This document shows, in pieces, positions 1 through 64,000 of a stretch of 64,000 nt of DNA. The translations under genes and the position numbers were made by a program. Source of the stretch: Pseudoxanthomonas sacheonensis (GTDB taxonomy: Bacteria; Pseudomonadota; Gammaproteobacteria; Xanthomonadales; Xanthomonadaceae); contig NZ_PDWS01000006.1 in NCBI RefSeq assembly GCF_010093305.1, forward strand, positions 1 through 64,000, written 5' to 3'. The notes beneath the pieces were generated by a model that was not told the origin of the DNA, ran no database searches, and saw only the letters and a program-made list of their open reading frames with translations. Position 1 is the stretch's first letter, and each line of letters opens with the position of its first letter.

Positions 1-392
1 CCACCACCCCGCTGCCGCCGCCGCCCGAAGCGCCGCCGATCGACGTGGCCGAGCCGCGTCCGACCGATACCTTCGTGCCGCCGGCTCCGCCCGCGCCGCC
101 GGCTCCGGTGCAGAGCATCGGCGCCAGCGTGGACATCTCGTCCAAGAACATGAATCCGCCCAAGTACCCGCCCGCCGCCGCCCGCGCAGGCATTCAGGGT
201 ACGGTGATCCTGATCATCGACGTCGACGCCAGCGGCAACGTCACCAACGTGTCCGTCGAGAAATCCAGCCGTAACCGCGATCTGGACCGTGCCGCCATGG
301 ATGCTGCGCGCAAATGGCGCTTCAACCCCGGCAAACAGGGAAGCCAGAGCGTCGCTGGCCGCGTACGCGTGCCGGTTGACTTCAAGATGTAA
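1..392 (+). CDS. tonB: TonB energy transducer, C-terminal part (cut by window start)
   Basis: C-terminal part of TonB, the periplasm-spanning protein that passes inner-membrane proton-motive energy to outer-membrane receptors. The reading frame is open from the first bases and codes for a Pro-rich spacer (TTPLPPPPEAPP onward), then the globular domain with YPPAAARAGIQG, a strand ending in VSVEKSS, and KWRFNP close to the C-terminus, all typical of TonB_C. The N-terminal membrane anchor lies outside the window. The internal GTG at 45 is not the real start. It is followed by exbB and exbD genes on the same strand, so it belongs to the classical Ton operon and would serve the two receptors at 15.4 and 20.3 kb. 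Confidence 0.95.
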   Translation, partial: TTPLPPPPEAPPIDVAEPRPTDTFVPPAPPAPPAPVQSIGASVDISSKNMNPPKYPPAAARAGIQGTVILIIDVDASGNVTNVSVEKSSRNRDLDRAAMDAARKWRFNPGKQGSQSVAGRVRVPVDFKM

Positions 393-495
393 AGCGCGGA
401 CAAGCTTCAACCCGCACTAGCCGCAAATCGAATACACACCGCTACAACCCTCAAACCCGCATCATTCTCATCATCACAAATAAAAGGTAAGCGTC

Positions 496-1245
496 ATGCT
501 GCAGGAAACCACCGCCGCTGCTGGAGGCAACAATGCCGCCCAAGCCCTGAACAACATGGGCTTTGAGCACCTTATTAGCGAAATGACCGGCACCCCCGGC
601 TCGTACGTTGTTTCCTGGGTTGTGTTGATCACACTGTTGATCATGTCCGCCCTGGCCTGGTACTGGACCATCATCAACTTCATCAAGAGCATGCGCCTGA
701 AGGGCCAGGCCGAGCGCGTCACCGGAACTTTCTGGGACACGGCCAACGCCCAGGACGCCATCCGCCTGATGGAAGAACAGCCGCGCAATGAGCCGTTCTC
801 CAAGATCGCGCTGGACGCCGCCCAGGCCGCTGCCCACCACCAGCGCAGCGAAGGCTCCAAGCTGGCCGAATCGCTGAACCGTTCCGAGTTCGTCGACCGC
901 GCCCTGCGCCAGGCCGTCACCCGCGAAAGCTCCAAGCTGCAGGCCGGCATGACCGTGCTGGCCACCGTCGGCGCCACCGCGCCGTTCGTGGGCCTGCTGG
1001 GTACGGTGTGGGGCATCTACGGCGCCCTGATCCGCATCGGCGCCACCGGCCAGGCTTCCATCGACGCAGTGGCCGGCCCGGTGGGCGAGGCGCTGATCAT
1101 GACCGCGCTCGGCCTGTTCGTCGCGATCCCGGCGGTGTTGGCGTACAACTTCTTCAACCGCACCAACAGCGCCACCAACGCCAAGTTCGACACCTTCGCG
1201 CACGACCTGCACGACTTCTTCGCCACCGGCTCGCGCGTCCGCTAA
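496..1245 (+). CDS. exbB: ExbB, Ton motor proton-channel subunit
   Basis: 249-aa inner-membrane protein of the MotA/TolQ/ExbB family, which forms the pentameric proton channel of the Ton motor. Three membrane segments are visible at about residues 37-62, 152-177 and 196-220; the second carries the family motif GATAPFVGLLGTVWGI. A ribosome site (aaaggtaag) precedes the ATG. The 103-bp gap after tonB holds no obvious terminator, so co-transcription with tonB is likely. exbD follows 41 bp downstream. Confidence 0.96.
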   Translation: MLQETTAAAGGNNAAQALNNMGFEHLISEMTGTPGSYVVSWVVLITLLIMSALAWYWTIINFIKSMRLKGQAERVTGTFWDTANAQDAIRLMEEQPRNEPFSKIALDAAQAAAHHQRSEGSKLAESLNRSEFVDRALRQAVTRESSKLQAGMTVLATVGATAPFVGLLGTVWGIYGALIRIGATGQASIDAVAGPVGEALIMTALGLFVAIPAVLAYNFFNRTNSATNAKFDTFAHDLHDFFATGSRVR

Positions 1246-1286
1246 GCCTGCGTCGAATTCGAACAGATCAATAACGGAGCCCGAGA

Positions 1287-1715
1287 ATGGCCTTCAGTAG
1301 TGGTAACGATAGCGGCGGCCCCATGGCCGACATCAACGTCACGCCCCTCGTGGACGTGATGCTGGTGCTGCTGATCATCTTCATCATCACCGCGCCGCTG
1401 ATGTCGCATAAGGTCCAGATCAAGCTTCCCGAAGCCAATCTGAACCAGAAGCCGGAAGATGCCACCAAGCGCATTGCGCCGATCAATCTGGCGGTCAAGG
1501 AAGACGGCACCCTGTACTGGAACGACGAGCGCATCACCAAGGAGATCCTGGAGTCGCGGCTGTCCAGCGCGGCCCAGCTGACCCCGCAGCCGCCGTTGAA
1601 CCTGCGTGGCGACCGCACCACCAAGATGCGTACCATCAACGAGGTCACCAAGATCGCGCAGGAACAGGGCATGCTGGATATCGGCTTCGTCGCCACCAAA
1701 GACAGGGGACACTAA
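1287..1715 (+). CDS. exbD1: ExbD, Ton motor subunit (copy 1)
   Basis: 142-aa ExbD/TolR-family protein with a short cytoplasmic N-terminus, one membrane helix and a periplasmic domain. The helix starts in [18 protein letters not shown], with the proton-binding Asp at residue 23. It partners ExbB to couple proton flow to TonB. The next exbD starts 3 bp after its stop, so the two are translationally close. Two tandem exbD genes after exbB are known from Xanthomonas; the tandem here fits that arrangement. Confidence 0.95.
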   Translation: MAFSSGNDSGGPMADINVTPLVDVMLVLLIIFIITAPLMSHKVQIKLPEANLNQKPEDATKRIAPINLAVKEDGTLYWNDERITKEILESRLSSAAQLTPQPPLNLRGDRTTKMRTINEVTKIAQEQGMLDIGFVATKDRGH

Positions 1716-1718
1716 GCC

Positions 1719-2138
1719 ATGGCATTCGCAACCGGTTCCGGCAAGGGCCAGCCGATGGCCGACATCAACGTCACGCCCCTGGTGGACGTGATGCTGGTGT
1801 TGCTGATCATCTTCATCGTGACCGCGCCGGTCATGACCTATCCGATCGACGTGGACCTGCCGCAGCGCGTGATCAACCCGCCGCCGCAGCTGCGCGAGCC
1901 GCCGCCGCCGATCGAGTTGAAGATCGACGCCTCCGGCCAGGTGACCTGGAACAACAATCCGGTCCAGGTCTCCGCGGTACAGGCCATGATGGAAAACGAA
2001 GTGCAGCGCGATCCGACCAACCAGCCGCTGCTGCAGATCGACGCCAACCCCGACGCGCAGTACGACGTCATGGCCAAGGTGCTGGCCGCGGCCAAGAACG
2101 CGCAGATGCAGAAGATCGGTTTCGTCCAGCAGGAGTGA
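1719..2138 (+). CDS. exbD2: ExbD-family protein (copy 2)
   Basis: 139-aa second ExbD. The N-terminal helix region ([18 protein letters not shown]) is almost identical to copy 1 and keeps Asp23, but the periplasmic part has diverged and carries a Pro-rich stretch ([12 protein letters not shown]). It ends with KIGFVQQE. It probably forms an alternative ExbD subunit; in Xanthomonas ExbD2 has been linked to only some Ton-dependent functions (family knowledge, not shown here). A strong hairpin lies just downstream. Confidence 0.93.
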
Positions 2139-2168
2139 TGCCTGCGGACGGCGCCAGAAAGAAAGCTT

Positions 2169-2192
2169 CCACGCCGCCTACGGGCGGCGTGG
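2169..2192 (+). terminator. Hairpin after exbD2
   Basis: Perfect 10-bp stem CCACGCCGCC / GGCGGCGTGG closed by a TACG tetraloop, 31 bp after the exbD2 stop. The loop is of the stable UNCG type. There is only a weak T-rich tail (TCGTTTAC). It is probably the end or attenuation point of the tonB-exbBDD transcript before the third exbD-like gene. Confidence 0.6.
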
Positions 2193-2291
2193 TCGTTTAC
2201 GGGTTCCGGATTTGATGGAAACAGGCCTGGCTTGCGGAGCGGGAAGGGCGGGAGTAGCGTGGGTCCATCCACCGACGCTCAGGAGTACGCC

Positions 2292-2690
2292 ATGGCTTTC
2301 TCCGCTACCGAAAGGAATTCCGTCGTTGCCGAAATGAACATCACGCCGCTGGTGGACGTGATGCTGGTGCTGCTGGTGATCTTCATGGTGTCGGCGCCGC
2401 TACTGACCAAAACGGTCGATGCCAGCCTGCCCCAGATAACGTCGGACGATCCGGAAACGATCAAGCCACTGCAATTGCAGCTGGACATTGGCGACGACGG
2501 CTCCTATCGGCTGGATGGACGCTTGTTGTCACAGTCCGAACTGGGCGCTCGCCTGGGCGAGGCCGCGATCTCGGACCCGCGCGCTGTGCTGCGCGTGCAT
2601 GGCTCGTCCGCAGCCGATTACCAGCAGGTCGTTAACGCGCTGGCCGAGGCGCGCAGGCAAGGTATCGCCAATTTGAGCGTGCAGCACTGA
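2292..2690 (+). CDS. Third ExbD/TolR-like protein
   Basis: 132-aa ExbD-family protein: [24 protein letters not shown] has the membrane helix with Asp22, followed by a periplasmic domain related to but distinct from the two exbD products upstream. I chose the ATG at 2292 because it has AGGAG at 2281-2285 and begins with MAFS like its neighbours; an in-frame TTG at 2232 lacks this. It is separated from exbD2 by 153 bp and a hairpin, so it may be expressed separately. It may be a third Ton motor isoform or serve another ExbB/TolQ-type channel. Confidence 0.88.
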   Translation: MAFSATERNSVVAEMNITPLVDVMLVLLVIFMVSAPLLTKTVDASLPQITSDDPETIKPLQLQLDIGDDGSYRLDGRLLSQSELGARLGEAAISDPRAVLRVHGSSAADYQQVVNALAEARRQGIANLSVQH

Positions 2691-2706
2691 GTCTAAGTCG
2701 TAACGA

Positions 2707-2727
2707 GCGGCGGCACGCTGCCGCCGT
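2707..2727. terminator. Hairpin between convergent exbD3 and pdxJ
   Basis: GGCGGCA-CGC-TGCCGCC inverted repeat in the 36-bp gap between two convergent genes. The position suits a bidirectional terminator, but there is no T-tract, so the call rests on position and symmetry. Confidence 0.5.
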
Positions 2728-3482
2728 CACTGCGAGTCGGAAAGGATCTGCAGATAGTTGTGCACGGTGCGCTGCAGGCCCACGTACAGCGCCTCGCTGA
2801 TCAGCGCGTGGCCGATGGAAACTTCCAGCACCTGCGGCATGGCCTCCAGGAATTCGGGCAGATTGGCCTGGCTGAGGTCGTGGCCCGCGTTCACGCCCAG
2901 GCCCAGCGCCTGCGCCTGCCGCGCCGTATCGATGCAGGCGGCGAGGGCGGCGCCCGCATCGCCCGCAGCCTGTGCGTGGGCGAAGGGACCGGTATAGATT
3001 TCGATGCGGTCGGCACCGATTTCCCTGGCCAGGTCCAGCCCGGCGCCGCCGGCGTCGACGAACAGACTGACCCGGCAGCCCAGCGATTTCAGTTCCGCGA
3101 TCAGCGGACGAAGGCGTTCGGCGTCGCGGGAAAAATCGAAGCCATGGTCGGAAGTGAGCTGCCCATCGCCATCGGGCACCAGGGTGGCCTGGGCCGGGCG
3201 CACCCGTTCGCATAGCGCCAGGAAACCGGGGTAACCCTCGCGCGGCGGAGCGAAAGGATTGCCTTCCAGATTGAATTCGACCTCGTGCTCCAGGGTCAGC
3301 GCGGCCAGGGCCAGCACATCGTCGGTGCGGATGTGGCGCTGGTCCGGGCGCGGATGCACGGTGATGCCGTGGGCGCCCGATTGCAGGCAGGTGCGTGCGG
3401 CGCGGACCACGTCGGGTTCGCCGCCGCCGCGCGAATTGCGCAGCACCGCGATCTTGTTGACGTTGACGCTCAGCGCAGTCAT
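2727..3482 (-). CDS. pdxJ: Pyridoxine 5'-phosphate synthase
   Basis: 251-aa TIM-barrel enzyme that condenses 1-deoxyxylulose 5-phosphate with 3-amino-2-oxopropyl phosphate to form pyridoxine 5'-phosphate, the last step of the DXP-dependent vitamin B6 pathway. Family signatures are [17 protein letters not shown] at the N-terminus, [13 protein letters not shown] near residues 39-51 with the active-site His, FNLEGNPF, and [15 protein letters not shown] near the C-terminus. Length is normal. It converges on the ton genes. pdxJ next to exbD2 is a conserved Xanthomonadaceae arrangement. Confidence 0.96.
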
Positions 3483-3513
3483 CGCGCGCCTACCCGCATA
3501 GGGAGATCCAGGT

Positions 3514-3777
3514 TCAAGAATTGACCGGCGGCTCGGGCGGCTGCAGTCCGGCCTTGCGCGCTTCGGCGATCTCGCGCAGGCGGCGCAGCTCCGCCGGATC
3601 GATCATGTGGCTTTCGTCGCGACTGGTGCTGCCCACGCGCACCGCGTACCAGCCCATGATCCAGGCGACGAACAAACCCAGCGAAGCCAGCAGACAGACC
3701 AGCATCAACACCACCGACGAGGTCTTCAACGCGATCCCCATCGCCCCCAGGGCCAGCAGCAGGAATAGCCAGTGCAT
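3514..3777 (-). CDS. Small hypothetical membrane protein
   Basis: 87-aa protein with two adjacent membrane helices (about residues 2-19 and 22-46) and a charged C-terminal tail ([16 protein letters not shown]) ending in a Pro-rich stretch. No recognised family. It lies 31 bp upstream of pdxJ on the same strand and 78 bp downstream of the cardiolipin synthase gene, so it could be part of one transcript. Function unknown. Confidence 0.7.
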
Positions 3778-3855
3778 GCGGTACGTCCCCTCCAGACAGT
3801 GGACGAAGTTTACTATTTCCGCCGTGGCGAAACGCCAACCCGTTCACAGCAACAG

Positions 3856-5310
3856 TCACAGCAAAGGCGACATCAGCCGGGCCAGCGCCTCGGGCAGGCG
3901 GTTGCGCCAGAGCGAGCGGTTGCGCAGGTCGTGCACGGGCTCGGAAGCAGCGATTTCCCCCTCTACGAGCTGGGCCAGGGTCGCAGCGATCGTGCGGTCG
4001 CGGAACAGCAGGGAGATCTCGAAATTGAGGCGGAAACTGCGATGGTCGAAGTTGGCGCTGCCGATGATGGCCAGGTCGTCGTCGCAGAGCAGGGCCTTGG
4101 TGTGGAGCAGGCGCGGTCCGAACTCGTAGACCCTCACCCCGGCCGCCAGCAGTTCGTCGAAATAGGAGCGCGCAGCAAAGGTCACCAGACGCGAATCGCT
4201 CAGCTTGGGCACTACCAGCCGCACGTCCAGGCCGCCCAGCGCGGCCGAAGTCAGCGCCATGCGCGCGGCTTCGCCGGGCACGAAATACGGGGTCACCAGC
4301 CAGACCCGGCTGCGCGCTTCATGGATGGCGACGACATGGGCGCGGTGGATCGCCTCCCATGAGGAGTCCGGCCCGGAGACCAGGGTCTGCGCCGCGATGC
4401 TGCCCTGGATCCCGGGCTCGGTCGCCTGCCACAAGGCGGTGCCTTCGAAATCCTTGCGCTTCTGCCCGGTGGCGTATGCCCAGTCTTCCACGAACACCAG
4501 TTGCACGCTGCGCACCACCTCGCCCTCCAGGCGCAGATGCAGGTCGCGGTAGGCGGTGTCGCCCAGGCGTTCGTCTTCTTCGTCGGTGATGTTGATGCCG
4601 CCGGTGAAAGCCACCTTGCCGTCCACCACCACGATCTTGCGGTGGGTACGCAAATTGACCCAGCTGCGGGTGAACGGGCGGAAGCGGGTAGGGTGGAACC
4701 AGGCGAATTCCCCGCCGGCCTCCAGCAATGGCTGCAGGAAGCGCCGGCCGATCTTCGACGAACCTACCGCATCCAGCAGCAGGCGCACCTTGACGCCTGC
4801 ACGGGCGCGTTCGACCAGCGCATCGCGCACGCGCGTGCCGATCGCATCGGGCATGTAGATGTAGTACTCCAGATGGACGTGGTTGCGCGCTGCGGCAATG
4901 GCGTCTATCAGCGCGTCGTAGGTGGCGCCGCCATCCACCAGCAGCAGCACGGAGGTCGCGCTGGAAGGCGGCAGGCCGGTCGTGGCTTGGCCCATCAAAG
5001 CCAGTTCCGAACAGTTGCCCTCGACCGGGCAGGAAGCTTCGTGCGATTCCATGCCCTTGCGCGAATGGTATCGGCGCAGACGCTGGCGATGGATCTTCTG
5101 CGGGCCGAGCAGGAAATAGATCAGGTAGCCCAGATAGGGCAGCAGCGCCAGCGACAGCACCCAGGTAAGAGTCGCCACCGGCTCGCGCTTCTGCAGCACT
5201 ATCCAGCCGCATAGCAATACGATGTACAGCAGCCAGGCCAGGGTCAGGTACAACTTGAGGTGTGGGATGGCCCAAAGCGCGTGCCACAGATTCTGGAAGG
5301 TTTCTAGCAT
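3856..5310 (-). CDS. cls: Cardiolipin synthase (phospholipase D family)
   Basis: 484-aa membrane enzyme that joins two phosphatidylglycerols into cardiolipin and glycerol. Two N-terminal membrane helices (about 20-38 and 45-68) carry the PLDc_N region GYLIYFLLGP. Both catalytic HKD motifs are intact: HRKIVVVDGKVAFTGGINI at 223-241 and HTKALLCDDDLAIIGSANF at 403-421. Length matches ClsA-type enzymes. The long palindromic repeat upstream (5347-5422) separates it from the divergent radical-SAM gene. Confidence 0.94.
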   Translation of the reverse strand: MLETFQNLWHALWAIPHLKLYLTLAWLLYIVLLCGWIVLQKREPVATLTWVLSLALLPYLGYLIYFLLGPQKIHRQRLRRYHSRKGMESHEASCPVEGNCSELALMGQATTGLPPSSATSVLLLVDGGATYDALIDAIAAARNHVHLEYYIYMPDAIGTRVRDALVERARAGVKVRLLLDAVGSSKIGRRFLQPLLEAGGEFAWFHPTRFRPFTRSWVNLRTHRKIVVVDGKVAFTGGINITDEEDERLGDTAYRDLHLRLEGEVVRSVQLVFVEDWAYATGQKRKDFEGTALWQATEPGIQGSIAAQTLVSGPDSSWEAIHRAHVVAIHEARSRVWLVTPYFVPGEAARMALTSAALGGLDVRLVVPKLSDSRLVTFAARSYFDELLAAGVRVYEFGPRLLHTKALLCDDDLAIIGSANFDHRSFRLNFEISLLFRDRTIAATLAQLVEGEIAASEPVHDLRNRSLWRNRLPEALARLMSPLL

Positions 5311-5346
5311 GTACGGATACTAGGGCCTGTCGCGGATTCAACCAAA

Positions 5347-5422
5347 CGTAGGTCGGGGCTACGCCCCCGACGCACGGGAACCCGGACTCCGCGCATGTCG
5401 GGGGCGTAGCCCCGACCTACGT
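5347..5422. repeat. Palindromic repeat (REPIN-like, gtaggtcggggctacg)
   Basis: Inverted arms CGTAGGTCGGGGCTACGCCC at 5347-5366 and its complement ending at 5422 enclose about 25 bp. It lies between divergent cls and the radical-SAM gene. It may form a hairpin in either transcript. No other copy of this exact arm was seen in the window. Confidence 0.85.
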
Positions 5423-5461
5423 GTCGCCTGCCTTGAGACAGCGCGGCGCTAGGATTGGCGC

Positions 5462-6538
5462 ATGGGCGAGTTGATCAAAGGCCGCGGCTCAACCGGCTAC
5501 TTGCCGGGCCGCTTCGAAGTGACGGTCAGCCAGAGCGTCGACGACGGTTGGCATGCGCAGCAGGAAGAGGAATTCGCCTCGGTCCTGCCGCGCACCCAGG
5601 TGCGCGTGGAAACCGCGCGCACCATCATCACCCGCAACAAATCGCCGGACATCTTCTTCTCGCAGTCGGTCAATCCTTATCGCGGCTGCGAGCATGGTTG
5701 TTCGTATTGTTTCGCGCGTCCTTCGCATGCCTACCTGGGTCTGTCGCCAGGCCTGGATTTCGAAACCAGGATCTTCGCCAAGACCAACGCGCCGGAGCTG
5801 CTGCGCCGCGAACTGGCCAAGCCCGGCTACCAGGTCAGCCCGATCGCGCTGGGCATCAACACCGACGCCTATCAGCCGATAGAACGCAAGCTGCAGTTGA
5901 CCCGCAGCATCATCGAAGTCTTCGCCGAAACGAAGCATCCGTTCTCGCTGATCACCAAGAACGCATTGGTCACGCGAGACATCGATTTGCTGGCGCCGTT
6001 GGCGCGCGAAAACCTGGTCAGCGTGCATTTCTCGGTCACCTCGCTGGACAACCGCCTTTCCGCGGCGCTCGAACCGCGCGCGTCGGCGCCGCACTCGCGC
6101 TTGCGCGCCATCCGCGCGATGCGCGAAGCCGGCGTGCCGGTCGGCGTCATGGTGGCGCCGGTAATCCCGTGGGTGAACGACAGCGAGCTGGAAGCGGTGC
6201 TCGAGGCAGTACGCGAAGCCGGGGCTGGATCGGCGGGCTACGTGCTGCTGCGGTTGCCGCACGAAGTGGCGCCGTTGTTCCGCGACTGGCTGCAGACGCA
6301 CGTACCCGACCGCGCCGCCCACGTCATGAGCACCATCCAGCAATTGCGCGGCGGCAAGGACTACGACTCGGCCTTCGGCAAACGCATGCGCGGCGAAGGC
6401 GTATATGCCGATCTGCTGGAACGCCGCTTCGCGCTGGCGCTGAAGCGCTGCGGGTTTCCGGCGCGGCAACCGCGCGGGCTCGATTGCACCCGCTTCATCG
6501 CGCCGCGCGCACCGTCGCCGCAAGGCGAGTTGTTCTGA
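5462..6538 (+). CDS. PA0069-family radical SAM protein (SplB-like)
   Basis: 358-aa radical-SAM protein. The 4Fe-4S motif appears as CEHGCSYC (Cys76, Cys80, Cys83) in NPYRGCEHGCSYCFARPSH, the hallmark of the PA0069 / spore-photolyase-like family. It would reductively cleave S-adenosylmethionine; the substrate is unknown, although the family is often labelled 'DNA repair photolyase'. The start at 5462 is the first ATG and has AGGAT upstream. Monocistronic: flanked by a palindromic repeat and by the next gene 175 bp away. Confidence 0.88.
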   Translation: MGELIKGRGSTGYLPGRFEVTVSQSVDDGWHAQQEEEFASVLPRTQVRVETARTIITRNKSPDIFFSQSVNPYRGCEHGCSYCFARPSHAYLGLSPGLDFETRIFAKTNAPELLRRELAKPGYQVSPIALGINTDAYQPIERKLQLTRSIIEVFAETKHPFSLITKNALVTRDIDLLAPLARENLVSVHFSVTSLDNRLSAALEPRASAPHSRLRAIRAMREAGVPVGVMVAPVIPWVNDSELEAVLEAVREAGAGSAGYVLLRLPHEVAPLFRDWLQTHVPDRAAHVMSTIQQLRGGKDYDSAFGKRMRGEGVYADLLERRFALALKRCGFPARQPRGLDCTRFIAPRAPSPQGELF

Positions 6539-6712
6539 CGACTACGCGATGGAAAATCGCCGGCGACCCGAAACACGTTAAGCTTTGACAATGGCGCGTT
6601 ATTGAGTTGTAAATCTCGAAGCGACGTCATTGCCTGGGGAAGCAGGAAGAATCCGAAACGGGTCAATCAGGGCCGGCACGTGGTTGCCTGGCCTCTCATC
6701 AAGGGGATACCA

Positions 6713-7231
6713 ATGAAATTCAGTTCCATGCCGGTTGCCGCGGCGCTGTTCGTTCTGATCGCTCCGGCCGCGGTTGCCGCGCAGGAAATCGCGCCGTCGC
6801 AGTACCACGGCAAGGACAAGCAGGAGGCCGCCCGCGCTCTGCTGGAAGTGGCCAAAGTGCAGGCCGGGAAGGGCAGCTGGGAGCGCATCGCGATCGGCCG
6901 CATCTACTACCTGGGGGGATTCAAGGCCGAGGGCCAGGCGATCTTCGACGATGTGCTTGCCAACGATCCGGAAGGCACCGATCTGTTCCGCATCGCGCGG
7001 ATCTACCGGCAGGCCGGCGAATGGGAGCGGGCCAAGCCGCTGTTCGAACGCGCATTGCAGGAGAAACCGAAGGACGTCCAGGGCATAGCCGAGCTGGGCG
7101 CCTACTACATGCTGCTTGGCGACCGCGCCACCGCCGAACAGCTGTTCGACCGTTCCTTCCAGCGCGAAGACGAGCTGTGGTCGACGGTCGCTGCGGCCGG
7201 CAGCTACCTGGACGTACCGCCGCAGGAATAA
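6713..7231 (+). CDS. Secreted TPR-like protein
   Basis: 172-aa protein with a signal peptide (MKFSSMPVAAALFVLIAPAA, cleavage near AVAA-QE) followed by helical repeats of tetratricopeptide type (RALLEVAKVQAGKGSWERIA, GRIYYLGGFKAEGQAIFDDV, ARIYRQAGEWERAKPLFERA). Probably a periplasmic scaffold. I chose ATG 6713 with AAGGGGAT upstream instead of the upstream TTG at 6602, because only this start gives a signal peptide. Similar proteins occur in Xanthomonadaceae, but no function is known to me. Confidence 0.8.
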   Translation: MKFSSMPVAAALFVLIAPAAVAAQEIAPSQYHGKDKQEAARALLEVAKVQAGKGSWERIAIGRIYYLGGFKAEGQAIFDDVLANDPEGTDLFRIARIYRQAGEWERAKPLFERALQEKPKDVQGIAELGAYYMLLGDRATAEQLFDRSFQREDELWSTVAAAGSYLDVPPQE

Positions 7232-7264
7232 CTCGCCGCCAGACGAGCGCGGGTGTTCCATTTA

Positions 7265-7318
7265 GAGCCGAGCTTGCTCGGCTCTTGCCGTCATCCCAGC
7301 TTTCGCTGGGATGACGGC
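7265..7318. repeat. Double palindrome between convergent genes
   Basis: Two successive palindromes: GAGCCGAGC-TTGC-TCGGCTC (7265-7284) and GCCGTCATCCCAGC-TTTC-GCTGGGATGACGGC (7287-7318). The same two motifs recur at 17.6-17.8 kb, so they are dispersed repeats. Here they lie between convergent genes and could act as a terminator. Confidence 0.85.
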
Positions 7319-7327
7319 AACAGAAGA

Positions 7328-8020
7328 TCAGCTTGCTGCGTAAAGCTTCTCCGCCGGCTGGAACAGGATCCAACTGGTGGCGATGAACTTGTCGCCATTC
7401 TGCGGGCGGTTGCCGCGGTGGGTATGGGTGAAGGCGGTGGGTGCGATCAGCAGGCTGCCGGTGCGCGGTTCGACCTTGCGTTGCTGGAACAGGAATTCGG
7501 TTTCGCCTTCGTCGAAGCCGTCGTTGAGATACAACGTCCATAGCAGGTGCCGGTGCAGGGTTTCGACGCTGGCGTCGCGCGGGTACAGCTCGCAATGCCA
7601 ATACGGGTATCCGCCTTCGCCCGCCGAATACCATTGCAGGTTGATCGCGCCTGGACGCAGGCAGGTGCGCGCCAGTTCGGCCACCGCCTTGTCGTCCATC
7701 GTGGCGAAATCCTCGGCCTGCAGGCGCCGCGTCCCACCGTTGGCGTCGGGCTGCTGCAGCATCAGCGGCGAGATCAGCACCTGCGGATACTTGCGCAGAT
7801 AGCCCAGCAGTCCGGCGAAGACGGCCTGCTGCAGGCGCGCATCCACGTTGGCCCAGTCCGCATTGCCGCTGATGCGAAGATCGCGACTGTGCTTGAGTTC
7901 CGGATATACGCCGCCGCCTACGCGACCGGGTTGCAGACGGTCGCTGCCGCGCATCCGCGCGACGATGGCCTCGCAGGTGGCGCGGTCCAGGGCGTCGTCG
8001 ATGACTTCAATGAAATCCAT
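7328..8020 (-). CDS. 2OG-Fe(II) oxygenase family protein
   Basis: 230-aa protein of the prolyl-hydroxylase-like 2-oxoglutarate/Fe(II) oxygenase fold. Visible parts are YWHCELYPRD (His142, Glu144 in the HxD/E position), LLWTLYLNDGFDEGETEF, GSLLIAPTAFTHTHRGNRP with the distal His and the 2OG-binding Arg near residue 202. HxE in place of the usual HxD is slightly unusual. Substrate unknown. It converges on the TPR gene; a palindromic repeat separates it from the two-component genes on the other side. Confidence 0.82.
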   Translation of the reverse strand: MDFIEVIDDALDRATCEAIVARMRGSDRLQPGRVGGGVYPELKHSRDLRISGNADWANVDARLQQAVFAGLLGYLRKYPQVLISPLMLQQPDANGGTRRLQAEDFATMDDKAVAELARTCLRPGAINLQWYSAGEGGYPYWHCELYPRDASVETLHRHLLWTLYLNDGFDEGETEFLFQQRKVEPRTGSLLIAPTAFTHTHRGNRPQNGDKFIATSWILFQPAEKLYAAS

Positions 8021-8128
8021 GCAGGCAGATACTCTGAGCAGACCTGCGCAACTTTATCGCGGAATCGTCCTCGCTGGCTGAGATCGGTCTCGACGCCGAG
8101 ACCCCGTAGCAGCGAGGCGCGAGCAGTG

Positions 8129-8213
8129 TCGTGGGAGCGGCGTCCCCGCCGCGAGCTCTGGCCAGAAAACCGAACACAAGCAACAGCTCGCGGCGGGACG
8201 CCGCTCCCACGAC
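8129..8213. repeat. Palindromic repeat (gtgggagcggcgtcc arms)
   Basis: Arms TCGTGGGAGCGGCGTCC... (8129-8157) and the near-perfect complement (8184-8213) enclose about 27 bp. It fills most of the 199-bp gap 8021-8219 between the oxygenase start and the response-regulator stop; nothing else is evident there. Confidence 0.85.
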
Positions 8214-8219
8214 GCTGCG

Positions 8220-8858
8220 TCAGATGATTCTCAGGGTGATCGCCTTCAGCACCGCGCGGGTGCGGTCGCGGGTGCCGAGTTTGTCCAGGATGGTGGAGAC
8301 GTAGTTCTTCACCGTGCCTTCGGCCAGGAACAGGCTGCGCGCGATCTCCTTGTTGGAATAACCTCCGGCCAGCAGCCGCAGGATCGCCACTTCGCGGGTG
8401 CCGAAGGTTTCGGTAGGCTCGGATTCGTCGCGGAAGCGGAAACGTGCGCGCACCGGGTCGGTGCTCACCGGCTGCAGCAAGGTCTCGCCGGCGGCCACCC
8501 GGACGATGGCCTCGCGCAGGTCTTCCGGCGCGGCGTCCTTCAGCAGGAAACCCTGCGCCCCCGCATCGGCCGCGCGCAGCAGCAGGTCGCTGTCGTCGAA
8601 GGTGGTCAGCAGCAGCATGGGCGTGGCGTCGCCGCGTTCGCGCAACCGCAGCAGCGCCTGGATGCCGTCGGTGCCCGGCATGCGGATATCGCTGAGCACC
8701 ACGTCCACGGACTGCTGCTCCAGCTTCTGCAGCAGGTCGTCGCCGTCCTCGGCTTCCAGTGTCACCTCGATATTCTGTTGCAGCAGCAGCGCGCGCAGGC
8801 CGGCGCGGACCAGCGCCTGGTCGTCGGCCAATGCCACGCGGATCGTCTTCGTACTCAT
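8220..8858 (-). CDS. NarL/FixJ-family response regulator
   Basis: 212-aa transcription factor with an N-terminal receiver domain (acidic ADD at 11-13, phospho-acceptor Asp57 in VVLSDIRMPG, Lys in FLLKDAAPEDL) and a C-terminal LuxR-type helix-turn-helix (REVAILRLLAGGYSNKEIA, LAEGTVKNYVSTILDKLG). It lies 10 bp downstream of the histidine kinase gene and is its evident partner. Targets are unknown; the divergent DUF2141/carotenoid-oxygenase genes are the obvious candidates. Confidence 0.95.
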   Translation of the reverse strand: MSTKTIRVALADDQALVRAGLRALLLQQNIEVTLEAEDGDDLLQKLEQQSVDVVLSDIRMPGTDGIQALLRLRERGDATPMLLLTTFDDSDLLLRAADAGAQGFLLKDAAPEDLREAIVRVAAGETLLQPVSTDPVRARFRFRDESEPTETFGTREVAILRLLAGGYSNKEIARSLFLAEGTVKNYVSTILDKLGTRDRTRAVLKAITLRII

Positions 8859-8868
8859 GCGGGCGTGC

Positions 8869-9972
8869 TCATACGGGAAGTCTCGCTTCGATGCGCAATC
8901 CGCCGTGCGGCGCGACGCTTGCCCGGAAATCGCCCCGCGATGCTTCCACGCGTTCGCGCATCCCGGCCATGCCGTTGCCTTCCCGGAGGGCGCCTTTCAC
9001 TACGCCATCATCCTCGATCCGCAGCATCACTCCATCGCCTTGGCGCGAGATTTCCACGGACACGCGGCTTGCGCCCGCATGGCGCGCCGCATTGGTCAGC
9101 GATTCCTGCACCAGGCGCAAAAGGGTCTCGGCCTGGGCGGGATCGGTCACCTGCACGTCGCCGTCGATACGCAGGTCCATGCGCAGTTTGGGCAACGGCG
9201 CGGCCAGCGCGCGCAATGCGGTTTCCAGGTCCAGGCCGCGGCTGTCGCGCAAGGCCTGCACCACGTTGCGGATGTCGGTCAGCAGTTCGCTGGACAGCTG
9301 TTGCGCAAGGTGGATCTCCTGGCGCTGGGAGAACGCCGGATCCGACGCCAGCGCACGCAGGTTGAGGTGTATCGCGGTCAGCTTGTGTCCGGCCACATCG
9401 TGCAGTTCGCGCGCCATGCGCAGGCGCTCGGCATCGCGCGCGCTGTCGGCCAGCAACGCGCGGGTGGCCAGCAGGTCGGCGTTGACCAGCGCAAGCCGGT
9501 CGCGCGTGCGCTCGGCATTGCTCGCGTAATGGCCCACCAGCAAAGCGAACGCCTGGAAGCCGGCATAGATCAGCACCATCAGGGACGGCGAGGAAAAGCC
9601 GGCGTCGCGCAGCAGCAGATAGAACAGCACGTCGACCACCAGCATCGCCAGCAGCGTCGCGCGCAGCGACCACACCAGGCTCAGCTGCGCCGCCAGCACC
9701 ACCAGCAACACCGGCGTGGTGCCCGTGCGCGGGGCCAGCCAGACCAGCGTCAGCGAGCAGGCGGCGATGAGCACCAGCAGCGCGTTCACCTGCCAAGGCC
9801 TGAGCTGCGGCAGGTCGCAGAGCAGGCTGAGCATCAGGAAGGCCGCCATCAGGCTCCAGCACAAGACCAGGCTTTGCGGTTCCGCATCGCGCAGGGAAAG
9901 GCCGACCGCCAGCCAGGTCAGCAGCAGGGCGAGGTTAAGGGGTCGCAGCAGGTGGCGTAGCAGTGCGCGCAT
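8869..9972 (-). CDS. Membrane histidine kinase (DesK/NarX-like)
   Basis: 367-aa sensor kinase. About five or six hydrophobic helices fill residues 10-150 with no large periplasmic domain, as in DesK-type sensors of membrane state. The HisKA_3 box is RELHDVAGHKLTAIHLNL (His191), followed by an ATPase domain with VQESLTNAARHAGA and GNGMAGMRERVEASRG. I start at ATG 9972 (MRALLRHLLRPLNLALLL) because the helices begin there; a longer frame to 10194 would run into the divergent gene's promoter. Forms an operon with the response regulator. Confidence 0.92.
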   Translation of the reverse strand: MRALLRHLLRPLNLALLLTWLAVGLSLRDAEPQSLVLCWSLMAAFLMLSLLCDLPQLRPWQVNALLVLIAACSLTLVWLAPRTGTTPVLLVVLAAQLSLVWSLRATLLAMLVVDVLFYLLLRDAGFSSPSLMVLIYAGFQAFALLVGHYASNAERTRDRLALVNADLLATRALLADSARDAERLRMARELHDVAGHKLTAIHLNLRALASDPAFSQRQEIHLAQQLSSELLTDIRNVVQALRDSRGLDLETALRALAAPLPKLRMDLRIDGDVQVTDPAQAETLLRLVQESLTNAARHAGASRVSVEISRQGDGVMLRIEDDGVVKGALREGNGMAGMRERVEASRGDFRASVAPHGGLRIEARLPV

Positions 9973-10035
9973 GCCGGCATGCTGCGGGGTGGCCACGGCG
10001 TTGGCAATGCATCCGGCGCAGAAAGTGACTTCCGG

Positions 10036-10047
10036 CACTGCGCAGTG
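10036..10047. promoter_or_regulatory. Perfect palindrome in divergent promoter region
   Basis: CACTGCGCAGTG, a perfect 12-bp palindrome, flanked by CCGGCA/TGCCGG-type sequence, in the 152-bp gap between the divergent histidine kinase and DUF2141 genes. Its form and place suit a dimeric regulator such as the NarL-family protein encoded nearby; this is inferred only. Confidence 0.45.
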
Positions 10048-10124
10048 GTGACTGCCGGCAGCTGATCGGTGCTGGTCCGCTGCGCACACTGGCCCCGTCA
10101 TCCACCACAGCACAGGACTTCGCC

Positions 10125-10556
10125 ATGAATCGCGCCGCCGCCTTCCGTATCGCCCCGTTCGCATTGATCGCCGCGCTGTCGAGCGCCAGCGCATTCGCCG
10201 GGGACCTCACCGTAAAACTACATGGCATCCGTGCACAGACCGGCCTGGTCAAGGTGGCCGTGGTCGATTCGCAGGAAGCATGGGACGGCAAGGCCGCCCC
10301 GGTGCAGGCCGACGGCGCTCCCGCGCAGGGCGAGGAGGCCAGCTTTACTTTCAAGGATCTCAAGCCGGGCAGCTACGCGGTGATGATCACCCACGACGAA
10401 AACGGCAACGGCAAGATGGACACCAACCTCGTGGGCATGCCGCTGGAAGGCTACGGTTTCAGCAACAACCCGCAGGTGATGCGCAAGCCGACCTGGGACG
10501 AAGCCCGCTTCCAGGTCACCGCTACCGGCGCGGCCATCGACGTCGACCTGCGCTGA
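10125..10556 (+). CDS. DUF2141 secreted protein
   Basis: 143-aa exported protein: signal peptide to about residue 25 (SASAFA-GDL), then a beta-sandwich-like DUF2141 domain with LTVKLHGIRAQTGLVKVAVVD, TFKDLKPGSYAVMITHDENGNGKMDTN and GYGFSNNP. DUF2141 proteins often sit next to carotenoid or membrane-sensing genes, as here. It is 37 bp upstream of the carotenoid oxygenase and probably co-transcribed; divergent from the sensor kinase. Confidence 0.9.
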   Translation: MNRAAAFRIAPFALIAALSSASAFAGDLTVKLHGIRAQTGLVKVAVVDSQEAWDGKAAPVQADGAPAQGEEASFTFKDLKPGSYAVMITHDENGNGKMDTNLVGMPLEGYGFSNNPQVMRKPTWDEARFQVTATGAAIDVDLR

Positions 10557-10593
10557 AGCGCATCCACGCCAAGCGCACATCAGGAGCATCGCC

Positions 10594-12123
10594 ATGAGCA
10601 CACTCGGCAACAGCCGCCGTCGTTTTCTGCGCAACCTGCTTTCCGGCGCCACGGTCATAGCGCTGGCTCCGACGCTGTTGCACGGCCAGGACGCGTCGGC
10701 CGGCGATGCCGCCGAGTTCGCGCGCGGTCTGCGCGAGCATCCGTGGATGGCGGGCTGGAAAAGCGCGACCGCCGAGTCGCTGGGCCCGACCACCGTGCAG
10801 ATCGAAGGGCGACTGCCCGAAGGTTTCGCAGGTACGCTCTACCGCAACGGACCGGCCTGGACCGAACGTGCCGGCTTCCGCTACGAACACTGGTTCGATG
10901 GCGACGGCATGGTGCACGGCTGGCGTTTCGACCGCGGCCAGCTGACCCATCGCGGACGCATGGTCGCCACGCCCAAGTTCACCCGCGAACAGAAAGCCGG
11001 ACGCTTCCTGTATCCGGCTGCCGGCACGCGCATCCCCGATTCGCAGCCGGTACGCAACAACGACGACGCCAATGCCGCCAACACTTCGGTGATGACGCTC
11101 AACGGCCGCTTGTTCGCGTTGTGCGAAGCGGGTTCGGCCTTCGAGCTGGATCCCGACCAGCTGACCACGCTGGGGCCGGTGACCTGGCGTCCGGACTTGG
11201 CCAGCATTCCGTTCTCCGCGCATCCGTTGATAGACCGCGATGGCTCGGCCTGGAATTTCGGCGCGGTCAGCCTGATGGGCGGTTCGGGCCTGGTGATCTG
11301 GCACGTGGGCGCGGATGGCAAGCTGGTTTCGGCCGACATGCTGGATACGCCGATACGCGGCTATCTGCACAGCTTCGCCATGACCGACAAACATCTGGTG
11401 TTCGCCCTGATTCCGTTCCGCTATCTGGAAGGCGAAGGCGCGTTCTTCGAACGCCTGCGCTTCCAGCCCGAGCAGTCGCTGCGCGTGGCGGTGGTGCCGA
11501 AGGATGCGCCGACGCAGGCGCGGTGGTTCGAGGCCGAGTTCGCCGCCATCTATCATTTCGGCGATGCCTACGAGCGCAACGGCGAGATCGTGATGCGCGC
11601 CGTGCAGCATATCGATATCGAAGAGGCGCGCTCGCCGATGCAGGCCGCGATGAAAGGACATGCGGAAGTGGAGGGCGGCAAGGGCAAGCTGCGCGAGCTG
11701 CACCTGGGCCTGCGCGACGGCAAGGCACGTTGGCAGGACACGGGGGTGGGAGGAATCGAGTTCCCGCTGTTCGATCCGCGCACGCGCGGCGACCGCGCGG
11801 CGCGTCTGTACGCGCCGACCAACGAAGGCGCCCACACCGCGCCTTATTTCAACGCGGTCGCTTCCTACGATGTCGAACGCGGCCGCCGGCGCGTGCACAA
11901 CTACGGCGAGTCGGTGCTGGCGGAGGAGCATGTGTTCGTGCCACGCCCCGGCAGCGCGCGTGCCGGCGACGGCTGGCTGGTGGGCACGCTGCTGGACAGC
12001 GCGCGCGGCCGCAGCGGCATCGCGGTGCTGGATGCGCAGCGCGTGGAAGACGGACCGCTGGCGCAGGCATGGCTGCCTTACACCGTGCCATTGGGTTTCC
12101 ACGGCCATTTCGCTTCGCGCTAA
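10594..12123 (+). CDS. Carotenoid oxygenase family protein, probable Tat export
   Basis: 509-aa member of the RPE65/carotenoid cleavage dioxygenase family, a seven-bladed propeller with Fe(II) held by four His. The four candidates are His210 (FSAHPLID), His259 (GYLHSFAMT), His321 (AAIYHFGD) and His503 (PLGFHGHF). NGPAW and HWFDGDGMVHG near residues 85-109 also match. The N-terminus SRRRFLRNLLSGATVIALA looks like a twin-arginine signal, so it probably acts outside the cytoplasm. The substrate (carotenoid, apocarotenoid or stilbene) cannot be told. RBS: AGGAG before ATG. Confidence 0.92.
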   Translation: MSTLGNSRRRFLRNLLSGATVIALAPTLLHGQDASAGDAAEFARGLREHPWMAGWKSATAESLGPTTVQIEGRLPEGFAGTLYRNGPAWTERAGFRYEHWFDGDGMVHGWRFDRGQLTHRGRMVATPKFTREQKAGRFLYPAAGTRIPDSQPVRNNDDANAANTSVMTLNGRLFALCEAGSAFELDPDQLTTLGPVTWRPDLASIPFSAHPLIDRDGSAWNFGAVSLMGGSGLVIWHVGADGKLVSADMLDTPIRGYLHSFAMTDKHLVFALIPFRYLEGEGAFFERLRFQPEQSLRVAVVPKDAPTQARWFEAEFAAIYHFGDAYERNGEIVMRAVQHIDIEEARSPMQAAMKGHAEVEGGKGKLRELHLGLRDGKARWQDTGVGGIEFPLFDPRTRGDRAARLYAPTNEGAHTAPYFNAVASYDVERGRRRVHNYGESVLAEEHVFVPRPGSARAGDGWLVGTLLDSARGRSGIAVLDAQRVEDGPLAQAWLPYTVPLGFHGHFASR

Positions 12124-12152
12124 CGGTCGAAGGGGTCCGTCGGTGCCCCGGA

Positions 12153-12176
12153 CTGCTGACAACACGTTGTCAGCAG
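12153..12176. terminator. Palindrome after the carotenoid oxygenase gene
   Basis: CTGCTGACAA-CACG-TTGTCAGCAG, a perfect 10-bp stem 29 bp after the stop and 42 bp before the next start. No T-run follows, so it could be a terminator, an mRNA-stabilising hairpin or an operator for the next gene. Confidence 0.5.
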
Positions 12177-12218
12177 CGGGCACACAGACTTGTCATACCT
12201 CAGTCATGACGACATCCC

Positions 12219-12824
12219 ATGGATCCGCAACGCCGATTGATCGCCGCCGCCTGTCTCGGCGGCACCGCCGCCACACTGCTGGCCGATGCCCTTGCCCAGA
12301 CGCATGGCGTCGCCTCCGCAAGTAGCGCGGCGATGGCAAGCTCGTCGCCCGGACCGGCCGGCGACGGCCGCCACGATTTCGATTTCTTCCACGGTCGCTG
12401 GCATCTGCACAACCGGCGCCTGAAAACCTGGCTCGCTGATTCCGACGAGTGGGTCGAATTCGAGGGCCGCCTGCATTGCCAGTCCCTGCTCGGCGGCATC
12501 GGCAATATCGATGAAGTCCTCGCCGACTTCGGCGAAGGCATCCATGGACTCAGCCTGCGCTTGTACGACCCGGAAGCGCGGCGATGGAGCGATTACTGGG
12601 CCACCAAACGCGGCGGCGTGCTTGGACCGCCGGTGATCGGCGCATTCTCCGGTGGCGTTGGCACGTTCTTCGGCGAGGATCGATTCGAAGGCCGCCCGGT
12701 GCGGGTCCGCGCGTTGTGGACGCAACCCGGCACGGACGAAGTGCACTGGGAACAGGCCTTCTCTACAGATCACGGCAAGTCCTGGGAAACCAACTGGACC
12801 ATGCGCATGATCCGGCAGGCCTGA
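12219..12824 (+). CDS. Exported 'DFDF' protein, paralogue of 14022 gene
   Basis: 201-aa protein of unknown function. The N-terminus (MDPQRRLIAAACLGGTAATLLADALA) looks like a Tat-like or Sec signal. The mature part has GRHDFDFFHGRWHLHNRRL, WVEFEGRLHCQSLLGGIGNID, LRLYDPEARRWSDYWA and HGKSWETNWTMRM, the layout of small beta-barrel proteins annotated DUF1579 or lipocalin-like. It is strongly similar along its length to the gene at 14022, which lacks the signal. Two NIPSNAP genes lie between the pair. Confidence 0.75.
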   Translation: MDPQRRLIAAACLGGTAATLLADALAQTHGVASASSAAMASSSPGPAGDGRHDFDFFHGRWHLHNRRLKTWLADSDEWVEFEGRLHCQSLLGGIGNIDEVLADFGEGIHGLSLRLYDPEARRWSDYWATKRGGVLGPPVIGAFSGGVGTFFGEDRFEGRPVRVRALWTQPGTDEVHWEQAFSTDHGKSWETNWTMRMIRQA

Positions 12825-12847
12825 TCCACGACATGCAGGAAGTCCAC

Positions 12848-13201
12848 ATGAGCAGATTCGTAGAAATACGTTCCTATGCGCTCAAGCCAGGCACGCGCGA
12901 GGAGTTCGACCGCATCGCCTCGCAACAGGCCATTCCGATGCTGCGACGCTGGGAAGTCGATGTGGTGGCGCACGGACCGTCGCCGCACGACGACGATTCC
13001 TATTATCTGATCCGCGCCTACGCCAGCCTCGCCGACCGCCAGCAGAGCCAGGATACCTTCTACGGCAGCCATGAATGGAAGGACGGCCCGCGCGCAGCGA
13101 TCCTGGCGTTGATCGAGAACTTCACTTCCATCGTGCTCGAACTGGAGCCGACGACGGTCGAGGCATTGCGGATCGCGCCATCGCATGGAGCGTCGGCATG
13201 A
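12848..13201 (+). CDS. NIPSNAP-family protein
   Basis: 117-aa cytoplasmic protein with a ferredoxin-like dimeric alpha/beta-barrel (NIPSNAP/Dabb) fold: FVEIRSYALKPGTREEFDRI, YYLIRAYASLADRQQSQDTFYGSHEW. The start at 12848 has AGGAAG 6 bp upstream. Its stop overlaps the next start (ATGA). Role unknown; family members bind small hydrophobic ligands or act as monooxygenase-like subunits. Confidence 0.85.
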   Translation: MSRFVEIRSYALKPGTREEFDRIASQQAIPMLRRWEVDVVAHGPSPHDDDSYYLIRAYASLADRQQSQDTFYGSHEWKDGPRAAILALIENFTSIVLELEPTTVEALRIAPSHGASA

Positions 13202-14025
13202 AGACGACAGGATTGCAGCTGGCATTGTTGCTGGGCGCTTGCCTGAGTTCTGTCGCCGCCGCGCACGCGAACGATACCGATGAAACAGGAGCCCGAGCCA
13301 TGCAAACGACCACCACCTGCTGCGAAGTGCTCGAGCTGCGCCAATACACGCTCAAGCCCGGACAGCGCGAGGTCCTGATCGGTTTGTTCGACGACAAGTT
13401 CGTCGCCGGCCAGGAAGACGCCGGCATGACCATCGTCGGCCAGTTCCGCGATCTGGACGCGCCGGACCGCTTCGTCTGGTTGCGCGGCTTCGCCGGCATG
13501 CCGCAACGCAAGCGGGCGCTGGAAACCTTCTACGGCGGGCCGGTGTGGCAGGGCAACCGCACCACGGCCAACGGCACCATGATCGATTCGGACAACGTGC
13601 TGCTGCTGCGGCCGGCTACGGCGACCTCCGGATTCGCTTTGCAGGGACTGGCGCGCGACCGGCGTCCGGCGGGCCTGGTGGTGGCGTACCTGCACTATCT
13701 GCAGCGGCCTGTGAGTGCGTCCACGGTGGGGGACATGGAGTGGCGTCTGCGTTCGGCCTTGCAGTCTTCCGGCGCGCAACTGCAGGCGGTGCTGGTCAGC
13801 GAGCATAGCGAAAACACATTCCTCGCCTTGCCGGTGCGGCTGGGCGAGGAAGTGCTGGTGTGGGTAGCGGGTTTCGCCGACCAGGCCGCCTACGATGCGC
13901 AGTGCGTCGCGCTCGAAGAAATCGCGGCCGTTCTCCAGCCTTTGCAATCCGCGCCGGCCGAACGCCTGCATCTGTCGCCCACTGCCGGATCCCTGTTGCG
14001 CGGTACGCAGGAGACGCAGCCATGA
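13198..14025 (+). CDS. Secreted two-part NIPSNAP-like protein
   Basis: 275-aa protein with signal peptide MKTTGLQLALLLGACLSSVAAAHA. Residues about 43-135 form one NIPSNAP domain (LELRQYTLKPGQREVLIGLF, RFVWLRGFAGMPQRKRALETFYGGPVW); residues about 160-250 look like a second, weaker domain (VVAYLHYLQR ... VLVWVAGFADQAAYDAQ). Start overlaps the previous stop (ATGA) and its stop overlaps the next start, so the three genes are translationally coupled. A start at 13300 would remove the signal; coupling favours 13198. Confidence 0.82.
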   Translation: MKTTGLQLALLLGACLSSVAAAHANDTDETGARAMQTTTTCCEVLELRQYTLKPGQREVLIGLFDDKFVAGQEDAGMTIVGQFRDLDAPDRFVWLRGFAGMPQRKRALETFYGGPVWQGNRTTANGTMIDSDNVLLLRPATATSGFALQGLARDRRPAGLVVAYLHYLQRPVSASTVGDMEWRLRSALQSSGAQLQAVLVSEHSENTFLALPVRLGEEVLVWVAGFADQAAYDAQCVALEEIAAVLQPLQSAPAERLHLSPTAGSLLRGTQETQP

Positions 14026-14525
14026 CATCGCCCTCCCCGATCGTGTCGCCTTCGGAGAACGACGGACGCCACGACTTCGATTTCTACTACGGCCACTGGA
14101 AGGTACGTAACGAACGCCTGAAACAACGTCTGGCCGGCAGCGACGAATGGGAAACCTTCGAGGCCACACAAAGCTGCCGGCCGCTGCTCGACGGCATCGG
14201 TAACCTGGACGACTTCGCCACCGGATGGAACGGCGGATTCCGCGGCATGACCTTGCGGCTGTTCGACCTGCAGGCCAGGCAATGGCGCATCTACTGGGCC
14301 AGCAATCGCAGCGGCGTGCTGGAACCCCCGGTGATGGGCCGATTCGAAGCGGGCATCGGCACCTTTTACGGACGCGATATCCACGAAGACATACCGGTGC
14401 TGGCGCGCTTCCTCTGGTCGGACGTCACCGCCGATTCGGCGCACTGGCAGCAGGCGTTTTCCACCGACGAAGGCGCAAGCTGGGAAACCAACTGGCACAT
14501 GTGGATGACGCGGATCGCCGGATGA
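14022..14525 (+). CDS. 'DFDF' protein, cytoplasmic paralogue
   Basis: 167-aa paralogue of the 12219 product without a signal peptide: GRHDFDFYYGHWKVRNERL, WETFEATQSCRPLLDGIGNLD, LRLFDLQARQWRIYWASNRSG, ASWETNWHMWM. Unknown function; fold probably a small beta-barrel (DUF1579/lipocalin-like). Starts inside the previous stop codon (ATGA). It ends the four-gene block, and the WYL regulator follows 39 bp later. Confidence 0.8.
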   Translation: MTSPSPIVSPSENDGRHDFDFYYGHWKVRNERLKQRLAGSDEWETFEATQSCRPLLDGIGNLDDFATGWNGGFRGMTLRLFDLQARQWRIYWASNRSGVLEPPVMGRFEAGIGTFYGRDIHEDIPVLARFLWSDVTADSAHWQQAFSTDEGASWETNWHMWMTRIAG

Positions 14526-14564
14526 GCCTTTGATCCGGGCGCCGCGGCACGCCATGATGGCCGC

Positions 14565-15254
14565 ATGCGCCGCGCCGACCGCCTGTTCCTGATCATCCAC
14601 GCCCTGCGCGGTCGCCGTTCGGCGATGACCGCGCAGCAACTGGCCGGAACCCTGCATGTCTCCCTGCGCACCATCTACCGCGACGTCGCCGATCTGCAGC
14701 TGTCAGGGGTGCCGATCGAAGGCGAGGCCGGCATCGGCTACGTGCTGCGCAAGGGTTCGGACATCCCGCCGCTGATGTTCAACGCCGACGAACTGGAAGC
14801 GCTGGTGGTGGGCACGCGTTTCGTGCGCGCTTTCGGCGGCGAACGCCTGGGGGTGAGCGCAAGCGCGGCATTGCTGAAGATAGAAGCGGTACTGCCGCCG
14901 GAACTGCGCGAGCGCTCGCGCCGCACCCGCATCTACGCGCCTGAGCTGGACAACCGCATCGAGGCCAGCGGCATGATCGATCGCCTGCATGCGGCGGTGG
15001 AAGCGCGCCAGGTGTTGCGTCTGCAATACCGCGACCCGTCCGGCAGCGAAACCGCCCGCGAAGTGGAACCGCTATGCCTGACCTTCTGGGGCGGCAGCTG
15101 GACGCTGGGCGCGTGGTGCCGGCTGCGCGAGGATTTCCGCAATTTCAGGCCGGACAGAATTGTCGGTGTCGAGACGACAGGGGGAGTGTTCTTCGAGATC
15201 ACCGGCCGCGATTTGAGTGCCTATCTGCAGGCTGTCGGAAGGAATGAAGCCTGA
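14565..15254 (+). CDS. YafY-type HTH/WYL transcriptional regulator
   Basis: 229-aa regulator: N-terminal HTH_11 domain (RADRLFLIIHALRGRRSAMTAQQLA, VSLRTIYRDVADLQ), then a WYL-type ligand domain (RLHAAVEARQVLRLQYRDPSG, EVEPLCLTFWGGSWTLGAWCRLREDFRNFRPDRI). WYL proteins usually bind nucleic acid or nucleotides and regulate adjacent genes. Located right after the NIPSNAP/'DFDF' block on the same strand, so control of that block is a reasonable guess. Confidence 0.9.
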   Translation: MRRADRLFLIIHALRGRRSAMTAQQLAGTLHVSLRTIYRDVADLQLSGVPIEGEAGIGYVLRKGSDIPPLMFNADELEALVVGTRFVRAFGGERLGVSASAALLKIEAVLPPELRERSRRTRIYAPELDNRIEASGMIDRLHAAVEARQVLRLQYRDPSGSETAREVEPLCLTFWGGSWTLGAWCRLREDFRNFRPDRIVGVETTGGVFFEITGRDLSAYLQAVGRNEA

Positions 15255-15280
15255 GCCCAGCAACGCCATCAAAAAAAAGC

Positions 15281-15440
15281 GCCTCCCCCTTTGGAAAAGG
15301 GGGATTGAGGGGGATTTGCTTTTGCTTCTGATCGGTATAAATCAAGATCAAGAGCAAATCCCCCCGCCCGGCTTCGCCGGACGACCCCCTTTTGCAAAGG
15401 GGGTAAAGCAGTCGGCGCGTGCGAAGGGGGTAAAGCAGTC
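15281..15440. repeat. Type A dispersed repeat, copy 1
   Basis: Long palindromic element: arm CCCCCTTTGGAAAAGGGGG then GGGGGATTTGCTTTTGC, an A/T-richer centre, then GAGCAAATCCCCC and CCCCCTTTTGCAAAGGGGG. The right end is duplicated in part (GGGGGTAAAGCAGTC twice, to 15440). Four more copies lie at 19.3, 27.4, 29.7 and 36.4 kb. Occupies the gap between the WYL gene and the receptor stop and touches the receptor's stop codon. Confidence 0.92.
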
Positions 15441-17565
15441 AGCGCGACCACTGCCACTGCGCGCCGACCAGGAACGTGCGGCCGGGTCCGGGTTCGTAGA
15501 AGCGGCCATTGCCTTCGTTGACGATCACCGAACCGATGTAACCATGGTCTAGCGCGTTGTCGATCCGCGCGAAGGCGCGCAGGCTGCCGGAGGGGAGCTT
15601 CCATTCGCGCGCCGCTTCCAGATGCAGCAGGAAGTAGCCGGGCGCAGATTCGCTGGCCACATCGTTGACCACGACGTCGCCAACACCTTCGCCTTCGGCG
15701 GCCGCGCTCCACACGCTTCCGCGCCATTGCAGACGGCCGAACAATTGCTGGCGCGCGACGCCTGGAATGCGCGACCCCGCCGCCACCGGCGTCGAAGGAA
15801 CGGTGCAACCGGCGCCGGTGCAAACCAGATAGGCGCTGCGGAAAGTCGCGTCCAGCCAGGTATAGGCCAGCTGCAGGCGCCATTGGTCCGAGAGCGCCGT
15901 CTCGAACGAAGTCTCCAACCCCTGCCGCCGCGCGCGCGCCACGTTGCGGAAACTGCTGCGACCGCCGACGTTGCGCACCACCGCCAGCTCGTCGTCGGTG
16001 TCGGCGCGGAACAGCGCGGCTTCCAGGCGCGTGTCTCCTTCGCCGCGCCATTTCATTCCCAACTCCACATTGCGGCTGATCGCCGGCTGCAGATCGAAAG
16101 CCAGACCTGCGCCGCCATCGGCGCGGTAGCCCAACTCGTTGAAGGTCGGCGTTTCGAAACCCCGGCCGGCGGAAACATAAAAGCGCAGATCTTCACCCGG
16201 TTCGAACATCAGCCCGGCGACCGGCGTCGTCTCGCGAAAGCGCACTTCTCCGCTGTCGTCGGGATTGCCGGCGGCGACATAGCGGTCGCGGGCGGTGAAC
16301 TCCACTTCGCTATGGCGCGCGCCGGCCAGCAGCGACCAGCGCGGCGCGAACCGCCACCATGCCTGCGCGAACCGGTCCACGTTGCGCACCCGGTTGCTTT
16401 CGTTGCGCCGCAGCGCGCCCCTGACGCCCAGCGTGGTTCCGATGAAGTTCTCGTAGCCGCGCCGTTGCTGATCCTGCTGGTCGAAATCGGCGCCGGCGGT
16501 GAGCTCGAACGGTTTCGAGGCCAACTCACCCTGCCAGCTCCAGCGCAGATCGGCGCCGCCATAGTCGCTGGCCAGGTCGATCACGCCGCCGGCGTTGAGC
16601 GGATTGGCTTGCGCCGCGACCGGCAAGGCCAGGAACTGCTCCACTACGCGTCGCCCCGCATAAGCCATCACACGCCAGGTCTGCGCATTGCCGACTTGCT
16701 GTTCGTAAGTCAGTCCGCCCTGGCTCTGGCGCACCGACTTGCGCGTGTCGAACTGCGTGGCGACCGCAGCGGCCTGGCGCGGATCGGCCTGGTACTGCGC
16801 GCGGGTCAGCCCCAGCGGGTCGTCGGCGTCGGGCAGATCGACATGGTTCAACACCAGGGTCAGCTTGCGCGAGGGATCGATGCGGAAATCGAAGCGCGCA
16901 TTGAGCGAATCGCGCCGCGCCGCGCTGTGATCGCGATAGCCCTGGGTGTCGAAGCGCGAAGCGGCGAGGTTGTAGCCCAGATCGCCGTGGGCGCCCCGCA
17001 ATTGTGCGCCCAGCGTGTACGCATCATCGCCGCCGGCCGTGGCGCGGACCCGCCACGGGTCGCCTTCCTTTCCTTCGGCGCTCCACAACTGCACCACGCC
17101 GCCGGAAGAGTTTCCGTACAGCGCGGAAAAAGGGCCGCGCATGATCTCGATGCGTTCGCCGCCCAGTACGTTGAAATGCGAAAGTTGCCCTTGACCATCC
17201 GGCATCGATGCGGGAATGCCGTCGGAAAACAGGCGCACGCCGCGCACGCCGAAGGTCGAGCGCGCGCCGAACCCGCGGATCGAAAGCTGGGTATCCTGCG
17301 CATAATTCTGCCGGTCGCGTGCCAACAGTCCGGGGACGCTGCCCAGCGCATCGGAAACATCGACCGCATCGCCGTTGCCGTCGTCGCCAAGGGATACGGT
17401 ATGGACCGAAGCCGGCGTGTCGAAATCGCCGACGCCGATCAGGCGCGTGGCTTGCACGCGGATGCGGTCGAGAGTGACGGGGTCGTCGCCGGGGGATTGT
17501 GCGTATGCGCCCGTACTGAACGAAAGAAAGCCGAGCAGGGCGAGTGCGGAGTATCCGTAAGTCAT
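15439..17565 (-). CDS. TonB-dependent outer-membrane receptor
   Basis: 708-aa receptor: signal peptide (LGFLSFSTGAYA-QS), TonB-box-like DPVTLDRIRVQATRL, plug domain with VSDALGSVPGLLARDR, IRGFGARSTFGVRGVRLFSDGIP and IEIMRGPFSALYGNSSGGVV, then a beta-barrel ending in FLVGAQWQWSR. Resembles siderophore/iron-type receptors of the FecA/PupB kind, but the ligand cannot be assigned. It relies on the Ton system at the window start. Its stop codon abuts a type A repeat. Confidence 0.92.
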   Translation of the reverse strand: MTYGYSALALLGFLSFSTGAYAQSPGDDPVTLDRIRVQATRLIGVGDFDTPASVHTVSLGDDGNGDAVDVSDALGSVPGLLARDRQNYAQDTQLSIRGFGARSTFGVRGVRLFSDGIPASMPDGQGQLSHFNVLGGERIEIMRGPFSALYGNSSGGVVQLWSAEGKEGDPWRVRATAGGDDAYTLGAQLRGAHGDLGYNLAASRFDTQGYRDHSAARRDSLNARFDFRIDPSRKLTLVLNHVDLPDADDPLGLTRAQYQADPRQAAAVATQFDTRKSVRQSQGGLTYEQQVGNAQTWRVMAYAGRRVVEQFLALPVAAQANPLNAGGVIDLASDYGGADLRWSWQGELASKPFELTAGADFDQQDQQRRGYENFIGTTLGVRGALRRNESNRVRNVDRFAQAWWRFAPRWSLLAGARHSEVEFTARDRYVAAGNPDDSGEVRFRETTPVAGLMFEPGEDLRFYVSAGRGFETPTFNELGYRADGGAGLAFDLQPAISRNVELGMKWRGEGDTRLEAALFRADTDDELAVVRNVGGRSSFRNVARARRQGLETSFETALSDQWRLQLAYTWLDATFRSAYLVCTGAGCTVPSTPVAAGSRIPGVARQQLFGRLQWRGSVWSAAAEGEGVGDVVVNDVASESAPGYFLLHLEAAREWKLPSGSLRAFARIDNALDHGYIGSVIVNEGNGRFYEPGPGRTFLVGAQWQWSR

Positions 17566-17596
17566 GCGCCATGATCGCGCATCTCATCCTCAAGGG

Positions 17597-17673
17597 TCGT
17601 CATCCCGGCGAAAGCCGGGATTCAAGTCCCACACCGACGGAAAGTTGGGTCCCGGCTTTCGCCGGGATGACGG
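17597..17673. repeat. Palindromic repeat (cgtcatcccggcgaaagccggg)
   Basis: CGTCATCCCGGCGAAAGCCG and its inverted copy, each itself a hairpin, flank about 30 bp. Same family as the second palindrome at 7287-7318. Confidence 0.85.
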
Positions 17674-17710
17674 CTCCTTATTTTCGTGGCGATCAATCCT
17701 GGCGATCCCT

Positions 17711-17790
17711 TTGTAGAGCCGAGCTTGCTCGGCTTCTTTTGATCGTTCACCTGCCCGCGAAGAGCAGCCGAGCAAGCTCGGCTCTACAAA
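17711..17790. repeat. Palindromic repeat (gtagagccgagcttgctcggct)
   Basis: TTTGTAGAGCCGAGCTTGCT and its inverted copy enclose about 30 bp; each arm contains a smaller hairpin. Same motif as at 7265-7284. It ends 5 bp before the phhA stop codon and may act as its terminator. Confidence 0.85.
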
Positions 17791-17794
17791 ACGG

Positions 17795-18682
17795 CTATAC
17801 GTCCGCGTCCATGGCCCAGCCTTCGCCGGTGCCGCGCGTGTAAACCCTGTCGGTATCCAGCACCTTGCCGGCCGGAAACGCTTCGCTCCGGGCCAGCCGC
17901 GCATAGATCGGTGTGAAGTCCGGCTCCGTGGCGGCGATCAGCTGCTCGAAGCTGTCGATGACGAAGTAGGTCTTCTGGAAGGTGTCGATGCGGTAGCGCG
18001 TGCGCATCACCCGCTGCAGATCGAAACCGATGCGGTTGGGCGCGTCCGATTCCAGCGAATACAGCGACTCGCCCTTCGACGAGACGATGCCGCTGCCGTA
18101 GATGCGCAGGCCCTGCGGCGTGTCGATCAGGCCGAACTCCACCGTGTACCAGTACAGGCGCGTCAGGTTGACCAGCGCCTCCGGGCCGATGCCGTGCGCC
18201 TTCACGCCGCCGCGGCCGTAGGCCTGCATGTAGTCGGCGAACAGCGGATTCATCAGCAACGGCACATGGCCGAACAGGTCGTGGAAGAGATCCGGTTCGG
18301 CGATGTAGTCGATCTGGTCCGGACGGCGTATCCACCAGGTCACCGGGAAGCGACGGTTGGCCAGGTGGTCGAAGAAATCCAGTTCCGGCAGCAGGCCTTC
18401 CACGCCGATCAGGGTCCAGCCGGTGGCCGCGCCCAGCACTTCGTTCAATTGGTCGAAGCGCGGGATCGCGTGCGGGGTCATGCCCATGTCGTCCTGGGCG
18501 TGCAGGAATTCCTCGCAGGCCCGGCCCACCAGCAGCTCGCGCTGGCGCTGGTACAGAGCGCCCCAGGTGGCGTGGTCCTCGGCCCGGTAGTCCTCCCACG
18601 GCTGTTCCACCACGGCGGTCGTATAGACCGGCACGTAGCCTTTGTCGGTCTGCTGGTGCTCGACGCGGCGTGGCTCGTTCAT
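17795..18682 (-). CDS. phhA: Phenylalanine 4-monooxygenase
   Basis: 295-aa monomeric bacterial phenylalanine hydroxylase, converting Phe to Tyr with tetrahydropterin, O2 and non-haem iron. Iron ligands are in DLFHDLFGHVPLL (His134, His139) and YTVEFGLI (Glu near 179). Other signatures are YIAEPDLFHD and GSGIVSSKGES. ATG 18682 is chosen because GGAG lies 8 bp upstream; an upstream in-frame ATG has no such site. Divergent from the Lrp-type regulator. folE in this window supplies the first step of pterin synthesis. Confidence 0.95.
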   Translation of the reverse strand: MNEPRRVEHQQTDKGYVPVYTTAVVEQPWEDYRAEDHATWGALYQRQRELLVGRACEEFLHAQDDMGMTPHAIPRFDQLNEVLGAATGWTLIGVEGLLPELDFFDHLANRRFPVTWWIRRPDQIDYIAEPDLFHDLFGHVPLLMNPLFADYMQAYGRGGVKAHGIGPEALVNLTRLYWYTVEFGLIDTPQGLRIYGSGIVSSKGESLYSLESDAPNRIGFDLQRVMRTRYRIDTFQKTYFVIDSFEQLIAATEPDFTPIYARLARSEAFPAGKVLDTDRVYTRGTGEGWAMDADV

Positions 18683-18769
18683 GGGCGGGTCTCCGGGAAG
18701 ATGGAAGTGGCACTTGATGTTAGCGCCGCAAGCGCGCAACAGGGTTGCAAAGTTGCGTGAGCCGATGGA

Positions 18770-18793
18770 TTTGGCGCAATATTCGTGCGCAAA
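18770..18793. promoter_or_regulatory. Inverted repeat, likely Lrp-type operator
   Basis: TTTGGCGCA-ATATTC-GTGCGCAAA: half-sites GCGCA/TGCGC extended by TTTG/CAAA, in the 131-bp gap between divergent phhA and the Lrp-family gene. A related GTTGCAAAGTTGCG lies at 18744-18757. AT-rich centre and spacing match Lrp/AsnC sites, so self- and phhA-regulation is likely. Confidence 0.6.
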
Positions 18794-18813
18794 TATCTTA
18801 TATCGAGCATGAA

Positions 18814-19296
18814 ATGGCCGAATCCGTCTCCTTGGACCGCACCGACCTGCGCCTGCTCGCGCTGCTGCAGCAGAACGGGCGCGCCACCAATGCCGACATC
18901 GCCGCGCAGGTGAACCTGTCCCCGTCCGCCTGCCTGAGGAGGATCCAGCGGCTGGAATCCACGGGCGTGATCCGCGGTTACGCGGCCCTGGTCGATCCCA
19001 AGCGGGTAGGCCTGGGCCTGCAGGCCTTCGTGCGCGTGCAATTGGAAAAGCACGGGCAGCTGGGGCTGGACCGGTTCATCGACGGCGTGAACGACTGGGA
19101 CGAAGTGGTGGCCTGCCACGCGCTCACCGGCGACATGGATTACCTGCTGCAGGTAGTGGTGCAGGACCTGGAGCATTTCTCCCGCTTCCTGCTGGACAAA
19201 CTGATCAACGCCACCGGCGTGGCTGACGTGAACTCCAGTTTCGTCCTGCGCACGGTCAAGCAGACGCGGGCGTTGCCGCTGGGGCATTTGCAATAA
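18814..19296 (+). CDS. Lrp/AsnC-family regulator, probable phhA activator
   Basis: 160-aa protein: AsnC-type helix-turn-helix (LDRTDLRLLALLQQNGRATNADIAAQV, LSPSACLRRIQRLESTGVIRGY) and a RAM effector domain (VACHALTGDMDYLLQVVVQDLEHFSRFLLDKL, NSSFVLRTVKQTRALPLGHL). ATG 18814 (MAESVSLDRTD) is preferred to 18745 because the homologous domain starts there and the longer start would overlap the operator. Divergent orientation to phhA suggests control of phenylalanine breakdown. Confidence 0.92.
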   Translation: MAESVSLDRTDLRLLALLQQNGRATNADIAAQVNLSPSACLRRIQRLESTGVIRGYAALVDPKRVGLGLQAFVRVQLEKHGQLGLDRFIDGVNDWDEVVACHALTGDMDYLLQVVVQDLEHFSRFLLDKLINATGVADVNSSFVLRTVKQTRALPLGHLQ

Positions 19297-19330
19297 CGTA
19301 CTGCGTAGCTTGTGCTTTTGCCGTTGCTTC

Positions 19331-19487
19331 GCCCCCTTTGGAAAAGGGGGCTACGGGGGATTTGCTTTTGATTTTATGCTTGGCCTTTAGCGAACAAAGA
19401 CAACAGCAAGAGCAAGAGCAAATCCCCCTCAATCCCCCTTTTGACCAGCCATTCGGCTGTTGAAAAGCGCTGCAAAGGGGGAGGTCG
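19331..19487. repeat. Type A dispersed repeat, copy 2
   Basis: CCCCCTTTGGAAAAGGGGGC and GGGGGATTTGCTTTTG in the left arm; GAGCAAATCCCCCTCAATCC in the right arm, which carries a small insertion (ccagccattcggctg) before GCAAAGGGGGAGGTCG. Lies between the Lrp gene and the convergent lipoprotein gene and fills that 215-bp gap. Confidence 0.9.
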
Positions 19488-19511
19488 TGGCGCTGCATTG
19501 GGAAAGACTTG

Positions 19512-20111
19512 CTACGGCAGGCTGATGCTTTTGATGCACTCGGCGACCGTGGTTTGCAGGGCCGGGTCGGTCACCGACTGCAATGCGGCGACCGCTTTTG
19601 CTTCATAGGCTTCGGCCACACCCGGCGCCGGTTCGATGAAAGGCGAAGTGCACAGATTGCCGACGGTATAGCCATGGTCTACCAGCGCCAGCACGCGCTC
19701 GGGCGCGTTCGGCAGTGCCTGGGCCAATGCGTAGCTCAAGGTCTCGCCGGTGCCGGCATCGGAACCGGCGCGCAGACGCAGGGCGATGGTCAGCCAGACC
19801 GGATCGGCGGTGGCGATGGCCTCGCCGACCTTGCCGAAACGCAGCTCGTCCCGATCCAGCGCGGCGATGACCGCCTTGGCCCCCTTGGCGTCGATTTCGC
19901 TGTTGATCTGCTTGGCCAATTCCGGCTCTACCGGGGCCGTTTGCAGGGCGGGCACGGGAGACACGGGCGGAGCTGCGGGGGCTGCGGAAACCGCCGGGGC
20001 GGGCGCTGCGGCCGGTCCCGGTGGGGCAGCGACAGGCGAGCAAGCCGACGACAACAGCCCGCCACAGGCCAACAGAACCACCAATCCGGATCGCTTCACG
20101 CCATTCTCCAC
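19512..20111 (-). CDS. Putative lipoprotein, Ala/Pro-rich N-terminus
   Basis: 199-aa protein with a lipoprotein signal (GLVVLLACGGLLSSAC, Cys24) and an Ala/Pro linker (residues about 27-60) that would span from the membrane. The rest is mostly helical (KQINSEIDAKGAKAVIAALDRDELRFGKVGEAIA) and contains two more Cys, in GNLCTSPF and VAECIKS, that could pair. No recognised family. Divergent from the receptor at 20278. Confidence 0.72.
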   Translation of the reverse strand: MENGVKRSGLVVLLACGGLLSSACSPVAAPPGPAAAPAPAVSAAPAAPPVSPVPALQTAPVEPELAKQINSEIDAKGAKAVIAALDRDELRFGKVGEAIATADPVWLTIALRLRAGSDAGTGETLSYALAQALPNAPERVLALVDHGYTVGNLCTSPFIEPAPGVAEAYEAKAVAALQSVTDPALQTTVAECIKSISLP

Positions 20112-20277
20112 GGGTAGGGAAGAGGGCAGGATCGCAAAATCCGGGAAGTCCCGTTCGTGATCCGATTGGCTGAACGGGACTTCCGGCCATTGCCCCGATT
20201 GTTGCTGTCCTGCAACATGCGCGTGCTAGGTGCCAAACCCCGCCTTAGCCTCCTTCCACCACCCTCCGGAAGCCAAC

Positions 20278-22569
20278 ATGCCCGTCAGCCGCTCCTCGTC
20301 CGTGCGTCCGCACCGACTCGCCCTCGCCATTGCCGCCCTGTTGCCGTTCGGCACAGTCCTCGCCCAGGAAGCCGCGCCCGCCGCGTCGACGCAAAGCGAA
20401 GCCACCACGCTGGATGCGGTGCAAGTCACCGCGCAGCGCCGCGTCGAAAACATCCAGGACGTGCCCGTTTCCATCAGTACCGTAAGCAGCGAAAAGCTCG
20501 ACGTGCTGGCCTCCGGCGGCAACGACGTGCGCTTCCTGTCCGCGCGCGTACCCAGCCTCAACATCGAATCCTCCTACGGCCGCGCTTTCCCGCGCTTCTA
20601 CATCCGCGGCCTGGGTAATACCGACTTCGACCTCAACGCTTCCCAGCCCGTGTCGTTGATCTACGACGACGTCGTGCAGGAAAGCCCGCTGCTGAAAGGC
20701 TTCCCGGTGTTCGACCTGGAGCGCATCGAAGTGCTGCGCGGTCCGCAAGGCACGCTGTTCGGCCGCAACACGCCGGCCGGCGTGGTCAAGTTCGAATCGG
20801 CCAAGCCGACCCAGGAATTCGGCGGCTACGGCAAGGTGTCCTACGGCACCGATGACATGTGGAACGTGGAAGGCGCCGTCGGCGGCGGCCTGACCGATCG
20901 CTGGTCGGCGCGCGCTTCGGTGCTGTTCCAGCGCCGCGAAGATTCGGTGACCAACACCTACATCCCCGGTCCCGACCGCGGCGCCGAAGGCTACGACGAA
21001 TCGGCCGCGCGCGTGCAGTTCCTGTACGAGGGCGACACCTTCGAAGGTCTGTTCAACCTGCACAAGCGCCACCTCAACGGCACCGCGCGTTTGTTCCGCG
21101 CCAACATCATCGAGCCGGGCACCAACAATCTGGTCGACGGTTTCGACCGCGACGAAGTGTCCACCGACGGCATCAACTTCTCCGAACTCGACACCTGGGG
21201 CGGCAGTGCGCGCCTGCGCTGGGAGCTGGGCAGCGTGAACCTGTACTCCATCACCGGTTACGAAACCGCCGAATCGCTCAACCGCGGGGATATCGACGGC
21301 GGCTTCGGCGCGGCGTTCCTGGGCCCGGGCAATTCCGGCCCGGGTTTCATCCCGTTCGCTTCCGAATCGGCCGACGGCTTGCCCGATCACCGCCAGATCA
21401 CCCAGGAATTCCGCGTCGAATCCAACGAGTGGGGCCGCTTCGACTGGCAGGCCGGCGTGTTCTGGTACGACGAAGACATCACCATCGACAGCTTCAACTA
21501 CGACTCGCTGACCGCCGGCAATCCGCAGGCCGGCCATGCGATCCAGGAACAGCGCAACAAGGCCTGGGCGGTATTCGCCAGCGGCGACTTCGAAGTCACC
21601 GACGCCTTCACTCTGCGCGGCGGCCTGCGCTACACCAAGGACCAGAAGGACTTCAGCGCTTCGGTGCTGGAAGGCGCGCCGTTCGGCGCACCGGTCGGCG
21701 GCCCGTACTTCGTCAACACCGACGTCGACGACGTCAGCTGGGATCTGAGCGGCGTCTACGCGCTCAATGAAGACGTCAATCTGTACGCACGCGTGGCCAA
21801 AGGCTTCCGCGCACCGTCGATCCAGGGCCGGTTGCTGTTCGCCAGCGCGCTGGCGCCCAATGGCGGTGTATCCACCGCCGATTCGGAAGAAGTGATTTCC
21901 TATGAGGCCGGCATCAAGGCCGACCTGTGGGACAAGCGCGCGCGCTTGGGCTTCAACGTGTTCCGCTACGACGTCAGCGACCAGCAGATCATCGCCGTCG
22001 GCGGCGGTTCCAACACCGCCACGCTGCTCAACGCGGACAAGACCATCGGCCAGGGCTTCGAGCTGGACCTGGAAGCGTATCTGACCGACAACCTGCTGGT
22101 GACGCTGGGCAGCAGCTACAACGACACCGAGATCGACGACCCCACTCTGGCCGTGCCCGGTTGCGGCGGCGGCTGCACCGTGACCGATCCGGAAACCGCG
22201 CCGGGTTCGGGCCTGTACCTGATCGACGGCAACTCGCTGCCGCAGGCGCCCAAGTGGGTGCACAACGTGACCGCGCGCTGGGCCATGCCGGTGGGCGAAG
22301 GCGGCGAGTTCTACGTATTCACCGACTGGGCCTACCGCAGCGAGGTGAACTTCTTCCTCTACGATTCGATCGAGTTCACCGGCAAGTCCTCGCTCGAAGG
22401 CGGCCTGCGCGTCGGCTACAACTGGAACCAGGGCGATTACGGCGTAGCGGTGTTCGGCCGCAACATCACCGACCAGACCCGCATCGTCGGCGGCATCGAC
22501 TTCAACAATCTCACCGGCTTCCTCAACGAGCCGCGCACGGTGGGCGTGGAGTTCAGCGCAAGGTTCTGA
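20278..22569 (+). CDS. TonB-dependent receptor
   Basis: 763-aa outer-membrane receptor: signal peptide (ALLPFGTVLAQ), TonB-box region TTLDAVQVTAQRRVENIQDV, plug with VPVSISTVSSEKLDVL, FYIRGLGNTDFDLNASQPVSLIYDDV and VLRGPQGTLFGRNTPAG, then a barrel ending in GVEFSARF with C-terminal Phe. The VP-I/IYDD plug is typical of catecholate-siderophore or carbohydrate/natural-product receptors common in Xanthomonadaceae; the ligand is unknown. ATG 20278 has GGAAG upstream. Followed by an imperfect hairpin at 22573-22601. Confidence 0.93.
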   Translation: MPVSRSSSVRPHRLALAIAALLPFGTVLAQEAAPAASTQSEATTLDAVQVTAQRRVENIQDVPVSISTVSSEKLDVLASGGNDVRFLSARVPSLNIESSYGRAFPRFYIRGLGNTDFDLNASQPVSLIYDDVVQESPLLKGFPVFDLERIEVLRGPQGTLFGRNTPAGVVKFESAKPTQEFGGYGKVSYGTDDMWNVEGAVGGGLTDRWSARASVLFQRREDSVTNTYIPGPDRGAEGYDESAARVQFLYEGDTFEGLFNLHKRHLNGTARLFRANIIEPGTNNLVDGFDRDEVSTDGINFSELDTWGGSARLRWELGSVNLYSITGYETAESLNRGDIDGGFGAAFLGPGNSGPGFIPFASESADGLPDHRQITQEFRVESNEWGRFDWQAGVFWYDEDITIDSFNYDSLTAGNPQAGHAIQEQRNKAWAVFASGDFEVTDAFTLRGGLRYTKDQKDFSASVLEGAPFGAPVGGPYFVNTDVDDVSWDLSGVYALNEDVNLYARVAKGFRAPSIQGRLLFASALAPNGGVSTADSEEVISYEAGIKADLWDKRARLGFNVFRYDVSDQQIIAVGGGSNTATLLNADKTIGQGFELDLEAYLTDNLLVTLGSSYNDTEIDDPTLAVPGCGGGCTVTDPETAPGSGLYLIDGNSLPQAPKWVHNVTARWAMPVGEGGEFYVFTDWAYRSEVNFFLYDSIEFTGKSSLEGGLRVGYNWNQGDYGVAVFGRNITDQTRIVGGIDFNNLTGFLNEPRTVGVEFSARF

Positions 22570-22616
22570 TGCAACGGCGGCTCTCCTTTCCCCGGAAGGG
22601 AGAGCCGTTGGCGCTC

Positions 22617-22716
22617 TGTAGGAGCGACGCAAGTCGCGAAGCTCGGTAGCCTGCCGGATTGCGGAATAGAAGGCAGTTCGTTTGCCGATGGCTTCGCGAC
22701 TTGCGTCGCTCCTACA
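22617..22716. repeat. Type C palindromic repeat, copy 1
   Basis: Perfect 26-bp inverted arms, TGTAGGAGCGACGCAAGTCG... (22617-22642) and its complement (22691-22716), with a 48-bp centre. Related copies lie inside recD (45608-45725) and at 51018-51128. Confidence 0.92.
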
Positions 22717-22733
22717 AGTACAAGGACGAGTGC

Positions 22734-23717
22734 TTAATTCACCGGATAGGGTCCGTCTTCGAAGGTTTGCGCGTGGTAGCCCTTCGCGCCGACTTCGACG
22801 GCCAGCGGGCTGCGTGGATCTTCGCCGGCGCGCAGACGTTCCAGGACGTGGGCGAAACCATAGACCGGCTCCCATCCCAACGCTTGCCGTGCGGCGGCGT
22901 TGACGTAGACGCGTTCGATGCCCGCGAACATGCGCCAGCCCAGCCGCGCGTAGTCCGCTTCATAGCCGGGAAAGTGCCGCGCCACCACGGCCGGCGCATC
23001 GTCGTGCAGCTGTTGCAGGTCCTCGCGGGTGAACGGCGTGGTGGCGCTGACGATGAAGCGGCCGAAGCCGATATCGCCCGCACGCTCCAGCGCCAGCAGG
23101 TGCGCATCCACCACGTCCTGCAGATCCGCGCGGCGGTACAGGAATTCGTTGGCCTTGATGTTGGCGTCGGCGAAACTCTCGCGCACCTGCCTGCGGTCGT
23201 CGGCCTCGGGAAAGAAGCGCGCGGCGCGCAGCACCACGCACGGCAGCTTTTCATTGCGATGGAACAGCTGGCACAGATTCTCGGCCGCGACCTTGGTCAC
23301 GCCGTAGATGTTCTTCGGCACCGGCACCACCTCTTCGGTGATCCAGGCCGCAGGCGCGCCCGGCGGCGGCACCAGCGCGTAGCCGTAGAGGCTGGTGGTG
23401 CTGGTGAACACGAAAGCGCCGACGCCGTTGCGCTTGGCCGCTTCCAGCAGATTGAGCGTGCCGGTGATGTTGGTGTCCACGAAGTCCTGCCGCGTGTGCG
23501 TGGCCACGTGCGGTTTATGCAACGTGGCCGAGTGCAGCACGGCGTCGGTGCCGCGCATGCAGCGGTCGACGAAGGCGCGGTCGGCGATGGAGCCGACCAG
23601 ATCGGTGTGCGATGAAGGCGAGATATCGACGCCCGTGACTTCGCGGCCTTGCGCGCGCAGCGTGCGTACCAGCCCTTCGCCCAAGTGTCCCGCACTGCCG
23701 GTGACCAGTATCCGCAT
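22734..23717 (-). CDS. NAD-dependent epimerase/dehydratase family protein
   Basis: 327-aa extended short-chain dehydrogenase. Rossmann motif MRILVTGSAGHLGEGLVRTL at the N-terminus, active-site FTSTTSLYGYA and YGVTK (Tyr-x-x-x-Lys) near residues 135-145, and a downstream RRADLQDVVDAHLLAL segment. Likely acts on a nucleotide sugar or similar substrate; not assignable. ATG 23717 is chosen because the nucleotide-binding motif begins there. Monocistronic. Confidence 0.87.
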   Translation of the reverse strand: MRILVTGSAGHLGEGLVRTLRAQGREVTGVDISPSSHTDLVGSIADRAFVDRCMRGTDAVLHSATLHKPHVATHTRQDFVDTNITGTLNLLEAAKRNGVGAFVFTSTTSLYGYALVPPPGAPAAWITEEVVPVPKNIYGVTKVAAENLCQLFHRNEKLPCVVLRAARFFPEADDRRQVRESFADANIKANEFLYRRADLQDVVDAHLLALERAGDIGFGRFIVSATTPFTREDLQQLHDDAPAVVARHFPGYEADYARLGWRMFAGIERVYVNAAARQALGWEPVYGFAHVLERLRAGEDPRSPLAVEVGAKGYHAQTFEDGPYPVN

Positions 23718-23797
23718 GTCGCGTGCCGCCGTTCGAAAACGGCGATTATAGTGGTGGCTCCGATCCGTGCACCGCGCCCATGCGCACCTAAGGATCA

Positions 23798-24940
23798 TTA
23801 CCGCGTTTTGTGCAGGGCCGCGTGGACTACGTCCAGCAACTGCTCGTCCGGATCGGTGCGCTGCTCCCAGTACATCACGCCGCCCAGGCCGCGTTCGCGC
23901 ACGAAATCCGCCTTGGCCCGCAGCGCCTGCGGGTCTTCGTAGCTGATCAGGCGCCTATCTTTTTCGTTCCACAGCCAGGCCGCTTGCGCCTGTTCGTCCC
24001 AGAGGCGGACGAAACCGCCCTTGTCCAGGTGATCGCGGGCGATTTCCTGCCAGGTGACGAAGCCGCCTTCGCTGGCGAAGGGCTGGTGCAATCCCTGTTG
24101 CGCGTCGGCCACCTTGCCGAACACGCGCCCATAGAACGCCAGGCCGACGTTGAGCTTGCGCGGCGGGGTGCCGGCGTTCAGGAACTCGTCCACCGCCTGT
24201 TCGGTAGTACGGCTGCCCGGCGCCGCCGTGCGCGAACGATACAACGATGCATGATGGCCGGTAGTCGGCGTGAGGCTGCCGTAGAAGTCGTAGGTCATCA
24301 GATTGATCCAATCCAATACCTCGGAGATGCGGGCGATCTCCAATCCACGCGCGGCTTCGCCGTCGGCCGCGGCGATGGTCAGCAGATAGCGGCGGCCGCT
24401 TTGGCTTGTACCCAGCGCGTCGAGCTTGGCGCGTATTGTCTGCAGCAGCAGGGTGAAGTTCTGCTTGTCCTCCGGACGATGGCTGATGCCGGGCCCCGGA
24501 TGGGCGGGGTACTCCCAATCGATGTCCAACCCATCCAGATCGTGCTTGCGCACCAGCGCCAGCGCGGTGTCGGCGAAACGCGCGCGCGAGGCGTCGGTGA
24601 GCGCGGCTTCGGAAAAATTCCCGGCGCCCCAGCCGCCGATCGACAGCAACACCTTCAGGTCCGGATTGACCTTGCGCAAAGCCACCAAACCCGTCAGCGA
24701 ACGAGCAGCGGTCTCCTGCGGCAGGAAAACCTCATGCGCCGGGTTGACCTGCGCGAATGCGAAGTTGATGACGTCTAGCTTGTCCGCGCTGATCTTCGGC
24801 AATGCGGGGCCATCGGCGACATAGCCGATGATGCGGTAGTCGCGCACCGTGTCTTTCGCATACGCGGGACCATGGACGAACGCCGCAGCCAAAGCCAGGC
24901 TTGTCGCCAAGCGGATGATGCATCTGTGCAACACTTCCAT
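23798..24940 (-). CDS. Secreted GH18 chitinase-like glycosidase
   Basis: 380-aa glycoside hydrolase family 18 protein. Signal peptide about 1-28 (FVHGPAYA-KD). The barrel shows INFAFAQVNP, KVLLSIGGWG and the catalytic DGLDIDWEYP (Asp136, Asp139, Asp141, Glu143 as acid/base), then INLMTYDFYGS and GVMYWEQRTD. All key residues of active chitinases are present and there is no extra carbohydrate-binding module. It likely degrades chitin or N-acetylglucosamine polymers, a typical trait of predatory or antifungal Lysobacter. Confidence 0.93.
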   Translation of the reverse strand: MEVLHRCIIRLATSLALAAAFVHGPAYAKDTVRDYRIIGYVADGPALPKISADKLDVINFAFAQVNPAHEVFLPQETAARSLTGLVALRKVNPDLKVLLSIGGWGAGNFSEAALTDASRARFADTALALVRKHDLDGLDIDWEYPAHPGPGISHRPEDKQNFTLLLQTIRAKLDALGTSQSGRRYLLTIAAADGEAARGLEIARISEVLDWINLMTYDFYGSLTPTTGHHASLYRSRTAAPGSRTTEQAVDEFLNAGTPPRKLNVGLAFYGRVFGKVADAQQGLHQPFASEGGFVTWQEIARDHLDKGGFVRLWDEQAQAAWLWNEKDRRLISYEDPQALRAKADFVRERGLGGVMYWEQRTDPDEQLLDVVHAALHKTR

Positions 24941-25074
24941 TCTCGTATGCCTGCGCGGATCGCAAAGAACAAACTATAACGGCGCGGTGTCCGGCATGGA
25001 GCAAAGACATCGCATGGCCGTCCGGCAAGCGCGGGACAAAACCTGTTCGAATGACTGTCGCTACGGATGTCCGA

Positions 25075-25854
25075 TCAGGAACTCGGCGGATCGCGCGGGG
25101 GAAAGCGCAGGATCACGCCGCGCGATCCTTCGTCCTGGGGCCGCACCCACAGCACCGGCACTTCGCGCGGTGCGGGCGGTTCCAGTTCGTCGTCCAGCGG
25201 CGCGAGGTTTTCTTCCTCGTCTTCCCAGCTGTAGCGCTTGCGCGGCAAAGCGGGATCCAACTTGCGGAACAGCAGCGCGGCCAGCAGGCCGCCCACCGCG
25301 CCGCCCAGGTGCGACTGCCAGGACACACCGGGTTCGTGCGGCAACACGGTCAGCAACATGCCGCCGTAGAACAGGAACGCGATCATGCCGGTGGCGATGG
25401 CGGGCCGGTCGCGGCGCAGCACGCCCAGGCCGAAGATCAGGAACATCAATCCATGGGTCACGCCGCTGGCGCCGAGGTGGCGCGACCCGGCATCGCCCAG
25501 CAACCACGCGCCGAGTCCCGATCCGATCCACAGCAACGGCAACGACCACAAAGTGGCGCGCGGATACACGCTGCCGGCCAGCGTGCCCAGCATCAGCAGG
25601 GCCACGCCGTTGGCGGCGATATGCTCCACCGACCCGTGCAGGAGCGGTGCGGTGAGCACGCCGAGCAGGCCTTGCGCGCTATGCGGCGCAACGGCGAACG
25701 GCGCCCAGTCGAAACTGCCCTGCGCCGAATACACCAGGATCAGCGTCAGCACGAAGGCCAGGCTGATGTTCAGGGCACGGATCAGGCGGCGGCGGTCGGT
25801 CTTGCCTTGCCGTTCGGCGTCGTAACGCGGGTCGTCGGGGTGATGCGGGTCCAT
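25075..25854 (-). CDS. Rhomboid-family intramembrane serine protease
   Basis: 259-aa membrane protein with about six helices. Catalytic motif GASGVTHG with Ser130, His182 in SWQSHLGGAVGG, and the oxyanion-type HGSVEHIAANG. Cleaves membrane proteins within or near their helices. A charged cytoplasmic tail (residues about 195-259, WEDEEENLAPLDDELEPPAP) follows. Flanked by a long type B repeat upstream. Confidence 0.9.
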   Translation of the reverse strand: MDPHHPDDPRYDAERQGKTDRRRLIRALNISLAFVLTLILVYSAQGSFDWAPFAVAPHSAQGLLGVLTAPLLHGSVEHIAANGVALLMLGTLAGSVYPRATLWSLPLLWIGSGLGAWLLGDAGSRHLGASGVTHGLMFLIFGLGVLRRDRPAIATGMIAFLFYGGMLLTVLPHEPGVSWQSHLGGAVGGLLAALLFRKLDPALPRKRYSWEDEEENLAPLDDELEPPAPREVPVLWVRPQDEGSRGVILRFPPRDPPSS

Positions 25855-25950
25855 GGGACTTGGATGGCGGCGGGTTGAGGGAATGCAAGGGTGGGCGGAG
25901 CCGGGATGGTGAATCCCGTGGCCTTCGCGCGCAGGAAAAGTGTGAATGGG

Positions 25951-26172
25951 CCACCTCTCCCCTCGTGGGAGAGGTCGACGCGCTTGCGCGGCGGGAGAGG
26001 GGCGAGCGGAGCCGGCGCGCTTAGCTCGATGAGGTTTTTCAACAATCCAAAAGCCGCTTGTTGAGCAAAGCCGGGGGCCGAAGTTTTCCTCTCCGCTCGC
26101 CCCGCATCCGCCCTACGGGCACCCCGTATCAAGTACGGGGCAGGCTCTTCTCCCACAAGGGGAGAAGGGGGC
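25951..26172. repeat. Type B dispersed repeat, copy 1
   Basis: Fills most of the 360-bp gap 25855-26214. Left end CCACCTCTCCCCTCGTGGGA then GAGGTCGACGCGCTTGCGCG and GGGAGAGGGGCGAGCGGAG; right end TTCTCCCACAAGGGGAGAAG. The centre contains TCAACAATCCAAAAGCCGC, shared with copy 2 in slightly changed form. Related copies at 32.8 and 47.6 kb. Confidence 0.92.
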
Positions 26173-26214
26173 TCTGCCAAGGTCGGAGATAGTCTCAGCC
26201 GGTAGAATGCACGC

Positions 26215-27381
26215 ATGAATACCCCACTCCCCACCGTTCACCTAAAAAACGCCTGGCGTTCCAGCCACCCTTGGATCTTCCAGAAACTGGTGGCCAAGCC
26301 CGAACAGAAACCCAAACCCGGCAACATCGTCGATGTGATCGGCGTGGAAGGCGAATGGATCGGCCGCGGTTTCTACAACGGCCACTCGCGTATCGCCGTA
26401 CGCATCCTGGAAACCGATCCCGACATCGCCGTCGATGCCGGCTGGTTCTCGCGCAAGATCGCCGAAGCGGTTTCCCTGCGGCGCGACATACTGAAGCTGG
26501 ACGAAGTCTCCAACGCCTGGCGCGTGGTGCATGCCGAAGGCGACGGGCTGTCCGGCCTGGTGGTGGATCGTTACGACGATCTTCTCGTGGTCGAGTTCTT
26601 CAGCGCGGGCATGTTCCGCCACCGCGAGTGGATCTACGAGGCGTTGAAGGAACAGTTTCCCGGCGCGCGTTTCTACAGCTTCGCCGAAGAACACGTGCAG
26701 AAGCAGGAAAGCTTCGATTTCCGCGGCACCGAACCGCCAGCGCCGGCCATCATCAGCGAATACGGCGTGCGTTTCCGCGCCGACCCGGCCGGCGCGCACA
26801 AGACCGGCTTCTTCGCCGACCAGCGCGAAAACCGGCAGTGGCTTTCGCAGCAGGTCGCCGGCAAGCGGGTGCTGGATCTGTGCTGCAACACCGGCGGTTT
26901 CGGCGTGTACGCCAAGGTGCGCGGCGCCGAGGAAGTGGTGGGCGTGGACATCGACGAGGACGTGATTTCCATCGCCAAGGGCAACGCCAAGCTCAACGAT
27001 GTGAAATTGAAGTTCGTGCAGGCCGACATCTTCCCGTGGCTGCGCGATGCGGGCAACGCGAAGGATCTGTACGACGTGGTGATCCTGGACCCGGCCAAGA
27101 TGACCCGCGACCGCGAACAGGTGATCGCGGCGCTGAAGAAATACCTGGACATGAACAAGCTGGCGCTGGGCGTGGTGAAGCCGGGCGGATTGTTCGCTAC
27201 CTTCTCCTGCACCGGACTGGTCAGCGAGCAGGAGTTCCTGGACATGCTGCGCCGCGCCGCTTATTTCTCAGGCCGCACCATCCAGATCCTGAAAGTCTCG
27301 GGCGCCGGCGCCGACCATCCGTTCATGGCGCATGCGCAGGAGTCGCGGTATCTGAAGGCGGTGTTCTGCCGGGTGTTCTGA
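26215..27381 (+). CDS. Class I rRNA methyltransferase, RlmI-like
   Basis: 388-aa protein: N-terminal PUA-like domain (residues about 1-75, LKNAWRSSHPWIFQKLV, GNIVDVIGVEGEWIGRGFYN) and a Rossmann methyltransferase domain with motif I VLDLCCNTGGFGVYA and FSCTGL near the C-terminus. It resembles RlmI/RlmK m5C-23S rRNA methyltransferases. Motif IV reads LDPAKM where the family usually has DPPxF, so activity or target may differ. ATG start is set by homology; it begins 43 bp after the type B repeat. Confidence 0.86.
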   Translation: MNTPLPTVHLKNAWRSSHPWIFQKLVAKPEQKPKPGNIVDVIGVEGEWIGRGFYNGHSRIAVRILETDPDIAVDAGWFSRKIAEAVSLRRDILKLDEVSNAWRVVHAEGDGLSGLVVDRYDDLLVVEFFSAGMFRHREWIYEALKEQFPGARFYSFAEEHVQKQESFDFRGTEPPAPAIISEYGVRFRADPAGAHKTGFFADQRENRQWLSQQVAGKRVLDLCCNTGGFGVYAKVRGAEEVVGVDIDEDVISIAKGNAKLNDVKLKFVQADIFPWLRDAGNAKDLYDVVILDPAKMTRDREQVIAALKKYLDMNKLALGVVKPGGLFATFSCTGLVSEQEFLDMLRRAAYFSGRTIQILKVSGAGADHPFMAHAQESRYLKAVFCRVF

Positions 27382-27389
27382 TGCTCTTG

Positions 27390-27520
27390 CCCCCTTTGCA
27401 AAAGGGGGCTGGCAGTCGCGTAGCGGCTGACGGGGGATTTGCTCTTGCTCTTGCTTTTCCGAGTCAAAGCAAGAGCAAGAGCAAATCCCCCTCAATCCCC
27501 CTTTTTCAAAGGGGGAGGTA
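27390..27520. repeat. Type A dispersed repeat, copy 3
   Basis: CCCCCTTTGCAAAAGGGGGC ... GGGGGATTTGCTCTTGCTC in the left arm and AAGAGCAAATCCCCCTCAAT plus CTTTTTCAAAGGGGGAGG in the right arm. A second weak end (TCTTCTTCAAAGGGAGAG) follows to 27547. Lies between convergent genes. Confidence 0.92.
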
Positions 27521-27555
27521 AACGGCTCCTCTTCTTCAAAGGGAGAGACGAGAGG

Positions 27556-28977
27556 TTAGGCATCCCCGCCCTTGGCCAGCAGACTCGCACGCCGGCCATA
27601 AGCCAGGTAAGCCACCAGCCCGACCGCATTCCAGATCAGGAAATACAGCTGCGTGCGTTGCGGCAGGCTCCAGAACAGGTACAGGCAGCCGAAGATCGCG
27701 ATAGGTCCCACCACCCACGCCAGCGGCGTGCGGAACACGCGCTTGCGCGAAGGGTCGCGCTTGCGCAGCACCAGCAGGCACACCGACACCGCGATGAAGG
27801 CGGCCAGGGTGCCGGCGTTGGCCAGCGCGGCTATTTCGTCCAGGCGCGCCACGCCGGCCAGCGCGGCCACCAAAATCGCGGTGAACAGCGTGGTGGCGAT
27901 GGGCGTGCCGGTGCGCTTGTTGACCTTGGACAAGCCGCGCGGCAGCAGGCCGTCGCGGGACATCACGAAGAAGATGCGGCTCTGGCCGTACAGGAACGCC
28001 AGCAGTACCGTCGGCAGCGCGATCACCGCCGCGAGACCAATGATCGTGGCTGCGTTGCCCTGTTTGAGTTCCCGCAGGATCAATGCCAGAGGCTCAGGGC
28101 TGTTGCCGAATACGGCGTAGCTCAAAGCTCCAACCGCGGCCAGCGCAACGATCATGTAGATCAGCGTGCAACCAACCATTGAGCCAATGATGCCGATGGA
28201 AAGGTCACGCTCCGGGTTCTTGGTTTCCTCGGCGGCGGTGGAGATCGCATCGAATCCGTAGAAGGCGAAGAAGATGATCGCCGCCGCAGCCATCACGCCG
28301 CGCTCAACCCCGTCTGCGCCCATCGATTTGGAGAAACCGAACGGCATGAACGGCTCCAGCCGGATAGCGTCGAAATGGGGAAGAGCGATCGCGACGAAAA
28401 TCGCCAGCGCTATCACTTTCACCACCACCAGCGCCGCGTTCAATGTGGCGCTTTCGCGCGTGCCAGCCATCAGCATGCCGGCGACCACGAATACGATACC
28501 CACCGCCGGAATGTTGATGAAACCTCCCGCATGCGGGCCTGCCGTCGCCCAGAGCGGCAGGTCGATGCCGATTCCTTTGAGAATCCCGACCATGTAGCCC
28601 GACCACCCGACCGCCACCGTACTCACCACCAGCGAATATTCCAGGATCAGGCTCCAGCCCACGATCCAGGCCAGGGTTTCGCCCAGCACGATGTAGCTGT
28701 AGGTATAGGCGCTGCCGGCGGCCGGCATCATGGTGGCCATCTCCGCGTAGGCCAGCGCCGCGCAGGCGCAGACGATGCCGGCGATGGCGAAGGACAAAAG
28801 CACCGCCGGTCCCGCCAGGTTGGCGCCGACGCCGATCAGGGTGTAGATGCCGGTGCCGACAATGGCGCCGATGCCCAGCGCGATCAGGTGCGGCCAGCTC
28901 AGGCTGGGAACCAGCCGCCGGCCTTCTTCGTGCACGGTCACCTGGTCGATGGATTTGCGCCTGAGCCAAGTCTGCAT
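27556..28977 (-). CDS. APC-family amino acid permease
   Basis: 473-aa transporter with about 12 membrane helices. Signature regions: HLIALGIGAIVGTGIYTLIGVGAN (helix 1, unwound GxG), GPAVLLSFAIAGIVCACAALAYAEMATMMPAAGSAYTYSY, and FFAFYGFDAISTAAEETKNPERDLSIGI (helix 6). This is the cationic amino-acid transporter (YfnA/CAT-like) branch. ATG 28977 (MQTWLRRKSIDQV) is chosen because it starts the family N-terminus; the frame runs open further only by chance. Confidence 0.93.
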   Translation of the reverse strand: MQTWLRRKSIDQVTVHEEGRRLVPSLSWPHLIALGIGAIVGTGIYTLIGVGANLAGPAVLLSFAIAGIVCACAALAYAEMATMMPAAGSAYTYSYIVLGETLAWIVGWSLILEYSLVVSTVAVGWSGYMVGILKGIGIDLPLWATAGPHAGGFINIPAVGIVFVVAGMLMAGTRESATLNAALVVVKVIALAIFVAIALPHFDAIRLEPFMPFGFSKSMGADGVERGVMAAAAIIFFAFYGFDAISTAAEETKNPERDLSIGIIGSMVGCTLIYMIVALAAVGALSYAVFGNSPEPLALILRELKQGNAATIIGLAAVIALPTVLLAFLYGQSRIFFVMSRDGLLPRGLSKVNKRTGTPIATTLFTAILVAALAGVARLDEIAALANAGTLAAFIAVSVCLLVLRKRDPSRKRVFRTPLAWVVGPIAIFGCLYLFWSLPQRTQLYFLIWNAVGLVAYLAYGRRASLLAKGGDA

Positions 28978-29057
28978 GCGAGCCCCTGAGTTTGTTTCTG
29001 GAAAAGGTGGCACATAGTGGCGCATCGACCGCGCCGATGCGATATGCGCTGCGGCGA

Positions 29058-29534
29058 TCAGCCGCCGGGCGGCAGATAGGGGCCCTTGGTTTCGCCCCAG
29101 CCCCAGCGCGGCATCGGCGCGTTTTCGTCCGCCTCCGCGCCGTCCTGGGAGTTGATCACCGCCAGCCGCGATCCCCATTCCAGATAGCCGACCAGTGCCG
29201 AGCGGAACTCCGGATCGTCCGGCAGCCCCAGTTCGTCGGCGGTATCCAGCAACAACGCCACCCATTCGCGCCGCTGGGCCTGGCTCAGATGACGGTTGAG
29301 GTGCTGGCGGATCATGTGCGGGTGACCGCCATGAGCGGCCGAGTACTCCGCCGGCCCGCCCAGCACTTCGGCCAGGAACGCGGCGACATGCTGTGGGTGT
29401 TCGCTGTCCATGTGCGCGAAGATCGGCGCCAGGATTTCGTTGTCGTGCACGCGTTGGTAGAAGCGCGCGGTCAGGCGGTTGAGGGCGTCGCTGCCGCCGG
29501 CCCATTGGTAGAGGGTGGGAATAGGGTTGGTCAT
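29058..29534 (-). CDS. Group II truncated haemoglobin
   Basis: 158-aa 2-on-2 globin: TLYQWAGGSDALNRLTARFYQRVHDNEILAPIF, HPQHVAAFLAEVLGGPAEYSAAHGGHPHMIRQHLNRHLSQAQRREWV. The proximal His and Trp of the G helix fit trHbO-type proteins, which handle O2, NO or peroxide. The C-terminal 25 residues (ADENAPMPRWGWGETKGPYLPPGG) exceed the minimal fold. Its upstream region starts with a hexanucleotide repeat tract. Confidence 0.9.
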   Translation of the reverse strand: MTNPIPTLYQWAGGSDALNRLTARFYQRVHDNEILAPIFAHMDSEHPQHVAAFLAEVLGGPAEYSAAHGGHPHMIRQHLNRHLSQAQRREWVALLLDTADELGLPDDPEFRSALVGYLEWGSRLAVINSQDGAEADENAPMPRWGWGETKGPYLPPGG

Positions 29535-29571
29535 ACGCAGGTCTCAGAGCCTGTTGGCGATTTCATGGTGC

Positions 29572-29650
<79 letters not shown>

Positions 29651-29651
29651 T

Positions 29652-29790
29652 GCCCCCTTTTGCAAAGGGGGCCTACGGGGGATTTGCTCTTGATCTTGAT
29701 CTTGATCTTGCTTTTGTCTGTTGCTCCTAGAAGCAACATCAAGATCAAGAGCAAATCCCCCTCAATCCCCCTTTTGCAAAGGGGGAGGTC
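29652..29790. repeat. Type A dispersed repeat, copy 4
   Basis: GCCCCCTTTTGCAAAGGGGGC, GGGGGATTTGCTCTTGATC in the left arm and ATCAAGAGCAAATCCCCCTC, CCCTTTTGCAAAGGGGGAGG in the right arm. Together with the hexanucleotide tract it occupies most of the 347-bp gap 29535-29881; the rest shows nothing. Confidence 0.92.
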
Positions 29791-29881
29791 CGGATGAGTG
29801 GCGCGCCCCGAGCCAGAATCGGCGCCCATGTCGTCGGTGTCCAGCTGGCGATGTCGCAGCGCCGCCCTTCACCGCAGGCGG

Positions 29882-30325
29882 TCAGGCGGCGGTGGAGCGA
29901 TTGAACAGGCTCTGCACGCTCGGTTTGCCCAGCACCATGAACGTCGCCACGCCGAGCGCCGTGCCGAAGGGAATCGACAGACAGGTAATGCCGGCGATCA
30001 CCTGGCAGAAGGTCCGCGACCGGCGTTGCCTGAGGTATTTGCCGGTGAGGAACTTGGCGATCGCCATGCCTGCGCCGAACAGGAAGAACAGCCCGCCGAA
30101 GATGCCGAACATCCAGCCCATCATGTGCGGCGGCATGGCATCGGCATGCTGGCCGGTCTTCGCCGCGGATGAAATGACCGCGCCCATCATCACGCCCATG
30201 AACATGTACATCAGGCCGAACAGGGAAAAGAACCCGCTGACGCCGGCCGAAATGTAGTAGCCGATGGAAAGCAGGCGCAGGTGTTCTTCGTCGAGGATCG
30301 ATTGCTTGAAGGCGAGGTCGGTCAC
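29882..30325 (-). CDS. Hypothetical membrane protein, Met-rich helices
   Basis: 147-aa protein with about three membrane helices (near 22-58 with MYMFMGVMMG, 70-92, and 108-135) and a cytoplasmic N-terminus (DLAFKQSILDEEHLRLLSIGYYISAG). The family 'DEEHLRLLSIGYYI' is recurrent in Xanthomonadaceae as a hypothetical protein. No function known. Stands alone between repeats and the YciI-like gene. Confidence 0.75.
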   Translation of the reverse strand: MTDLAFKQSILDEEHLRLLSIGYYISAGVSGFFSLFGLMYMFMGVMMGAVISSAAKTGQHADAMPPHMMGWMFGIFGGLFFLFGAGMAIAKFLTGKYLRQRRSRTFCQVIAGITCLSIPFGTALGVATFMVLGKPSVQSLFNRSTAA

Positions 30326-30379
30326 GGGTGCCGCTCCTTGGGTGATGGCTGGATGGTATCCGGCTTGTGGAGTTCCGTG

Positions 30380-30769
30380 TCAGCTCGGCGTTTCGTTGGT
30401 CACGTTGTACGCGCTGCCCTTCTGCGGATCTATCGGCCGGATCTCGTAGAACAGGCCGTATTGCATGCACGGATTCTGCGCGGCCAGTTGCGCGGCTTCT
30501 TCCAGGCTGTGCGCCAGGATGAACCAGTAGCCGCCCACGACTTCCTTGGATTCACCGAAAGGTCCGTCGGTCACCACGCCCTTTTTCTTCGAAACCGTCG
30601 CGCCGGGCGTATCCAGGCGCTGGCCGGTCTTCATTTTTCCTTCGGCGATCATGCGTTCCAGCCAGTCGTAAAACTCGTCGATGGCCACCTGGATGTCGGC
30701 GGGCGCGGCGTCCTTGTCCCATTGGCCGCGGGAGAGGATCAGGTATTCGGAAGGCGCCTGGTCGGTCAT
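30380..30769 (-). CDS. YciI/DGPF-domain protein
   Basis: 129-aa YCII-related protein: SEYLILSRGQW, DGPFGESKEVVGGYWFILAHSLEEAAQLAAQNP and EIRPI match the DGPF family, dimeric alpha/beta-barrel proteins often near sigma factors or VOC genes. ATG 30769 is chosen because homologous sequence begins there. The VOC gene lies 126 bp upstream on the same strand. Confidence 0.87.
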   Translation of the reverse strand: MTDQAPSEYLILSRGQWDKDAAPADIQVAIDEFYDWLERMIAEGKMKTGQRLDTPGATVSKKKGVVTDGPFGESKEVVGGYWFILAHSLEEAAQLAAQNPCMQYGLFYEIRPIDPQKGSAYNVTNETPS

Positions 30770-30894
30770 GATGGTTTCCAAAGTGGTGGAAGGATCGTAG
30801 ACGGCAAAGCGTATCGAAACCTGCGGGCGCCCGGCTGTGCCAAGACGGGCGATTGCCCGCCCTAGGGCAGACCAATAGGCAGCCCGTTCAAAAG

Positions 30895-31275
30895 CTAATC
30901 CCAGAGGTTCGCGTTTTTGGGAAAACCGGGCCGCTGGACGCGTACTACGCAGAACCGTTGCCCAGTTGGGGCCTGCATCACCACCCACCGCTCCAAACGG
31001 TCGACGACGCTGGCGCCCAGTTTTTCCAGGCGAGCCACTTCGGCGGGAATGTCGTCGGTTTCGATGTCGATGTGCACCCTGCTTTCATGCTCGACGCGCT
31101 GGATCTGCACGATGGGTTCGTCGGGCGGGGTTTCCAGCATGCGGTAGTTGCCGCGGGTGCCGGGGTGGTCGGGATCCATCGCGCGGCCCAATGCACCGGC
31201 CCAGAAGCCGGCGGCCTGATCGACATCGGGCGTGTTGCAATCGATCAGCAGGGCGCAGAGTCGGGAGTGGTGCAT
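30895..31275 (-). CDS. VOC-family (glyoxalase/bleomycin-resistance-like) protein
   Basis: 126-aa vicinal-oxygen-chelate protein: SRLCALLIDCNTPDVDQAAGFWAGALG at the N-terminus, VHIDIETDDIPAEVARLEKLGA and VVMQAPTGQRFCVVRVQRPGFP. Likely a metal-dependent dioxygenase, isomerase or ligand binder; substrate unknown. ATG 31275 has AGGTAAG upstream. Upstream gene of the YciI protein. Confidence 0.86.
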   Translation of the reverse strand: MHHSRLCALLIDCNTPDVDQAAGFWAGALGRAMDPDHPGTRGNYRMLETPPDEPIVQIQRVEHESRVHIDIETDDIPAEVARLEKLGASVVDRLERWVVMQAPTGQRFCVVRVQRPGFPKNANLWD

Positions 31276-31444
31276 GGGCTTACCTGCAGGTTTGGATATC
31301 GAGGCCAATAACGTAGCCCGCGAAGAGCGCCGCGAGACCCGGGACGCGGGGTCTAGCGATCAGATGCCGCGTGACCGTTCGCGGCAAATCAACTGTGAGG
31401 TCTCACGGCTCAACCCCTGAGACCGACCCCGCTACACTGTCCCC

Positions 31445-32791
31445 ATGGATACCAACACCCTCCTGCTGATCCTCCTCGTCCTGGCCGCAGTCGCCGTCGT
31501 CCTGCTGGTCGTCCTGCTCCTGCGCCGCCCCGAGCAGCGCCTGGAGCTGGCCCTGCGCGAGGAACAGCGCAGCGGGCGTAGCGAGTTGCGGGAACAGCTG
31601 GACAGCCTGTCCAGGCAGCAGGAAACCCGGATCGAAGGCTTCGGACGCAACCTGACCGAGCTGAGCACCCGTACCGACCAGCGCCTGGACCTGCTGCGCG
31701 AAGCCCTGGGCGAAGACGCCCGCAAGGGCCGGCTGGAAAGCAGCGAACAGCAGCAGCGTTTCAGCGACACCCTCAGCCAGCGCCTCAACGAACTGACCCA
31801 GCGCAACGAACTGCGCATCGGCGAACTGCGCGCCACCCTGGAATCGCGGCTCAAGGAACTGCAGGCCGACAACACCGCCAAACTCGAACAGATGCGCCAG
31901 ACCGTGGACGAAAAACTGCACGCCACCCTGGAAACCCGCCTGACCGAAAGCTTCGGCAACGTCACCGCCATGCTGGCACAGGTGCACCAGGGCCTGGGCG
32001 ACATGAACAAACTTGCCGCCGACGTCGGCGGACTGCAGCGCGTGCTCAACAACGTCAAGTCGCGCGGCGTGTTCGGCGAAGTGCAGTTGGCCGGATTACT
32101 GGAGCAGGTATTCGCACCCGACCAGTACGCGGCCAATGTCGCCACCGTGCCCGGCAGCAGCGAGCGCGTGGAATTCGCCGTGCGCTTCCCCGGCTCTTCC
32201 GCCGACTCGGTGGTGTGGCTGCCGATCGACGCCAAATTCCCGCGCGAGGATTACGAGCGCCTGCTCGACGCCCAGGAAAAAGCCGACGCCGATGGCGCGC
32301 GCGCCGCGGGCGATGCGCTGGAACGCCGCGTGCGCCTGGAAGCGGCACGCATCCGCGACAAATACGTTTCCCCGCCCAGCACCACCGAATTCGCCATCCT
32401 GTTCCTGCCCACCGAAGGCCTGTACGCCGAAGTGCTGCGCCGCCCCGGCCTGGTCGATGCATTGCAGCGCGACCAGCGCATCGCCGTCGCCGGCCCCACC
32501 ACCTTGCTCGCCCTGATGACCAGCTTCCACATGGGTTTCCGCACCCTGGCCATCGAAAAGCGTTCCAGCGAAGTGTGGAAGACCCTGGGCGCGGTGAAGA
32601 CCGAATTCTCCAAGTTCGGCGACGTGCTGGACTCGGTGAAGAGCAAACTGGACCAGGCCAGCACCCAGATCGAAAAGACCGGCGTGCGCACGCGGGCCAT
32701 CGAGCGCAGGTTGCGCGAGGTGGAGTCGCTGCCTAGCGAGGGGGAGCCGGGGTTGCTGGGAGATGTGGCCGCCAGTGACGAGGCGGAGTAG
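31445..32791 (+). CDS. rmuC: RmuC-family DNA recombination protein
   Basis: 448-aa protein: N-terminal membrane helix (LLLILLVLAAVAVVLLVVLLL, 6-26), long coiled coil with Gln/Arg/Glu repeats (about 32-180), then the RmuC nuclease-like domain: GVFGEVQLAGLLEQVF, WLPIDAKFPREDYERLLDAQ, and PTTLLALMTSFHMGFRTLAIEKRSSEVWKTLGAVKTEF. Limits DNA inversions in E. coli. Length typical. Confidence 0.94.
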   Translation: MDTNTLLLILLVLAAVAVVLLVVLLLRRPEQRLELALREEQRSGRSELREQLDSLSRQQETRIEGFGRNLTELSTRTDQRLDLLREALGEDARKGRLESSEQQQRFSDTLSQRLNELTQRNELRIGELRATLESRLKELQADNTAKLEQMRQTVDEKLHATLETRLTESFGNVTAMLAQVHQGLGDMNKLAADVGGLQRVLNNVKSRGVFGEVQLAGLLEQVFAPDQYAANVATVPGSSERVEFAVRFPGSSADSVVWLPIDAKFPREDYERLLDAQEKADADGARAAGDALERRVRLEAARIRDKYVSPPSTTEFAILFLPTEGLYAEVLRRPGLVDALQRDQRIAVAGPTTLLALMTSFHMGFRTLAIEKRSSEVWKTLGAVKTEFSKFGDVLDSVKSKLDQASTQIEKTGVRTRAIERRLREVESLPSEGEPGLLGDVAASDEAE

Positions 32792-32800
32792 CTCGATTTT

Positions 32801-33033
32801 CCACCTCTCCCCTTGTGGGAGAGGTCGACGCGCTTGCGCGGCGGGAGAGGGGAAGAGCGAAGCAGGAAAGCTTCAGATCATTGGGTTCGATCAACAATCC
32901 AGAGCCGCTTGTTGGGGGTTTGCTGAAGATTGAGGCTTTCATTCTTCGTTCGCCCCTCTTCCGCCCTGCGGGCACCTTCTCCCACAAGGGGAGAAGGGAA
33001 TCAGCCACGTTCCCCCGCAAGGGGAGAAGGGAA
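32801..33033. repeat. Type B dispersed repeat, copy 2
   Basis: Left end CCACCTCTCCCCTTGTGGGA ... GAGGTCGACGCGCTTGCGCG GGGAGAGGGG; centre with TCAACAATCCAGAGCCGCTT; right end TTCTCCCACAAGGGGAGAAG followed by a second CCGCAAGGGGAGAAGGGAA. Lies between rmuC and the convergent mlaA, ending 9 bp from its stop. Confidence 0.92.
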
Positions 33034-33041
33034 CAACAGCC

Positions 33042-34079
33042 TCAACCGCCCGGCGTCGGCACGATCGCCGGCATCGCGTCCATCGGTACGGTGGGGTTGT
33101 CTTCTTCTTCCAGCAGGTAATCGGGCAGATTCTCGTCGTCCGACTTCTTGCGGTCCTCGCCAATCTGGTAGTTGCGGCGCTGCAGCCACGAATCGCGGAA
33201 CAACGCGTACTCGTCAACTGCGCCTTCGCGCAAGGAATCGATCGACAACAGCTGCGCGCGCACGTCGACCAGCTGCAGCCCCTGCAGGAAGAAGCGGGTC
33301 TTGTCGCTTTCCACCTGGCGGATCGGCGACAGCGGCGCGTCGCCGACCAGGCCGAACACATCGCGCACCGTGCGCGGACCGAACAGCGGCAGCTCCACGT
33401 AGCGCGAGCGCTTCCAGCCCCACACGCCCAGGGTCTGGCCGAAATCCTCGTTCTTGCGCGGCAGCTTGGCGTCGCTGGCCGGATCGAAGATGCCGCCGAT
33501 GCCCAGCGTCGAATTCAACAGGAAACGGCCCAGCGACTGTCCGGCCTGCTTGGGCTTGCCCTGCAGCAGACTGTTGAGCGCGGTGATGGGCTCGCCCAGG
33601 TTGCTGAAGAAATTGCTGACGCCCAGCCGCACCGGACGCGGCACCACCTTCACGTAGCCGCGCGCCAGCGGCCGCGCGATGGTGCGGTCCACCGCGTTGT
33701 TGAAGGTGTGCACCTTGCGGTTGAGTTTTTCCCACGGATCGTACGACTTGGGCATTTCCACGCCGGGCGGCAGGGTGGGGTCGGCGACCGGGTTGTATTC
33801 ATCCTGGCCGTAGATGGCGGCGAAGTCGTCTTCGGCGGCGGTCTCAGCGCCGGCGGTAGTCGTGGCGGGCGCCGCCGGAAGTCCGCTGGCGTCGGTCACG
33901 GCCACGGCGCCGGCATCGGCTTGATCGGCCGCCGGCGCTTGGACCGGTGGGGCCTCCGGAGCCTGGCCAACCACGAGGGTCTCGGCCGGAGGCGGCGCGG
34001 AGGCGGTGGGCTTGGTCGATGCGCAGGCCGAAGCCAGCGCAGCGACAACAACGACGACAGCGATGCGTAACAGGTTCAT
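33042..34079 (-). CDS. mlaA: MlaA (VacJ) outer-membrane lipoprotein
   Basis: 345-aa lipoprotein: signal with lipobox LASAC (Cys19), a Pro/Ala-rich linker to about residue 95, then the MlaA domain with DPWEKLNRKVHTFNNAVDRTIARPLARGY, GVSNFFSNLGEPITALNSLLQGK and DFGQTLGVWGW ... FGPRTVRDVFGLVGD. Removes mis-placed phospholipids from the outer-membrane outer leaflet and passes them to MlaC. Last gene of the mla operon. Confidence 0.94.
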   Translation of the reverse strand: MNLLRIAVVVVVAALASACASTKPTASAPPPAETLVVGQAPEAPPVQAPAADQADAGAVAVTDASGLPAAPATTTAGAETAAEDDFAAIYGQDEYNPVADPTLPPGVEMPKSYDPWEKLNRKVHTFNNAVDRTIARPLARGYVKVVPRPVRLGVSNFFSNLGEPITALNSLLQGKPKQAGQSLGRFLLNSTLGIGGIFDPASDAKLPRKNEDFGQTLGVWGWKRSRYVELPLFGPRTVRDVFGLVGDAPLSPIRQVESDKTRFFLQGLQLVDVRAQLLSIDSLREGAVDEYALFRDSWLQRRNYQIGEDRKKSDDENLPDYLLEEEDNPTVPMDAMPAIVPTPGG

Positions 34080-34094
34080 CCCGTTTCCTGGGTA

Positions 34095-34406
34095 TTACGG
34101 CGTGGGGGTGCCGGGGAAATCCAGCCCGGACGTCAATCGATAAGCGGTGCGCAGTTCGGACAGGCCTGCGGGCTCGCCTTCTATGTGCGGAGCCGCGCCT
34201 GCCGCGCGCAAGCGCGCGGCCAGTTCGGCCAACAATGCCAGCCCGGCGCTGTCCACGGAAGTGACTTTGGTCAGGACAATGCGTTGCGCGCCCGCCAGCA
34301 TTTTGCTGGCCGAGGGCCACAAAGCGGCGGCCGCGGCGCGGTCCAGCGCGCCGGCGAAAACCAGGGCGTCGCCGACGCGCTCGGCGCTGGCGTCAGTTGC
34401 TGCCAT
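34095..34406 (-). CDS. mlaB: STAS-domain protein MlaB
   Basis: 103-aa STAS domain: GDALVFAGALDRAAAAALWPSASKM, QRIVLTKVTSVDSAGLALLAELAARL. The VTSVDSAGL segment is the typical STAS phospho-loop. Binds MlaF in the MlaFEDB complex. Overlaps the mlaC stop by 14 bp. Confidence 0.9.
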   Translation of the reverse strand: MAATDASAERVGDALVFAGALDRAAAAALWPSASKMLAGAQRIVLTKVTSVDSAGLALLAELAARLRAAGAAPHIEGEPAGLSELRTAYRLTSGLDFPGTPTP

Positions 34407-35052
34407 TGGCCTGCAGCTTGCCGGCGCGCAGGTCGGCGGCGACCTGGGCGATGGATTTCTGCCGCAGCGGGGCGTCGAACTGGTTCTTGAAGGTCTGCAC
34501 GTAGGAAATGCCTTCGATCATCACGTCGAACGCTTTCCATTGGCCGCCGACGTTGCGGATCAGGTAGTCCACCGGAATCGGGTCGCCGCCGTCGCGCAGC
34601 ATCTCGCTGGAGACCTTGACCCCGCGGTTGCCGGGCAGCGGCGATTCGGACTTGATGCGCACGCGCAGCTTGGTGTTGAAGTCCAGCAGCGAGGTGCCGT
34701 AGCGGGCCGTCAGGTTGTCGGCCAGGGCGTCGGCGAACAGCTTCACATCGGCGTCGGATGCGCCGCGGCCATGCACGCCCAGCACCAGGCGGGCAGCGTA
34801 GTCGCGGTCGAACATGCGGTTGAATTCGGTGGTGATGAACTGCTTGAGCGCGGGCGGGCTCTTGCGGAATTCGGCACGGCGCTGCTCCAGCGTGGTCAGG
34901 ATGCGCGTGCTGCTGTCCAGCACCACTTTGCTGGCGCTGCCCTGGGCTGCGGGCGCGGCGGCGGCCGCTTTGGCGGTTTGGGCGCCGGCCAGCAAGGGAG
35001 CGCCGGCCAGCAGCGCGGAGGCGATGACGAGAGAGAGCAGGGACTTCTTCAT
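34393..35052 (-). CDS. mlaC: Periplasmic phospholipid carrier MlaC
   Basis: 219-aa exported protein: signal peptide (SLVIASALLAGAPLLAGA-QT) and MlaC domain with LKQFITTEFNRMFDRDYAARLVLG, DALADNLTARYGTSLLDF and VDYLIRNVGGQWKAFDVMIEGISYVQTFKNQFD. Shuttles lipids between MlaA and MlaD. Start overlaps the mlaD stop by 4 bp. Confidence 0.94.
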   Translation of the reverse strand: MKKSLLSLVIASALLAGAPLLAGAQTAKAAAAAPAAQGSASKVVLDSSTRILTTLEQRRAEFRKSPPALKQFITTEFNRMFDRDYAARLVLGVHGRGASDADVKLFADALADNLTARYGTSLLDFNTKLRVRIKSESPLPGNRGVKVSSEMLRDGGDPIPVDYLIRNVGGQWKAFDVMIEGISYVQTFKNQFDAPLRQKSIAQVAADLRAGKLQANGSN

Positions 35053-35594
35053 TTGGCGGGTTCCTCGGTGGGCGGGGTAGCGGCGGGCGGGGCGCTGGCG
35101 TCGGTGCTGCTTGCATCGCCGGAGCCGGCCGGCTTGCCGCCGCCGCTGAACATGTATTTGCCGACCAGCTGCAGCAGGTCGACCGCGGGTTGGGTGTAGG
35201 CGATCTCTTCGCCGGGCTTCAGGACTTCCGGGTCGCCGCCGGGAGAGAGGCCAATGTAGTTCTCGCCCAACAAACCGCTGGTGAAGATGCCGGCCGAGGT
35301 ATCGGCGGGCAGGTCCTTGTATTCATTATTGATGTCGAGGGTGACCACCGAATCGAACTTCACCGGGTCCAGCGCGATCTTCGACACCTGGCCGATGACC
35401 ACGCCGCCGATCTTCACCGGCGCCTGCGGACGCAGCTGGCCCAGGTTGGTGAAGCGCGCGGTCAGCTCGTAGCTGCTGCTGCCGAAGCCGAACTTCTTGT
35501 TGGTCGAAGCAATCGCCAGCACCAGCAGCGAAGCCAGCGCCAGGACAAGGAAGGCGCCGACGGCGAATTCTAGACGGGGTCCACGGACGGCCAT
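35049..35594 (-). CDS. mlaD: MCE-domain protein MlaD
   Basis: 181-aa protein: N-terminal membrane helix (residues about 11-30) and one MCE domain (YELTARFTNLGQLRPQAPVKIGGVVIGQVSKIALD, SAGIFTSGLLGENYIGLSPGGDPE), then an Ala/Pro/Thr-rich tail of about 30 residues. Forms the hexameric lipid channel of MlaFEDB. Confidence 0.94.
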   Translation of the reverse strand: MAVRGPRLEFAVGAFLVLALASLLVLAIASTNKKFGFGSSSYELTARFTNLGQLRPQAPVKIGGVVIGQVSKIALDPVKFDSVVTLDINNEYKDLPADTSAGIFTSGLLGENYIGLSPGGDPEVLKPGEEIAYTQPAVDLLQLVGKYMFSGGGKPAGSGDASSTDASAPPAATPPTEEPAK

Positions 35595-35598
35595 GGCA

Positions 35599-36351
35599 TC
35601 AACTCCTGAACAACAAGGCGGAAAGAACGAAATTGAACATCAGCACCAGCAGCGAGGCGTTCACCACCGCGCGGGTGGTGGCCACCGAAGTGCCTTCGAT
35701 GGTGGGCTCGGCATGGAAGCCTTCGTAGGCGGCAACCAGGGCGCAGGTGCCGCCGAACACGGCCGACTTCAACAGGGCTACGCCGAAGTCGTCCCAGAAA
35801 TCGACGCTGTTGCTCAGCGCCGACCAGAACACGCCGTTGTCCAGTCCCAGTACGTGCACCGCTTCCAGGTAGCTGGCGCTGATGGCCAGGCTGCAGAAGA
35901 AGCCGGTCAGCAGCGGCACGGTCAGCACCGCGGCCCAGAAGCGCGGGGCCACGGCCTTGGCCACCGGGTCGATGGCCATCAGCTCCAGTGCCTTGATCTG
36001 GTCGGTGGCGCGCATCAGGCCCAGCTCGGCGGCGATCGAGGAGCCAGCGCGCCCGATGAACAGCAGGGCGGTCAGCACCGGGCCCAGTTCGCGGTACAGG
36101 GACAGCCCCAACAGCGTGGACAGGGCGTCGGAAGCGCCGAAAGTGGTCAGCGTGCGGTAGCCCTGCAGGGTCAGCACCAGGCCCACGAAGGCGCCGCCCA
36201 CGGCGATGATCGGCAGCGAACGCGCGCCTATTTTGTATATTTCGCGGGTAAGTTCGGCGAAAAAGTCCTTGGTCGGCTTCGAGGACCGGAGCACCGACAG
36301 GGTGAACAGGCCGGCGCGGCCGACGGAGCGGATGGAGGCGGCAAGGGGCAT
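35599..36351 (-). CDS. mlaE: Lipid ABC transporter permease MlaE
   Basis: 250-aa permease with about five helices: FVGLVLTLQGYRTLTTFGASDALSTLLGLSLYRELGPVLTALLFIGRAGSSIAAELGLMRATDQIKALELMAIDP is the MlaE signature. ATG 36351 is used because the frame upstream is repeat DNA. The gap to mlaF (205 bp) holds a type A repeat, unlike the compact spacing of the rest of the operon. Confidence 0.94.
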   Translation of the reverse strand: MPLAASIRSVGRAGLFTLSVLRSSKPTKDFFAELTREIYKIGARSLPIIAVGGAFVGLVLTLQGYRTLTTFGASDALSTLLGLSLYRELGPVLTALLFIGRAGSSIAAELGLMRATDQIKALELMAIDPVAKAVAPRFWAAVLTVPLLTGFFCSLAISASYLEAVHVLGLDNGVFWSALSNSVDFWDDFGVALLKSAVFGGTCALVAAYEGFHAEPTIEGTSVATTRAVVNASLLVLMFNFVLSALLFRS

Positions 36352-36395
36352 CAGTGCACCGTCCCGATCATCTGAACAGGCAGGCGCCCGGAACA

Positions 36396-36519
36396 GCCCC
36401 CTTTGAAAAAGGGGGCGACAAGACGCGACAGCGGCTTGTGGGGGATTTGCTCTTCGCGCGAAAAGCAAATCCCCCGTCGCCCGCTTCGCGGCCGCCCGCC
36501 CCCTTTTTCAAAGGGGGCA
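36396..36519. repeat. Type A dispersed repeat, copy 5 (inside mla operon)
   Basis: GCCCCCTTTGAAAAAGGGGGC, GGGGGATTTGCTCTTCGCG in the left arm; GCAAATCCCCCGTCGC and CCCCCTTTTTCAAAGGGGGC in the right arm. It lies between mlaF and mlaE, so it would be in the mla mRNA as a long hairpin. Confidence 0.92.
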
Positions 36520-36556
36520 AACCCCAGCGCGTCGCAGCGATGGAATTTCGACTTGT

Positions 36557-37345
36557 TCATGCCGCCTCCGTCCGTGGTGTCGCATCGAAGCCGATCGGCC
36601 CGTCCGGCTGCCCGCGCAGGAACTGCTGCACCAGCGGATCGGTGGTGGCTTCCAGTTCCGCCGGGGTGCCGGAGAACACGATGCCGCCGTTGGCGATCAC
36701 CACCGCCTGATCGGCGATGGGCAGGGTTTCGTGCACATGGTGGCTGACGATGATGCTGGTCAGGCCCAGGGTGTCGTTGAGGCGCTGGATCAGGCTCATG
36801 ATCACGCCGCTGGCTATCGGGTCCAGCCCGGTCAGGGGTTCGTCGTAGAGCATCAGCGGCGGGTCCAGCGCCAGTGCGCGTGCCAGCGCCACGCGCCGGG
36901 CCATGCCGCCGGAGAGTTCGCGCGGGTAGGCGTCGGCCGCCGCCCGCAGGCCCACGGCGTTGAGTTTGAAGGCGACCACGCGCTCGATCAGCGCCGCCGG
37001 CAATCGGGTGTGGGTACGCAGGGGCAGGGCGATGTTTTCGCCCACGCTCAGATCGGTCAGCAGGCCGTTGCCCTGCAGCAGCACGCCGATGCCCTTGCGC
37101 ATTTCCAGCAGGTGGCGGGTGCCGCGGGGCACCGGCTTGCCGAACACCTCCACCGTGCCCGCCGCAGGCGGCAGCTCGCCGGTCAGCGCCGCCAGCAAGG
37201 TGGATTTTCCGCTGCCCGACGGACCCAGCACCGCAGTGATGCTGCCGCGCGGCACCGACAGGTCGATGTCGCGCAGGATGGTGCGCCCGCCCCGGTCTAG
37301 CCGGGTGTTGGACAGGCGCACTGCGGGCGAATCGGGGGAGGTCAT
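36557..37345 (-). CDS. mlaF: Lipid ABC transporter ATP-binding protein MlaF
   Basis: 262-aa ATPase: Walker A GPSGSGKST, GVLLQGNGLLTDLSVGENIALPL (Q-loop), signature LSGGMARRVALARAL, Walker B LMLYDEPLTGLDP, H-loop VSHHVHE. Powers lipid transport by MlaE/MlaD. First gene of the operon as transcribed. Start at MTSPDSPAVRL; an ATG four codons earlier is also possible. Confidence 0.94.
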   Translation of the reverse strand: MTSPDSPAVRLSNTRLDRGGRTILRDIDLSVPRGSITAVLGPSGSGKSTLLAALTGELPPAAGTVEVFGKPVPRGTRHLLEMRKGIGVLLQGNGLLTDLSVGENIALPLRTHTRLPAALIERVVAFKLNAVGLRAAADAYPRELSGGMARRVALARALALDPPLMLYDEPLTGLDPIASGVIMSLIQRLNDTLGLTSIIVSHHVHETLPIADQAVVIANGGIVFSGTPAELEATTDPLVQQFLRGQPDGPIGFDATPRTEAA

Positions 37346-37525
37346 CGGCACGGGCAACTCCGGAACAGCCGTGAAGCATCAGGGTAGATGGCTGAACAAT
37401 AGTGCACTGTCCAGTTTCATTTTTTGCATTTTTTGCCGTGCAGGCAATGGCAGGCCGGGCGCCGCCGCACCCGGCGCGCAGGCATGGTCGCGGCAGATGC
37501 GACCGCTCTACGGCAAGATGACGGC

Positions 37526-40500
37526 ATGCCCGAACGCCCGCAGGCCGATTTCCGCCTTTACCCTTCCAACGATCTGGACGTGCTGGCCGGCGTGCTGGGC
37601 GAGCTGTTGCGCGCGCCCGGCGATGGCGACTGGTGGCGCGAGGAATGGGTGCTGGTGCCGCAGTTCTCCATGCGCCGCTGGCTGCAGCAGTCGCTGGCCG
37701 AGCGGCTGGGCATCTGCACCAACGTGCGTTTCGTGACCCCGGGCGAGTTCGTCGAGCATGCGCTGGAGGCCAACCTGGGCGCCGCGCCGCCCGCCGACCG
37801 GCTGATGCCCGAAGTCCTGCGCTGGCATCTGCTGCGCGAGCTGGAAACGAACCCGCCCCGGGAATTCGCAGGCTTCCTTTCTGGCGTGGACCCCAGACGC
37901 AGCTGGTCGCTGGCCGTTTCGCTGGCCGATACTTTCGAGAAATACCAGGCGTGGCGCCGCGAGGATCTGCTGGGTTGGGAACGCCGTGCGCCGCGCGATG
38001 ATGCGCAGGCGCAACTGTGGAAAAAAATCGGCAGTGGGCGCGCACACCGTGCGCGCCGCATCGGCGAGTATCTGCAACGGTTCGGCGGCCAGGGTGGCCA
38101 AGCGCCCGCCGGATTGCCGGCAAGGCTGTTCGTGTTCGCCTGCCAGAACATCTCGCCCGACGTGCTGCAGGTCGTCGCCAGCCAGGCGCGCGCGGGCCTT
38201 CAGCATTTCTTCCTGCATACGCCGTCGCGCGCCTATTGGGGCGACTTGAACCGATGGGCAGCCGACTACCGTCCCGACCAGGACGACCGCTTCGGCGGCG
38301 AGAATCCTCTGCTGGCCGCGTGGGGCCAGGCCGGCCGCGATTTCATCGCCGCCCTGGGCGGCGGAGAAACCGTGCGCGCCCGTTTCGAAACGCCCGCCTT
38401 CACCCAGCCGCTTGCCTACACGCTGCTCGGCCGCCTGCAGCAGGATGTGTTGGAAAACAGGGCGCCGCTCGCCGATGCCGCCGCCGGCGAGTCCTGGCCC
38501 CGCCAGCGCGTCGATACCGCCGACGTCAGCCTGCAATTCCACGCCTGCCATACCCGCCTGCGCGAAGTGCAGGTGATGCACGATCAGCTGCGCGCCCTGC
38601 TGGAAGAAAAAGCCTCGCCCGGCCGCGAGCGCATCGACCCGCGCGATATCGCCGTGCTGATGCCGGACGTGGACGCCTACGCGCCGCATGTGGAAGCCGT
38701 GTTCGGCGGCGCGCTGGGAACCCCGCGCGAAATTCCCTACACCATCGCCGATACCAGTCCGCTGGCCAGCGCGGCGATCGCCGAAGCCTTCCTGCGCCTG
38801 CTCAGACTGCCGATGCAGCCGCTGACGCTGACCGACGTGATCGACCTGCTGGCGGTGCCGGCGCTGGCCGAACGCTTCGACGTGGACGACGCCGACCGCG
38901 CGCGCCTGCAGGACTGGCTGCAGGCCAGCGGCGCGCGCTGGGGCCTGGATGGCGCCGACCGCGAACGCCACAACGCCAGTGGGGAAAGCGCCTACACCTT
39001 CGAATTCGCACTGGATCGCTTGCTGCTGGGCATGGCCAGCGGCGCGGACGACATGATCGCCGGCGTCGCGCCGTGGCCGGAACTGGAAGGGCAGTCCACG
39101 CAATCGCTGGATGCGCTGGTGCGGCTGCTGGCCGCATTGCGCAGCTTCGGCACGCGCCTGCAGGGGCCGCATGCACCGGGCGAATGGTCCGAACTGCTGG
39201 CGGAGATGATCGCCGCGCTATTCGCCGCCGAGCCGCGCGATCCTTCCGAGCGCGCGGTGCTGGAGCGCCTGCACCAGGCGGTGGCCGACTTCGCCGATAG
39301 CGCGCACCTGGCCGCGTTCGAGCAACCGGTGGCGCACAGCGTCGCCCTGGATCACTTCCAGGCCGAACTGGCCAGCAGCGATGCGCGCGCGCCGTTCCTG
39401 TCCGGCGGGGTGTGCTTCGGCAAGATGGTGCCGATGCGCTTGATCCCGTTCCGCGTGATCTGCCTGTTGGGCATGGAGGAAGCGGCGTTCCCCGCACGCG
39501 ACGGGCGCGATCCGGTCAACCGCATCAACCAGGCGCTGGACAGCGCGCAGCGCCGCGTCGGCGATCCTTCACGGCGGGATGCGGACCGTTATCTGTTCCT
39601 GCAGCTGTTCTCGTCCGCCAGCCGTGTTTTCTACCTCAGCTGGATAGGCATGGACGCGCGCGACGGCAGCAAGCGCGAACCTTCGATGCTGGTTTCCGAG
39701 CTTCTCGACGTTGCGGCGCGTTATCACCAGGGCGAAGCCGGGCAAGCCGATGGGGAACCGGTACGCGAGCGATTGATCGTGCGGCATGCATTGCAGCCGT
39801 TCTCGCCTGCGGCGTTCGGTGCGGCGTTGCCGGAGGAAAGGCAGGGCGATGCGCGCCGTTTCAGCTACGACGCGCGCTGGCATCCGGCGGCGGATGCGGC
39901 CATCGGCAGCGACGAGCGCGAAGTCTTCGCGCCCGCGCGCCCGCTTCGCCAGCAAGAACCGGAAACCATCGTCTCGCTCGCGCAGCTGCGCGGTGCGCTG
40001 ATGCGGCCGCACGAGTTCTATTTGCAGCAAGGCGTGGGTCTGCGCCTGCCGGAAGAAGAAGCGGCGCTGGAAGAACACGAGCCGTTCGGCACGCCAGACG
40101 CGCTGGCGCGGTACGGTTTGCGCCAGCGCGTTTTCGACACCTGGTGCGAATCGGGCCAGGCGCCGGATCTGCAATCGCTGCAATCGCAACTGCTCGCGCG
40201 TGGCCTGCTTGCGCCGGGCGCCGATGGGATGGCGGTGCTGCAAGGGGTGATCGAGGAAGTGGCGCCGTTCGCCGAAGCTGCGGTGCAGGCCGGCTTCGCA
40301 GGCCCCAGCGAGTCGATGCCGTTCGAGTTGCCGCTACCGCAAGGCATGCTGATGGGCGCGCTGGATCGCATCTATCCGCAAGGCGTGCATTCGCAAGGCG
40401 TGCGTTTGCAAGGTGTGTTCCGCGCCGTGCTCAATCCCAATGGGCGGCATGGCGGCCACGCGTTGAGGCATGGGCTCGACTGGCTGGTCGCTTCCGTGCA

Positions 40501-40933
40501 CGGACTGCCGCTGTACGAACTGTCCGCAGAAAAGAAAGGCGCGACGCCGCAGATATTGGTGCGGGCTCCCTTGCCGCCGGATGACGCGCGCCGGGCATTG
40601 TCTTCGCTGCAGGCATTGCGTGGTTACGGCATGGGGCGGCCTTTGTGCTTCCTTCCCAAGAGCGGTTATGCCTGGTGGCTGACCGCGCAGGTCGATCCCG
40701 GCAAGGCGTTGGCCGAAGCGCAGAAAGTGTGGGGCGGTGGCGACGACGACTTCGGCGGGCCGGGCGAAGCGCAGGCCGCGACCCTCCTGGCCCTGCGTGG
40801 ACGCGATCCTTTCCTGGATGGCGATGCGGATTCCCTCGATGCGTTCGAACTGCTGTCGCATCTGATCTTCAGCGCGGTCGAGCGCGGCGAAGCCTTCGAC
40901 GCGAAAGCTCTGACAGGAGCGAGGCTGTCATGA
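37526..40933 (+). CDS. recC: Exodeoxyribonuclease V gamma subunit
   Basis: 1135-aa RecC of the RecBCD helicase-nuclease that repairs double-strand ends. N-terminus FRLYPSNDLDVLAGVLGELL; QFSMRRWLQQSLAERLGICTNVRFVTPGEFVEHAL is the RecC signature; helicase-like MKHxx-type regions and VCFGKMVPMRLIPFRVICLLGMEEAAFPARDGRDPVNRI in the second half. ATG 37526 is chosen because homology starts at PERPQADFRLYPSND. Its stop overlaps recB (ATGA). Confidence 0.95.
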   Translation: MPERPQADFRLYPSNDLDVLAGVLGELLRAPGDGDWWREEWVLVPQFSMRRWLQQSLAERLGICTNVRFVTPGEFVEHALEANLGAAPPADRLMPEVLRWHLLRELETNPPREFAGFLSGVDPRRSWSLAVSLADTFEKYQAWRREDLLGWERRAPRDDAQAQLWKKIGSGRAHRARRIGEYLQRFGGQGGQAPAGLPARLFVFACQNISPDVLQVVASQARAGLQHFFLHTPSRAYWGDLNRWAADYRPDQDDRFGGENPLLAAWGQAGRDFIAALGGGETVRARFETPAFTQPLAYTLLGRLQQDVLENRAPLADAAAGESWPRQRVDTADVSLQFHACHTRLREVQVMHDQLRALLEEKASPGRERIDPRDIAVLMPDVDAYAPHVEAVFGGALGTPREIPYTIADTSPLASAAIAEAFLRLLRLPMQPLTLTDVIDLLAVPALAERFDVDDADRARLQDWLQASGARWGLDGADRERHNASGESAYTFEFALDRLLLGMASGADDMIAGVAPWPELEGQSTQSLDALVRLLAALRSFGTRLQGPHAPGEWSELLAEMIAALFAAEPRDPSERAVLERLHQAVADFADSAHLAAFEQPVAHSVALDHFQAELASSDARAPFLSGGVCFGKMVPMRLIPFRVICLLGMEEAAFPARDGRDPVNRINQALDSAQRRVGDPSRRDADRYLFLQLFSSASRVFYLSWIGMDARDGSKREPSMLVSELLDVAARYHQGEAGQADGEPVRERLIVRHALQPFSPAAFGAALPEERQGDARRFSYDARWHPAADAAIGSDEREVFAPARPLRQQEPETIVSLAQLRGALMRPHEFYLQQGVGLRLPEEEAALEEHEPFGTPDALARYGLRQRVFDTWCESGQAPDLQSLQSQLLARGLLAPGADGMAVLQGVIEEVAPFAEAAVQAGFAGPSESMPFELPLPQGMLMGALDRIYPQGVHSQGVRLQGVFRAVLNPNGRHGGHALRHGLDWLVASVHGLPLYELSAEKKGATPQILVRAPLPPDDARRALSSLQALRGYGMGRPLCFLPKSGYAWWLTAQVDPGKALAEAQKVWGGGDDDFGGPGEAQAATLLALRGRDPFLDGDADSLDAFELLSHLIFSAVERGEAFDAKALTGARLS

Positions 40934-43900
40934 GCGACGCGGTCTTCGACATCGACCTGCACCAGCGCAACCTGATCGAAGCCAGCGCCGGTACCGGCAA
41001 GACCTACGCGCTGGCCGGCCTGTTCGCGCGCGCGGTGATCGCCGAGCGGTTGCGGGTGCCGCAGATCCTGGCGGTGACCTATACCGTCGCCGCCACCCAG
41101 GAACTGCACGAACGCGTGCGCCTGCGTCTGCAGCAGGCGCTCGATCTCGCCCATGCCTGGCGCGAGGGCGACGGCGAAACCCAGGAAGGCGACGCTGCGG
41201 AGACGGCGATGCTCCGCCGCTTGCTCCATCGGTCGCTCACGGCCGAACCGCGCGAATCGTTGCCCGCGCTGCGCCAGCGGCTTGCGCGCGCGCTGCGCGA
41301 AATGGACCTGGCGGCCATCGCCACCATCCACGGCTTCTGCCAGCGCGTGCTGCGCGAGCATGCGCTGGACACGCGGCAACCGCTGATCGCTTCGGAACTG
41401 GAAACCGGCAGCGCCGCGCATCGCGAAAAACTGGCGGCGGATCTGTGGCGCGCCTTCTCGCGGGACCAGGAAGGCGCGGCTTTCCTGCGCCGCCGGTTCG
41501 GACGCCTGGAAGATCTGGCCCGGCGCCTGCGCTATCTACTCGCGCCCGAGCCGCTGCTTCCGCCCGCCCCGCAGGCGTTGGCCGACCCGCGGCCGCAACT
41601 CATGCAAGCATGGGCACAGGTCTGCCACCTGTTCACCCTGCACGGAGAATCGGCCTGCGGGAAAATCGACGAAGCCATCGCCGACTCCGTGCTCAATGCC
41701 AGCCAGTACAAGGCCGAGCATGCTTCTTCGCTGCGGCGCTGGCTGCAATCCGTTACGCGCTCGCCGTCGCCCCCGCTCGAGCTGCATCCCAAGTTGCACA
41801 AGTTCATCCCCGCCGCACTCGAGAAAGGCACGCTCAAGGCCAAGGCCGGACGCACTCCGCAATCGCCCTTGTTCGATGGCTTCCAGCCGCTGGTCGATGC
41901 GGTGGCTGCCGTCGAGCTTTGGCGCGAGGCGCACGACTTGCAGCAGCTGCATTCGCTTCGGGACGAGGCGGTGCGGCGCGAGCGCGCTCGCAAGCAGGCT
42001 TTCAACGTACGCGACTACGACGACCTGATCGGAGAATTGCACGAGGCGGTGGCCAACGACCCGGGAACGCTGGCCGGCGCATTGCGCAAACAGTTCCCCT
42101 GCGTGCTGGTCGACGAATTCCAGGACACCGACGCACGCCAGTGGGAAATCTTCTCGCGGCTGTTCGGCGAGGGAAGCCTGATCCTGGTCGGCGATCCCAA
42201 GCAGGCGATCTACCGCTTCCGTGGCGGCGACGTGAACACCTACGTGAAAGCGGCGGACACCGCACAGCGCGAAAGCGCGCTGGACCGGAACTTCCGTTCG
42301 CGGCCCTGCGTGATCGATGCGCTCAACACCCTGTTCCAGTCGATGCCGGAAGGCGCATTGGGCGAGGGCATCGCTTTCCTGCCCACCGAAGCGGGCGGCA
42401 AGGCCGGCGATGCCGATTTCCTGATGGACGGCCTGCCCGCCCCCGCGATCCATTTCCATGCGATCCCCGCCGCGGAAAGCGGCAAGGACTACACCAAGCC
42501 CGTCTCGGTGCGCATGGCCGCCGAACTCTGCGCCGGCGACATTCTGCAACGGCTGCAGCCCTCCCATGGATCGCCGTTGTCGATAAAGGATCGGCGCACG
42601 CAAACGATTAGGCCACTGCAACCGCGCGATTTCGCCGTGCTGGTGCGCGACCATCGCCAGGCCGCCGAGATCCGGCACGCGTTGTCGGTGCGCGGCGTGC
42701 CGGCGGTCGCTTCGGGCAAGGAAAGCCTGTACCAGAGCGAGGAAGCGCAGGACTTGCTGACCTTGCTGCTGGCGCTGCGTTCGCCCGGCGACGAACGCCG
42801 TCTGCGCGCCATGCTGGCGACGCCGTTGCTGGGATGGGACGCGCAACGCATCGTCGCGCTGGACATGGAGGCGCGCGATCGGTGCGGCGAAGAGCTCGTC
42901 GCCAGCGACGTCTCCGCGTCGGGTACTACGGGGCAGGCCTTGCGGCAATGGCAGCAGGACCTGGTGGCCTGGCGCACGCGCTGGGAGCGGCACGGCCCGC
43001 AGGCGATGCTGGCCGAAGTGCTGGCCGCCAACGCCGAGCGCCTGCTGCGACAGGCTGGCGGCGAGCGGCGCCTGACCAACTACCTGCAGCTGGGCGAATT
43101 GATGCAGTCCGCATCGGGGCGCAATCTGGGTACACAAGGCCAGCTGGATGCGCTGCGTCACGATATCGTGCACGCCGATGGCGAGAACGAAGCGCAGCAG
43201 CCGCGTCTGGAATCCGATGCCGGCCGCGTGCAGATCCTCACCCTGCACAAGAGCAAAGGCCTGGAGTTTCCGCTGGTGTACCTGCCCTTCGCGGGTATCG
43301 GCCGGCAGGAAAGAATCAACGGGCTGGCCATGTACACCGATGAAGGCGGGCGGCGCGTGCGCCAATGGGAAACCGCCCAGCTCTTCGACGGCGCGCCTGC
43401 CTGGGCCGACGCAAGGCGGCTGCATCTGAAAGAAGAAGCGGCCGAGGATATGCGCCTGCTGTACGTCGGCCTGACCCGCGCCAGCGAGGCGTTGTGGGTG
43501 TGCTGCGGTCCGCTGTCCCAGCATGGCAATGCGTCGTTGAATCGGCTGATGGGCGCCGCTGCGCCTACCCCGGAACTGAGAGCGAGGCTAGGCGACAAAG
43601 CGGCTTTCAGCGAAGGCTTTCCACCCGTGGGCAAGCCTGCGCGGCTGTCGCCGCTGTCCTCCGAACGCGTGCCCCAGCCACGCATCGCGCAACGCCGGCT
43701 GCATCGCGACTGGTGGATCCACAGCTTCAGCCAGCTGCACAAACAGCAGTCGCACGGCGCCAGCGCGATGATCGAAACGCTGCCCGCAGACGACGAAGCG
43801 CCGCTGGCTTCCCTTGGGCCTTCGCGCCCGCGCCAGTTCTTCGGCTCGCGCTTCGGCAACGTGCTGCATCATGCCCTGGAGCATGTCGACTTCGCCGCAT

Positions 43901-44571
43901 GGCGCGATCACGGCGGCGAATGGCCGCCGGTTTCGCAGGAACGTTTCCTTATCGATGCGCTCAACAGCCAAGGCTATCCGCAACGCATGCACGAAGCCGG
44001 CATCCGCGAACTGGCGCCGCTGGTCGCCCGCACGCTCAACGCCGCGTTGCCCGAAGGCGTGCGCCTGTGCGATCTGCCGGCGGAAGCGCGCCTGGTCGAA
44101 CTGGAATTCCATTTGGCTTTGCGCGGCGCCACCAGCCATGCCTTCCTTGAGCTGCTGCACCGCCACGGCGTGGCCCTGGACCGCAACGACTTCGGCGTAT
44201 GGACCCAGCTCAGCGGCCTGATGAACGGCAAGATCGACCTGACCTATCGTCATGGCGGACGCGTCTACGTGATGGACTACAAGTCCAACGATCTGCCGGC
44301 CTACGACGCAGCCGCGCTTTCCCACACCATGGCGTCGAGCGAGTACGACCTGCAGGCCTTGCTCTACACCCTGGCGGTGCACCGCTGGATGCGGTTGCGG
44401 GTGGGGCCGTCCTACGACTACGACCGCGATTTCGGCGGCGTGCGCTATGTGTTCTGCCGCGGCCTGGATGCCGCCGATCCGGCGCAGGGTATGTTCGTGC
44501 CGCGCTTCGCGCGCGAGCTGGTCGAAGCGGTGGATGCGTTGCTGGTGTCGCCGATGGAGCAGGCGGCATGA
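40930..44571 (+). CDS. recB: Exodeoxyribonuclease V beta subunit
   Basis: 1213-aa helicase-nuclease. UvrD-like motor with Walker A IEASAGTGKTYALAGLFARAV, motif II VLVDEFQDTDARQWEIF, motif III LVGDPKQAIYRFRGGDVNTY, motif V/VI LTLHKSKGLEFPLVYLPF and MRLLYVGLTRASEALWV; C-terminal nuclease with LMNGKIDLTYRHGGRVYVMDYKSNDLP and a QALLYTLAVHRW segment. Overlaps both neighbours by 4 bp, so the three subunits are translationally coupled. Confidence 0.96.
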   Translation: MSDAVFDIDLHQRNLIEASAGTGKTYALAGLFARAVIAERLRVPQILAVTYTVAATQELHERVRLRLQQALDLAHAWREGDGETQEGDAAETAMLRRLLHRSLTAEPRESLPALRQRLARALREMDLAAIATIHGFCQRVLREHALDTRQPLIASELETGSAAHREKLAADLWRAFSRDQEGAAFLRRRFGRLEDLARRLRYLLAPEPLLPPAPQALADPRPQLMQAWAQVCHLFTLHGESACGKIDEAIADSVLNASQYKAEHASSLRRWLQSVTRSPSPPLELHPKLHKFIPAALEKGTLKAKAGRTPQSPLFDGFQPLVDAVAAVELWREAHDLQQLHSLRDEAVRRERARKQAFNVRDYDDLIGELHEAVANDPGTLAGALRKQFPCVLVDEFQDTDARQWEIFSRLFGEGSLILVGDPKQAIYRFRGGDVNTYVKAADTAQRESALDRNFRSRPCVIDALNTLFQSMPEGALGEGIAFLPTEAGGKAGDADFLMDGLPAPAIHFHAIPAAESGKDYTKPVSVRMAAELCAGDILQRLQPSHGSPLSIKDRRTQTIRPLQPRDFAVLVRDHRQAAEIRHALSVRGVPAVASGKESLYQSEEAQDLLTLLLALRSPGDERRLRAMLATPLLGWDAQRIVALDMEARDRCGEELVASDVSASGTTGQALRQWQQDLVAWRTRWERHGPQAMLAEVLAANAERLLRQAGGERRLTNYLQLGELMQSASGRNLGTQGQLDALRHDIVHADGENEAQQPRLESDAGRVQILTLHKSKGLEFPLVYLPFAGIGRQERINGLAMYTDEGGRRVRQWETAQLFDGAPAWADARRLHLKEEAAEDMRLLYVGLTRASEALWVCCGPLSQHGNASLNRLMGAAAPTPELRARLGDKAAFSEGFPPVGKPARLSPLSSERVPQPRIAQRRLHRDWWIHSFSQLHKQQSHGASAMIETLPADDEAPLASLGPSRPRQFFGSRFGNVLHHALEHVDFAAWRDHGGEWPPVSQERFLIDALNSQGYPQRMHEAGIRELAPLVARTLNAALPEGVRLCDLPAEARLVELEFHLALRGATSHAFLELLHRHGVALDRNDFGVWTQLSGLMNGKIDLTYRHGGRVYVMDYKSNDLPAYDAAALSHTMASSEYDLQALLYTLAVHRWMRLRVGPSYDYDRDFGGVRYVFCRGLDAADPAQGMFVPRFARELVEAVDALLVSPMEQAA

Positions 44572-46517
44572 ACCTGATCGCCTACCTGCAGCGTTCGCAA
44601 GACAGCCTGCGCGCGGTGGATGTCGCATTGGCCGATACCTTGCGTCGGTTGGATCCTGCGTCGGATGAGCTTGTGCTCGCCGGGGCGGCATTGGCTTCGC
44701 TGGCCGTCGGCACCGGACACACGGCCTGCGATCCGGCACGGCTGCAACTGCTGCTGGGAAGCGTGCCGGGTTTGCCCGAAGCGGACGAATGGATCGCGGC
44801 CTGGCGTGCATCGCCCTGGGTGAGCGAACCCGAAGCGGACATCGCCGCACCGGCCTCATTTCCCTTGGTGCTGGAAAACGGATTGCTGTACCTGCGCCGT
44901 TATCGCGAATACGAACGCGGCCTGGCTTCTGGCCTCAAGCGCCTGGCGGCGCAATCGCTTGCCGGTGCCGACCTTGCGGCGATACGGCCGCTGTTCGACG
45001 CGTTGTTCCCGGCCGCGCAAGAGGGCGATCGCCAGGCGCGCGCGGCGGCACTGGCCCTGGTGCAGTCGCTGTTGTTGATTACAGGCGGCCCGGGCACCGG
45101 CAAGACCACCACCATCGCGCGCCTGTTGCTTCTGCTGATCGCGCAGGCCGATGCCGATGGCGCCGCGCTGCGTATCGCGCTGGCCGCGCCGACCGGCCGC
45201 GCCGCTGACCGCATGTCGGAGAGCCTGCATGCCGCTGTCGCGAACCTTGAAGCCTCGCCGCTATTGCAGCCGAAGTGGCTGGTTGCGCTGCCCCGGCAGG
45301 CCAGCACCCTGCATCGCCTGCTCGGCAGCCGGCCGGGCAGTCCGCGTTTCCAGCATCATGCCGGCCAGCCGTTGCCGTTCGACGTGATCGTGGTCGATGA
45401 AGCCTCGATGGTGGACATGCCGCTGATGAGCAAGCTGGTGGATGCCGTGGCCGACGGCGCGCGGCTGATCCTGCTCGGGGACCGCGACCAGTTGCCTTCC
45501 GTGGAAGCAGGCGACGTACTGGCCGCCATCGGCGATGCGGCGGGCGATGGAGACACGCTTCCCGAGGCGCTGGCTTCCTCCCTGGCGCCGTTGCTGTCGT
45601 CCAACGCGCGTAGGAGCGATGTGAGTCGCGAAACGAGTTGGACGGCTCACGACAATCCCGAACAGGGCGATATGTTCGATTCGAAGGACATGGGCTCTTC
45701 CATCGCGACTCACGTCGCTCCTACGGTCGTTCCTAGCGCCGCATCTGCGGTAGAGCATTCACCGCTGTTCGGCCATCGCGTCCAACTCATGCGGGGGTAT
45801 CGCCAGTCCGCCGAACTGGATCTGTCTCCCCTGGCCCATGCCGTGCGCGAAGGCGATGCCGATGCCGCGCGGGGTTATCTGCGCGATGGCCGGCTGCGCG
45901 GCGTGCGTTTCCACGAAGAGGCGGGCAGTCCGCTGGTTTCCGATGCCCGCAACGCGCTTCTCGCCCATTGGCGTGCGATGGCGGCCGAAACCGAACCCGT
46001 CGCTGCGCTGGCGGCCGCCGACCGCCTGCGCCTGCTGACGGCTTTGCGCGAAGGCCCGCAAGGCGCGTCCACGCTCAACGCGCAGATCGAGGAGGCGCTG
46101 GCAGGGGCGCAGCGCGAAACCTACTTCCACGGCCGCCTGCTGCTGGTCACCGAGAACAGCTACCGGCACGGCCTGTTCAACGGCGATGTCGGCATCTGCC
46201 TGCGCCAGCCGGACGGCAACATGGCGGTTTTCTTTCCAGATGGCGGCCGGGACGTGCGCGCCTTCCATCCGGCCGCTTTGCCCGCGCACGCCAGCGCCTT
46301 CGCGCTGACGGTGCACAAGGCGCAGGGTTCGGAATTCGACCAGGCCTGGATCGTGCTGCCGCAGCAGGACGCACGCACGCTGACCCGCGAGCTGCTTTAC
46401 ACCGCGCTGACCCGCGCCCGCAATGGGGTGCATCTGTTCGCGCGCGAAGACATCCTGCGCACTCTGCTCGCGCGCAAGGCACAGCGCGTCACCGGACTGG
46501 CGGGGCGCCTGGCCTGA
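44568..46517 (+). CDS. recD: Exodeoxyribonuclease V alpha subunit, with in-frame repeat insert
   Basis: 649-aa RecD, the 5'-3' helicase of RecBCD. Walker [98 protein letters not shown] and [17 protein letters not shown]. Between the DQLPSVEAG and YRQS motifs the protein has about 40 extra residues ([17 protein letters not shown] to [11 protein letters not shown]) coded by a type C palindromic repeat (45608-45725) that keeps the frame. It probably forms a surface loop; the catalytic motifs are intact. Confidence 0.94.
45608..45725. repeat. Type C palindromic repeat, copy 2, inside recD
   Basis: GCGTAGGAGCGATGTGAGTC... (from 45608) and its inverted partner ATCGCGACTCACGTCGCTCC TACG (45702-45725) flank about 67 bp. 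Same arms as copies at 22.6 and 51.0 kb. The 118 bp are read in frame with no stop. Confidence 0.93.
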
Positions 46518-46557
46518 TGCGTTACCATCCACGCCCCCGCACGGGATTTCTCCGCCC

Positions 46558-47169
46558 ATGAGCAACCACAAGAAAACACCCGCAAAGTCCGCCGTCACCA
46601 AAGACCAGGCCGAAGCCGCCGTACGCACGCTGCTGGCCTGGGCGGGCGAAGACCCGACCCGCGAAGGCCTGCTGGACACGCCCAAGCGCGTGGTCGAAGC
46701 CTATGGCGACTGGTACAGCGGCTACAGCGAGGATCCTCGCGAATTCCTGGAGCGCACCTTCAAGGAAGTGGCCGGCTACGACGAGATGATCGTGCTGCGC
46801 GACATCGAATTCGAAAGCCACTGCGAGCACCACATGGCGCCGATCATCGGCAGGGCGCACGTGGGCTACCTGCCCGACGGCAAGGTAGTGGGCATCAGCA
46901 AACTGGCGCGGGTGGTGGAAACCTACGCGCGCCGCTTCCAGGTACAGGAAAAGATGACCGCGCAGATCGCCGGCTGCATCCAGGACGTGCTGCAGCCGCT
47001 GGGCGTGGGCGTGGTGGTGGAAGGCATGCACGAATGCATGACCACCCGCGGCATCCACAAGCGCGGCGTCAGCATGATCACTTCCAAGATGCTGGGCAGC
47101 TTCCGCGAGGATGCGCGTACGCGCGCGGAGTTCCTGCGCTTCATCGAGGCGGGGAACGGGAAGCGCTAG
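46558..47169 (+). CDS. folE: GTP cyclohydrolase I
   Basis: 203-aa enzyme converting GTP to 7,8-dihydroneopterin triphosphate, first step of folate and tetrahydropterin synthesis. Zinc site [58 protein letters not shown]. Length typical. 40 bp after recD. The pterin may also serve PhhA. Confidence 0.96.
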
Positions 47170-47220
47170 AGTGGGGTGATCTTTCCCTGAGCGGAAAGGG
47201 ATTTGGGACAAGGAGGTCTC

Positions 47221-47577
47221 ATGCCAAGAATCTCCAATTCGTTGCTGCATGCAAAGCGCATGCATCGATCGGCTACGGATGCCGAAGCAAAACTGTGGCG
47301 AAACCTGCGGGCGGGGCGACTCGCCGGATACAAGTTCAGAAGGCAGCAGCCCATCGGCCGCTGCATCGTGGATTTCGTCTGCTTTGAACAGCGGCTTGTC
47401 GTCGAGGTGGATGGTGGGCAGCACCTTGAAGCGCAGCTTTCGGACGCCCTGCGTACGGAATGGCTGGAGAGTGAAGGTTTCCGGGTTCTGCGGTTCTGGA
47501 ATGACGATGTGCTGCTGCGTACGGACCTGGTTCTGGCAGAAATACTGAGAATGTTGAGCATCAAGCGAGGCCAATGA
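47221..47577 (+). CDS. DUF559-domain (Vsr-like fold) endonuclease-like protein
   Basis: 118-aa protein: AKRMHRSATDAEAKLWRNLRAGRLAGYKFRRQQPIGRCIVDFVCFEQRLVVEVDGGQH is the DUF559 / very-short-patch-repair-like fold with candidate metal residues Asp and Glu in VDFVCFEQRLVVEVDG. Strong Shine-Dalgarno AAGGAGG 6 bp before ATG 47221. DUF559 genes are often mobile or scattered; a type B repeat begins at its stop codon. Function in DNA repair or degradation is plausible but unproven. Confidence 0.85.
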   Translation: MPRISNSLLHAKRMHRSATDAEAKLWRNLRAGRLAGYKFRRQQPIGRCIVDFVCFEQRLVVEVDGGQHLEAQLSDALRTEWLESEGFRVLRFWNDDVLLRTDLVLAEILRMLSIKRGQ

Positions 47578-47578
47578 C

Positions 47579-47801
47579 CCACCTCTCCCCTCGTGGGAGA
47601 GGTCGACGCGCCTGCGCGGCGGGAGAGGGGCGAGCGGAGCCAGTAAAGTTGCCCCAGTAGTGTGGCTGTCGCATTCGGTATCGAACGTTGCGTTGACCAC
47701 ATTGGCCATGGATTGCTACTCCGCTCACCCCTCTTCCGCCCCCGTATCAAGTACGGGGCAAGCTCTACGGGCACCTTCTCCCACAAGGGGAGAAGGGAAA
47801 A
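47579..47801. repeat. Type B dispersed repeat, copy 3
   Basis: CCACCTCTCCCCTCGTGGGA, GAGGTCGACGCGCCTGCGCG and GGGAGAGGGGCGAGCGGAG at the left; CCCGTATCAAGTACGGGGC (also in copy 1) and TTCTCCCACAAGGGGAGAAG at the right; centre differs from the other copies. Fills the gap between the DUF559 gene and the MFS gene. Confidence 0.92.
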
Positions 47802-47838
47802 GCTAAACTGCGCTCTTTCATTGTCATCCGGCCATCCT

Positions 47839-49107
47839 GTGAACGCAGTTCCCACATCCGGCAAGCGCAACGCCGCACTCATATTCATCTTCGTCACCGT
47901 ACTGATCGACGTGCTGTCGTTCGGCGTGATCATTCCGGTGCTGCCGCATCTGGTGCAGGATTTCGTAGGTGGCAGCATCGCCAGCGCCGCCTATTGGGTC
48001 GGCATCTTCGGCACCGTGTTCGCGGCCATCCAGTTCGTCAGCTCGCCGATCCAGGGCGCATTGTCGGACCGCTTCGGCCGGCGTCCGGTGATCCTGCTCT
48101 CGTGCCTGGGGCTGGGCCTGGACTTCATCTTCATGGCGCTGGCCAATTCGCTGCCGTGGTTGATGATCGGCCGCATCATTTCGGGTGTCGCCTCGGCCAG
48201 CTTCACCACCGCCAACGCCTACATCGCCGACATCACTCCGCCGGAGCAGCGCGCCAAGGCGTTCGGCATGATCGGTGCCGCTTTCGGTCTGGGTTTCATC
48301 ATCGGACCGCTGATCGGCGGCCAGCTCGGCGAAATAAGCCTGCGGTTGCCGTTCTGGTTCGCAGCGGGATTGGCGTTGCTGAATTTCCTGTACGGCTGGT
48401 TCGTGCTGCCCGAATCGCTGCCGAAGGAAAAGCGCGCCAAGCGGTTCGATTGGTCGCACGCCAACCCGTTCGGTTCGATGCTGCTGTTGAAAAGCTATCC
48501 GCAGGTGTTCGGTTTGGCCGCGGTGGTGTTGCTGGCGAACCTGGCCCATTACATCTATCCCAGCGTGTTCGTGTTGTTCGCCGACTATCGCTACCAGTGG
48601 GGCCCGCGCGAAGTGGCCTGGGTGCTGGCCATGGTCGGTGTGTGCAGCGTGATCGTGCAGGCCGGCCTGATCGGGCCGCTGGTCAAGCGCATGGGCGAAC
48701 GCCGCGCGTTGTTGTTCGGGCTCGCCTGCGGCGTGGCCGGGTTCGTGATCTACGGTTTCGCCTCGGTGGGCTGGGTGTTCCTGATCGGCATTCCGATCAG
48801 CGCGCTGTGGGGAATGGCCGGTCCCGCTACCCAGGCGTTGATCACGCGCCAGGTCGGCGCCGACGTCCAGGGTCGCATCCAGGGCGCATTGATGAGCCTG
48901 GTCAGTCTGGCGGGAGTGTTCGGTCCGATGCTGTTCGCGAGCACCTTCGGATTGTTCATAAGCGAGAACGCGCCTGCGCGATTGCCCGGCGCGCCGTGGC
49001 TGCTGGCCGCGGTACTGCTGTTCGGCGCTTGGCTGGTAGGCTGGCGTTACGCTCGCACGCCCCATCCCGCGCCCGCCAGCTGGTCGCGCGCCGAACAGGA
49101 GCCATGA
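47839..49107 (+). CDS. MFS transporter, TetA-like (TCR/Tet family)
   Basis: 422-aa 12-helix major facilitator. VLIDVLSFGVIIPVLPHLV in helix 1, SSPIQGALSDRFGRRPVILLS (motif A between helices 2 and 3) and AFGMIGAAFGLGFIIGPLIGG (motif C) are the antiporter signatures of the TCR/Tet family. Whether it exports tetracycline or another drug is not evident. A GTG start at 47839 is chosen because the upstream frame is repeat DNA. Its stop overlaps the next gene (ATGA). Confidence 0.9.
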   Translation: MNAVPTSGKRNAALIFIFVTVLIDVLSFGVIIPVLPHLVQDFVGGSIASAAYWVGIFGTVFAAIQFVSSPIQGALSDRFGRRPVILLSCLGLGLDFIFMALANSLPWLMIGRIISGVASASFTTANAYIADITPPEQRAKAFGMIGAAFGLGFIIGPLIGGQLGEISLRLPFWFAAGLALLNFLYGWFVLPESLPKEKRAKRFDWSHANPFGSMLLLKSYPQVFGLAAVVLLANLAHYIYPSVFVLFADYRYQWGPREVAWVLAMVGVCSVIVQAGLIGPLVKRMGERRALLFGLACGVAGFVIYGFASVGWVFLIGIPISALWGMAGPATQALITRQVGADVQGRIQGALMSLVSLAGVFGPMLFASTFGLFISENAPARLPGAPWLLAAVLLFGAWLVGWRYARTPHPAPASWSRAEQEP

Positions 49108-49955
49108 AAATGGAAACAGGCCAATTCCTGGGCCTGCCCGCGCTGCTGATCGACACGCCCCTGGCCAGCGCCGCGATCTCGCTGCATGGCGGCCAGTTGC
49201 TGTCCTATGCGCCGCGGGGCTTCGACGACCTGTTGTGGCTCTCGCCGGTCAGCAAGCGTGCGCCCGACGCTATCCGCGGTGGCGTACCGGTGTGCTGGCC
49301 GTACTTCGGCCGCCAGGGACAATCGGCGGATGCGCCGCAGCACGGCTTCGCGCGCAACACCCAGTGGACGCTGACGGACTCGAACATCGATTCCGAAGGC
49401 GCGGCGACGATAGAACTGGCTCTGCCGGAACGCGCGGACACTCCGCTGCGATTGAAGCAGACGCTGCACATCGGCCATGAACTGCATCAATCGTTGACCA
49501 CGCGCAACACCGGCACGGAAACAGTCGTATTCACCCAGGCGTTGCATACCTATTTCCAAGTCGGCGATGCCGAACGCGTGCGGGTGAGCGGGCTGGACGG
49601 ATTGACCTATGCGGACAAGTACGATGGCGACGAACACGCGCAATCGGGGGAATGGAACCTGCAGGATCCGCGCGATCCCGGCCGCAGCGACCGCATCTAC
49701 CACCGCACCGGCAATCGTTTCGCGTTGATCGATCCGGTGCTGCACCGCCGTATCGACCTGACCACTTCGGGCAGCCGTTCGCTGGTGGTCTGGAATCCGG
49801 GCGCGTCCGGCATCGCCGCAATCGGCGATGCGCCGGCCGACGGCTGGCATCGATTCGTATGCCTGGAAGCGGCCAATGCCAGCGAAGATACGGTTTCGCT
49901 GGCGCCCGGCCAAACGCACGCTTTGCAACAGACGATCGGCGCTGTCCGCCTGTAG
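49104..49955 (+). CDS. D-hexose-6-phosphate mutarotase (YeaD-like)
   Basis: 283-aa aldose-1-epimerase-family protein: ISLHGGQLLSYAPRGFDDLLWLSP, IRGGVPVCWPYFGRQG, HGFARNTQWTL and the His of TQALHTYFQVGD fit the glucose-6-phosphate 1-epimerase branch. Interconverts alpha and beta hexose phosphates. Start overlaps the MFS stop, so the two are co-translated. The open frame extends far upstream over the MFS gene by chance. Confidence 0.92.
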   Translation: MKMETGQFLGLPALLIDTPLASAAISLHGGQLLSYAPRGFDDLLWLSPVSKRAPDAIRGGVPVCWPYFGRQGQSADAPQHGFARNTQWTLTDSNIDSEGAATIELALPERADTPLRLKQTLHIGHELHQSLTTRNTGTETVVFTQALHTYFQVGDAERVRVSGLDGLTYADKYDGDEHAQSGEWNLQDPRDPGRSDRIYHRTGNRFALIDPVLHRRIDLTTSGSRSLVVWNPGASGIAAIGDAPADGWHRFVCLEAANASEDTVSLAPGQTHALQQTIGAVRL

Positions 49956-49982
49956 AAGCGGCGGCGTCTTACGAAAGGCAGG

Positions 49983-50342
49983 TCACAAGCCCTGCTTCAC
50001 GAACTCAGCGTTCAGTGCGTACACCAGTTTGCCCACTTCGGGCGTCAGGCAGGTATTGAAGGTCGCGGGATTGCCGCAACGTTCGTCGACGTCGGCGGAA
50101 ACTCTCTTCAAACCGTAACTGGCCAATATCTGCCGTGCCTTCATGAAACAGGCCTGGCCCGGCGATCCGGTCAGCAGGTTGCCGTGCTTGGTGCTGCAGT
50201 AAGTCATGGCGGACGCCAGCGCCGCCGAATTGATCGCGTATAGCGATGGACTGACCTTGGGCGACGCAGGCGCTGGCGCGGTCTGGGCGCTGGCGGCCGC
50301 GCTGACGGCGAGCAGGGTGGCGATGAGGCTGCGCTTCAACAT
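49983..50342 (-). CDS. Secreted hypothetical protein with four Cys
   Basis: 119-aa protein: signal peptide (MLKRSLIATLLAVSAAASA-QT), short Pro/Ala segment, then a small domain with four Cys (TYCSTKHG, QACFMKA, DERCGNP, NTCLTPE) that could form two disulfides. Homologues occur in Xanthomonadaceae but no function is known. ATG 50342 preferred over 50378 because the signal peptide starts there. Confidence 0.75.
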   Translation of the reverse strand: MLKRSLIATLLAVSAAASAQTAPAPASPKVSPSLYAINSAALASAMTYCSTKHGNLLTGSPGQACFMKARQILASYGLKRVSADVDERCGNPATFNTCLTPEVGKLVYALNAEFVKQGL

Positions 50343-50405
50343 GGGGTGTCCTCCGGGTGAGGGCATTGTGGATTGCAAGCCGTCTCTGCGCCAGCCCGGT
50401 CCTCA

Positions 50406-50439
50406 CAAAAAGAGAAGGCCGCATCGCTGCGGCCTTCTC
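50406..50439 (-). terminator. Rho-independent terminator after the PepSY gene
   Basis: 12-bp perfect stem GAGAAGGCCGCA / TGCGGCCTTCTC with a 4-base loop; read on the minus strand it is followed by TTTTTG. It lies 23 bp downstream of the PepSY stop codon. Confidence 0.85.
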
Positions 50440-50461
50440 CTTGTTCGCGAGTCGCGGGGAC

Positions 50462-50902
50462 TCAGTCGTTTTCTACGTGCAGGATGTGTCCATCCTTCGG
50501 ATCGAGATGGATCTCGACATCGTTGCCGTCGGCGCGTTCGGCTTCGGCTTTCCACACGCCGTCGTCGAAGTCGACGTCATGCACCTTCGAGTAGCCGGCC
50601 GTCGAAAGTTTGGCCTTGACATCGTCTTCGCTCAGCGTGGACACCAGCGCTTCGGCGAAAATACGCTTGCTGGCAGGATCGACACGCACATCGACACGGT
50701 TTCCATCGGCGCTGGTGGCGTCGGTTTCCCAGGCGCCGTCTTCGAAGTCCAGATCGTCGATGCGGGTATAGCCCTTCTCCGTCAGCAGTGCGCGGACTTG
50801 AGGTTCGGTGAGCGCATCGGCCTTGGGTCTTTGCGCCAGGACCGCTCCCGACGCGACCAGTGCGGCAGACAGCAACAATATTCGTGGTTGGAACTTGCGC
50901 AT
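50462..50902 (-). CDS. PepSY-domain protein with two repeats
   Basis: 146-aa exported protein: signal peptide (LLSAALVASGAVLA-QR), then two tandem PepSY-like repeats: TEPQVRALLTEKGYTRIDDLDFEDGAWE...DVRVDPASKRIF and SEDDVKAKLSTAGYSKVHDVDFDDGVWK...EIHLDPKDGHIL. PepSY domains may inhibit proteases or bind metals and partners. The internal duplication is evident. Followed by a strong terminator. Confidence 0.88.
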   Translation of the reverse strand: MRKFQPRILLLSAALVASGAVLAQRPKADALTEPQVRALLTEKGYTRIDDLDFEDGAWETDATSADGNRVDVRVDPASKRIFAEALVSTLSEDDVKAKLSTAGYSKVHDVDFDDGVWKAEAERADGNDVEIHLDPKDGHILHVEND

Positions 50903-51017
50903 GGATTTCTCCCGCGTTGGAATGAGCAGCGAGTGTGCCGCTGTATATCGGACTGCCGCATGAACTCACGCCCTCTGCACATTGCTGAGCGAATGCAAAC
51001 GGAAAGGGCGCGTGGGC

Positions 51018-51128
51018 GCGTAGGAGCGACGTGAGTCGCGAATCGATAGCTTCAAACCGCGCATGAATGGAATGATTGCGATAGATGAGCGAGAAGGATG
51101 CCTTCGCGACTCACGTCGCTCCTACGCG
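51018..51128. repeat. Type C palindromic repeat, copy 3
   Basis: GCGTAGGAGCGACGTGAGTC... (from 51018) and its complement (51102-51128) flank about 56 bp. It fills half of the 219-bp gap upstream of the PepSY gene and its right end supplies the TAG stop of the BenE-like gene. Confidence 0.92.
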
Positions 51129-52315
51129 TTCAGATGATTTTTTCGGCGCCACACCAGCAAGGTGACCGCGCCGGCGACGAGTCCCCAGAACGCCGAACCG
51201 ATCCCGCCCAGCGAGATGCCCGAAGCCGTCACCAGGAATGCGATCAGCGCCGGTTCGCGATCGCTTTCCTCGCGCATCGCCGCCGCCAGGCTGTTGCCGA
51301 TGGTGCCGAACAGCGCGAGCCCGGCGATGGCCATCACCAGCTCTTTCGGGAACGCCGCGAACACCGCAGCGACCGTGGCGCCGAACAGACCGACCAGCAC
51401 ATAGAACAGGCCGGCGAACACCGCGGCCACGTAACGGCGCTCCGGATCCTGATGCGCTTCGCGGCCCATGCAGATCGCCGCGGTGATCGCGGCCAGGTTC
51501 AAGGCGAACGCGCCGAACGGCGCCAACAGCACGTTGGCCACGCCGGTCCAGCCGATCACAGGCGAAATCGGCACCTCATAACCCGAAGCGCGGATCACGG
51601 CCACGCCCGGTACGTTCTGCGAGGTCATGGTGACGATGAACAACGGCAGCGCGATGCCGAACACAGAAGCCAACGACAACGACGGCAGGGTGAACACGGG
51701 GCGTGCGAATTCCAGCCGCACTCCGCCAGCATGCAGCAAGCCGGTCGCGCCGGCGATGGCGATGCCCATCGACAGCGTAACGATCACCGCATAGCGCGGG
51801 AACAGGCGGCGCCCGCACAGATAGGTCACGAACATGGTCAAGGCCATGCCCAGCTGGGTTTGCATGGAGACGAACACATCCAGTCCGAAGCGCAGCAGCA
51901 CGCCGGCCAGCATGCCCGAGGCCAGCGAGGCCGGAATGCGGTTCAAGCTGCGCTCGAACACGCCGCTGAAGCCGGCGATGGCCATCAGCAGAGCCGAGAG
52001 CACGAAGGCGCCGATCACTTCCGGATAGGGCAACCCCGCAGTGCTGGCGATCAGCATCGCCGCGCCGGGCGTGGACCATGCCGTCACCACCGGCATGCGG
52101 TAGCGCAGCGACAGGCCGATGCAGGTCAGGCCCATGCCCAGGCCCAGCGCCCACATCCATGAAGCGATCTCCGCTTCCGATGCGCCCAGCGCCTGCGCAG
52201 CCTGGAACACGATCACCGCCGAAGCGGTGAAGCCCACCAGCACGGTGACGAAACCGGCGGCGACTGCGGAAAGGGAAAAATCGCGAAGCAGGCGCGACGA
52301 AGAAGAACCGGCCAT
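51122..52315 (-). CDS. BenE-family benzoate/H+ symporter-like transporter
   Basis: 397-aa membrane protein with about 12 helices. GFTASAVIVFQAAQALGASEAEIASWMWALGLGMGLTCIGLSLRYRMPVVTAWSTPGAAML and the GYEVPISPVIGWTGVANVLLAPFGAFALNLAAITAAICMG segment are the BenE signatures. Real substrate could be benzoate or another aromatic acid. The final residues NHLNA and the TAG stop fall in a type C repeat, so the C-terminus may have been altered. Start lies 1 bp from the stop of the mgs-like gene, forming an operon. Confidence 0.9.
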   Translation of the reverse strand: MAGSSSSRLLRDFSLSAVAAGFVTVLVGFTASAVIVFQAAQALGASEAEIASWMWALGLGMGLTCIGLSLRYRMPVVTAWSTPGAAMLIASTAGLPYPEVIGAFVLSALLMAIAGFSGVFERSLNRIPASLASGMLAGVLLRFGLDVFVSMQTQLGMALTMFVTYLCGRRLFPRYAVIVTLSMGIAIAGATGLLHAGGVRLEFARPVFTLPSLSLASVFGIALPLFIVTMTSQNVPGVAVIRASGYEVPISPVIGWTGVANVLLAPFGAFALNLAAITAAICMGREAHQDPERRYVAAVFAGLFYVLVGLFGATVAAVFAAFPKELVMAIAGLALFGTIGNSLAAAMREESDREPALIAFLVTASGISLGGIGSAFWGLVAGAVTLLVWRRKNHLNA

Positions 52316-52316
52316 G

Positions 52317-53195
52317 TCAGGCGCCGCGACCGGCACGCAGCGCGACCGCCTGCAGCCAGCGACGGGCGACGGCGGGCGAGGTCGTGCAGACCGCATCGTC
52401 GGTCACCGTGGTGACGGCGCGCTCCAGCAACTGGATATCGGCTTCGTGCTGCCGGGCGACATGCGGATCTTCGAAGAAGACCACGCGCTGGCACCGGCGC
52501 TCCAGCACGCGGTCGGCGATCTGCGCATCGCCGCCCATGGGCCCGCTCTGGTAGCGTTCGGCCCACAGGCGGTCCTGCGGCCAGCCAAGGCTCCAGGCCA
52601 GTTCGTTGAGGCGCTGGCCGGTGGTGCCGGTGGCGATCCGGTGCGCGAAACGCGACAGCGTATCGAAATGCTCCGCCGCGAAGGCCAGCATCTGCGGCTT
52701 CATCGCATCGTGCGCGATCAGCGCCAGTGTTTGCGTTTCCAGCGCGTGGAAGCGGTCCGCGCCGGGGTCCGGCGCAAAGCCGGCGTGGATGCGCTCCATC
52801 TCGATCCAGTCGTGCGCAGAGGCCATCGTGGACAGGAAGGGTTTGCCATGGATCACGCATTGGCGCTTGAGCGCGATCGCTTCCGGAAAAATGGAGGAAG
52901 GGTCCACCGGATCGATCAGGTAGATGGCGCCATCCAGGCTGCGCTCGGCGCCTTCCAGGCCCACCACTTCGGCGACCAGCTTCATCAGGCCGCCTTCGCG
53001 ACCGTAGGGATAACGCCGCAGACCAGGATAGTGGGCCAGCATGCCGGCCGCGGCGATGGCGTCGTGGGTACGTCCGATCGCATGCAGGCCCAGCTTCAGT
53101 TCGCGGATGCCGGCTTCGCAGGCGCGCAACCAGCGGAACAGGGCCGCGTCCTGGTTCTGATGGTGTAGGCGATTGGCTGCGAGGCCCAGGCGCAT
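52317..53195 (-). CDS. mgsA: Methylglyoxal synthase with N-terminal duplicated domain
   Basis: 292-aa protein, twice the usual length (about 150). The C-terminal half is a normal methylglyoxal synthase, which turns dihydroxyacetone phosphate into methylglyoxal: LALIAHDAMKPQML (His162), ATGTTGQRL, SGPMGGDAQIA (Asp223), VVFFEDPHVARQHEADI (Asp243). The N-terminal half repeats the layout in degenerate form: GLHAIGRTHDAIAAAG, YGREGGLMKLVAEV (Asp lost), LDGAIYLIDPVDPSSIFPEAIALKR, KPFLSTMASAHDWI. It is probably non-catalytic. ATG 53195; the upstream region is repeat DNA. Confidence 0.88.
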   Translation of the reverse strand: MRLGLAANRLHHQNQDAALFRWLRACEAGIRELKLGLHAIGRTHDAIAAAGMLAHYPGLRRYPYGREGGLMKLVAEVVGLEGAERSLDGAIYLIDPVDPSSIFPEAIALKRQCVIHGKPFLSTMASAHDWIEMERIHAGFAPDPGADRFHALETQTLALIAHDAMKPQMLAFAAEHFDTLSRFAHRIATGTTGQRLNELAWSLGWPQDRLWAERYQSGPMGGDAQIADRVLERRCQRVVFFEDPHVARQHEADIQLLERAVTTVTDDAVCTTSPAVARRWLQAVALRAGRGA

Positions 53196-53235
53196 GGGGG
53201 AATCCGTGGGTGTAGGAGAAGACAGTCTAATTCTG

Positions 53236-53306
53236 TCATCCCGAGCGTAGCGAGGGATCTGCTTTTTTCGGGAAAAAATCGGATCCCTCGCTACGCTCGG
53301 GATGAC
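53236..53306. repeat. Palindromic repeat (gtcatcccgagcgtagcgaggg)
   Basis: TGTCATCCCGAGCGTAGCGAGGGATC and its complement, about 26 bp each, enclose a T/A-rich loop (tctgcttttttcgggaaaaaatc). It separates the mgsA gene from the first array gene and could be the terminator of the array's last transcript. Confidence 0.9.
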
Positions 53307-53328
53307 ATTCGACTTGCTCGGATCTTCT

Positions 53329-53691
53329 TTAGCTGTCGCCAGACGGGCTCCGGGACAGGCCGTTTCCACTGAGGGCGTAAATGTAGGCTTGGACAACAGT
53401 GCCGGTTTCGAGCTTTGCCGGAACCAGCATGCGCACATAACCTTCGCCTTCGAACCGATCGAGCCGCGTCCAATGCGCGCCCAGCTCACCGGAGGAAAAG
53501 ACGAATCCCGCGACCTCGCCGCCGCCTTCATCCACCACGATGCCCGGATAGCCGATCGCCGCTCCCCAGCCTTGTTGACGCAACGCGCCTCTGACTGTCG
53601 CGGTCTCCCAGGTGCCGGGAACCTCAGCCAGCACATGCGCATTCGGGCGGCCGGGTGCGAGCGAACCGTAGACGAAGAGTCGGTCGGTCAT
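53329..53691 (-). CDS. Gamma-glutamylcyclotransferase-like (GGCT/AIG2) protein, likely cassette gene
   Basis: 120-aa protein: RLFVYGSLAPGRPN (YGSL loop) and RFEGEGYVR with the catalytic Glu81, as in the GGCT/AIG2/YtfP fold. Acts on gamma-glutamyl amines or peptides in characterised relatives. It starts 15 bp after the attC-like site at 53706-53764, a layout typical of integron cassettes. Last gene of the minus-strand array. Confidence 0.85.
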   Translation of the reverse strand: MTDRLFVYGSLAPGRPNAHVLAEVPGTWETATVRGALRQQGWGAAIGYPGIVVDEGGGEVAGFVFSSGELGAHWTRLDRFEGEGYVRMLVPAKLETGTVVQAYIYALSGNGLSRSPSGDS

Positions 53692-53705
53692 TGAATCCTC
53701 AAGGC

Positions 53706-53764
53706 GATCAACGCCTGAAATGAGCTGGCACGCCAGGCGGCCAGGCTTGGATGGACTGTCAGTT
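53706..53764 (-). other. attC-like site 1
   Basis: 59 bp. On the minus strand: AACTGAC (degenerate RYYYAAC), then CCATCCAAGCCTGGCCGCC, TGGCGTGCCAGC, ATTTCAGGCGTTGATC ending in GTTGATC (GTTRRRY with one mismatch). It overlaps the TGA of the upstream gene and is 15 bp from the next ATG. ATTTCAGGCGTT is a common attC right half. Confidence 0.65.
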
Positions 53765-54175
53765 GCTGCTGATGTTCACATTCCACTCTTGAATGGGCAC
53801 GTCGGTGCGCTCCACGACAAGTTCTTCGATGATCTGCTGCTCCGTGGTCAGCTGCGTCTTCCCCTGCGCAACAGGCTCTACGGCGCTGTCCGCGTCGCGC
53901 CAGGCGACAGTGACCCGCAGATCCCATTGCTCGTTGGCAGAGTTGAAGCGTGGCCTGGACAAGCGCGCCCATAGAATACGGCCGTCTTTTATCTTGGCGC
54001 GCAAAAGCGGGATCCGGTTCTTCTCGAACAAGCCGATGAACTGCAGCTCTTTGCCGGGCTTGATCCAATAAGTCTGCTCGACGACGAAGGGACTACGTGC
54101 CGCTGGATCCTGCTGCGCGACCGCGCTCATCGGCACCAATGCGAAAGCAAGTAGGAGGGGGGCAATAAAACGCAT
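53759..54175 (-). CDS. Secreted hypothetical protein, likely cassette gene
   Basis: 138-aa protein: signal peptide (MRFIAPLLLAFALVPMSAVA-QQ), then VEQTYWIKPGKELQFIGLFEKNRIPLLRAKIKDGRILWARLSRPRF, which resembles the NIPSNAP/Dabb fold of the genes at 12.8-13.2 kb, followed by RVTVAWRDADSA and a tail. Function unknown. Flanked by attC-like sites 1 and 2 with starts and stops within a few bases, as for an integron cassette. Confidence 0.75.
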   Translation of the reverse strand: MRFIAPLLLAFALVPMSAVAQQDPAARSPFVVEQTYWIKPGKELQFIGLFEKNRIPLLRAKIKDGRILWARLSRPRFNSANEQWDLRVTVAWRDADSAVEPVAQGKTQLTTEQQIIEELVVERTDVPIQEWNVNISSN

Positions 54176-54194
54176 GCGACAGAATCTCCCTGGC

Positions 54195-54245
54195 GAATAA
54201 CGCCTGAATTCAGCTGAACCGGAGTGGGGTGGCGACTGGTTGTAA
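54195..54245 (-). other. attC-like site 2
   Basis: 51 bp. Minus strand: TTACAAC (AAC conserved), AACCAGTCGCCACC, ACTCCGGTTCAGCTGAATTCAGGC, then GTTATTC (GTT conserved). Right half CTGAATTCAGGCGTTAT is close to typical attC right ends. 135 bp downstream of the Hsp70-like gene and 20 bp upstream of the next ATG. Confidence 0.6.
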
Positions 54246-54379
54246 CTTTAGCCGAAGGCGAGCGCTTAGGCACGGCTTCATGACTTGAGTGAAGACCTTC
54301 GCTGACCAAGGTGAACGCCGACGCGAAAACATACCAATACGCAGCGGCGAGTCGGCGGGCGGTCAACGCCGGCCGGAAA

Positions 54380-55747
54380 TCAGTTCAACCCGCCCGGCGC
54401 GTGATCGGCCAGACCCGAAACGACTCCCAGCGAGGGATCCCCGAACACCAATCTCACATTGGGAAATGCTTCCCGCACGACCGCCTGCACATACGGCGCG
54501 CGCGACATGCCGCCGGTCAGGAAAATGCTGTCGGGGCGCGCTTCCAGCTCGCTCGCCACTTCGCGCAGCAGCCGTTCCAGCCGGCTCAGGAAATCCACGC
54601 TGGCGATCCGCAGGTCCTCGCGACTGGCGGCGACCGACAATGCCGCATCGATATAGTCCAGCGCATGCCGGCTGTCGTCCTGTTCGCTGAGCCGGATCTT
54701 CATGGACTCCACCGCGCGATACAAACGGGTGGTGCCGCCGTCGTGCTGCAAGGTCCGCAGCCGCGCGTTGTAAGGCGCGGGCACTTCGCTGAAATCGCGT
54801 TTGTGGAAGGCGCGCTGGCGCGGCATGTCCTGGACCATGGCCGCATCCACGAAATGATGCGCGGGCACGCGGGTATCGCCGCGCCCGAACAGCGGCATGA
54901 AGTGGGCCATGCTCAGGGCCAGGTCCACGTCGGTGCCGCCATTGGGCAGGCCCCAGGCGCGATGGATCACCGGCGCCTGGCTGCCGCCGACCTGCGCATG
55001 GGCGATATCGGTGGTGCCGCCGCCGACATCCACCACCAGCGTGGAATGCCGGGTATCGCTGCCAGTGTGGTAATGCAGCGCGGCGGCGGCGGTTTCTTCC
55101 AGGAAGTCCACCGCCTCGAAACCGGCGATCTGCGCGGCTTCGGCCAGGATATCCAGCGCCTGCTCGCCGCCTGCAGGACCCAGCGAACTGCGGAAGCGCA
55201 CCGGCCGCCCGATCGTGGCCAGGCGCACCTCGGTGCCCAGCTGCCCGCCGGCGGTCAGGCGAATATGTTCAAGAATCTGCGCGGCGATGCCGGTGATGGT
55301 CTTCCGCGCGCGCGGCAGCAGGTCGTAACCCAGCATCGATTTTGGCGACTGCACAAGGTGGCCGCTGCCTTCTTCCAGGTAACGGTCGATGGCGTCCTCG
55401 CCGAATACCGCATCGTCCAGATCCGCCGCCGCGCCCTCGGCTTCCTGCCTCTGCGCCTCCAGCCATTGCCGACGTACTATCTGCACGGCATCGCGGTGCA
55501 GCTGCGCATCGCTGCGCGGTATCACGCCGCTGCGCGTCTGCTCGGCCTTGGCCGCCCGCACCAGCGCCGCGACTTCGCCTTCCAGCGCGGTGGTCAGACG
55601 GAAATCGGCCGGGTCTGGCAAAGTGGTGGGGAAGAACACCGCGGTACGGAACTGCGGCAGTCCGCCGAAGCGGATGTGCTCCAGCCGCCCGCCAATGCGC
55701 GCTGCCGCAGCCGAGTAGCTGGTGCCGAAGTCGATGCCGATTCTCAT
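54380..55747 (-). CDS. Hsp70-family protein (YegD-like)
   Basis: 455-aa Hsp70-fold ATPase: MRIGIDFGTSYSAAA (phosphate 1), TLVVDVGGGTTDIAHAQVG (phosphate 2), and RPDSIFLTGGMSRAPYVQAVVREAFPNVRLVFGDPSLGVVSGLA (adenosine site). The C-terminal substrate-binding domain of DnaK is absent, as in YegD-type proteins. Start at ATG 55747; the frame upstream is not coding. It lies between two attC-like sites in the same orientation, so it may be a large cassette; base composition is like the chromosome, so it could also be a native gene. Confidence 0.88.
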   Translation of the reverse strand: MRIGIDFGTSYSAAAARIGGRLEHIRFGGLPQFRTAVFFPTTLPDPADFRLTTALEGEVAALVRAAKAEQTRSGVIPRSDAQLHRDAVQIVRRQWLEAQRQEAEGAAADLDDAVFGEDAIDRYLEEGSGHLVQSPKSMLGYDLLPRARKTITGIAAQILEHIRLTAGGQLGTEVRLATIGRPVRFRSSLGPAGGEQALDILAEAAQIAGFEAVDFLEETAAAALHYHTGSDTRHSTLVVDVGGGTTDIAHAQVGGSQAPVIHRAWGLPNGGTDVDLALSMAHFMPLFGRGDTRVPAHHFVDAAMVQDMPRQRAFHKRDFSEVPAPYNARLRTLQHDGGTTRLYRAVESMKIRLSEQDDSRHALDYIDAALSVAASREDLRIASVDFLSRLERLLREVASELEARPDSIFLTGGMSRAPYVQAVVREAFPNVRLVFGDPSLGVVSGLADHAPGGLN

Positions 55748-55848
55748 GGGGGATGGGGGCTTGCGCGCGGGGGCCGGCGATTCTACGCGGTACGGACGTG
55801 CGCGTCGCGAGGAGATCGCAATCCAGGCATGAGACTGGGAGAGGGCGG

Positions 55849-55907
55849 CATCAACGCGCGAATCGGGCCGGCCCGCTCCGCGGGTTCGGCTTGAAAGAGT
55901 TCTGGAC
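55849..55907 (-). other. attC-like site 3
   Basis: 59 bp. Minus strand: GTCCAGA (RYYY conserved), ACTCTTTCAAGCCGAACCCG, CGGAGCGGGCCGG, then CGCGCGTTGATG (GTTGATG, degenerate GTTRRRY). TTCAAGCCGA is the usual attC arm. It begins 2 bp after the stop of the VOC remnant. Confidence 0.65.
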
Positions 55908-55908
55908 C

Positions 55909-56034
55909 TCAATCCTCGGGCAGCAGCTGCGGATTCCACAAGACTTCCCACAAATGCTGGTCGGGATCTTGGAAGTATCCTGCGTAACCGCCCCAGGGCG
56001 TGTCATGGGCGGGCTTTACGATCACGGCGCCGGC
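55909..56034 (-). pseudogene. VOC-family C-terminal remnant
   Basis: 41 codons open on the minus strand ending in TGA: AGAVIVKPAHDTPWGGYAGY then FQDPDQHLWEVLWNPQLLPED. GGYAGYFxDPDxHLWEVxWNP is the C-terminal signature of glyoxalase/bleomycin-resistance proteins. The N-terminal two thirds are missing. It is in frame with, and directly follows, the TAG stop of the 130-aa gene, as if a cassette junction had been deleted. Confidence 0.85.
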
Positions 56035-56427
56035 CTAAATGCCTTTGGCGTCGGCGTAGGCGATCCAAGCGCCGCAGATCAGAACGAAATAGACCAGGCC
56101 GGCCACGGAAATTATCTGCGACCGCCGTAACTGCGGGTGGAGTTTTCCGACGCTTGCGGCGTACACCAGCAGACCGACCTTTCCGATGCTGCGGCCGTCA
56201 GCGGCGGCCTGCCCGGCAATCAGCATGAAGTGGTGCACGGCGAACACGAAAGGAAACAGAACAATGGCCTGGACGGCTGCGACCACCCACGCCACCGGAA
56301 ACCCGAACGGTTCACGGCCGAAAGCTTTGGCAAGCACGGGCTGCACGTCCGGCGAGAATACGGTGCCGATGAGCAGGATGTAGATCACCGCCGGAAGCGC
56401 ATAGCTCATTCTGCTTTTTCGAGGCAT
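56035..56427 (-). CDS. Hypothetical membrane protein, cassette gene
   Basis: 130-aa protein with three or four hydrophobic helices (YALPAVIYILLIGTVFS, VAWVVAAVQAIVLFPFVFAVHHFMLIA, VGLLVYAASVG, IISVAGLVYFVLICGAWIAYA). No family recognised. ATG 56427 (MPRKSRMSY) lies 20 bp after attC-like site 4; the longer open frame upstream reads through that site and the previous gene's end. Confidence 0.75.
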   Translation of the reverse strand: MPRKSRMSYALPAVIYILLIGTVFSPDVQPVLAKAFGREPFGFPVAWVVAAVQAIVLFPFVFAVHHFMLIAGQAAADGRSIGKVGLLVYAASVGKLHPQLRRSQIISVAGLVYFVLICGAWIAYADAKGI

Positions 56428-56446
56428 CGGTGATGATCCGTTTGGA

Positions 56447-56506
56447 GCCTTGCTATCCGGGTCAAGCCAGTCGGCGAAGCGATCGGCTTGGGGGGAATGG
56501 TCAGGC
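56447..56506 (-). other. attC-like site 4
   Basis: 60 bp. Minus strand: GCCTGAC (RYYYGAC), CATTCCCCCCAAGCCGATCG, CTTCGCCGACTGGCTTG, then GCAAGGC (degenerate GTTAGGC). CAAGCC/GGCTTG form a stem around CGCTTCGCC. Seven bp after the stop of the 107-aa gene. Confidence 0.65.
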
Positions 56507-56513
56507 ACTGCCT

Positions 56514-56837
56514 TCAGTCGCCTAGCGCGGCCCCTAGAAACAAGGCTGCGACGACGCCAATCAGAACCATAACCCACATTGGCGCTTTCTTTGCAGGCGG
56601 TGGCGCAGAGAGCTCTTCCTCGGAGAAAGCCCCCAGCTCGTGCAGAAGATCGACTGCGCGATCCCAATCCTCATCGCGCAACAGGTAGATGCGGCATTGG
56701 CGAATCATGAGTGGCGACCCGAGTCCGGAAGTGGCCGGATCTGTGTCCGAGGAGTAGTAGGGAATCTCCTCGCGGTCGAAGGTGAGGCAGATGAGCTGGG
56801 TAAAAGAAAGACTGCTTGTCGTGTAGAGGAGCTTCAT
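56514..56837 (-). CDS. Small protein with DUF2007-like domain and C-terminal helix, cassette gene
   Basis: 107-aa protein: MKLLYTTSSLSFTQLICLTFDREEIPYYSSD, RQCRIYLLRDEDWDRAVDLLHEL resembles DUF2007 ('putative signal transducing') proteins; then APPPAKK and a C-terminal membrane helix MWVMVLIGVVAALFLGAAL. Begins only 6 bp after attC-like site 5, so it lacks room for its own promoter. Confidence 0.75.
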   Translation of the reverse strand: MKLLYTTSSLSFTQLICLTFDREEIPYYSSDTDPATSGLGSPLMIRQCRIYLLRDEDWDRAVDLLHELGAFSEEELSAPPPAKKAPMWVMVLIGVVAALFLGAALGD

Positions 56838-56842
56838 GCAGG

Positions 56843-56902
56843 GCCTAAGGACTGAATTGATCCGGGCCGCGAAGCGGCTTGGGCTTGAATGGATTATCAG
56901 GC
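56843..56902 (-). other. attC-like site 5
   Basis: 60 bp, the best-preserved loop. Minus strand: GCCTGAT, AATCCATTCAAGCCCAAGCC, GCTTCGCGGCCCGG, TCAATTCAGTCCTTAGGC with CTTAGGC (one change from GTTAGGC). It overlaps the TGA of the GNAT gene. Confidence 0.75.
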
Positions 56903-57385
56903 ATGCCTTTCGAAACGCTGCTCATTGACCAGCTTCCCCCATTGATCGCCGGCTTGCTGGTGAACAAGCCGAAAGCCGTGCCTTTCATAGAGATGCCTGG
57001 CGGTCTCCAGGCCCTCGAAGGTCCACAGATACACGCGGCGGAAGCCTTGCGCAATGCAATGTTCCATGGCGTGGTCCATCAGTCTGCTTCCGATTCCTGT
57101 CCCGCGCGTTTCCTCGGACGCGATAAACCAGCGAAGGTGCGCGCCTTCTTCCTCGGCGCGCGACCCGTCTATGGCGATGGATCCTTGTATTCTGTTTCCT
57201 TCCACGGCCAGCCAGATTCCATCGCGCCCGGCCTGGTACTGCTCAAAGAAAGCGACCAACCCGCCGGCGACCTTCGCCTCGAAGGGAAGGCCAAACCCGA
57301 CAAGTCGGCTGTAGTAGTCGGCGTGGAGTTCGGTAATGCGCCCGATGCAGCCGGGCACATAGCCCTGTTGTACGGTGAGTGCCAT
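56897..57385 (-). CDS. GNAT-family N-acetyltransferase, cassette gene
   Basis: 162-aa acetyltransferase: HLRWFIASEETRGTGIGSRLMDHAMEHCIAQGFRRVYLWTFEGLETARHLYERHGFRLVHQQ. The RGTGIGS loop binds acetyl-CoA; conserved Tyr in LYERHGF. Substrate unknown. The start lies 12 bp after attC-like site 6. Aminoglycoside-type activity cannot be claimed, but GNATs are frequent in integron cassettes. Confidence 0.88.
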   Translation of the reverse strand: MALTVQQGYVPGCIGRITELHADYYSRLVGFGLPFEAKVAGGLVAFFEQYQAGRDGIWLAVEGNRIQGSIAIDGSRAEEEGAHLRWFIASEETRGTGIGSRLMDHAMEHCIAQGFRRVYLWTFEGLETARHLYERHGFRLVHQQAGDQWGKLVNEQRFERHA

Positions 57386-57396
57386 TGACGCGCCTT

Positions 57397-57459
57397 TGCG
57401 AACCTACCTGGACCAAGCCGAGTCGAGAAAGTGGGTTCGGTTTGAATGAATTTCCAGAC
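57397..57459 (-). other. attC-like site 6
   Basis: 63 bp. Minus strand: GTCTGGA, AATTCATTCAAACCGAACCC, CTTTCTCGACTCGGCTTGG, then GGTAGGTTCGCA with GTTCGCA. The AATTCATTCAAACCGA arm is near the classical attC arm, but both ends are altered. It starts 69 bp after the 361-aa gene stop. Confidence 0.65.
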
Positions 57460-57527
57460 TTTACCTCATGCAGGCCCCGGCGGATCGAAGCACCGTAGCC
57501 CGCTGCTGGTCCACGCGCGCCCGGTCT

Positions 57528-58613
57528 TCAAGAAAATGGAAGCGATGCATTCTTGGGAGCCAAGATGCTGCACCAATTGATTGCACTTGAGCTATAGGCA
57601 ATCACGTCGGCGCCATTGAACAGCACGTCAACCTTCTTCTCATCCAGACCGGACAGATTCTGCTTCGCCGTCAACGAAAACTCAGCGAATGGCTCCCCGT
57701 TATCAAGGCGGCAAAGAATAATTCCATTTCCTTTTGGAGGTCTTATCGCACAGTACTGATTGCAGTGACTGACCTGCAATGCGCCATGCGGCAAGGACAC
57801 CACCGACTCGGCCTCGAATCGGCTGACTGACGGTGCTTCTTCCTGCTCTTTGCCGGGAACAGGGCCGACCCACGTTTTATGATCTTGCTTGATGCCATAC
57901 CGGACGATGTAGTTGGCGTCACCTCTTGCAAGGGTCGCCTTTGTCGACTCACCCCCTATCGTATTGGCAATTATCTGGTCCCCGATGAGAGTCAATCCAC
58001 GGAGGTTCAGGAAACTCACAAGCGGAGGAAGATTTCCGCCCATTGCATCCAGAATTTTTCGGTCTTCCAACTCGCAGAGAGGAGAGTTCCAAAAGAAGTC
58101 CTGTCCATCGAACTCAAGGATGGTGAAATACCGCCCTACTCGTACGAAACCAGAATCAGAGAGTTTCACCAAAAATTGACTGCCGGACAGTTGGTGAACA
58201 GAAAGGATGGCCGGCATCCGTCGAAACTTGCCGTCGTTTTTTATGATCTTTTGATCATCCCGCAAAATCTCCCAATTGCGGACTCGATACGTTTTCTTGC
58301 GGTCAGAACGCCAATCGGGCCAGTGGTGGCAAAGATGGGAATCGAAGATCGCCACGCCGGTTGTCCAGCGAAACCATGGGTAGCTGTAAGTCGAATGCTC
58401 CAACTCGGCGATGAGGGGAGCGTCGATTATTTTGCCGCTTCGATCAAGCGTGTATATGGCCGGCGAATACGGATCTGCCGTGAGCTGACCGATCACGGCA
58501 AGTCTCTCGCTGTCGAAGTGCTCGATCCGCATCGTGCTGATCAGTCCATGGTCCAGCGGGATCGTCTTTACTATCTCTGTTCTTAGATCGAGGCGGTTGG
58601 TCATGGTATCCAT
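57528..58613 (-). CDS. Hypothetical protein, 361 aa, cassette gene
   Basis: 361-aa soluble protein with no signal peptide or membrane helix and no recognised domain. Composition is richer in Asn, Lys and Ile than neighbours and the DNA is less GC-rich, which suggests transfer. Repeated beta-strand-like patterns (AVIGQLTADPYSPAIYTLDRSG, FLVKLSDSGFVRVGRYFTILEFDG, GIILCRLDNGEPFAEFSL) hint at a beta-propeller. Lies between attC-like site 6 and a REP-type remnant. Function unknown. Confidence 0.7.
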   Translation of the reverse strand: MDTMTNRLDLRTEIVKTIPLDHGLISTMRIEHFDSERLAVIGQLTADPYSPAIYTLDRSGKIIDAPLIAELEHSTYSYPWFRWTTGVAIFDSHLCHHWPDWRSDRKKTYRVRNWEILRDDQKIIKNDGKFRRMPAILSVHQLSGSQFLVKLSDSGFVRVGRYFTILEFDGQDFFWNSPLCELEDRKILDAMGGNLPPLVSFLNLRGLTLIGDQIIANTIGGESTKATLARGDANYIVRYGIKQDHKTWVGPVPGKEQEEAPSVSRFEAESVVSLPHGALQVSHCNQYCAIRPPKGNGIILCRLDNGEPFAEFSLTAKQNLSGLDEKKVDVLFNGADVIAYSSSAINWCSILAPKNASLPFS

Positions 58614-58689
58614 CAGGAAGCTCCGTCTGCGAACGACTCATCCGCGAGTGGGCGGTCAAGAACCGCTGGTTCAGAAACCAGAATTTGGA

Positions 58690-58757
58690 AAATGTGCATG
58701 GGGAACTCTTGAAAGCTGCTGCGTTCTACCCGGGCTACGTCACTGCGCTCGCTCTAG
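58690..58757. repeat. REP remnant (gctgcgttctacccgggctacg)
   Basis: GAAAGCTGCTGCGTTCTACC CGGGCTACGTCACT is shared with 59584-59623, with a few changes, followed by an imperfect inverted copy (gctagccaggctgcg). It resembles the common proteobacterial REP motif 'ctgcgctctacccaggctacg'. Occupies the gap 58614-58771 with nothing else clear. Confidence 0.7.
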
Positions 58758-58771
58758 CCAGGCTGCGTAAC

Positions 58772-59428
58772 TTAGTCGTCCAAGCCAAACTCGTTGGGAA
58801 TTTCAGCCATAAGTCGTGTTAACACAGTGTTGGGCAAAGTTCCAGATTCCTGCAGGGGAAGCTGTTTTACATCGATAAAATCAACTAGCCGACAAGCTGA
58901 TGAGCTAATCGTAGCCGGCGCTTTAGAAAAATCCGTCACGCAGTTCAGTTGAACAACTATCAAATCAGCGTGGGAGTTTGACTCCATACTGATTCGTCCA
59001 ACCCTTTTGCCAGCTATCTCCAGGGCGTTTGGCGCGCAGAAGCTAACCTGAAGTCGCGGCTGGAATGAACTGAGAACCCTAATCACAGCTGCGGCTGCGC
59101 GAGTAAGTTCGTCGTGAGAATCGACGATGGTACCAACGGCAAAGGCGAATGCTACTGTGAGTGATCCATGCGTAGCCCACCAAGCCTTTGGTATAGCTTT
59201 CGCACCTTTTCGACGTCCGCTGGTCTCGTCCCAGACGACTACCACGCCGGGAAGTAGCAGCCGACCACTGTTAAGTACTTGATTCGCTTTTTCAGAGACA
59301 GACGCCGCATTGGTAAAATAGAGCGCATGTTCAAGTGCTCCAATTGTGGGCGCAACAAACCCTTCGGCGTCTACCTGGTCTGCGTCTTCGCGCAGCACCC
59401 CCTCACTGGGCCGCTTCTTTCGTAACAT
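58772..59428 (-). CDS. Biotin/lipoate-ligase-fold-like protein, cassette gene
   Basis: 218-aa protein not matched to a named family. Residues about 60-165 follow the layout of the BirA catalytic domain: VVWDETSGRRKGAKAIPKAWWATHGSLTVAFAF (in place of the GRGRRG loop), LQVSFCAPNALEIAGKRVGRISME (in place of KWPNDLxxxxRKLAGILxE, Lys kept) and DLIVVQLNCVTDF (in place of the QIVIGAGINM strand). Key Gly-Arg-rich and Trp-Pro-Asn-Asp residues are changed, so normal ligase activity is doubtful. Lower GC than its surroundings. It follows attC-like site 7 after about 200 bp. Confidence 0.65.
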   Translation of the reverse strand: MLRKKRPSEGVLREDADQVDAEGFVAPTIGALEHALYFTNAASVSEKANQVLNSGRLLLPGVVVVWDETSGRRKGAKAIPKAWWATHGSLTVAFAFAVGTIVDSHDELTRAAAAVIRVLSSFQPRLQVSFCAPNALEIAGKRVGRISMESNSHADLIVVQLNCVTDFSKAPATISSSACRLVDFIDVKQLPLQESGTLPNTVLTRLMAEIPNEFGLDD

Positions 59429-59583
59429 TACTTTAGACCCTATCTAATAAACTGTCGTGCTTGCGAGAACTCTGTAGGGACGCCGATATCGGAACACCGC
59501 CGTTCCAGAGTTGTCTATCGAAGTGGACTGGCTACATGGGGCATCTGTATGTCAGATCAAAAGCCCCGGCTTGACCAGATTCG

Positions 59584-59623
59584 CCGTTGAAAGCCGCTGC
59601 GCTCTACCCAGGCTACGTCACTC
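59584..59623. repeat. REP remnant, second copy
   Basis: CGTTGAAAGCCGCTGCGCTC TACCCAGGCTACGTCACT, matching 58703-58743 with three changes. The gap 59429-59702 otherwise holds attC-like site 7 and an inverted pair AACTCTG/CAGAGTT near 59470-59510 that may be a decayed site. Confidence 0.65.
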
Positions 59624-59632
59624 TGACATGAG

Positions 59633-59694
59633 GTCTAACCTAAAAAATAGTTAGAAGCCGCGAAGCGGCCTTGGATTGAACTATCTAGTAGATC
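59633..59694 (-). other. attC-like site 7
   Basis: 62 bp. Minus strand: ATCTACT (degenerate RYYYAAC), AGTTCAATCCAAGGCCGC, TTCGCGGCTTCTAAC, TTTTTTAGGTTAGAC ending in a perfect GTTRRRY (GTTAGAC). It starts 8 bp after the stop of the 152-aa gene. Confidence 0.7.
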
Positions 59695-59702
59695 TTATGC
59701 GA

Positions 59703-60161
59703 CTAAATCAAGGTCGCATCAAGCTTCTTGCGAAACAGATCTTCAATTCCATCGAAGAAAAATTGCAAATTGTCTTCCGGACCATTGGTGGCACGCCCAT
59801 GTACTTTTCCCATGGCACAGAATCCAATCTGACAATCTGGCTCCCCAATGACGAGAACGAATGGATTCTGCTCGTCGCCTCTTAAGTACCTCCCGCCATA
59901 CTGTCTTCTGGCACACTCAAATACATAGGCTGAGGCCAGAAAATGAAGGTCTTCTGGAAGCGGCGCCTTCTGCGAGTAGAAATCCTGAAGAACCTTATCA
60001 ACCAACGTTATAGATTCTCTACCAAAGTCGAGTTTATCCGCGTCAATTGGGGAGCCATCTCCGCGAAATGCTTCGATGAAATCATTTGCTTGGGACGCCA
60101 TGCCCTCTTCAAGTGAGGCGGGCATTTTCGGTTTTCTGCGGAAAATATCAAAGATACTCAT
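59703..60161 (-). CDS. Hypothetical protein, 152 aa, first array gene
   Basis: 152-aa protein: MSIFDIFRRKPKMPASLEEGMASQANDFIEAFRGDG at the N-terminus, HFLASAYVFECARRQYGGRYLRGDEQNPFVLVIGEPDCQIGFCAMGKVHGRATNGPEDNLQFFFDGIEDLFRKK. Type and style recall immunity-like or SUKH-like small proteins, but no family is assigned. ATG 60161 has AGGAAG upstream; a longer frame to 60284 lacks one. AT-richer than the chromosome. Outermost gene of the array on the high-coordinate side. Confidence 0.7.
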   Translation of the reverse strand: MSIFDIFRRKPKMPASLEEGMASQANDFIEAFRGDGSPIDADKLDFGRESITLVDKVLQDFYSQKAPLPEDLHFLASAYVFECARRQYGGRYLRGDEQNPFVLVIGEPDCQIGFCAMGKVHGRATNGPEDNLQFFFDGIEDLFRKKLDATLI

Positions 60162-60357
60162 CAGTCTTCCTGAGTGATGGGTGTAAGTCCCAACACTATA
60201 TTGGCCCCCAATATGAGGCGGGATCAGATGATCTGCGTTGACGACACTCACGGTCAATATCAATAAATTGCGTAGCATGGCCAATACTTTCCCGTCTTCC
60301 GAGACGTGAAAGCCAGGAAGATGATTTGAGAAAGATGGATTGAACTGCGGACATTTG

Positions 60358-60387
60358 AGATATCACCGCAGCTCTGCGGCGATATCT
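60358..60387 (-). terminator. Hairpin after the GH5 gene
   Basis: AGATATCACCGCAG / CTGCGGCGATATCT, 14-bp arms with one mismatch and a 2-base loop, 35 bp downstream of the GH5 stop on the minus strand. Weak U-tract. The rest of the 260-bp gap 60162-60421 shows only AGTTCAATCCA (60335-60345), shared with attC-like site 7. Confidence 0.6.
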
Positions 60388-60421
60388 GTACAGCATCACG
60401 GGGCGTTTCGGACTTCCCGAA

Positions 60422-61477
60422 TCAATCCGTAACCTGATGCGCCTTCTTCGAAAGCACCGTCATCTGCGGCTTCTCGTTGCCTTCCTTGTCCGGCTGCACA
60501 TTGAACGGATAGTCCGGCTTCCACCACGCGCCACCGGCCCAGTAAGTCCAACCCAGCCACACATCGGCGTTGGTTTCGATGTACTCCAGCATCGACTCCA
60601 GCGCAGCCATGCACACCGGATCGCTGCCAGCGGCGAACTCGCCCAGAAAACCTGCCTTGTGGTGCTCGCGTAGCCAGGCAGTGAAACCCTGCAGCTTCTG
60701 CACACCGATCTGCTCGCTCTGGCATTGGCCGGAAGTACCCGAATAATCCGCGTCCAGATACTGATGCGCCTCGAACGCGATGCGGTTGGCGGGGTCGGTG
60801 ATCACCAGCAGCGCCTCGCCATTGGACGTGCCTCCGTACCAGGCGCCGTTCCAGCTGTGGGCGCCGCTGTAGGCGGTGCCCGGCACCAGTACCAGATTGT
60901 TCGCGCCGGCAGCGCGGATAGCATTCAAGCCGGCTTGCGCGGCATCGGCCCAGCTCTTGGCGTCGATGCCGTTGGGCTCGTTCATCAGGCCGAAGATCAC
61001 CGAGTCGTCGTCCTTGAATTCGGCGGCCAGCCTACTCCAGAAATCCGCGAAGACCGCGACCGGAGTTTCCGCCGTGCCGATCCGGCTGCCGTAATACCTG
61101 GCGTAATTGTGCACGTCCAGCACCACGCGCAGATTCTGCGCCTTGGCCCGCTTCACTGCGGTCTGCAGATAGGACAGCTGCTGGCTGTCCAGCGCGCCGT
61201 TGGCCTGCGGCTGCAGCCGTTCCCACAGGAACGGCAGGCGGATCACGTTCATGCCCTTGGAAGCGTAGTAGGCGTAGTCCGACTCGCTGGGGTAGGTGTA
61301 GTCCTTGTAGAGCACGCCGGGTTTTTTCGACGAATTGAATTCGGCGCCGGCCAGATTGACTCCGGCGTATTCCAATACACGTGTGGTTTGCGCCGAAGCC
61401 GGACTCAGGTTGGCCGACAGCAGGAGCAGGCAAGCGACGATGGCGATCCGGCAATGAGGAAGAGCATGCAAGCGCAT
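60422..61477 (-). CDS. Secreted GH5 endoglucanase (cellulase)
   Basis: 351-aa glycoside hydrolase family 5 protein: signal peptide (ACLLLLSANLSPASA-QT), then GMNVIRLPFLWERLQP, VVLDVHNYARYYG, VIFGLMNEPNG (acid/base Glu167) and KAGFLGEFAAGSDP (nucleophile Glu280), with WLGWTYWAGG near the end. All catalytic residues present, so an active beta-1,4-glucanase is likely. No cellulose-binding module. Divergent arrangement to nothing; gltD follows on the same strand upstream. Confidence 0.94.
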   Translation of the reverse strand: MRLHALPHCRIAIVACLLLLSANLSPASAQTTRVLEYAGVNLAGAEFNSSKKPGVLYKDYTYPSESDYAYYASKGMNVIRLPFLWERLQPQANGALDSQQLSYLQTAVKRAKAQNLRVVLDVHNYARYYGSRIGTAETPVAVFADFWSRLAAEFKDDDSVIFGLMNEPNGIDAKSWADAAQAGLNAIRAAGANNLVLVPGTAYSGAHSWNGAWYGGTSNGEALLVITDPANRIAFEAHQYLDADYSGTSGQCQSEQIGVQKLQGFTAWLREHHKAGFLGEFAAGSDPVCMAALESMLEYIETNADVWLGWTYWAGGAWWKPDYPFNVQPDKEGNEKPQMTVLSKKAHQVTD

Positions 61478-61552
61478 GATCGATTTCTCCGTTCACGACG
61501 CAACGACCTTAGCATCGTGGACTGCGACGGGCAGTGGAGCCCGTCGCAAAGT

Positions 61553-63150
<1,598 letters not shown>

Positions 63151-63158
63151 ATCGCACA

Positions 63159-64000
63159 TCACGCCGCTCTCCTCAACGACTCCGTCAACGACTCCAGACT
63201 CGCCGCCTTCGGCTTGACCAGCCAGAACTTGCCCACGTAGTCGCGGAACTCGTCCAGGATCTGCTGCGCCCAGATGCTGCCGGTGAGTTCGCGATGCCGC
63301 GTGACCAGCGTGTGCAGATGCTGGCGGTGGCTTTCGAAACCTTCCGGCGAGATGCGGTGTATGTCGATCAGCTCGTGGTTGTAGCGGTCGACGAAATCGC
63401 GGTCCAGGTCCAGCACGTAGGCCAGGCCGCCGGTGAAGCCGGCGCCGAAATTCAGGCCCACCCTGCCCAGCACCATGACGATGCCGTCGGTCATGTATTC
63501 GCAGCAGTGGTCGCCGGCGCCTTCGATCACTGCCAGCGCGCCGGAGTTGCGCACCGCGAAACGTTCGCCCGCGCGGCCTGCGGCGAACAGCTCGCCACCG
63601 GTCGCGCCGTACAGGCAGGTGTTGCCCAGGATGGCGGTATTGCGCGCCTCGAAACGCGCGCCGCGCGGCGGACGCACCACCAGACGGCCGCCAGCCATGC
63701 CCTTGCCCACGTAGTCGTTGGCTTCGCCTTCCAGCTCCATCAACAGGCCGCCGGCGTTGAACGCGCCGAAGCTCTGCCCCGCCGTGCCGCGGAAACGCAG
63801 CTGCAACGGCGCGTCGCTCATGCCAAGGTTGCCGTGCGCGCGGGCGATGGCGCCGGACAGGCGCGTGCCGATGGAGCGGTCGGTGTTGTGGATCAGAAAG
63901 CGCTGGTCGCCGCCCGACTTGTCGGCGATGGGCTTGGCCATCAGGCCGTCGAGCTGCGTGGCCAGGCTGTCCGGCGATTCGTACAGACGCTGCGCGGCGC
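63159..64000 (-). CDS. gltB: Glutamate synthase large subunit, C-terminal part (cut by window end)
   Basis: C-terminal part of GltB, the large chain that makes two glutamates from glutamine and 2-oxoglutarate. The frame continues past the internal ATG at 63941 to the window edge. The visible part is the GXGXG beta-helix domain: [110 protein letters not shown]. Confidence 0.95.

Follow-up and report, generated by a model that had tools for sequence, protein, structure and literature searches.

The 64 kb of DNA analysed here, hereafter the window, holds an array of small genes interspersed with seven attC-like sites, all on the minus strand and in a single orientation, and the question that it raises is whether these genes are integron cassettes, what placed them where they stand, and whether they still move. 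The preliminary description read the array as a CALIN, that is, a cluster of attC sites lacking an integron-integrase, a class proposed in the IntegronFinder 2.0 report to consist of degraded integrons (PMC9024848), and assigned it to a Lysobacter-like chromosome. The genus appears instead to be Pseudoxanthomonas, and the closest relative found, G027, which is Pseudoxanthomonas sp. CF125 (the DNA being identical over the 21 kb compared), is listed in the same genus.

The sites were searched for with two models, a structure-aware one (R1), which is a clade-specific substitute for the attC model of IntegronFinder, and a sequence-only profile, which was run on both strands of the window. Both were trained on 29 attC taken from integrase-adjacent arrays of relatives (12 genomes, of which 10 belong to the genus), with none from the genome under study; candidates came from our own R-box motif scan over 21 loci and were filtered by length, arm words and an identity of at most 93% to those kept, one of the 30 survivors being omitted from A1. 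Because the training attC were drawn from them, R1 matches in the training genomes are partly by construction. Pair statistics computed on this set concern the training attC and not the sites in the window, and the shuffles behind them do not preserve relatedness. All seven places described earlier exist, and the observation is confirmed (Table 1): they take ranks 1–6 and 8 among the 16 profile matches at E ≤ 10, and five of them score above all four decoys (one reversed window and three block-shuffled windows, with a best score of 7.9 bits), sites 1 and 4 being the two that do not. With filters off, R1 gives nine matches at E ≤ 10 in the window, including four minus-strand matches at E ≤ 1, and its top five are five of the seven sites, though the fourth and fifth are barely distinct because the best match elsewhere reaches 11.4 bits. 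For site 7 the R1 match comes from a smaller search, and site 6 has none in either the window search or the smaller one; the L'-R' half of site 6 alone is clear, and the counterparts of sites 6 and 7 in G027 score 14.4 and 20.6 bits with R1. Rfam gives no family at gathering score within the window. An attC ancestry is shown for most of the window sites, and the lack of any model hit that would have spoken against it is not what is seen.

Table 1. Sites and genes of the array, in the direction of the minus strand. Identity is that to the corresponding site in G027.
Feature	Position	Strand	R1 (bits)	Profile (bits; span)	Fold z	Identity	Remarks
152-aa ORF	59703..60161	-					First gene of array; in G008 a homologue (34% identity) is a cassette flanked by two strong attC
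Site 1	59638..59693	-	13.3	7.9 (59681-59656)	-2.08		Downstream of 152-aa ORF; profile score equals best decoy; GTTAGAC at 59639-59633 overlaps its 3' end
218-aa orphan ORF	58772..59428	-					Missing from this place in G027; flanked by REP-like repeats
361-aa orphan ORF	57528..58613	-					Pattern scan of 84,980 species (one genome each), which reaches no further than close relatives, gives a sole relative, in Pseudoxanthomonas sp. CF125
Site 2	57402..57459	-	20.3	18.7 (57452-57408)	-0.11	92%	Junction of 361-aa ORF and GNAT gene
GNAT acetyltransferase, 162 aa	56897..57385	-					Common to G027
Site 3	56843..56902	-	39.2 (E 9.5e-08)	29.0 (56900-56844)	-1.31	62%	Overlaps GNAT stop; highest-scoring of the set; counterpart in G027 borders exchanged gene
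107-aa ORF	56514..56837	-					Weak DUF2007; DUF4272 gene in its stead in G027, between the corresponding two sites
Site 4	56447..56506	-	11.6	5.9 (56490-56464)	+0.32	70%	Junction of 107-aa and 130-aa ORFs; profile score in decoy range
130-aa ORF	56035..56427	-					Homologues adjoin attC in G131 (other genus, 75%) and G026 (66%)
Glyoxalase-like (VOC) gene, C-terminal fragment	55909..56025	-					Pfam Glyoxalase E 0.00066, 20.5 bits against cut-off of 20.6; same short form in G027
Site 5	55849..55908	-	16.4	15.8 (55901-55853)	-0.05	90%	Abuts stop of truncated glyoxalase-like gene, upstream of Hsp70-like gene
Hsp70-like gene	54380..55747	-					Probably chromosomal framework, not cassette
Site 6	54182..54240	-	none	11.5 (54221-54198)	-0.35 (54182-54233)	88%	Directly upstream of 138-aa ORF
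138-aa ORF	53759..54175	-					Cassette-like layout; common to G027
Site 7	53706..53766	-	7.8 (53706-53764)	12.6 (53759-53710)	+0.26	72%	Junction of 138-aa ORF and GGACT gene
Gamma-glutamyl cyclotransferase-like (GGACT) gene	53329..53691	-					Last gene following a site

The cassette-like layout that had been described is borne out as well. At five of the seven sites a start codon follows within 5–19 bp, namely that of the GNAT, 107-aa, 130-aa, 138-aa and GGACT genes, with larger gaps before the Hsp70-like gene (101 bp) and the 218-aa ORF (209 bp). The 152-aa, GNAT, 107-aa, glyoxalase-like and 138-aa genes end 0–9 bp short of the following site or run into it, the larger gaps being those of the 361-aa ORF (68 bp) and the Hsp70-like gene (about 140 bp); the starts of the 152-aa, 130-aa and Hsp70-like genes are ATG codons chosen within longer reading frames.

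The hairpins of the sites are largely lost. A functional attC forms an imperfect hairpin in which the R and L boxes pair, but none of the seven window sites folds clearly better than shuffled sequence, with z from -2.08 to +0.32 compared with -4.73 for an intact attC of the same genome used as control, and folding was accordingly set aside as support for the sites. Since the sites have no clear folding advantage over their shuffles, the array is probably a fossil and its present activity is unsupported; we infer that it no longer recombines. The CALIN reading thus stands in its attC ancestry and in the lack of a local integrase, but because the hairpins are largely lost, what it describes is a decayed array. 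As in the CALINs of the IntegronFinder 2.0 report (PMC9024848), several attC-derived sites lie in one orientation between small genes with no integrase nearby, whereas the window sites are mostly weak and poorly folded, with two of them and no more reaching E ≤ 1 genome-wide, and this with the clade-specific R1 model rather than that of IntegronFinder.

Comparison with G027 shows that genes have been exchanged at the array since the split from this close relative. The six best of the seven R1 matches in G027 lie at positions corresponding to window sites with their strand unchanged, and the same is true of the top six profile matches. Gene content differs between two corresponding sites and at the first genes of the array, where a DUF2798 gene stands in G027 in place of the 218-aa and 152-aa ORFs; between the two sites, it is the 107-aa ORF that differs. 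Three sites at unchanged borders are 88–92% identical between the species and the two flanking the exchanged 107-aa gene less so (Table 1), though divergence of a site alone is no proof of exchange, since site 7 has diverged to a similar degree with both of its neighbours common to the two genomes. The borders of the 107-aa exchange fall within the sites and not at G^TT, so that homologous recombination could have produced them.

Some of the window genes are shown to belong to the cassette pool. Two of them, the 130-aa and 152-aa ORFs, have homologues that occur as cassettes elsewhere, and the former, two of whose six homologues adjoin attC, reaches another genus. In the case of the DUF2798 unit of G027, it is 86% identical over 470 nt to a cassette of another species (G008), where attC of 61.2 and 69.2 bits flank it, and the match begins no more than 5 nt from G^TTAGGC and extends into an attC arm, giving the unit a G^TTRRRY border on the left and a right side that reaches the L'' arm; in G027 the unit is joined to the 3' flank of GH5 with no recognisable attC in front. 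No empty attG site is demonstrable there, G000 and G027 failing to align in the flank that follows GH5. The 107-aa ORF was considered as a known cassette and rejected, its four homologues in 199 genomes (own genome apart) all lying without attC nearby, and for the 107-aa, 218-aa, 361-aa, 138-aa, GNAT and GGACT genes the only relative beyond the G027 orthologue in 1.5 Mb of loci is a 27% GNAT match in G007.

The Hsp70-like gene, which lies inside the array, was set aside as a cassette, and it probably belongs to the chromosomal framework, since in G026, G019 and G003 it stands between a BenE gene (so named from Pfam) and a gene that we take to be gltD, whose Pfam domains Fer4_20 and Pyr_redox_2 fit that name, with no attC beside it. 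With R1 there is no adjoining match in G003 or G019, and the four matches in G026 (L075 18245-19611) are about 6 kb or more beyond gltD, with none nearer the Hsp70-like gene. The array genes were not found in the corresponding interval of these three relatives, which retain the flanking genes, so that the gene order conserved across distant relatives that would have spoken against cassettes is not what is found.

The description of the array as integrase-less holds for the window, where no IntI is found, but not for the genome. A search of the whole genome with TIGR02249 gives seven matches at E ≤ 0.001, of which a single one, on contig C4, exceeds the cut-off; this is a full IntI (466 bits over 313 of 315 model positions), residues 25–335 of which align to the Vibrio IntI of PDB 2A3V. 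The C4 locus carries intI, attI and attC, its cassette ending in an attC of 54.2 bits, and while its attC family is common to the window, the window has attC relics alone.

Probably, then, the array is a decayed cassette cluster outside any integron (a CALIN), placed by an integrase encoded elsewhere and now effectively fixed. An integron integrase encoded at another chromosomal locus would have acted in trans to put the cassettes between gltD and BenE, next to the Hsp70-like gene, with entry probably at secondary (attG-like) sites of the chromosome and then at attC already present. Several genes would have kept their frames open, whereas the attC would have lost their hairpins, which the integrase requires, leaving the cassette genes effectively fixed. 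The array may thus have been seeded by an integrase acting outside an integron. Cassettes are described as entering genomes at such non-classical attG sites (PMC12444791, PMC12901181), and as in that work cassettes abut the chromosome at G^TTRRRY, neither attI nor attC being recognised ahead of them, both in G027 here and at another locus, although the process here is read from natural borders only. At locus C9 a unit is bordered by G^TTRRRY and attC in the genome under study, but the attC that ends the G027 unit is not recognised by R1, which slightly lowers our confidence in this explanation.

An alternative that we regard as unlikely is that the locus was formerly a complete integron that lost intI and attI from its left end by deletion, so that only the distal cassettes remain. 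G011 and G007 each have an intI-bearing array of the same orientation that stops some 1–3 kb short of an Hsp70-like gene, itself about 13 and 18 kb from intI, and at other loci of G027 truncated intI copies lie beside attI, consistent with such a loss. The Hsp70-like genes of G007 and G011, however, are just 55–56% identical to that of the window, and the stretches around them yielded no gltD; contig C41 has no IntI match at E ≤ 0.001 with TIGR02249, and no intI and attI stand beside the array in the window. The stretch before the 152-aa ORF does look attI-like by eye, only 0.5% of 400 random window stretches being as good, but it was dropped as a candidate, since at least five other places scored higher in an alignment scan of both strands and the attI profile finds nothing in the window at E ≤ 20.

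Less probable still is an ordinary variable island in which homologous recombination exchanged the genes and the attC-like sites were passive passengers never used here. The internal borders of the 107-aa exchange and the failure of the sites to fold would both suit it, but against it stand the match of the DUF2798 unit to the G008 cassette from close to G^TTAGGC and a first-gene exchange that begins at G^TTAGGCC, seen in these two genomes at a different dispersed locus; for the window itself, such an island may still be the explanation. Finally, that chance palindromes or REP elements were taken for attC is scarcely credible, for while two repeats that we take to be REP-like lie in the array (58709-58744 and 59587-59622) and sites 1 and 4 score within the decoy range, the other five exceed every decoy, on one strand and at gene ends, and the sites have counterparts in G027 and cassettes shared with other genomes.

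The favoured reading, that of a decayed CALIN, is of a type of structure that is already known, and what is added is that genes have been exchanged there relative to a close relative. We take the window array to be of the same family as the CALINs that Xanthomonas carries outside ilvD. About half of Xanthomonas genomes are described as having CALINs at loci other than ilvD, which occupy seven chromosomal loci in the well-sampled species (PMC12444791). Compared with those described there, the neighbours in the window are gltD, the Hsp70-like gene and BenE, attC matches at E ≤ 0.001 fall on 11 contigs of this draft genome, and close relatives differ in gene content. The window array is best filed among the many attC places that lie scattered over this genome. 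A more speculative suggestion, to which we give limited credence, is that Pseudoxanthomonas runs a distributed integron, in which one or two integrases would serve many scattered cassette stations, some headed by their own attI without intI and others seeded at attG-like sites, with genes swapped within the time that separates close species; the window would then be an old, silenced station.

One genus thus offers a natural series of extra-integron cassette clusters, from intact to fossil, at which close relatives differ in their genes. This bears on whether CALINs are broken integrons only or also arise where integrase acts on ordinary sites of the chromosome, as well as on the way in which cassette genes turn into permanent chromosomal genes.

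Our attC reference, which contained no site of this genome, was drawn from stretches beside full integrases in relatives (20 taken from the 41 genomes above the IntI cut-off), where a scan for R-box motifs gave 29 sites from 12 genomes. An attC site has R and L stems with two extrahelical bases, and the alignment of the 29 sites (A1) supports this shape, with 93% of cells paired, a value equalled in 0 of 500 shuffles. Both a structure-aware covariance model (R1) and a sequence-only profile were derived from A1.

The seven attC-like minus-strand sites that the preliminary description had claimed at 53706-59694, interspersed with small genes, were all recovered on that strand by the sequence profile, as ranks 1-6 and 8 of 16 matches in the window at E≤10. 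Five of them (29.0, 18.7, 15.8, 12.6, and 11.5 bits) score above all four decoys, the best of which reached 7.9 bits, while two (7.9 and 5.9 bits) do not. With filters off, R1 gave nine matches in the window, the five best of which lie at five of the seven sites (39.2 to 11.6 bits), and the best match away from these scored 11.4 bits; under random placement over both strands, the probability that the five best would fall in this one-strand stretch is ∼2e-7, a rough figure in that the stretch had been preselected in the preliminary description. Speaking against function, none of the seven stands clearly above shuffles in folding (z −2.08 to +0.32), whereas an intact attC of this genome gave z −4.73. 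The window sites thus look descended from attC in sequence, with their structure worn.

Coordinates and counts of the features discussed (G000, this genome; G027, Pseudoxanthomonas sp. CF125; L numbers, stretches of genomes; C numbers, contigs)
Feature	Location	Remark
Site 1	window 59638-59693	minus strand
Site 2	window 57402-57459	minus strand
Site 3	window 56843-56902	minus strand
Site 4	window 56447-56506	minus strand
Site 5	window 55849-55908	minus strand
Site 6	window 54182-54240	minus strand
Site 7	window 53706-53766	minus strand
107-aa ORF	window 56517-56837	minus strand
Alignment break with G027	window 47165-47802	
Alignment break with G027	window 56481-56876	in array
Alignment break with G027	window 58773-60422	in array
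Alignment break with G027	window 63016-63154	small
REP-like repeats	window 58709-58744, 59587-59622	
C9 first-gene exchange	G000 C9, L115 6934-7519; G027 C6, L177 4384-4771	
attC matches in G026	L075 18245-19611	all on one strand
attC ends in shared sequence	L008 15104-15294; L112 191-253	
Loss of most of intI in CF125	L008 13470-14224 vs L181 4026-4032	
attI-like sequences, G000	C4, C20, C25, C8 (two), C44	6
attI-like sequences, G027	C4 and C5 (locations named)	9
attI-like sequences, G011		5; closed genome
attI-like sequences, G015		3; closed genome
attI-like sequences, G007		

The closest relative found was G027, in which large pieces align with 44-64 kb of the window at 89-97% identity, interrupted by the main breaks in the table. 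Within the array, the 107-aa ORF gives way in G027 to a DUF4272 gene (Pfam E 1.4e-71), and the 218-aa and 152-aa ORFs to a DUF2798 gene (Pfam E 2.6e-19). Between the two genomes, identity is 88-92% for three sites where the borders are unchanged and 62% and 70% for the two bordering the exchanged 107-aa gene, while site 7 is 72% identical to its counterpart, although both of its neighbor genes are common to both. The six best of seven R1 matches in G027 (20.6 to 11.8 bits) fall at corresponding positions on the same strand. In a further relative, G026, which keeps the BenE, Hsp70, and gltD genes, the Hsp70-gltD interval is ∼0.1 kb versus 5.8 kb in the window, and in G019 and G003 it holds ∼2.4 kb of other sequence. 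G026, which is without the window's array, has four attC matches (20-51 bits), all on one strand, several kb beyond gltD. REP-like repeats, 92% identical over 36 nt, flank the 218-aa ORF in the window, and in G027 a similar one comes immediately after the L'' arm of the attC that belongs to the DUF2798 unit.

Some array genes have relatives among cassettes elsewhere. The G027 DUF2798 unit, which comes after the GH5 gene's flank and has no attC match ahead of it, is 86% identical over 470 nt to a unit of G008. The match starts within 5 nt of G^TTAGGC and runs into the attC arm, and the G008 copy is bordered by attC of 61.2 and 69.2 bits within a run of six. The 152-aa ORF has a 34% homologue in G008 between two strong attC (78 and 88 bits). 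Homologues of the 130-aa ORF occur in six of 199 genomes, own genome and G027 apart, and two of these adjoin attC: G131, from another genus (four sites, ≤67 bits), and G026 (one, 50.6 bits). The 107-aa ORF has four homologues, none of them beside attC, and the remaining array ORFs have no relative in 1.5 Mb of compared loci beyond the G027 orthologue, save a 27% GNAT match in G007.

The term integrase-less, applied in the preliminary description, holds locally, with no IntI match on the window's contig C41, but not genome-wide: the 4.04-Mb genome (44 contigs) has one IntI over the cut-off, on C4 (466 bits against 265), whose residues 25-335 align to the Vibrio IntI structure 2A3V at 300 bits. 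It is adjoined by an attI (71 bits, itself part of the scoring profile) and by a cassette-like ORF with an attC of 54.2 bits. This attC ends, close to the contig end, in an apparent IS tail. Two attC, in L008 and L112, end in identical non-attC sequence, which at C4 is followed by the apparent end of what is presumably an IS110/IS1111-type transposase, and the sequence suggests an attC-targeting IS that may have broken the assembly. Genome-wide, R1 gave 18 matches at E≤0.001, spread over 11 contigs, several of which break near their sites; since six contigs (C9, C11, C39, C41, C42, and C44) carry matches >20 kb from their ends, at least six attC places look separate. Of 38 genomes searched in the genus, 37 have at least one match at this threshold, ten of these having supplied model sequences.

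At the C9 locus, this genome and G027 share a chromosomal flank, with ...ACAATA at its end, followed by G^TTAGGCC, differing first genes, and, after the next G^TTAGGC (ATTAGGC at that point in this genome), a common GNAT gene. The first gene in this genome has an attC of 57 bits at its end, and the end of the corresponding G027 gene resembles attC by eye, with no R1 match at E≤1. Judged from these sequences, the first-gene swap is a natural exchange in a small array between close relatives. Three dispersed loci, C9, C11, and C44, out of the ten other contigs that carry sites, were compared with G027, and gene content differs at all three.

The best-supported account of the window is a cluster of cassettes inserted outside the integron and subsequently decayed. 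Cassettes would have entered there through an integrase acting in trans, and decay of the cluster would have followed. The case for action in trans is strengthened by the C9 exchange, which borders at G^TTAGGCC in the same two genomes. Homologous recombination is a possible maker of the exchange at the window, since the borders of the 107-aa exchange fall inside the sites. It is less likely that the window was formerly a complete integron, for although intI-bearing arrays in G011 and G007 likewise stop close to an Hsp70-like gene, no attI was found in the window and C41 has no IntI match. These two arrays (L079 and L080), from two other congeners, have the orientation seen in the window, and the Hsp70-like gene near them is 55-56% identical.

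Sequences resembling attI are found at multiple positions per chromosome, in several cases immediately upstream of same-strand attC; the counts in the table were made with an attI model (R2, E≤0.01) that contains some of the sequences it counts. No paper on such multiplicity was recognized by title in literature searches. A tblastn search (E≤1e-4) of the attI/attC array stretches of G011 (L143, L144) and G015 (L137) turned up no IntI remnant. Most of intI is missing from the CF125 platform that corresponds to the C4 integron. Further N-terminal pieces of intI lie next to attI elsewhere (L123, L184, L112), C25 of this genome included, where the match contains two TAG.

Clusters of attC sites lacking an integron-integrase (CALINs) are a known kind, proposed in passages of PMC9024848 to be degraded integrons. 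About half of Xanthomonas genomes carry CALINs outside the integron locus according to a section of PMC12444791, where they are contrasted with insertion at attG, a non-classical chromosomal cassette entry site that is also treated in part of PMC12901181. None of the papers listed in a literature search combining Pseudoxanthomonas, integron, and attC names the genus in its title. By comparison with the CALIN literature, the window thus adds a new, decayed member to this known kind.
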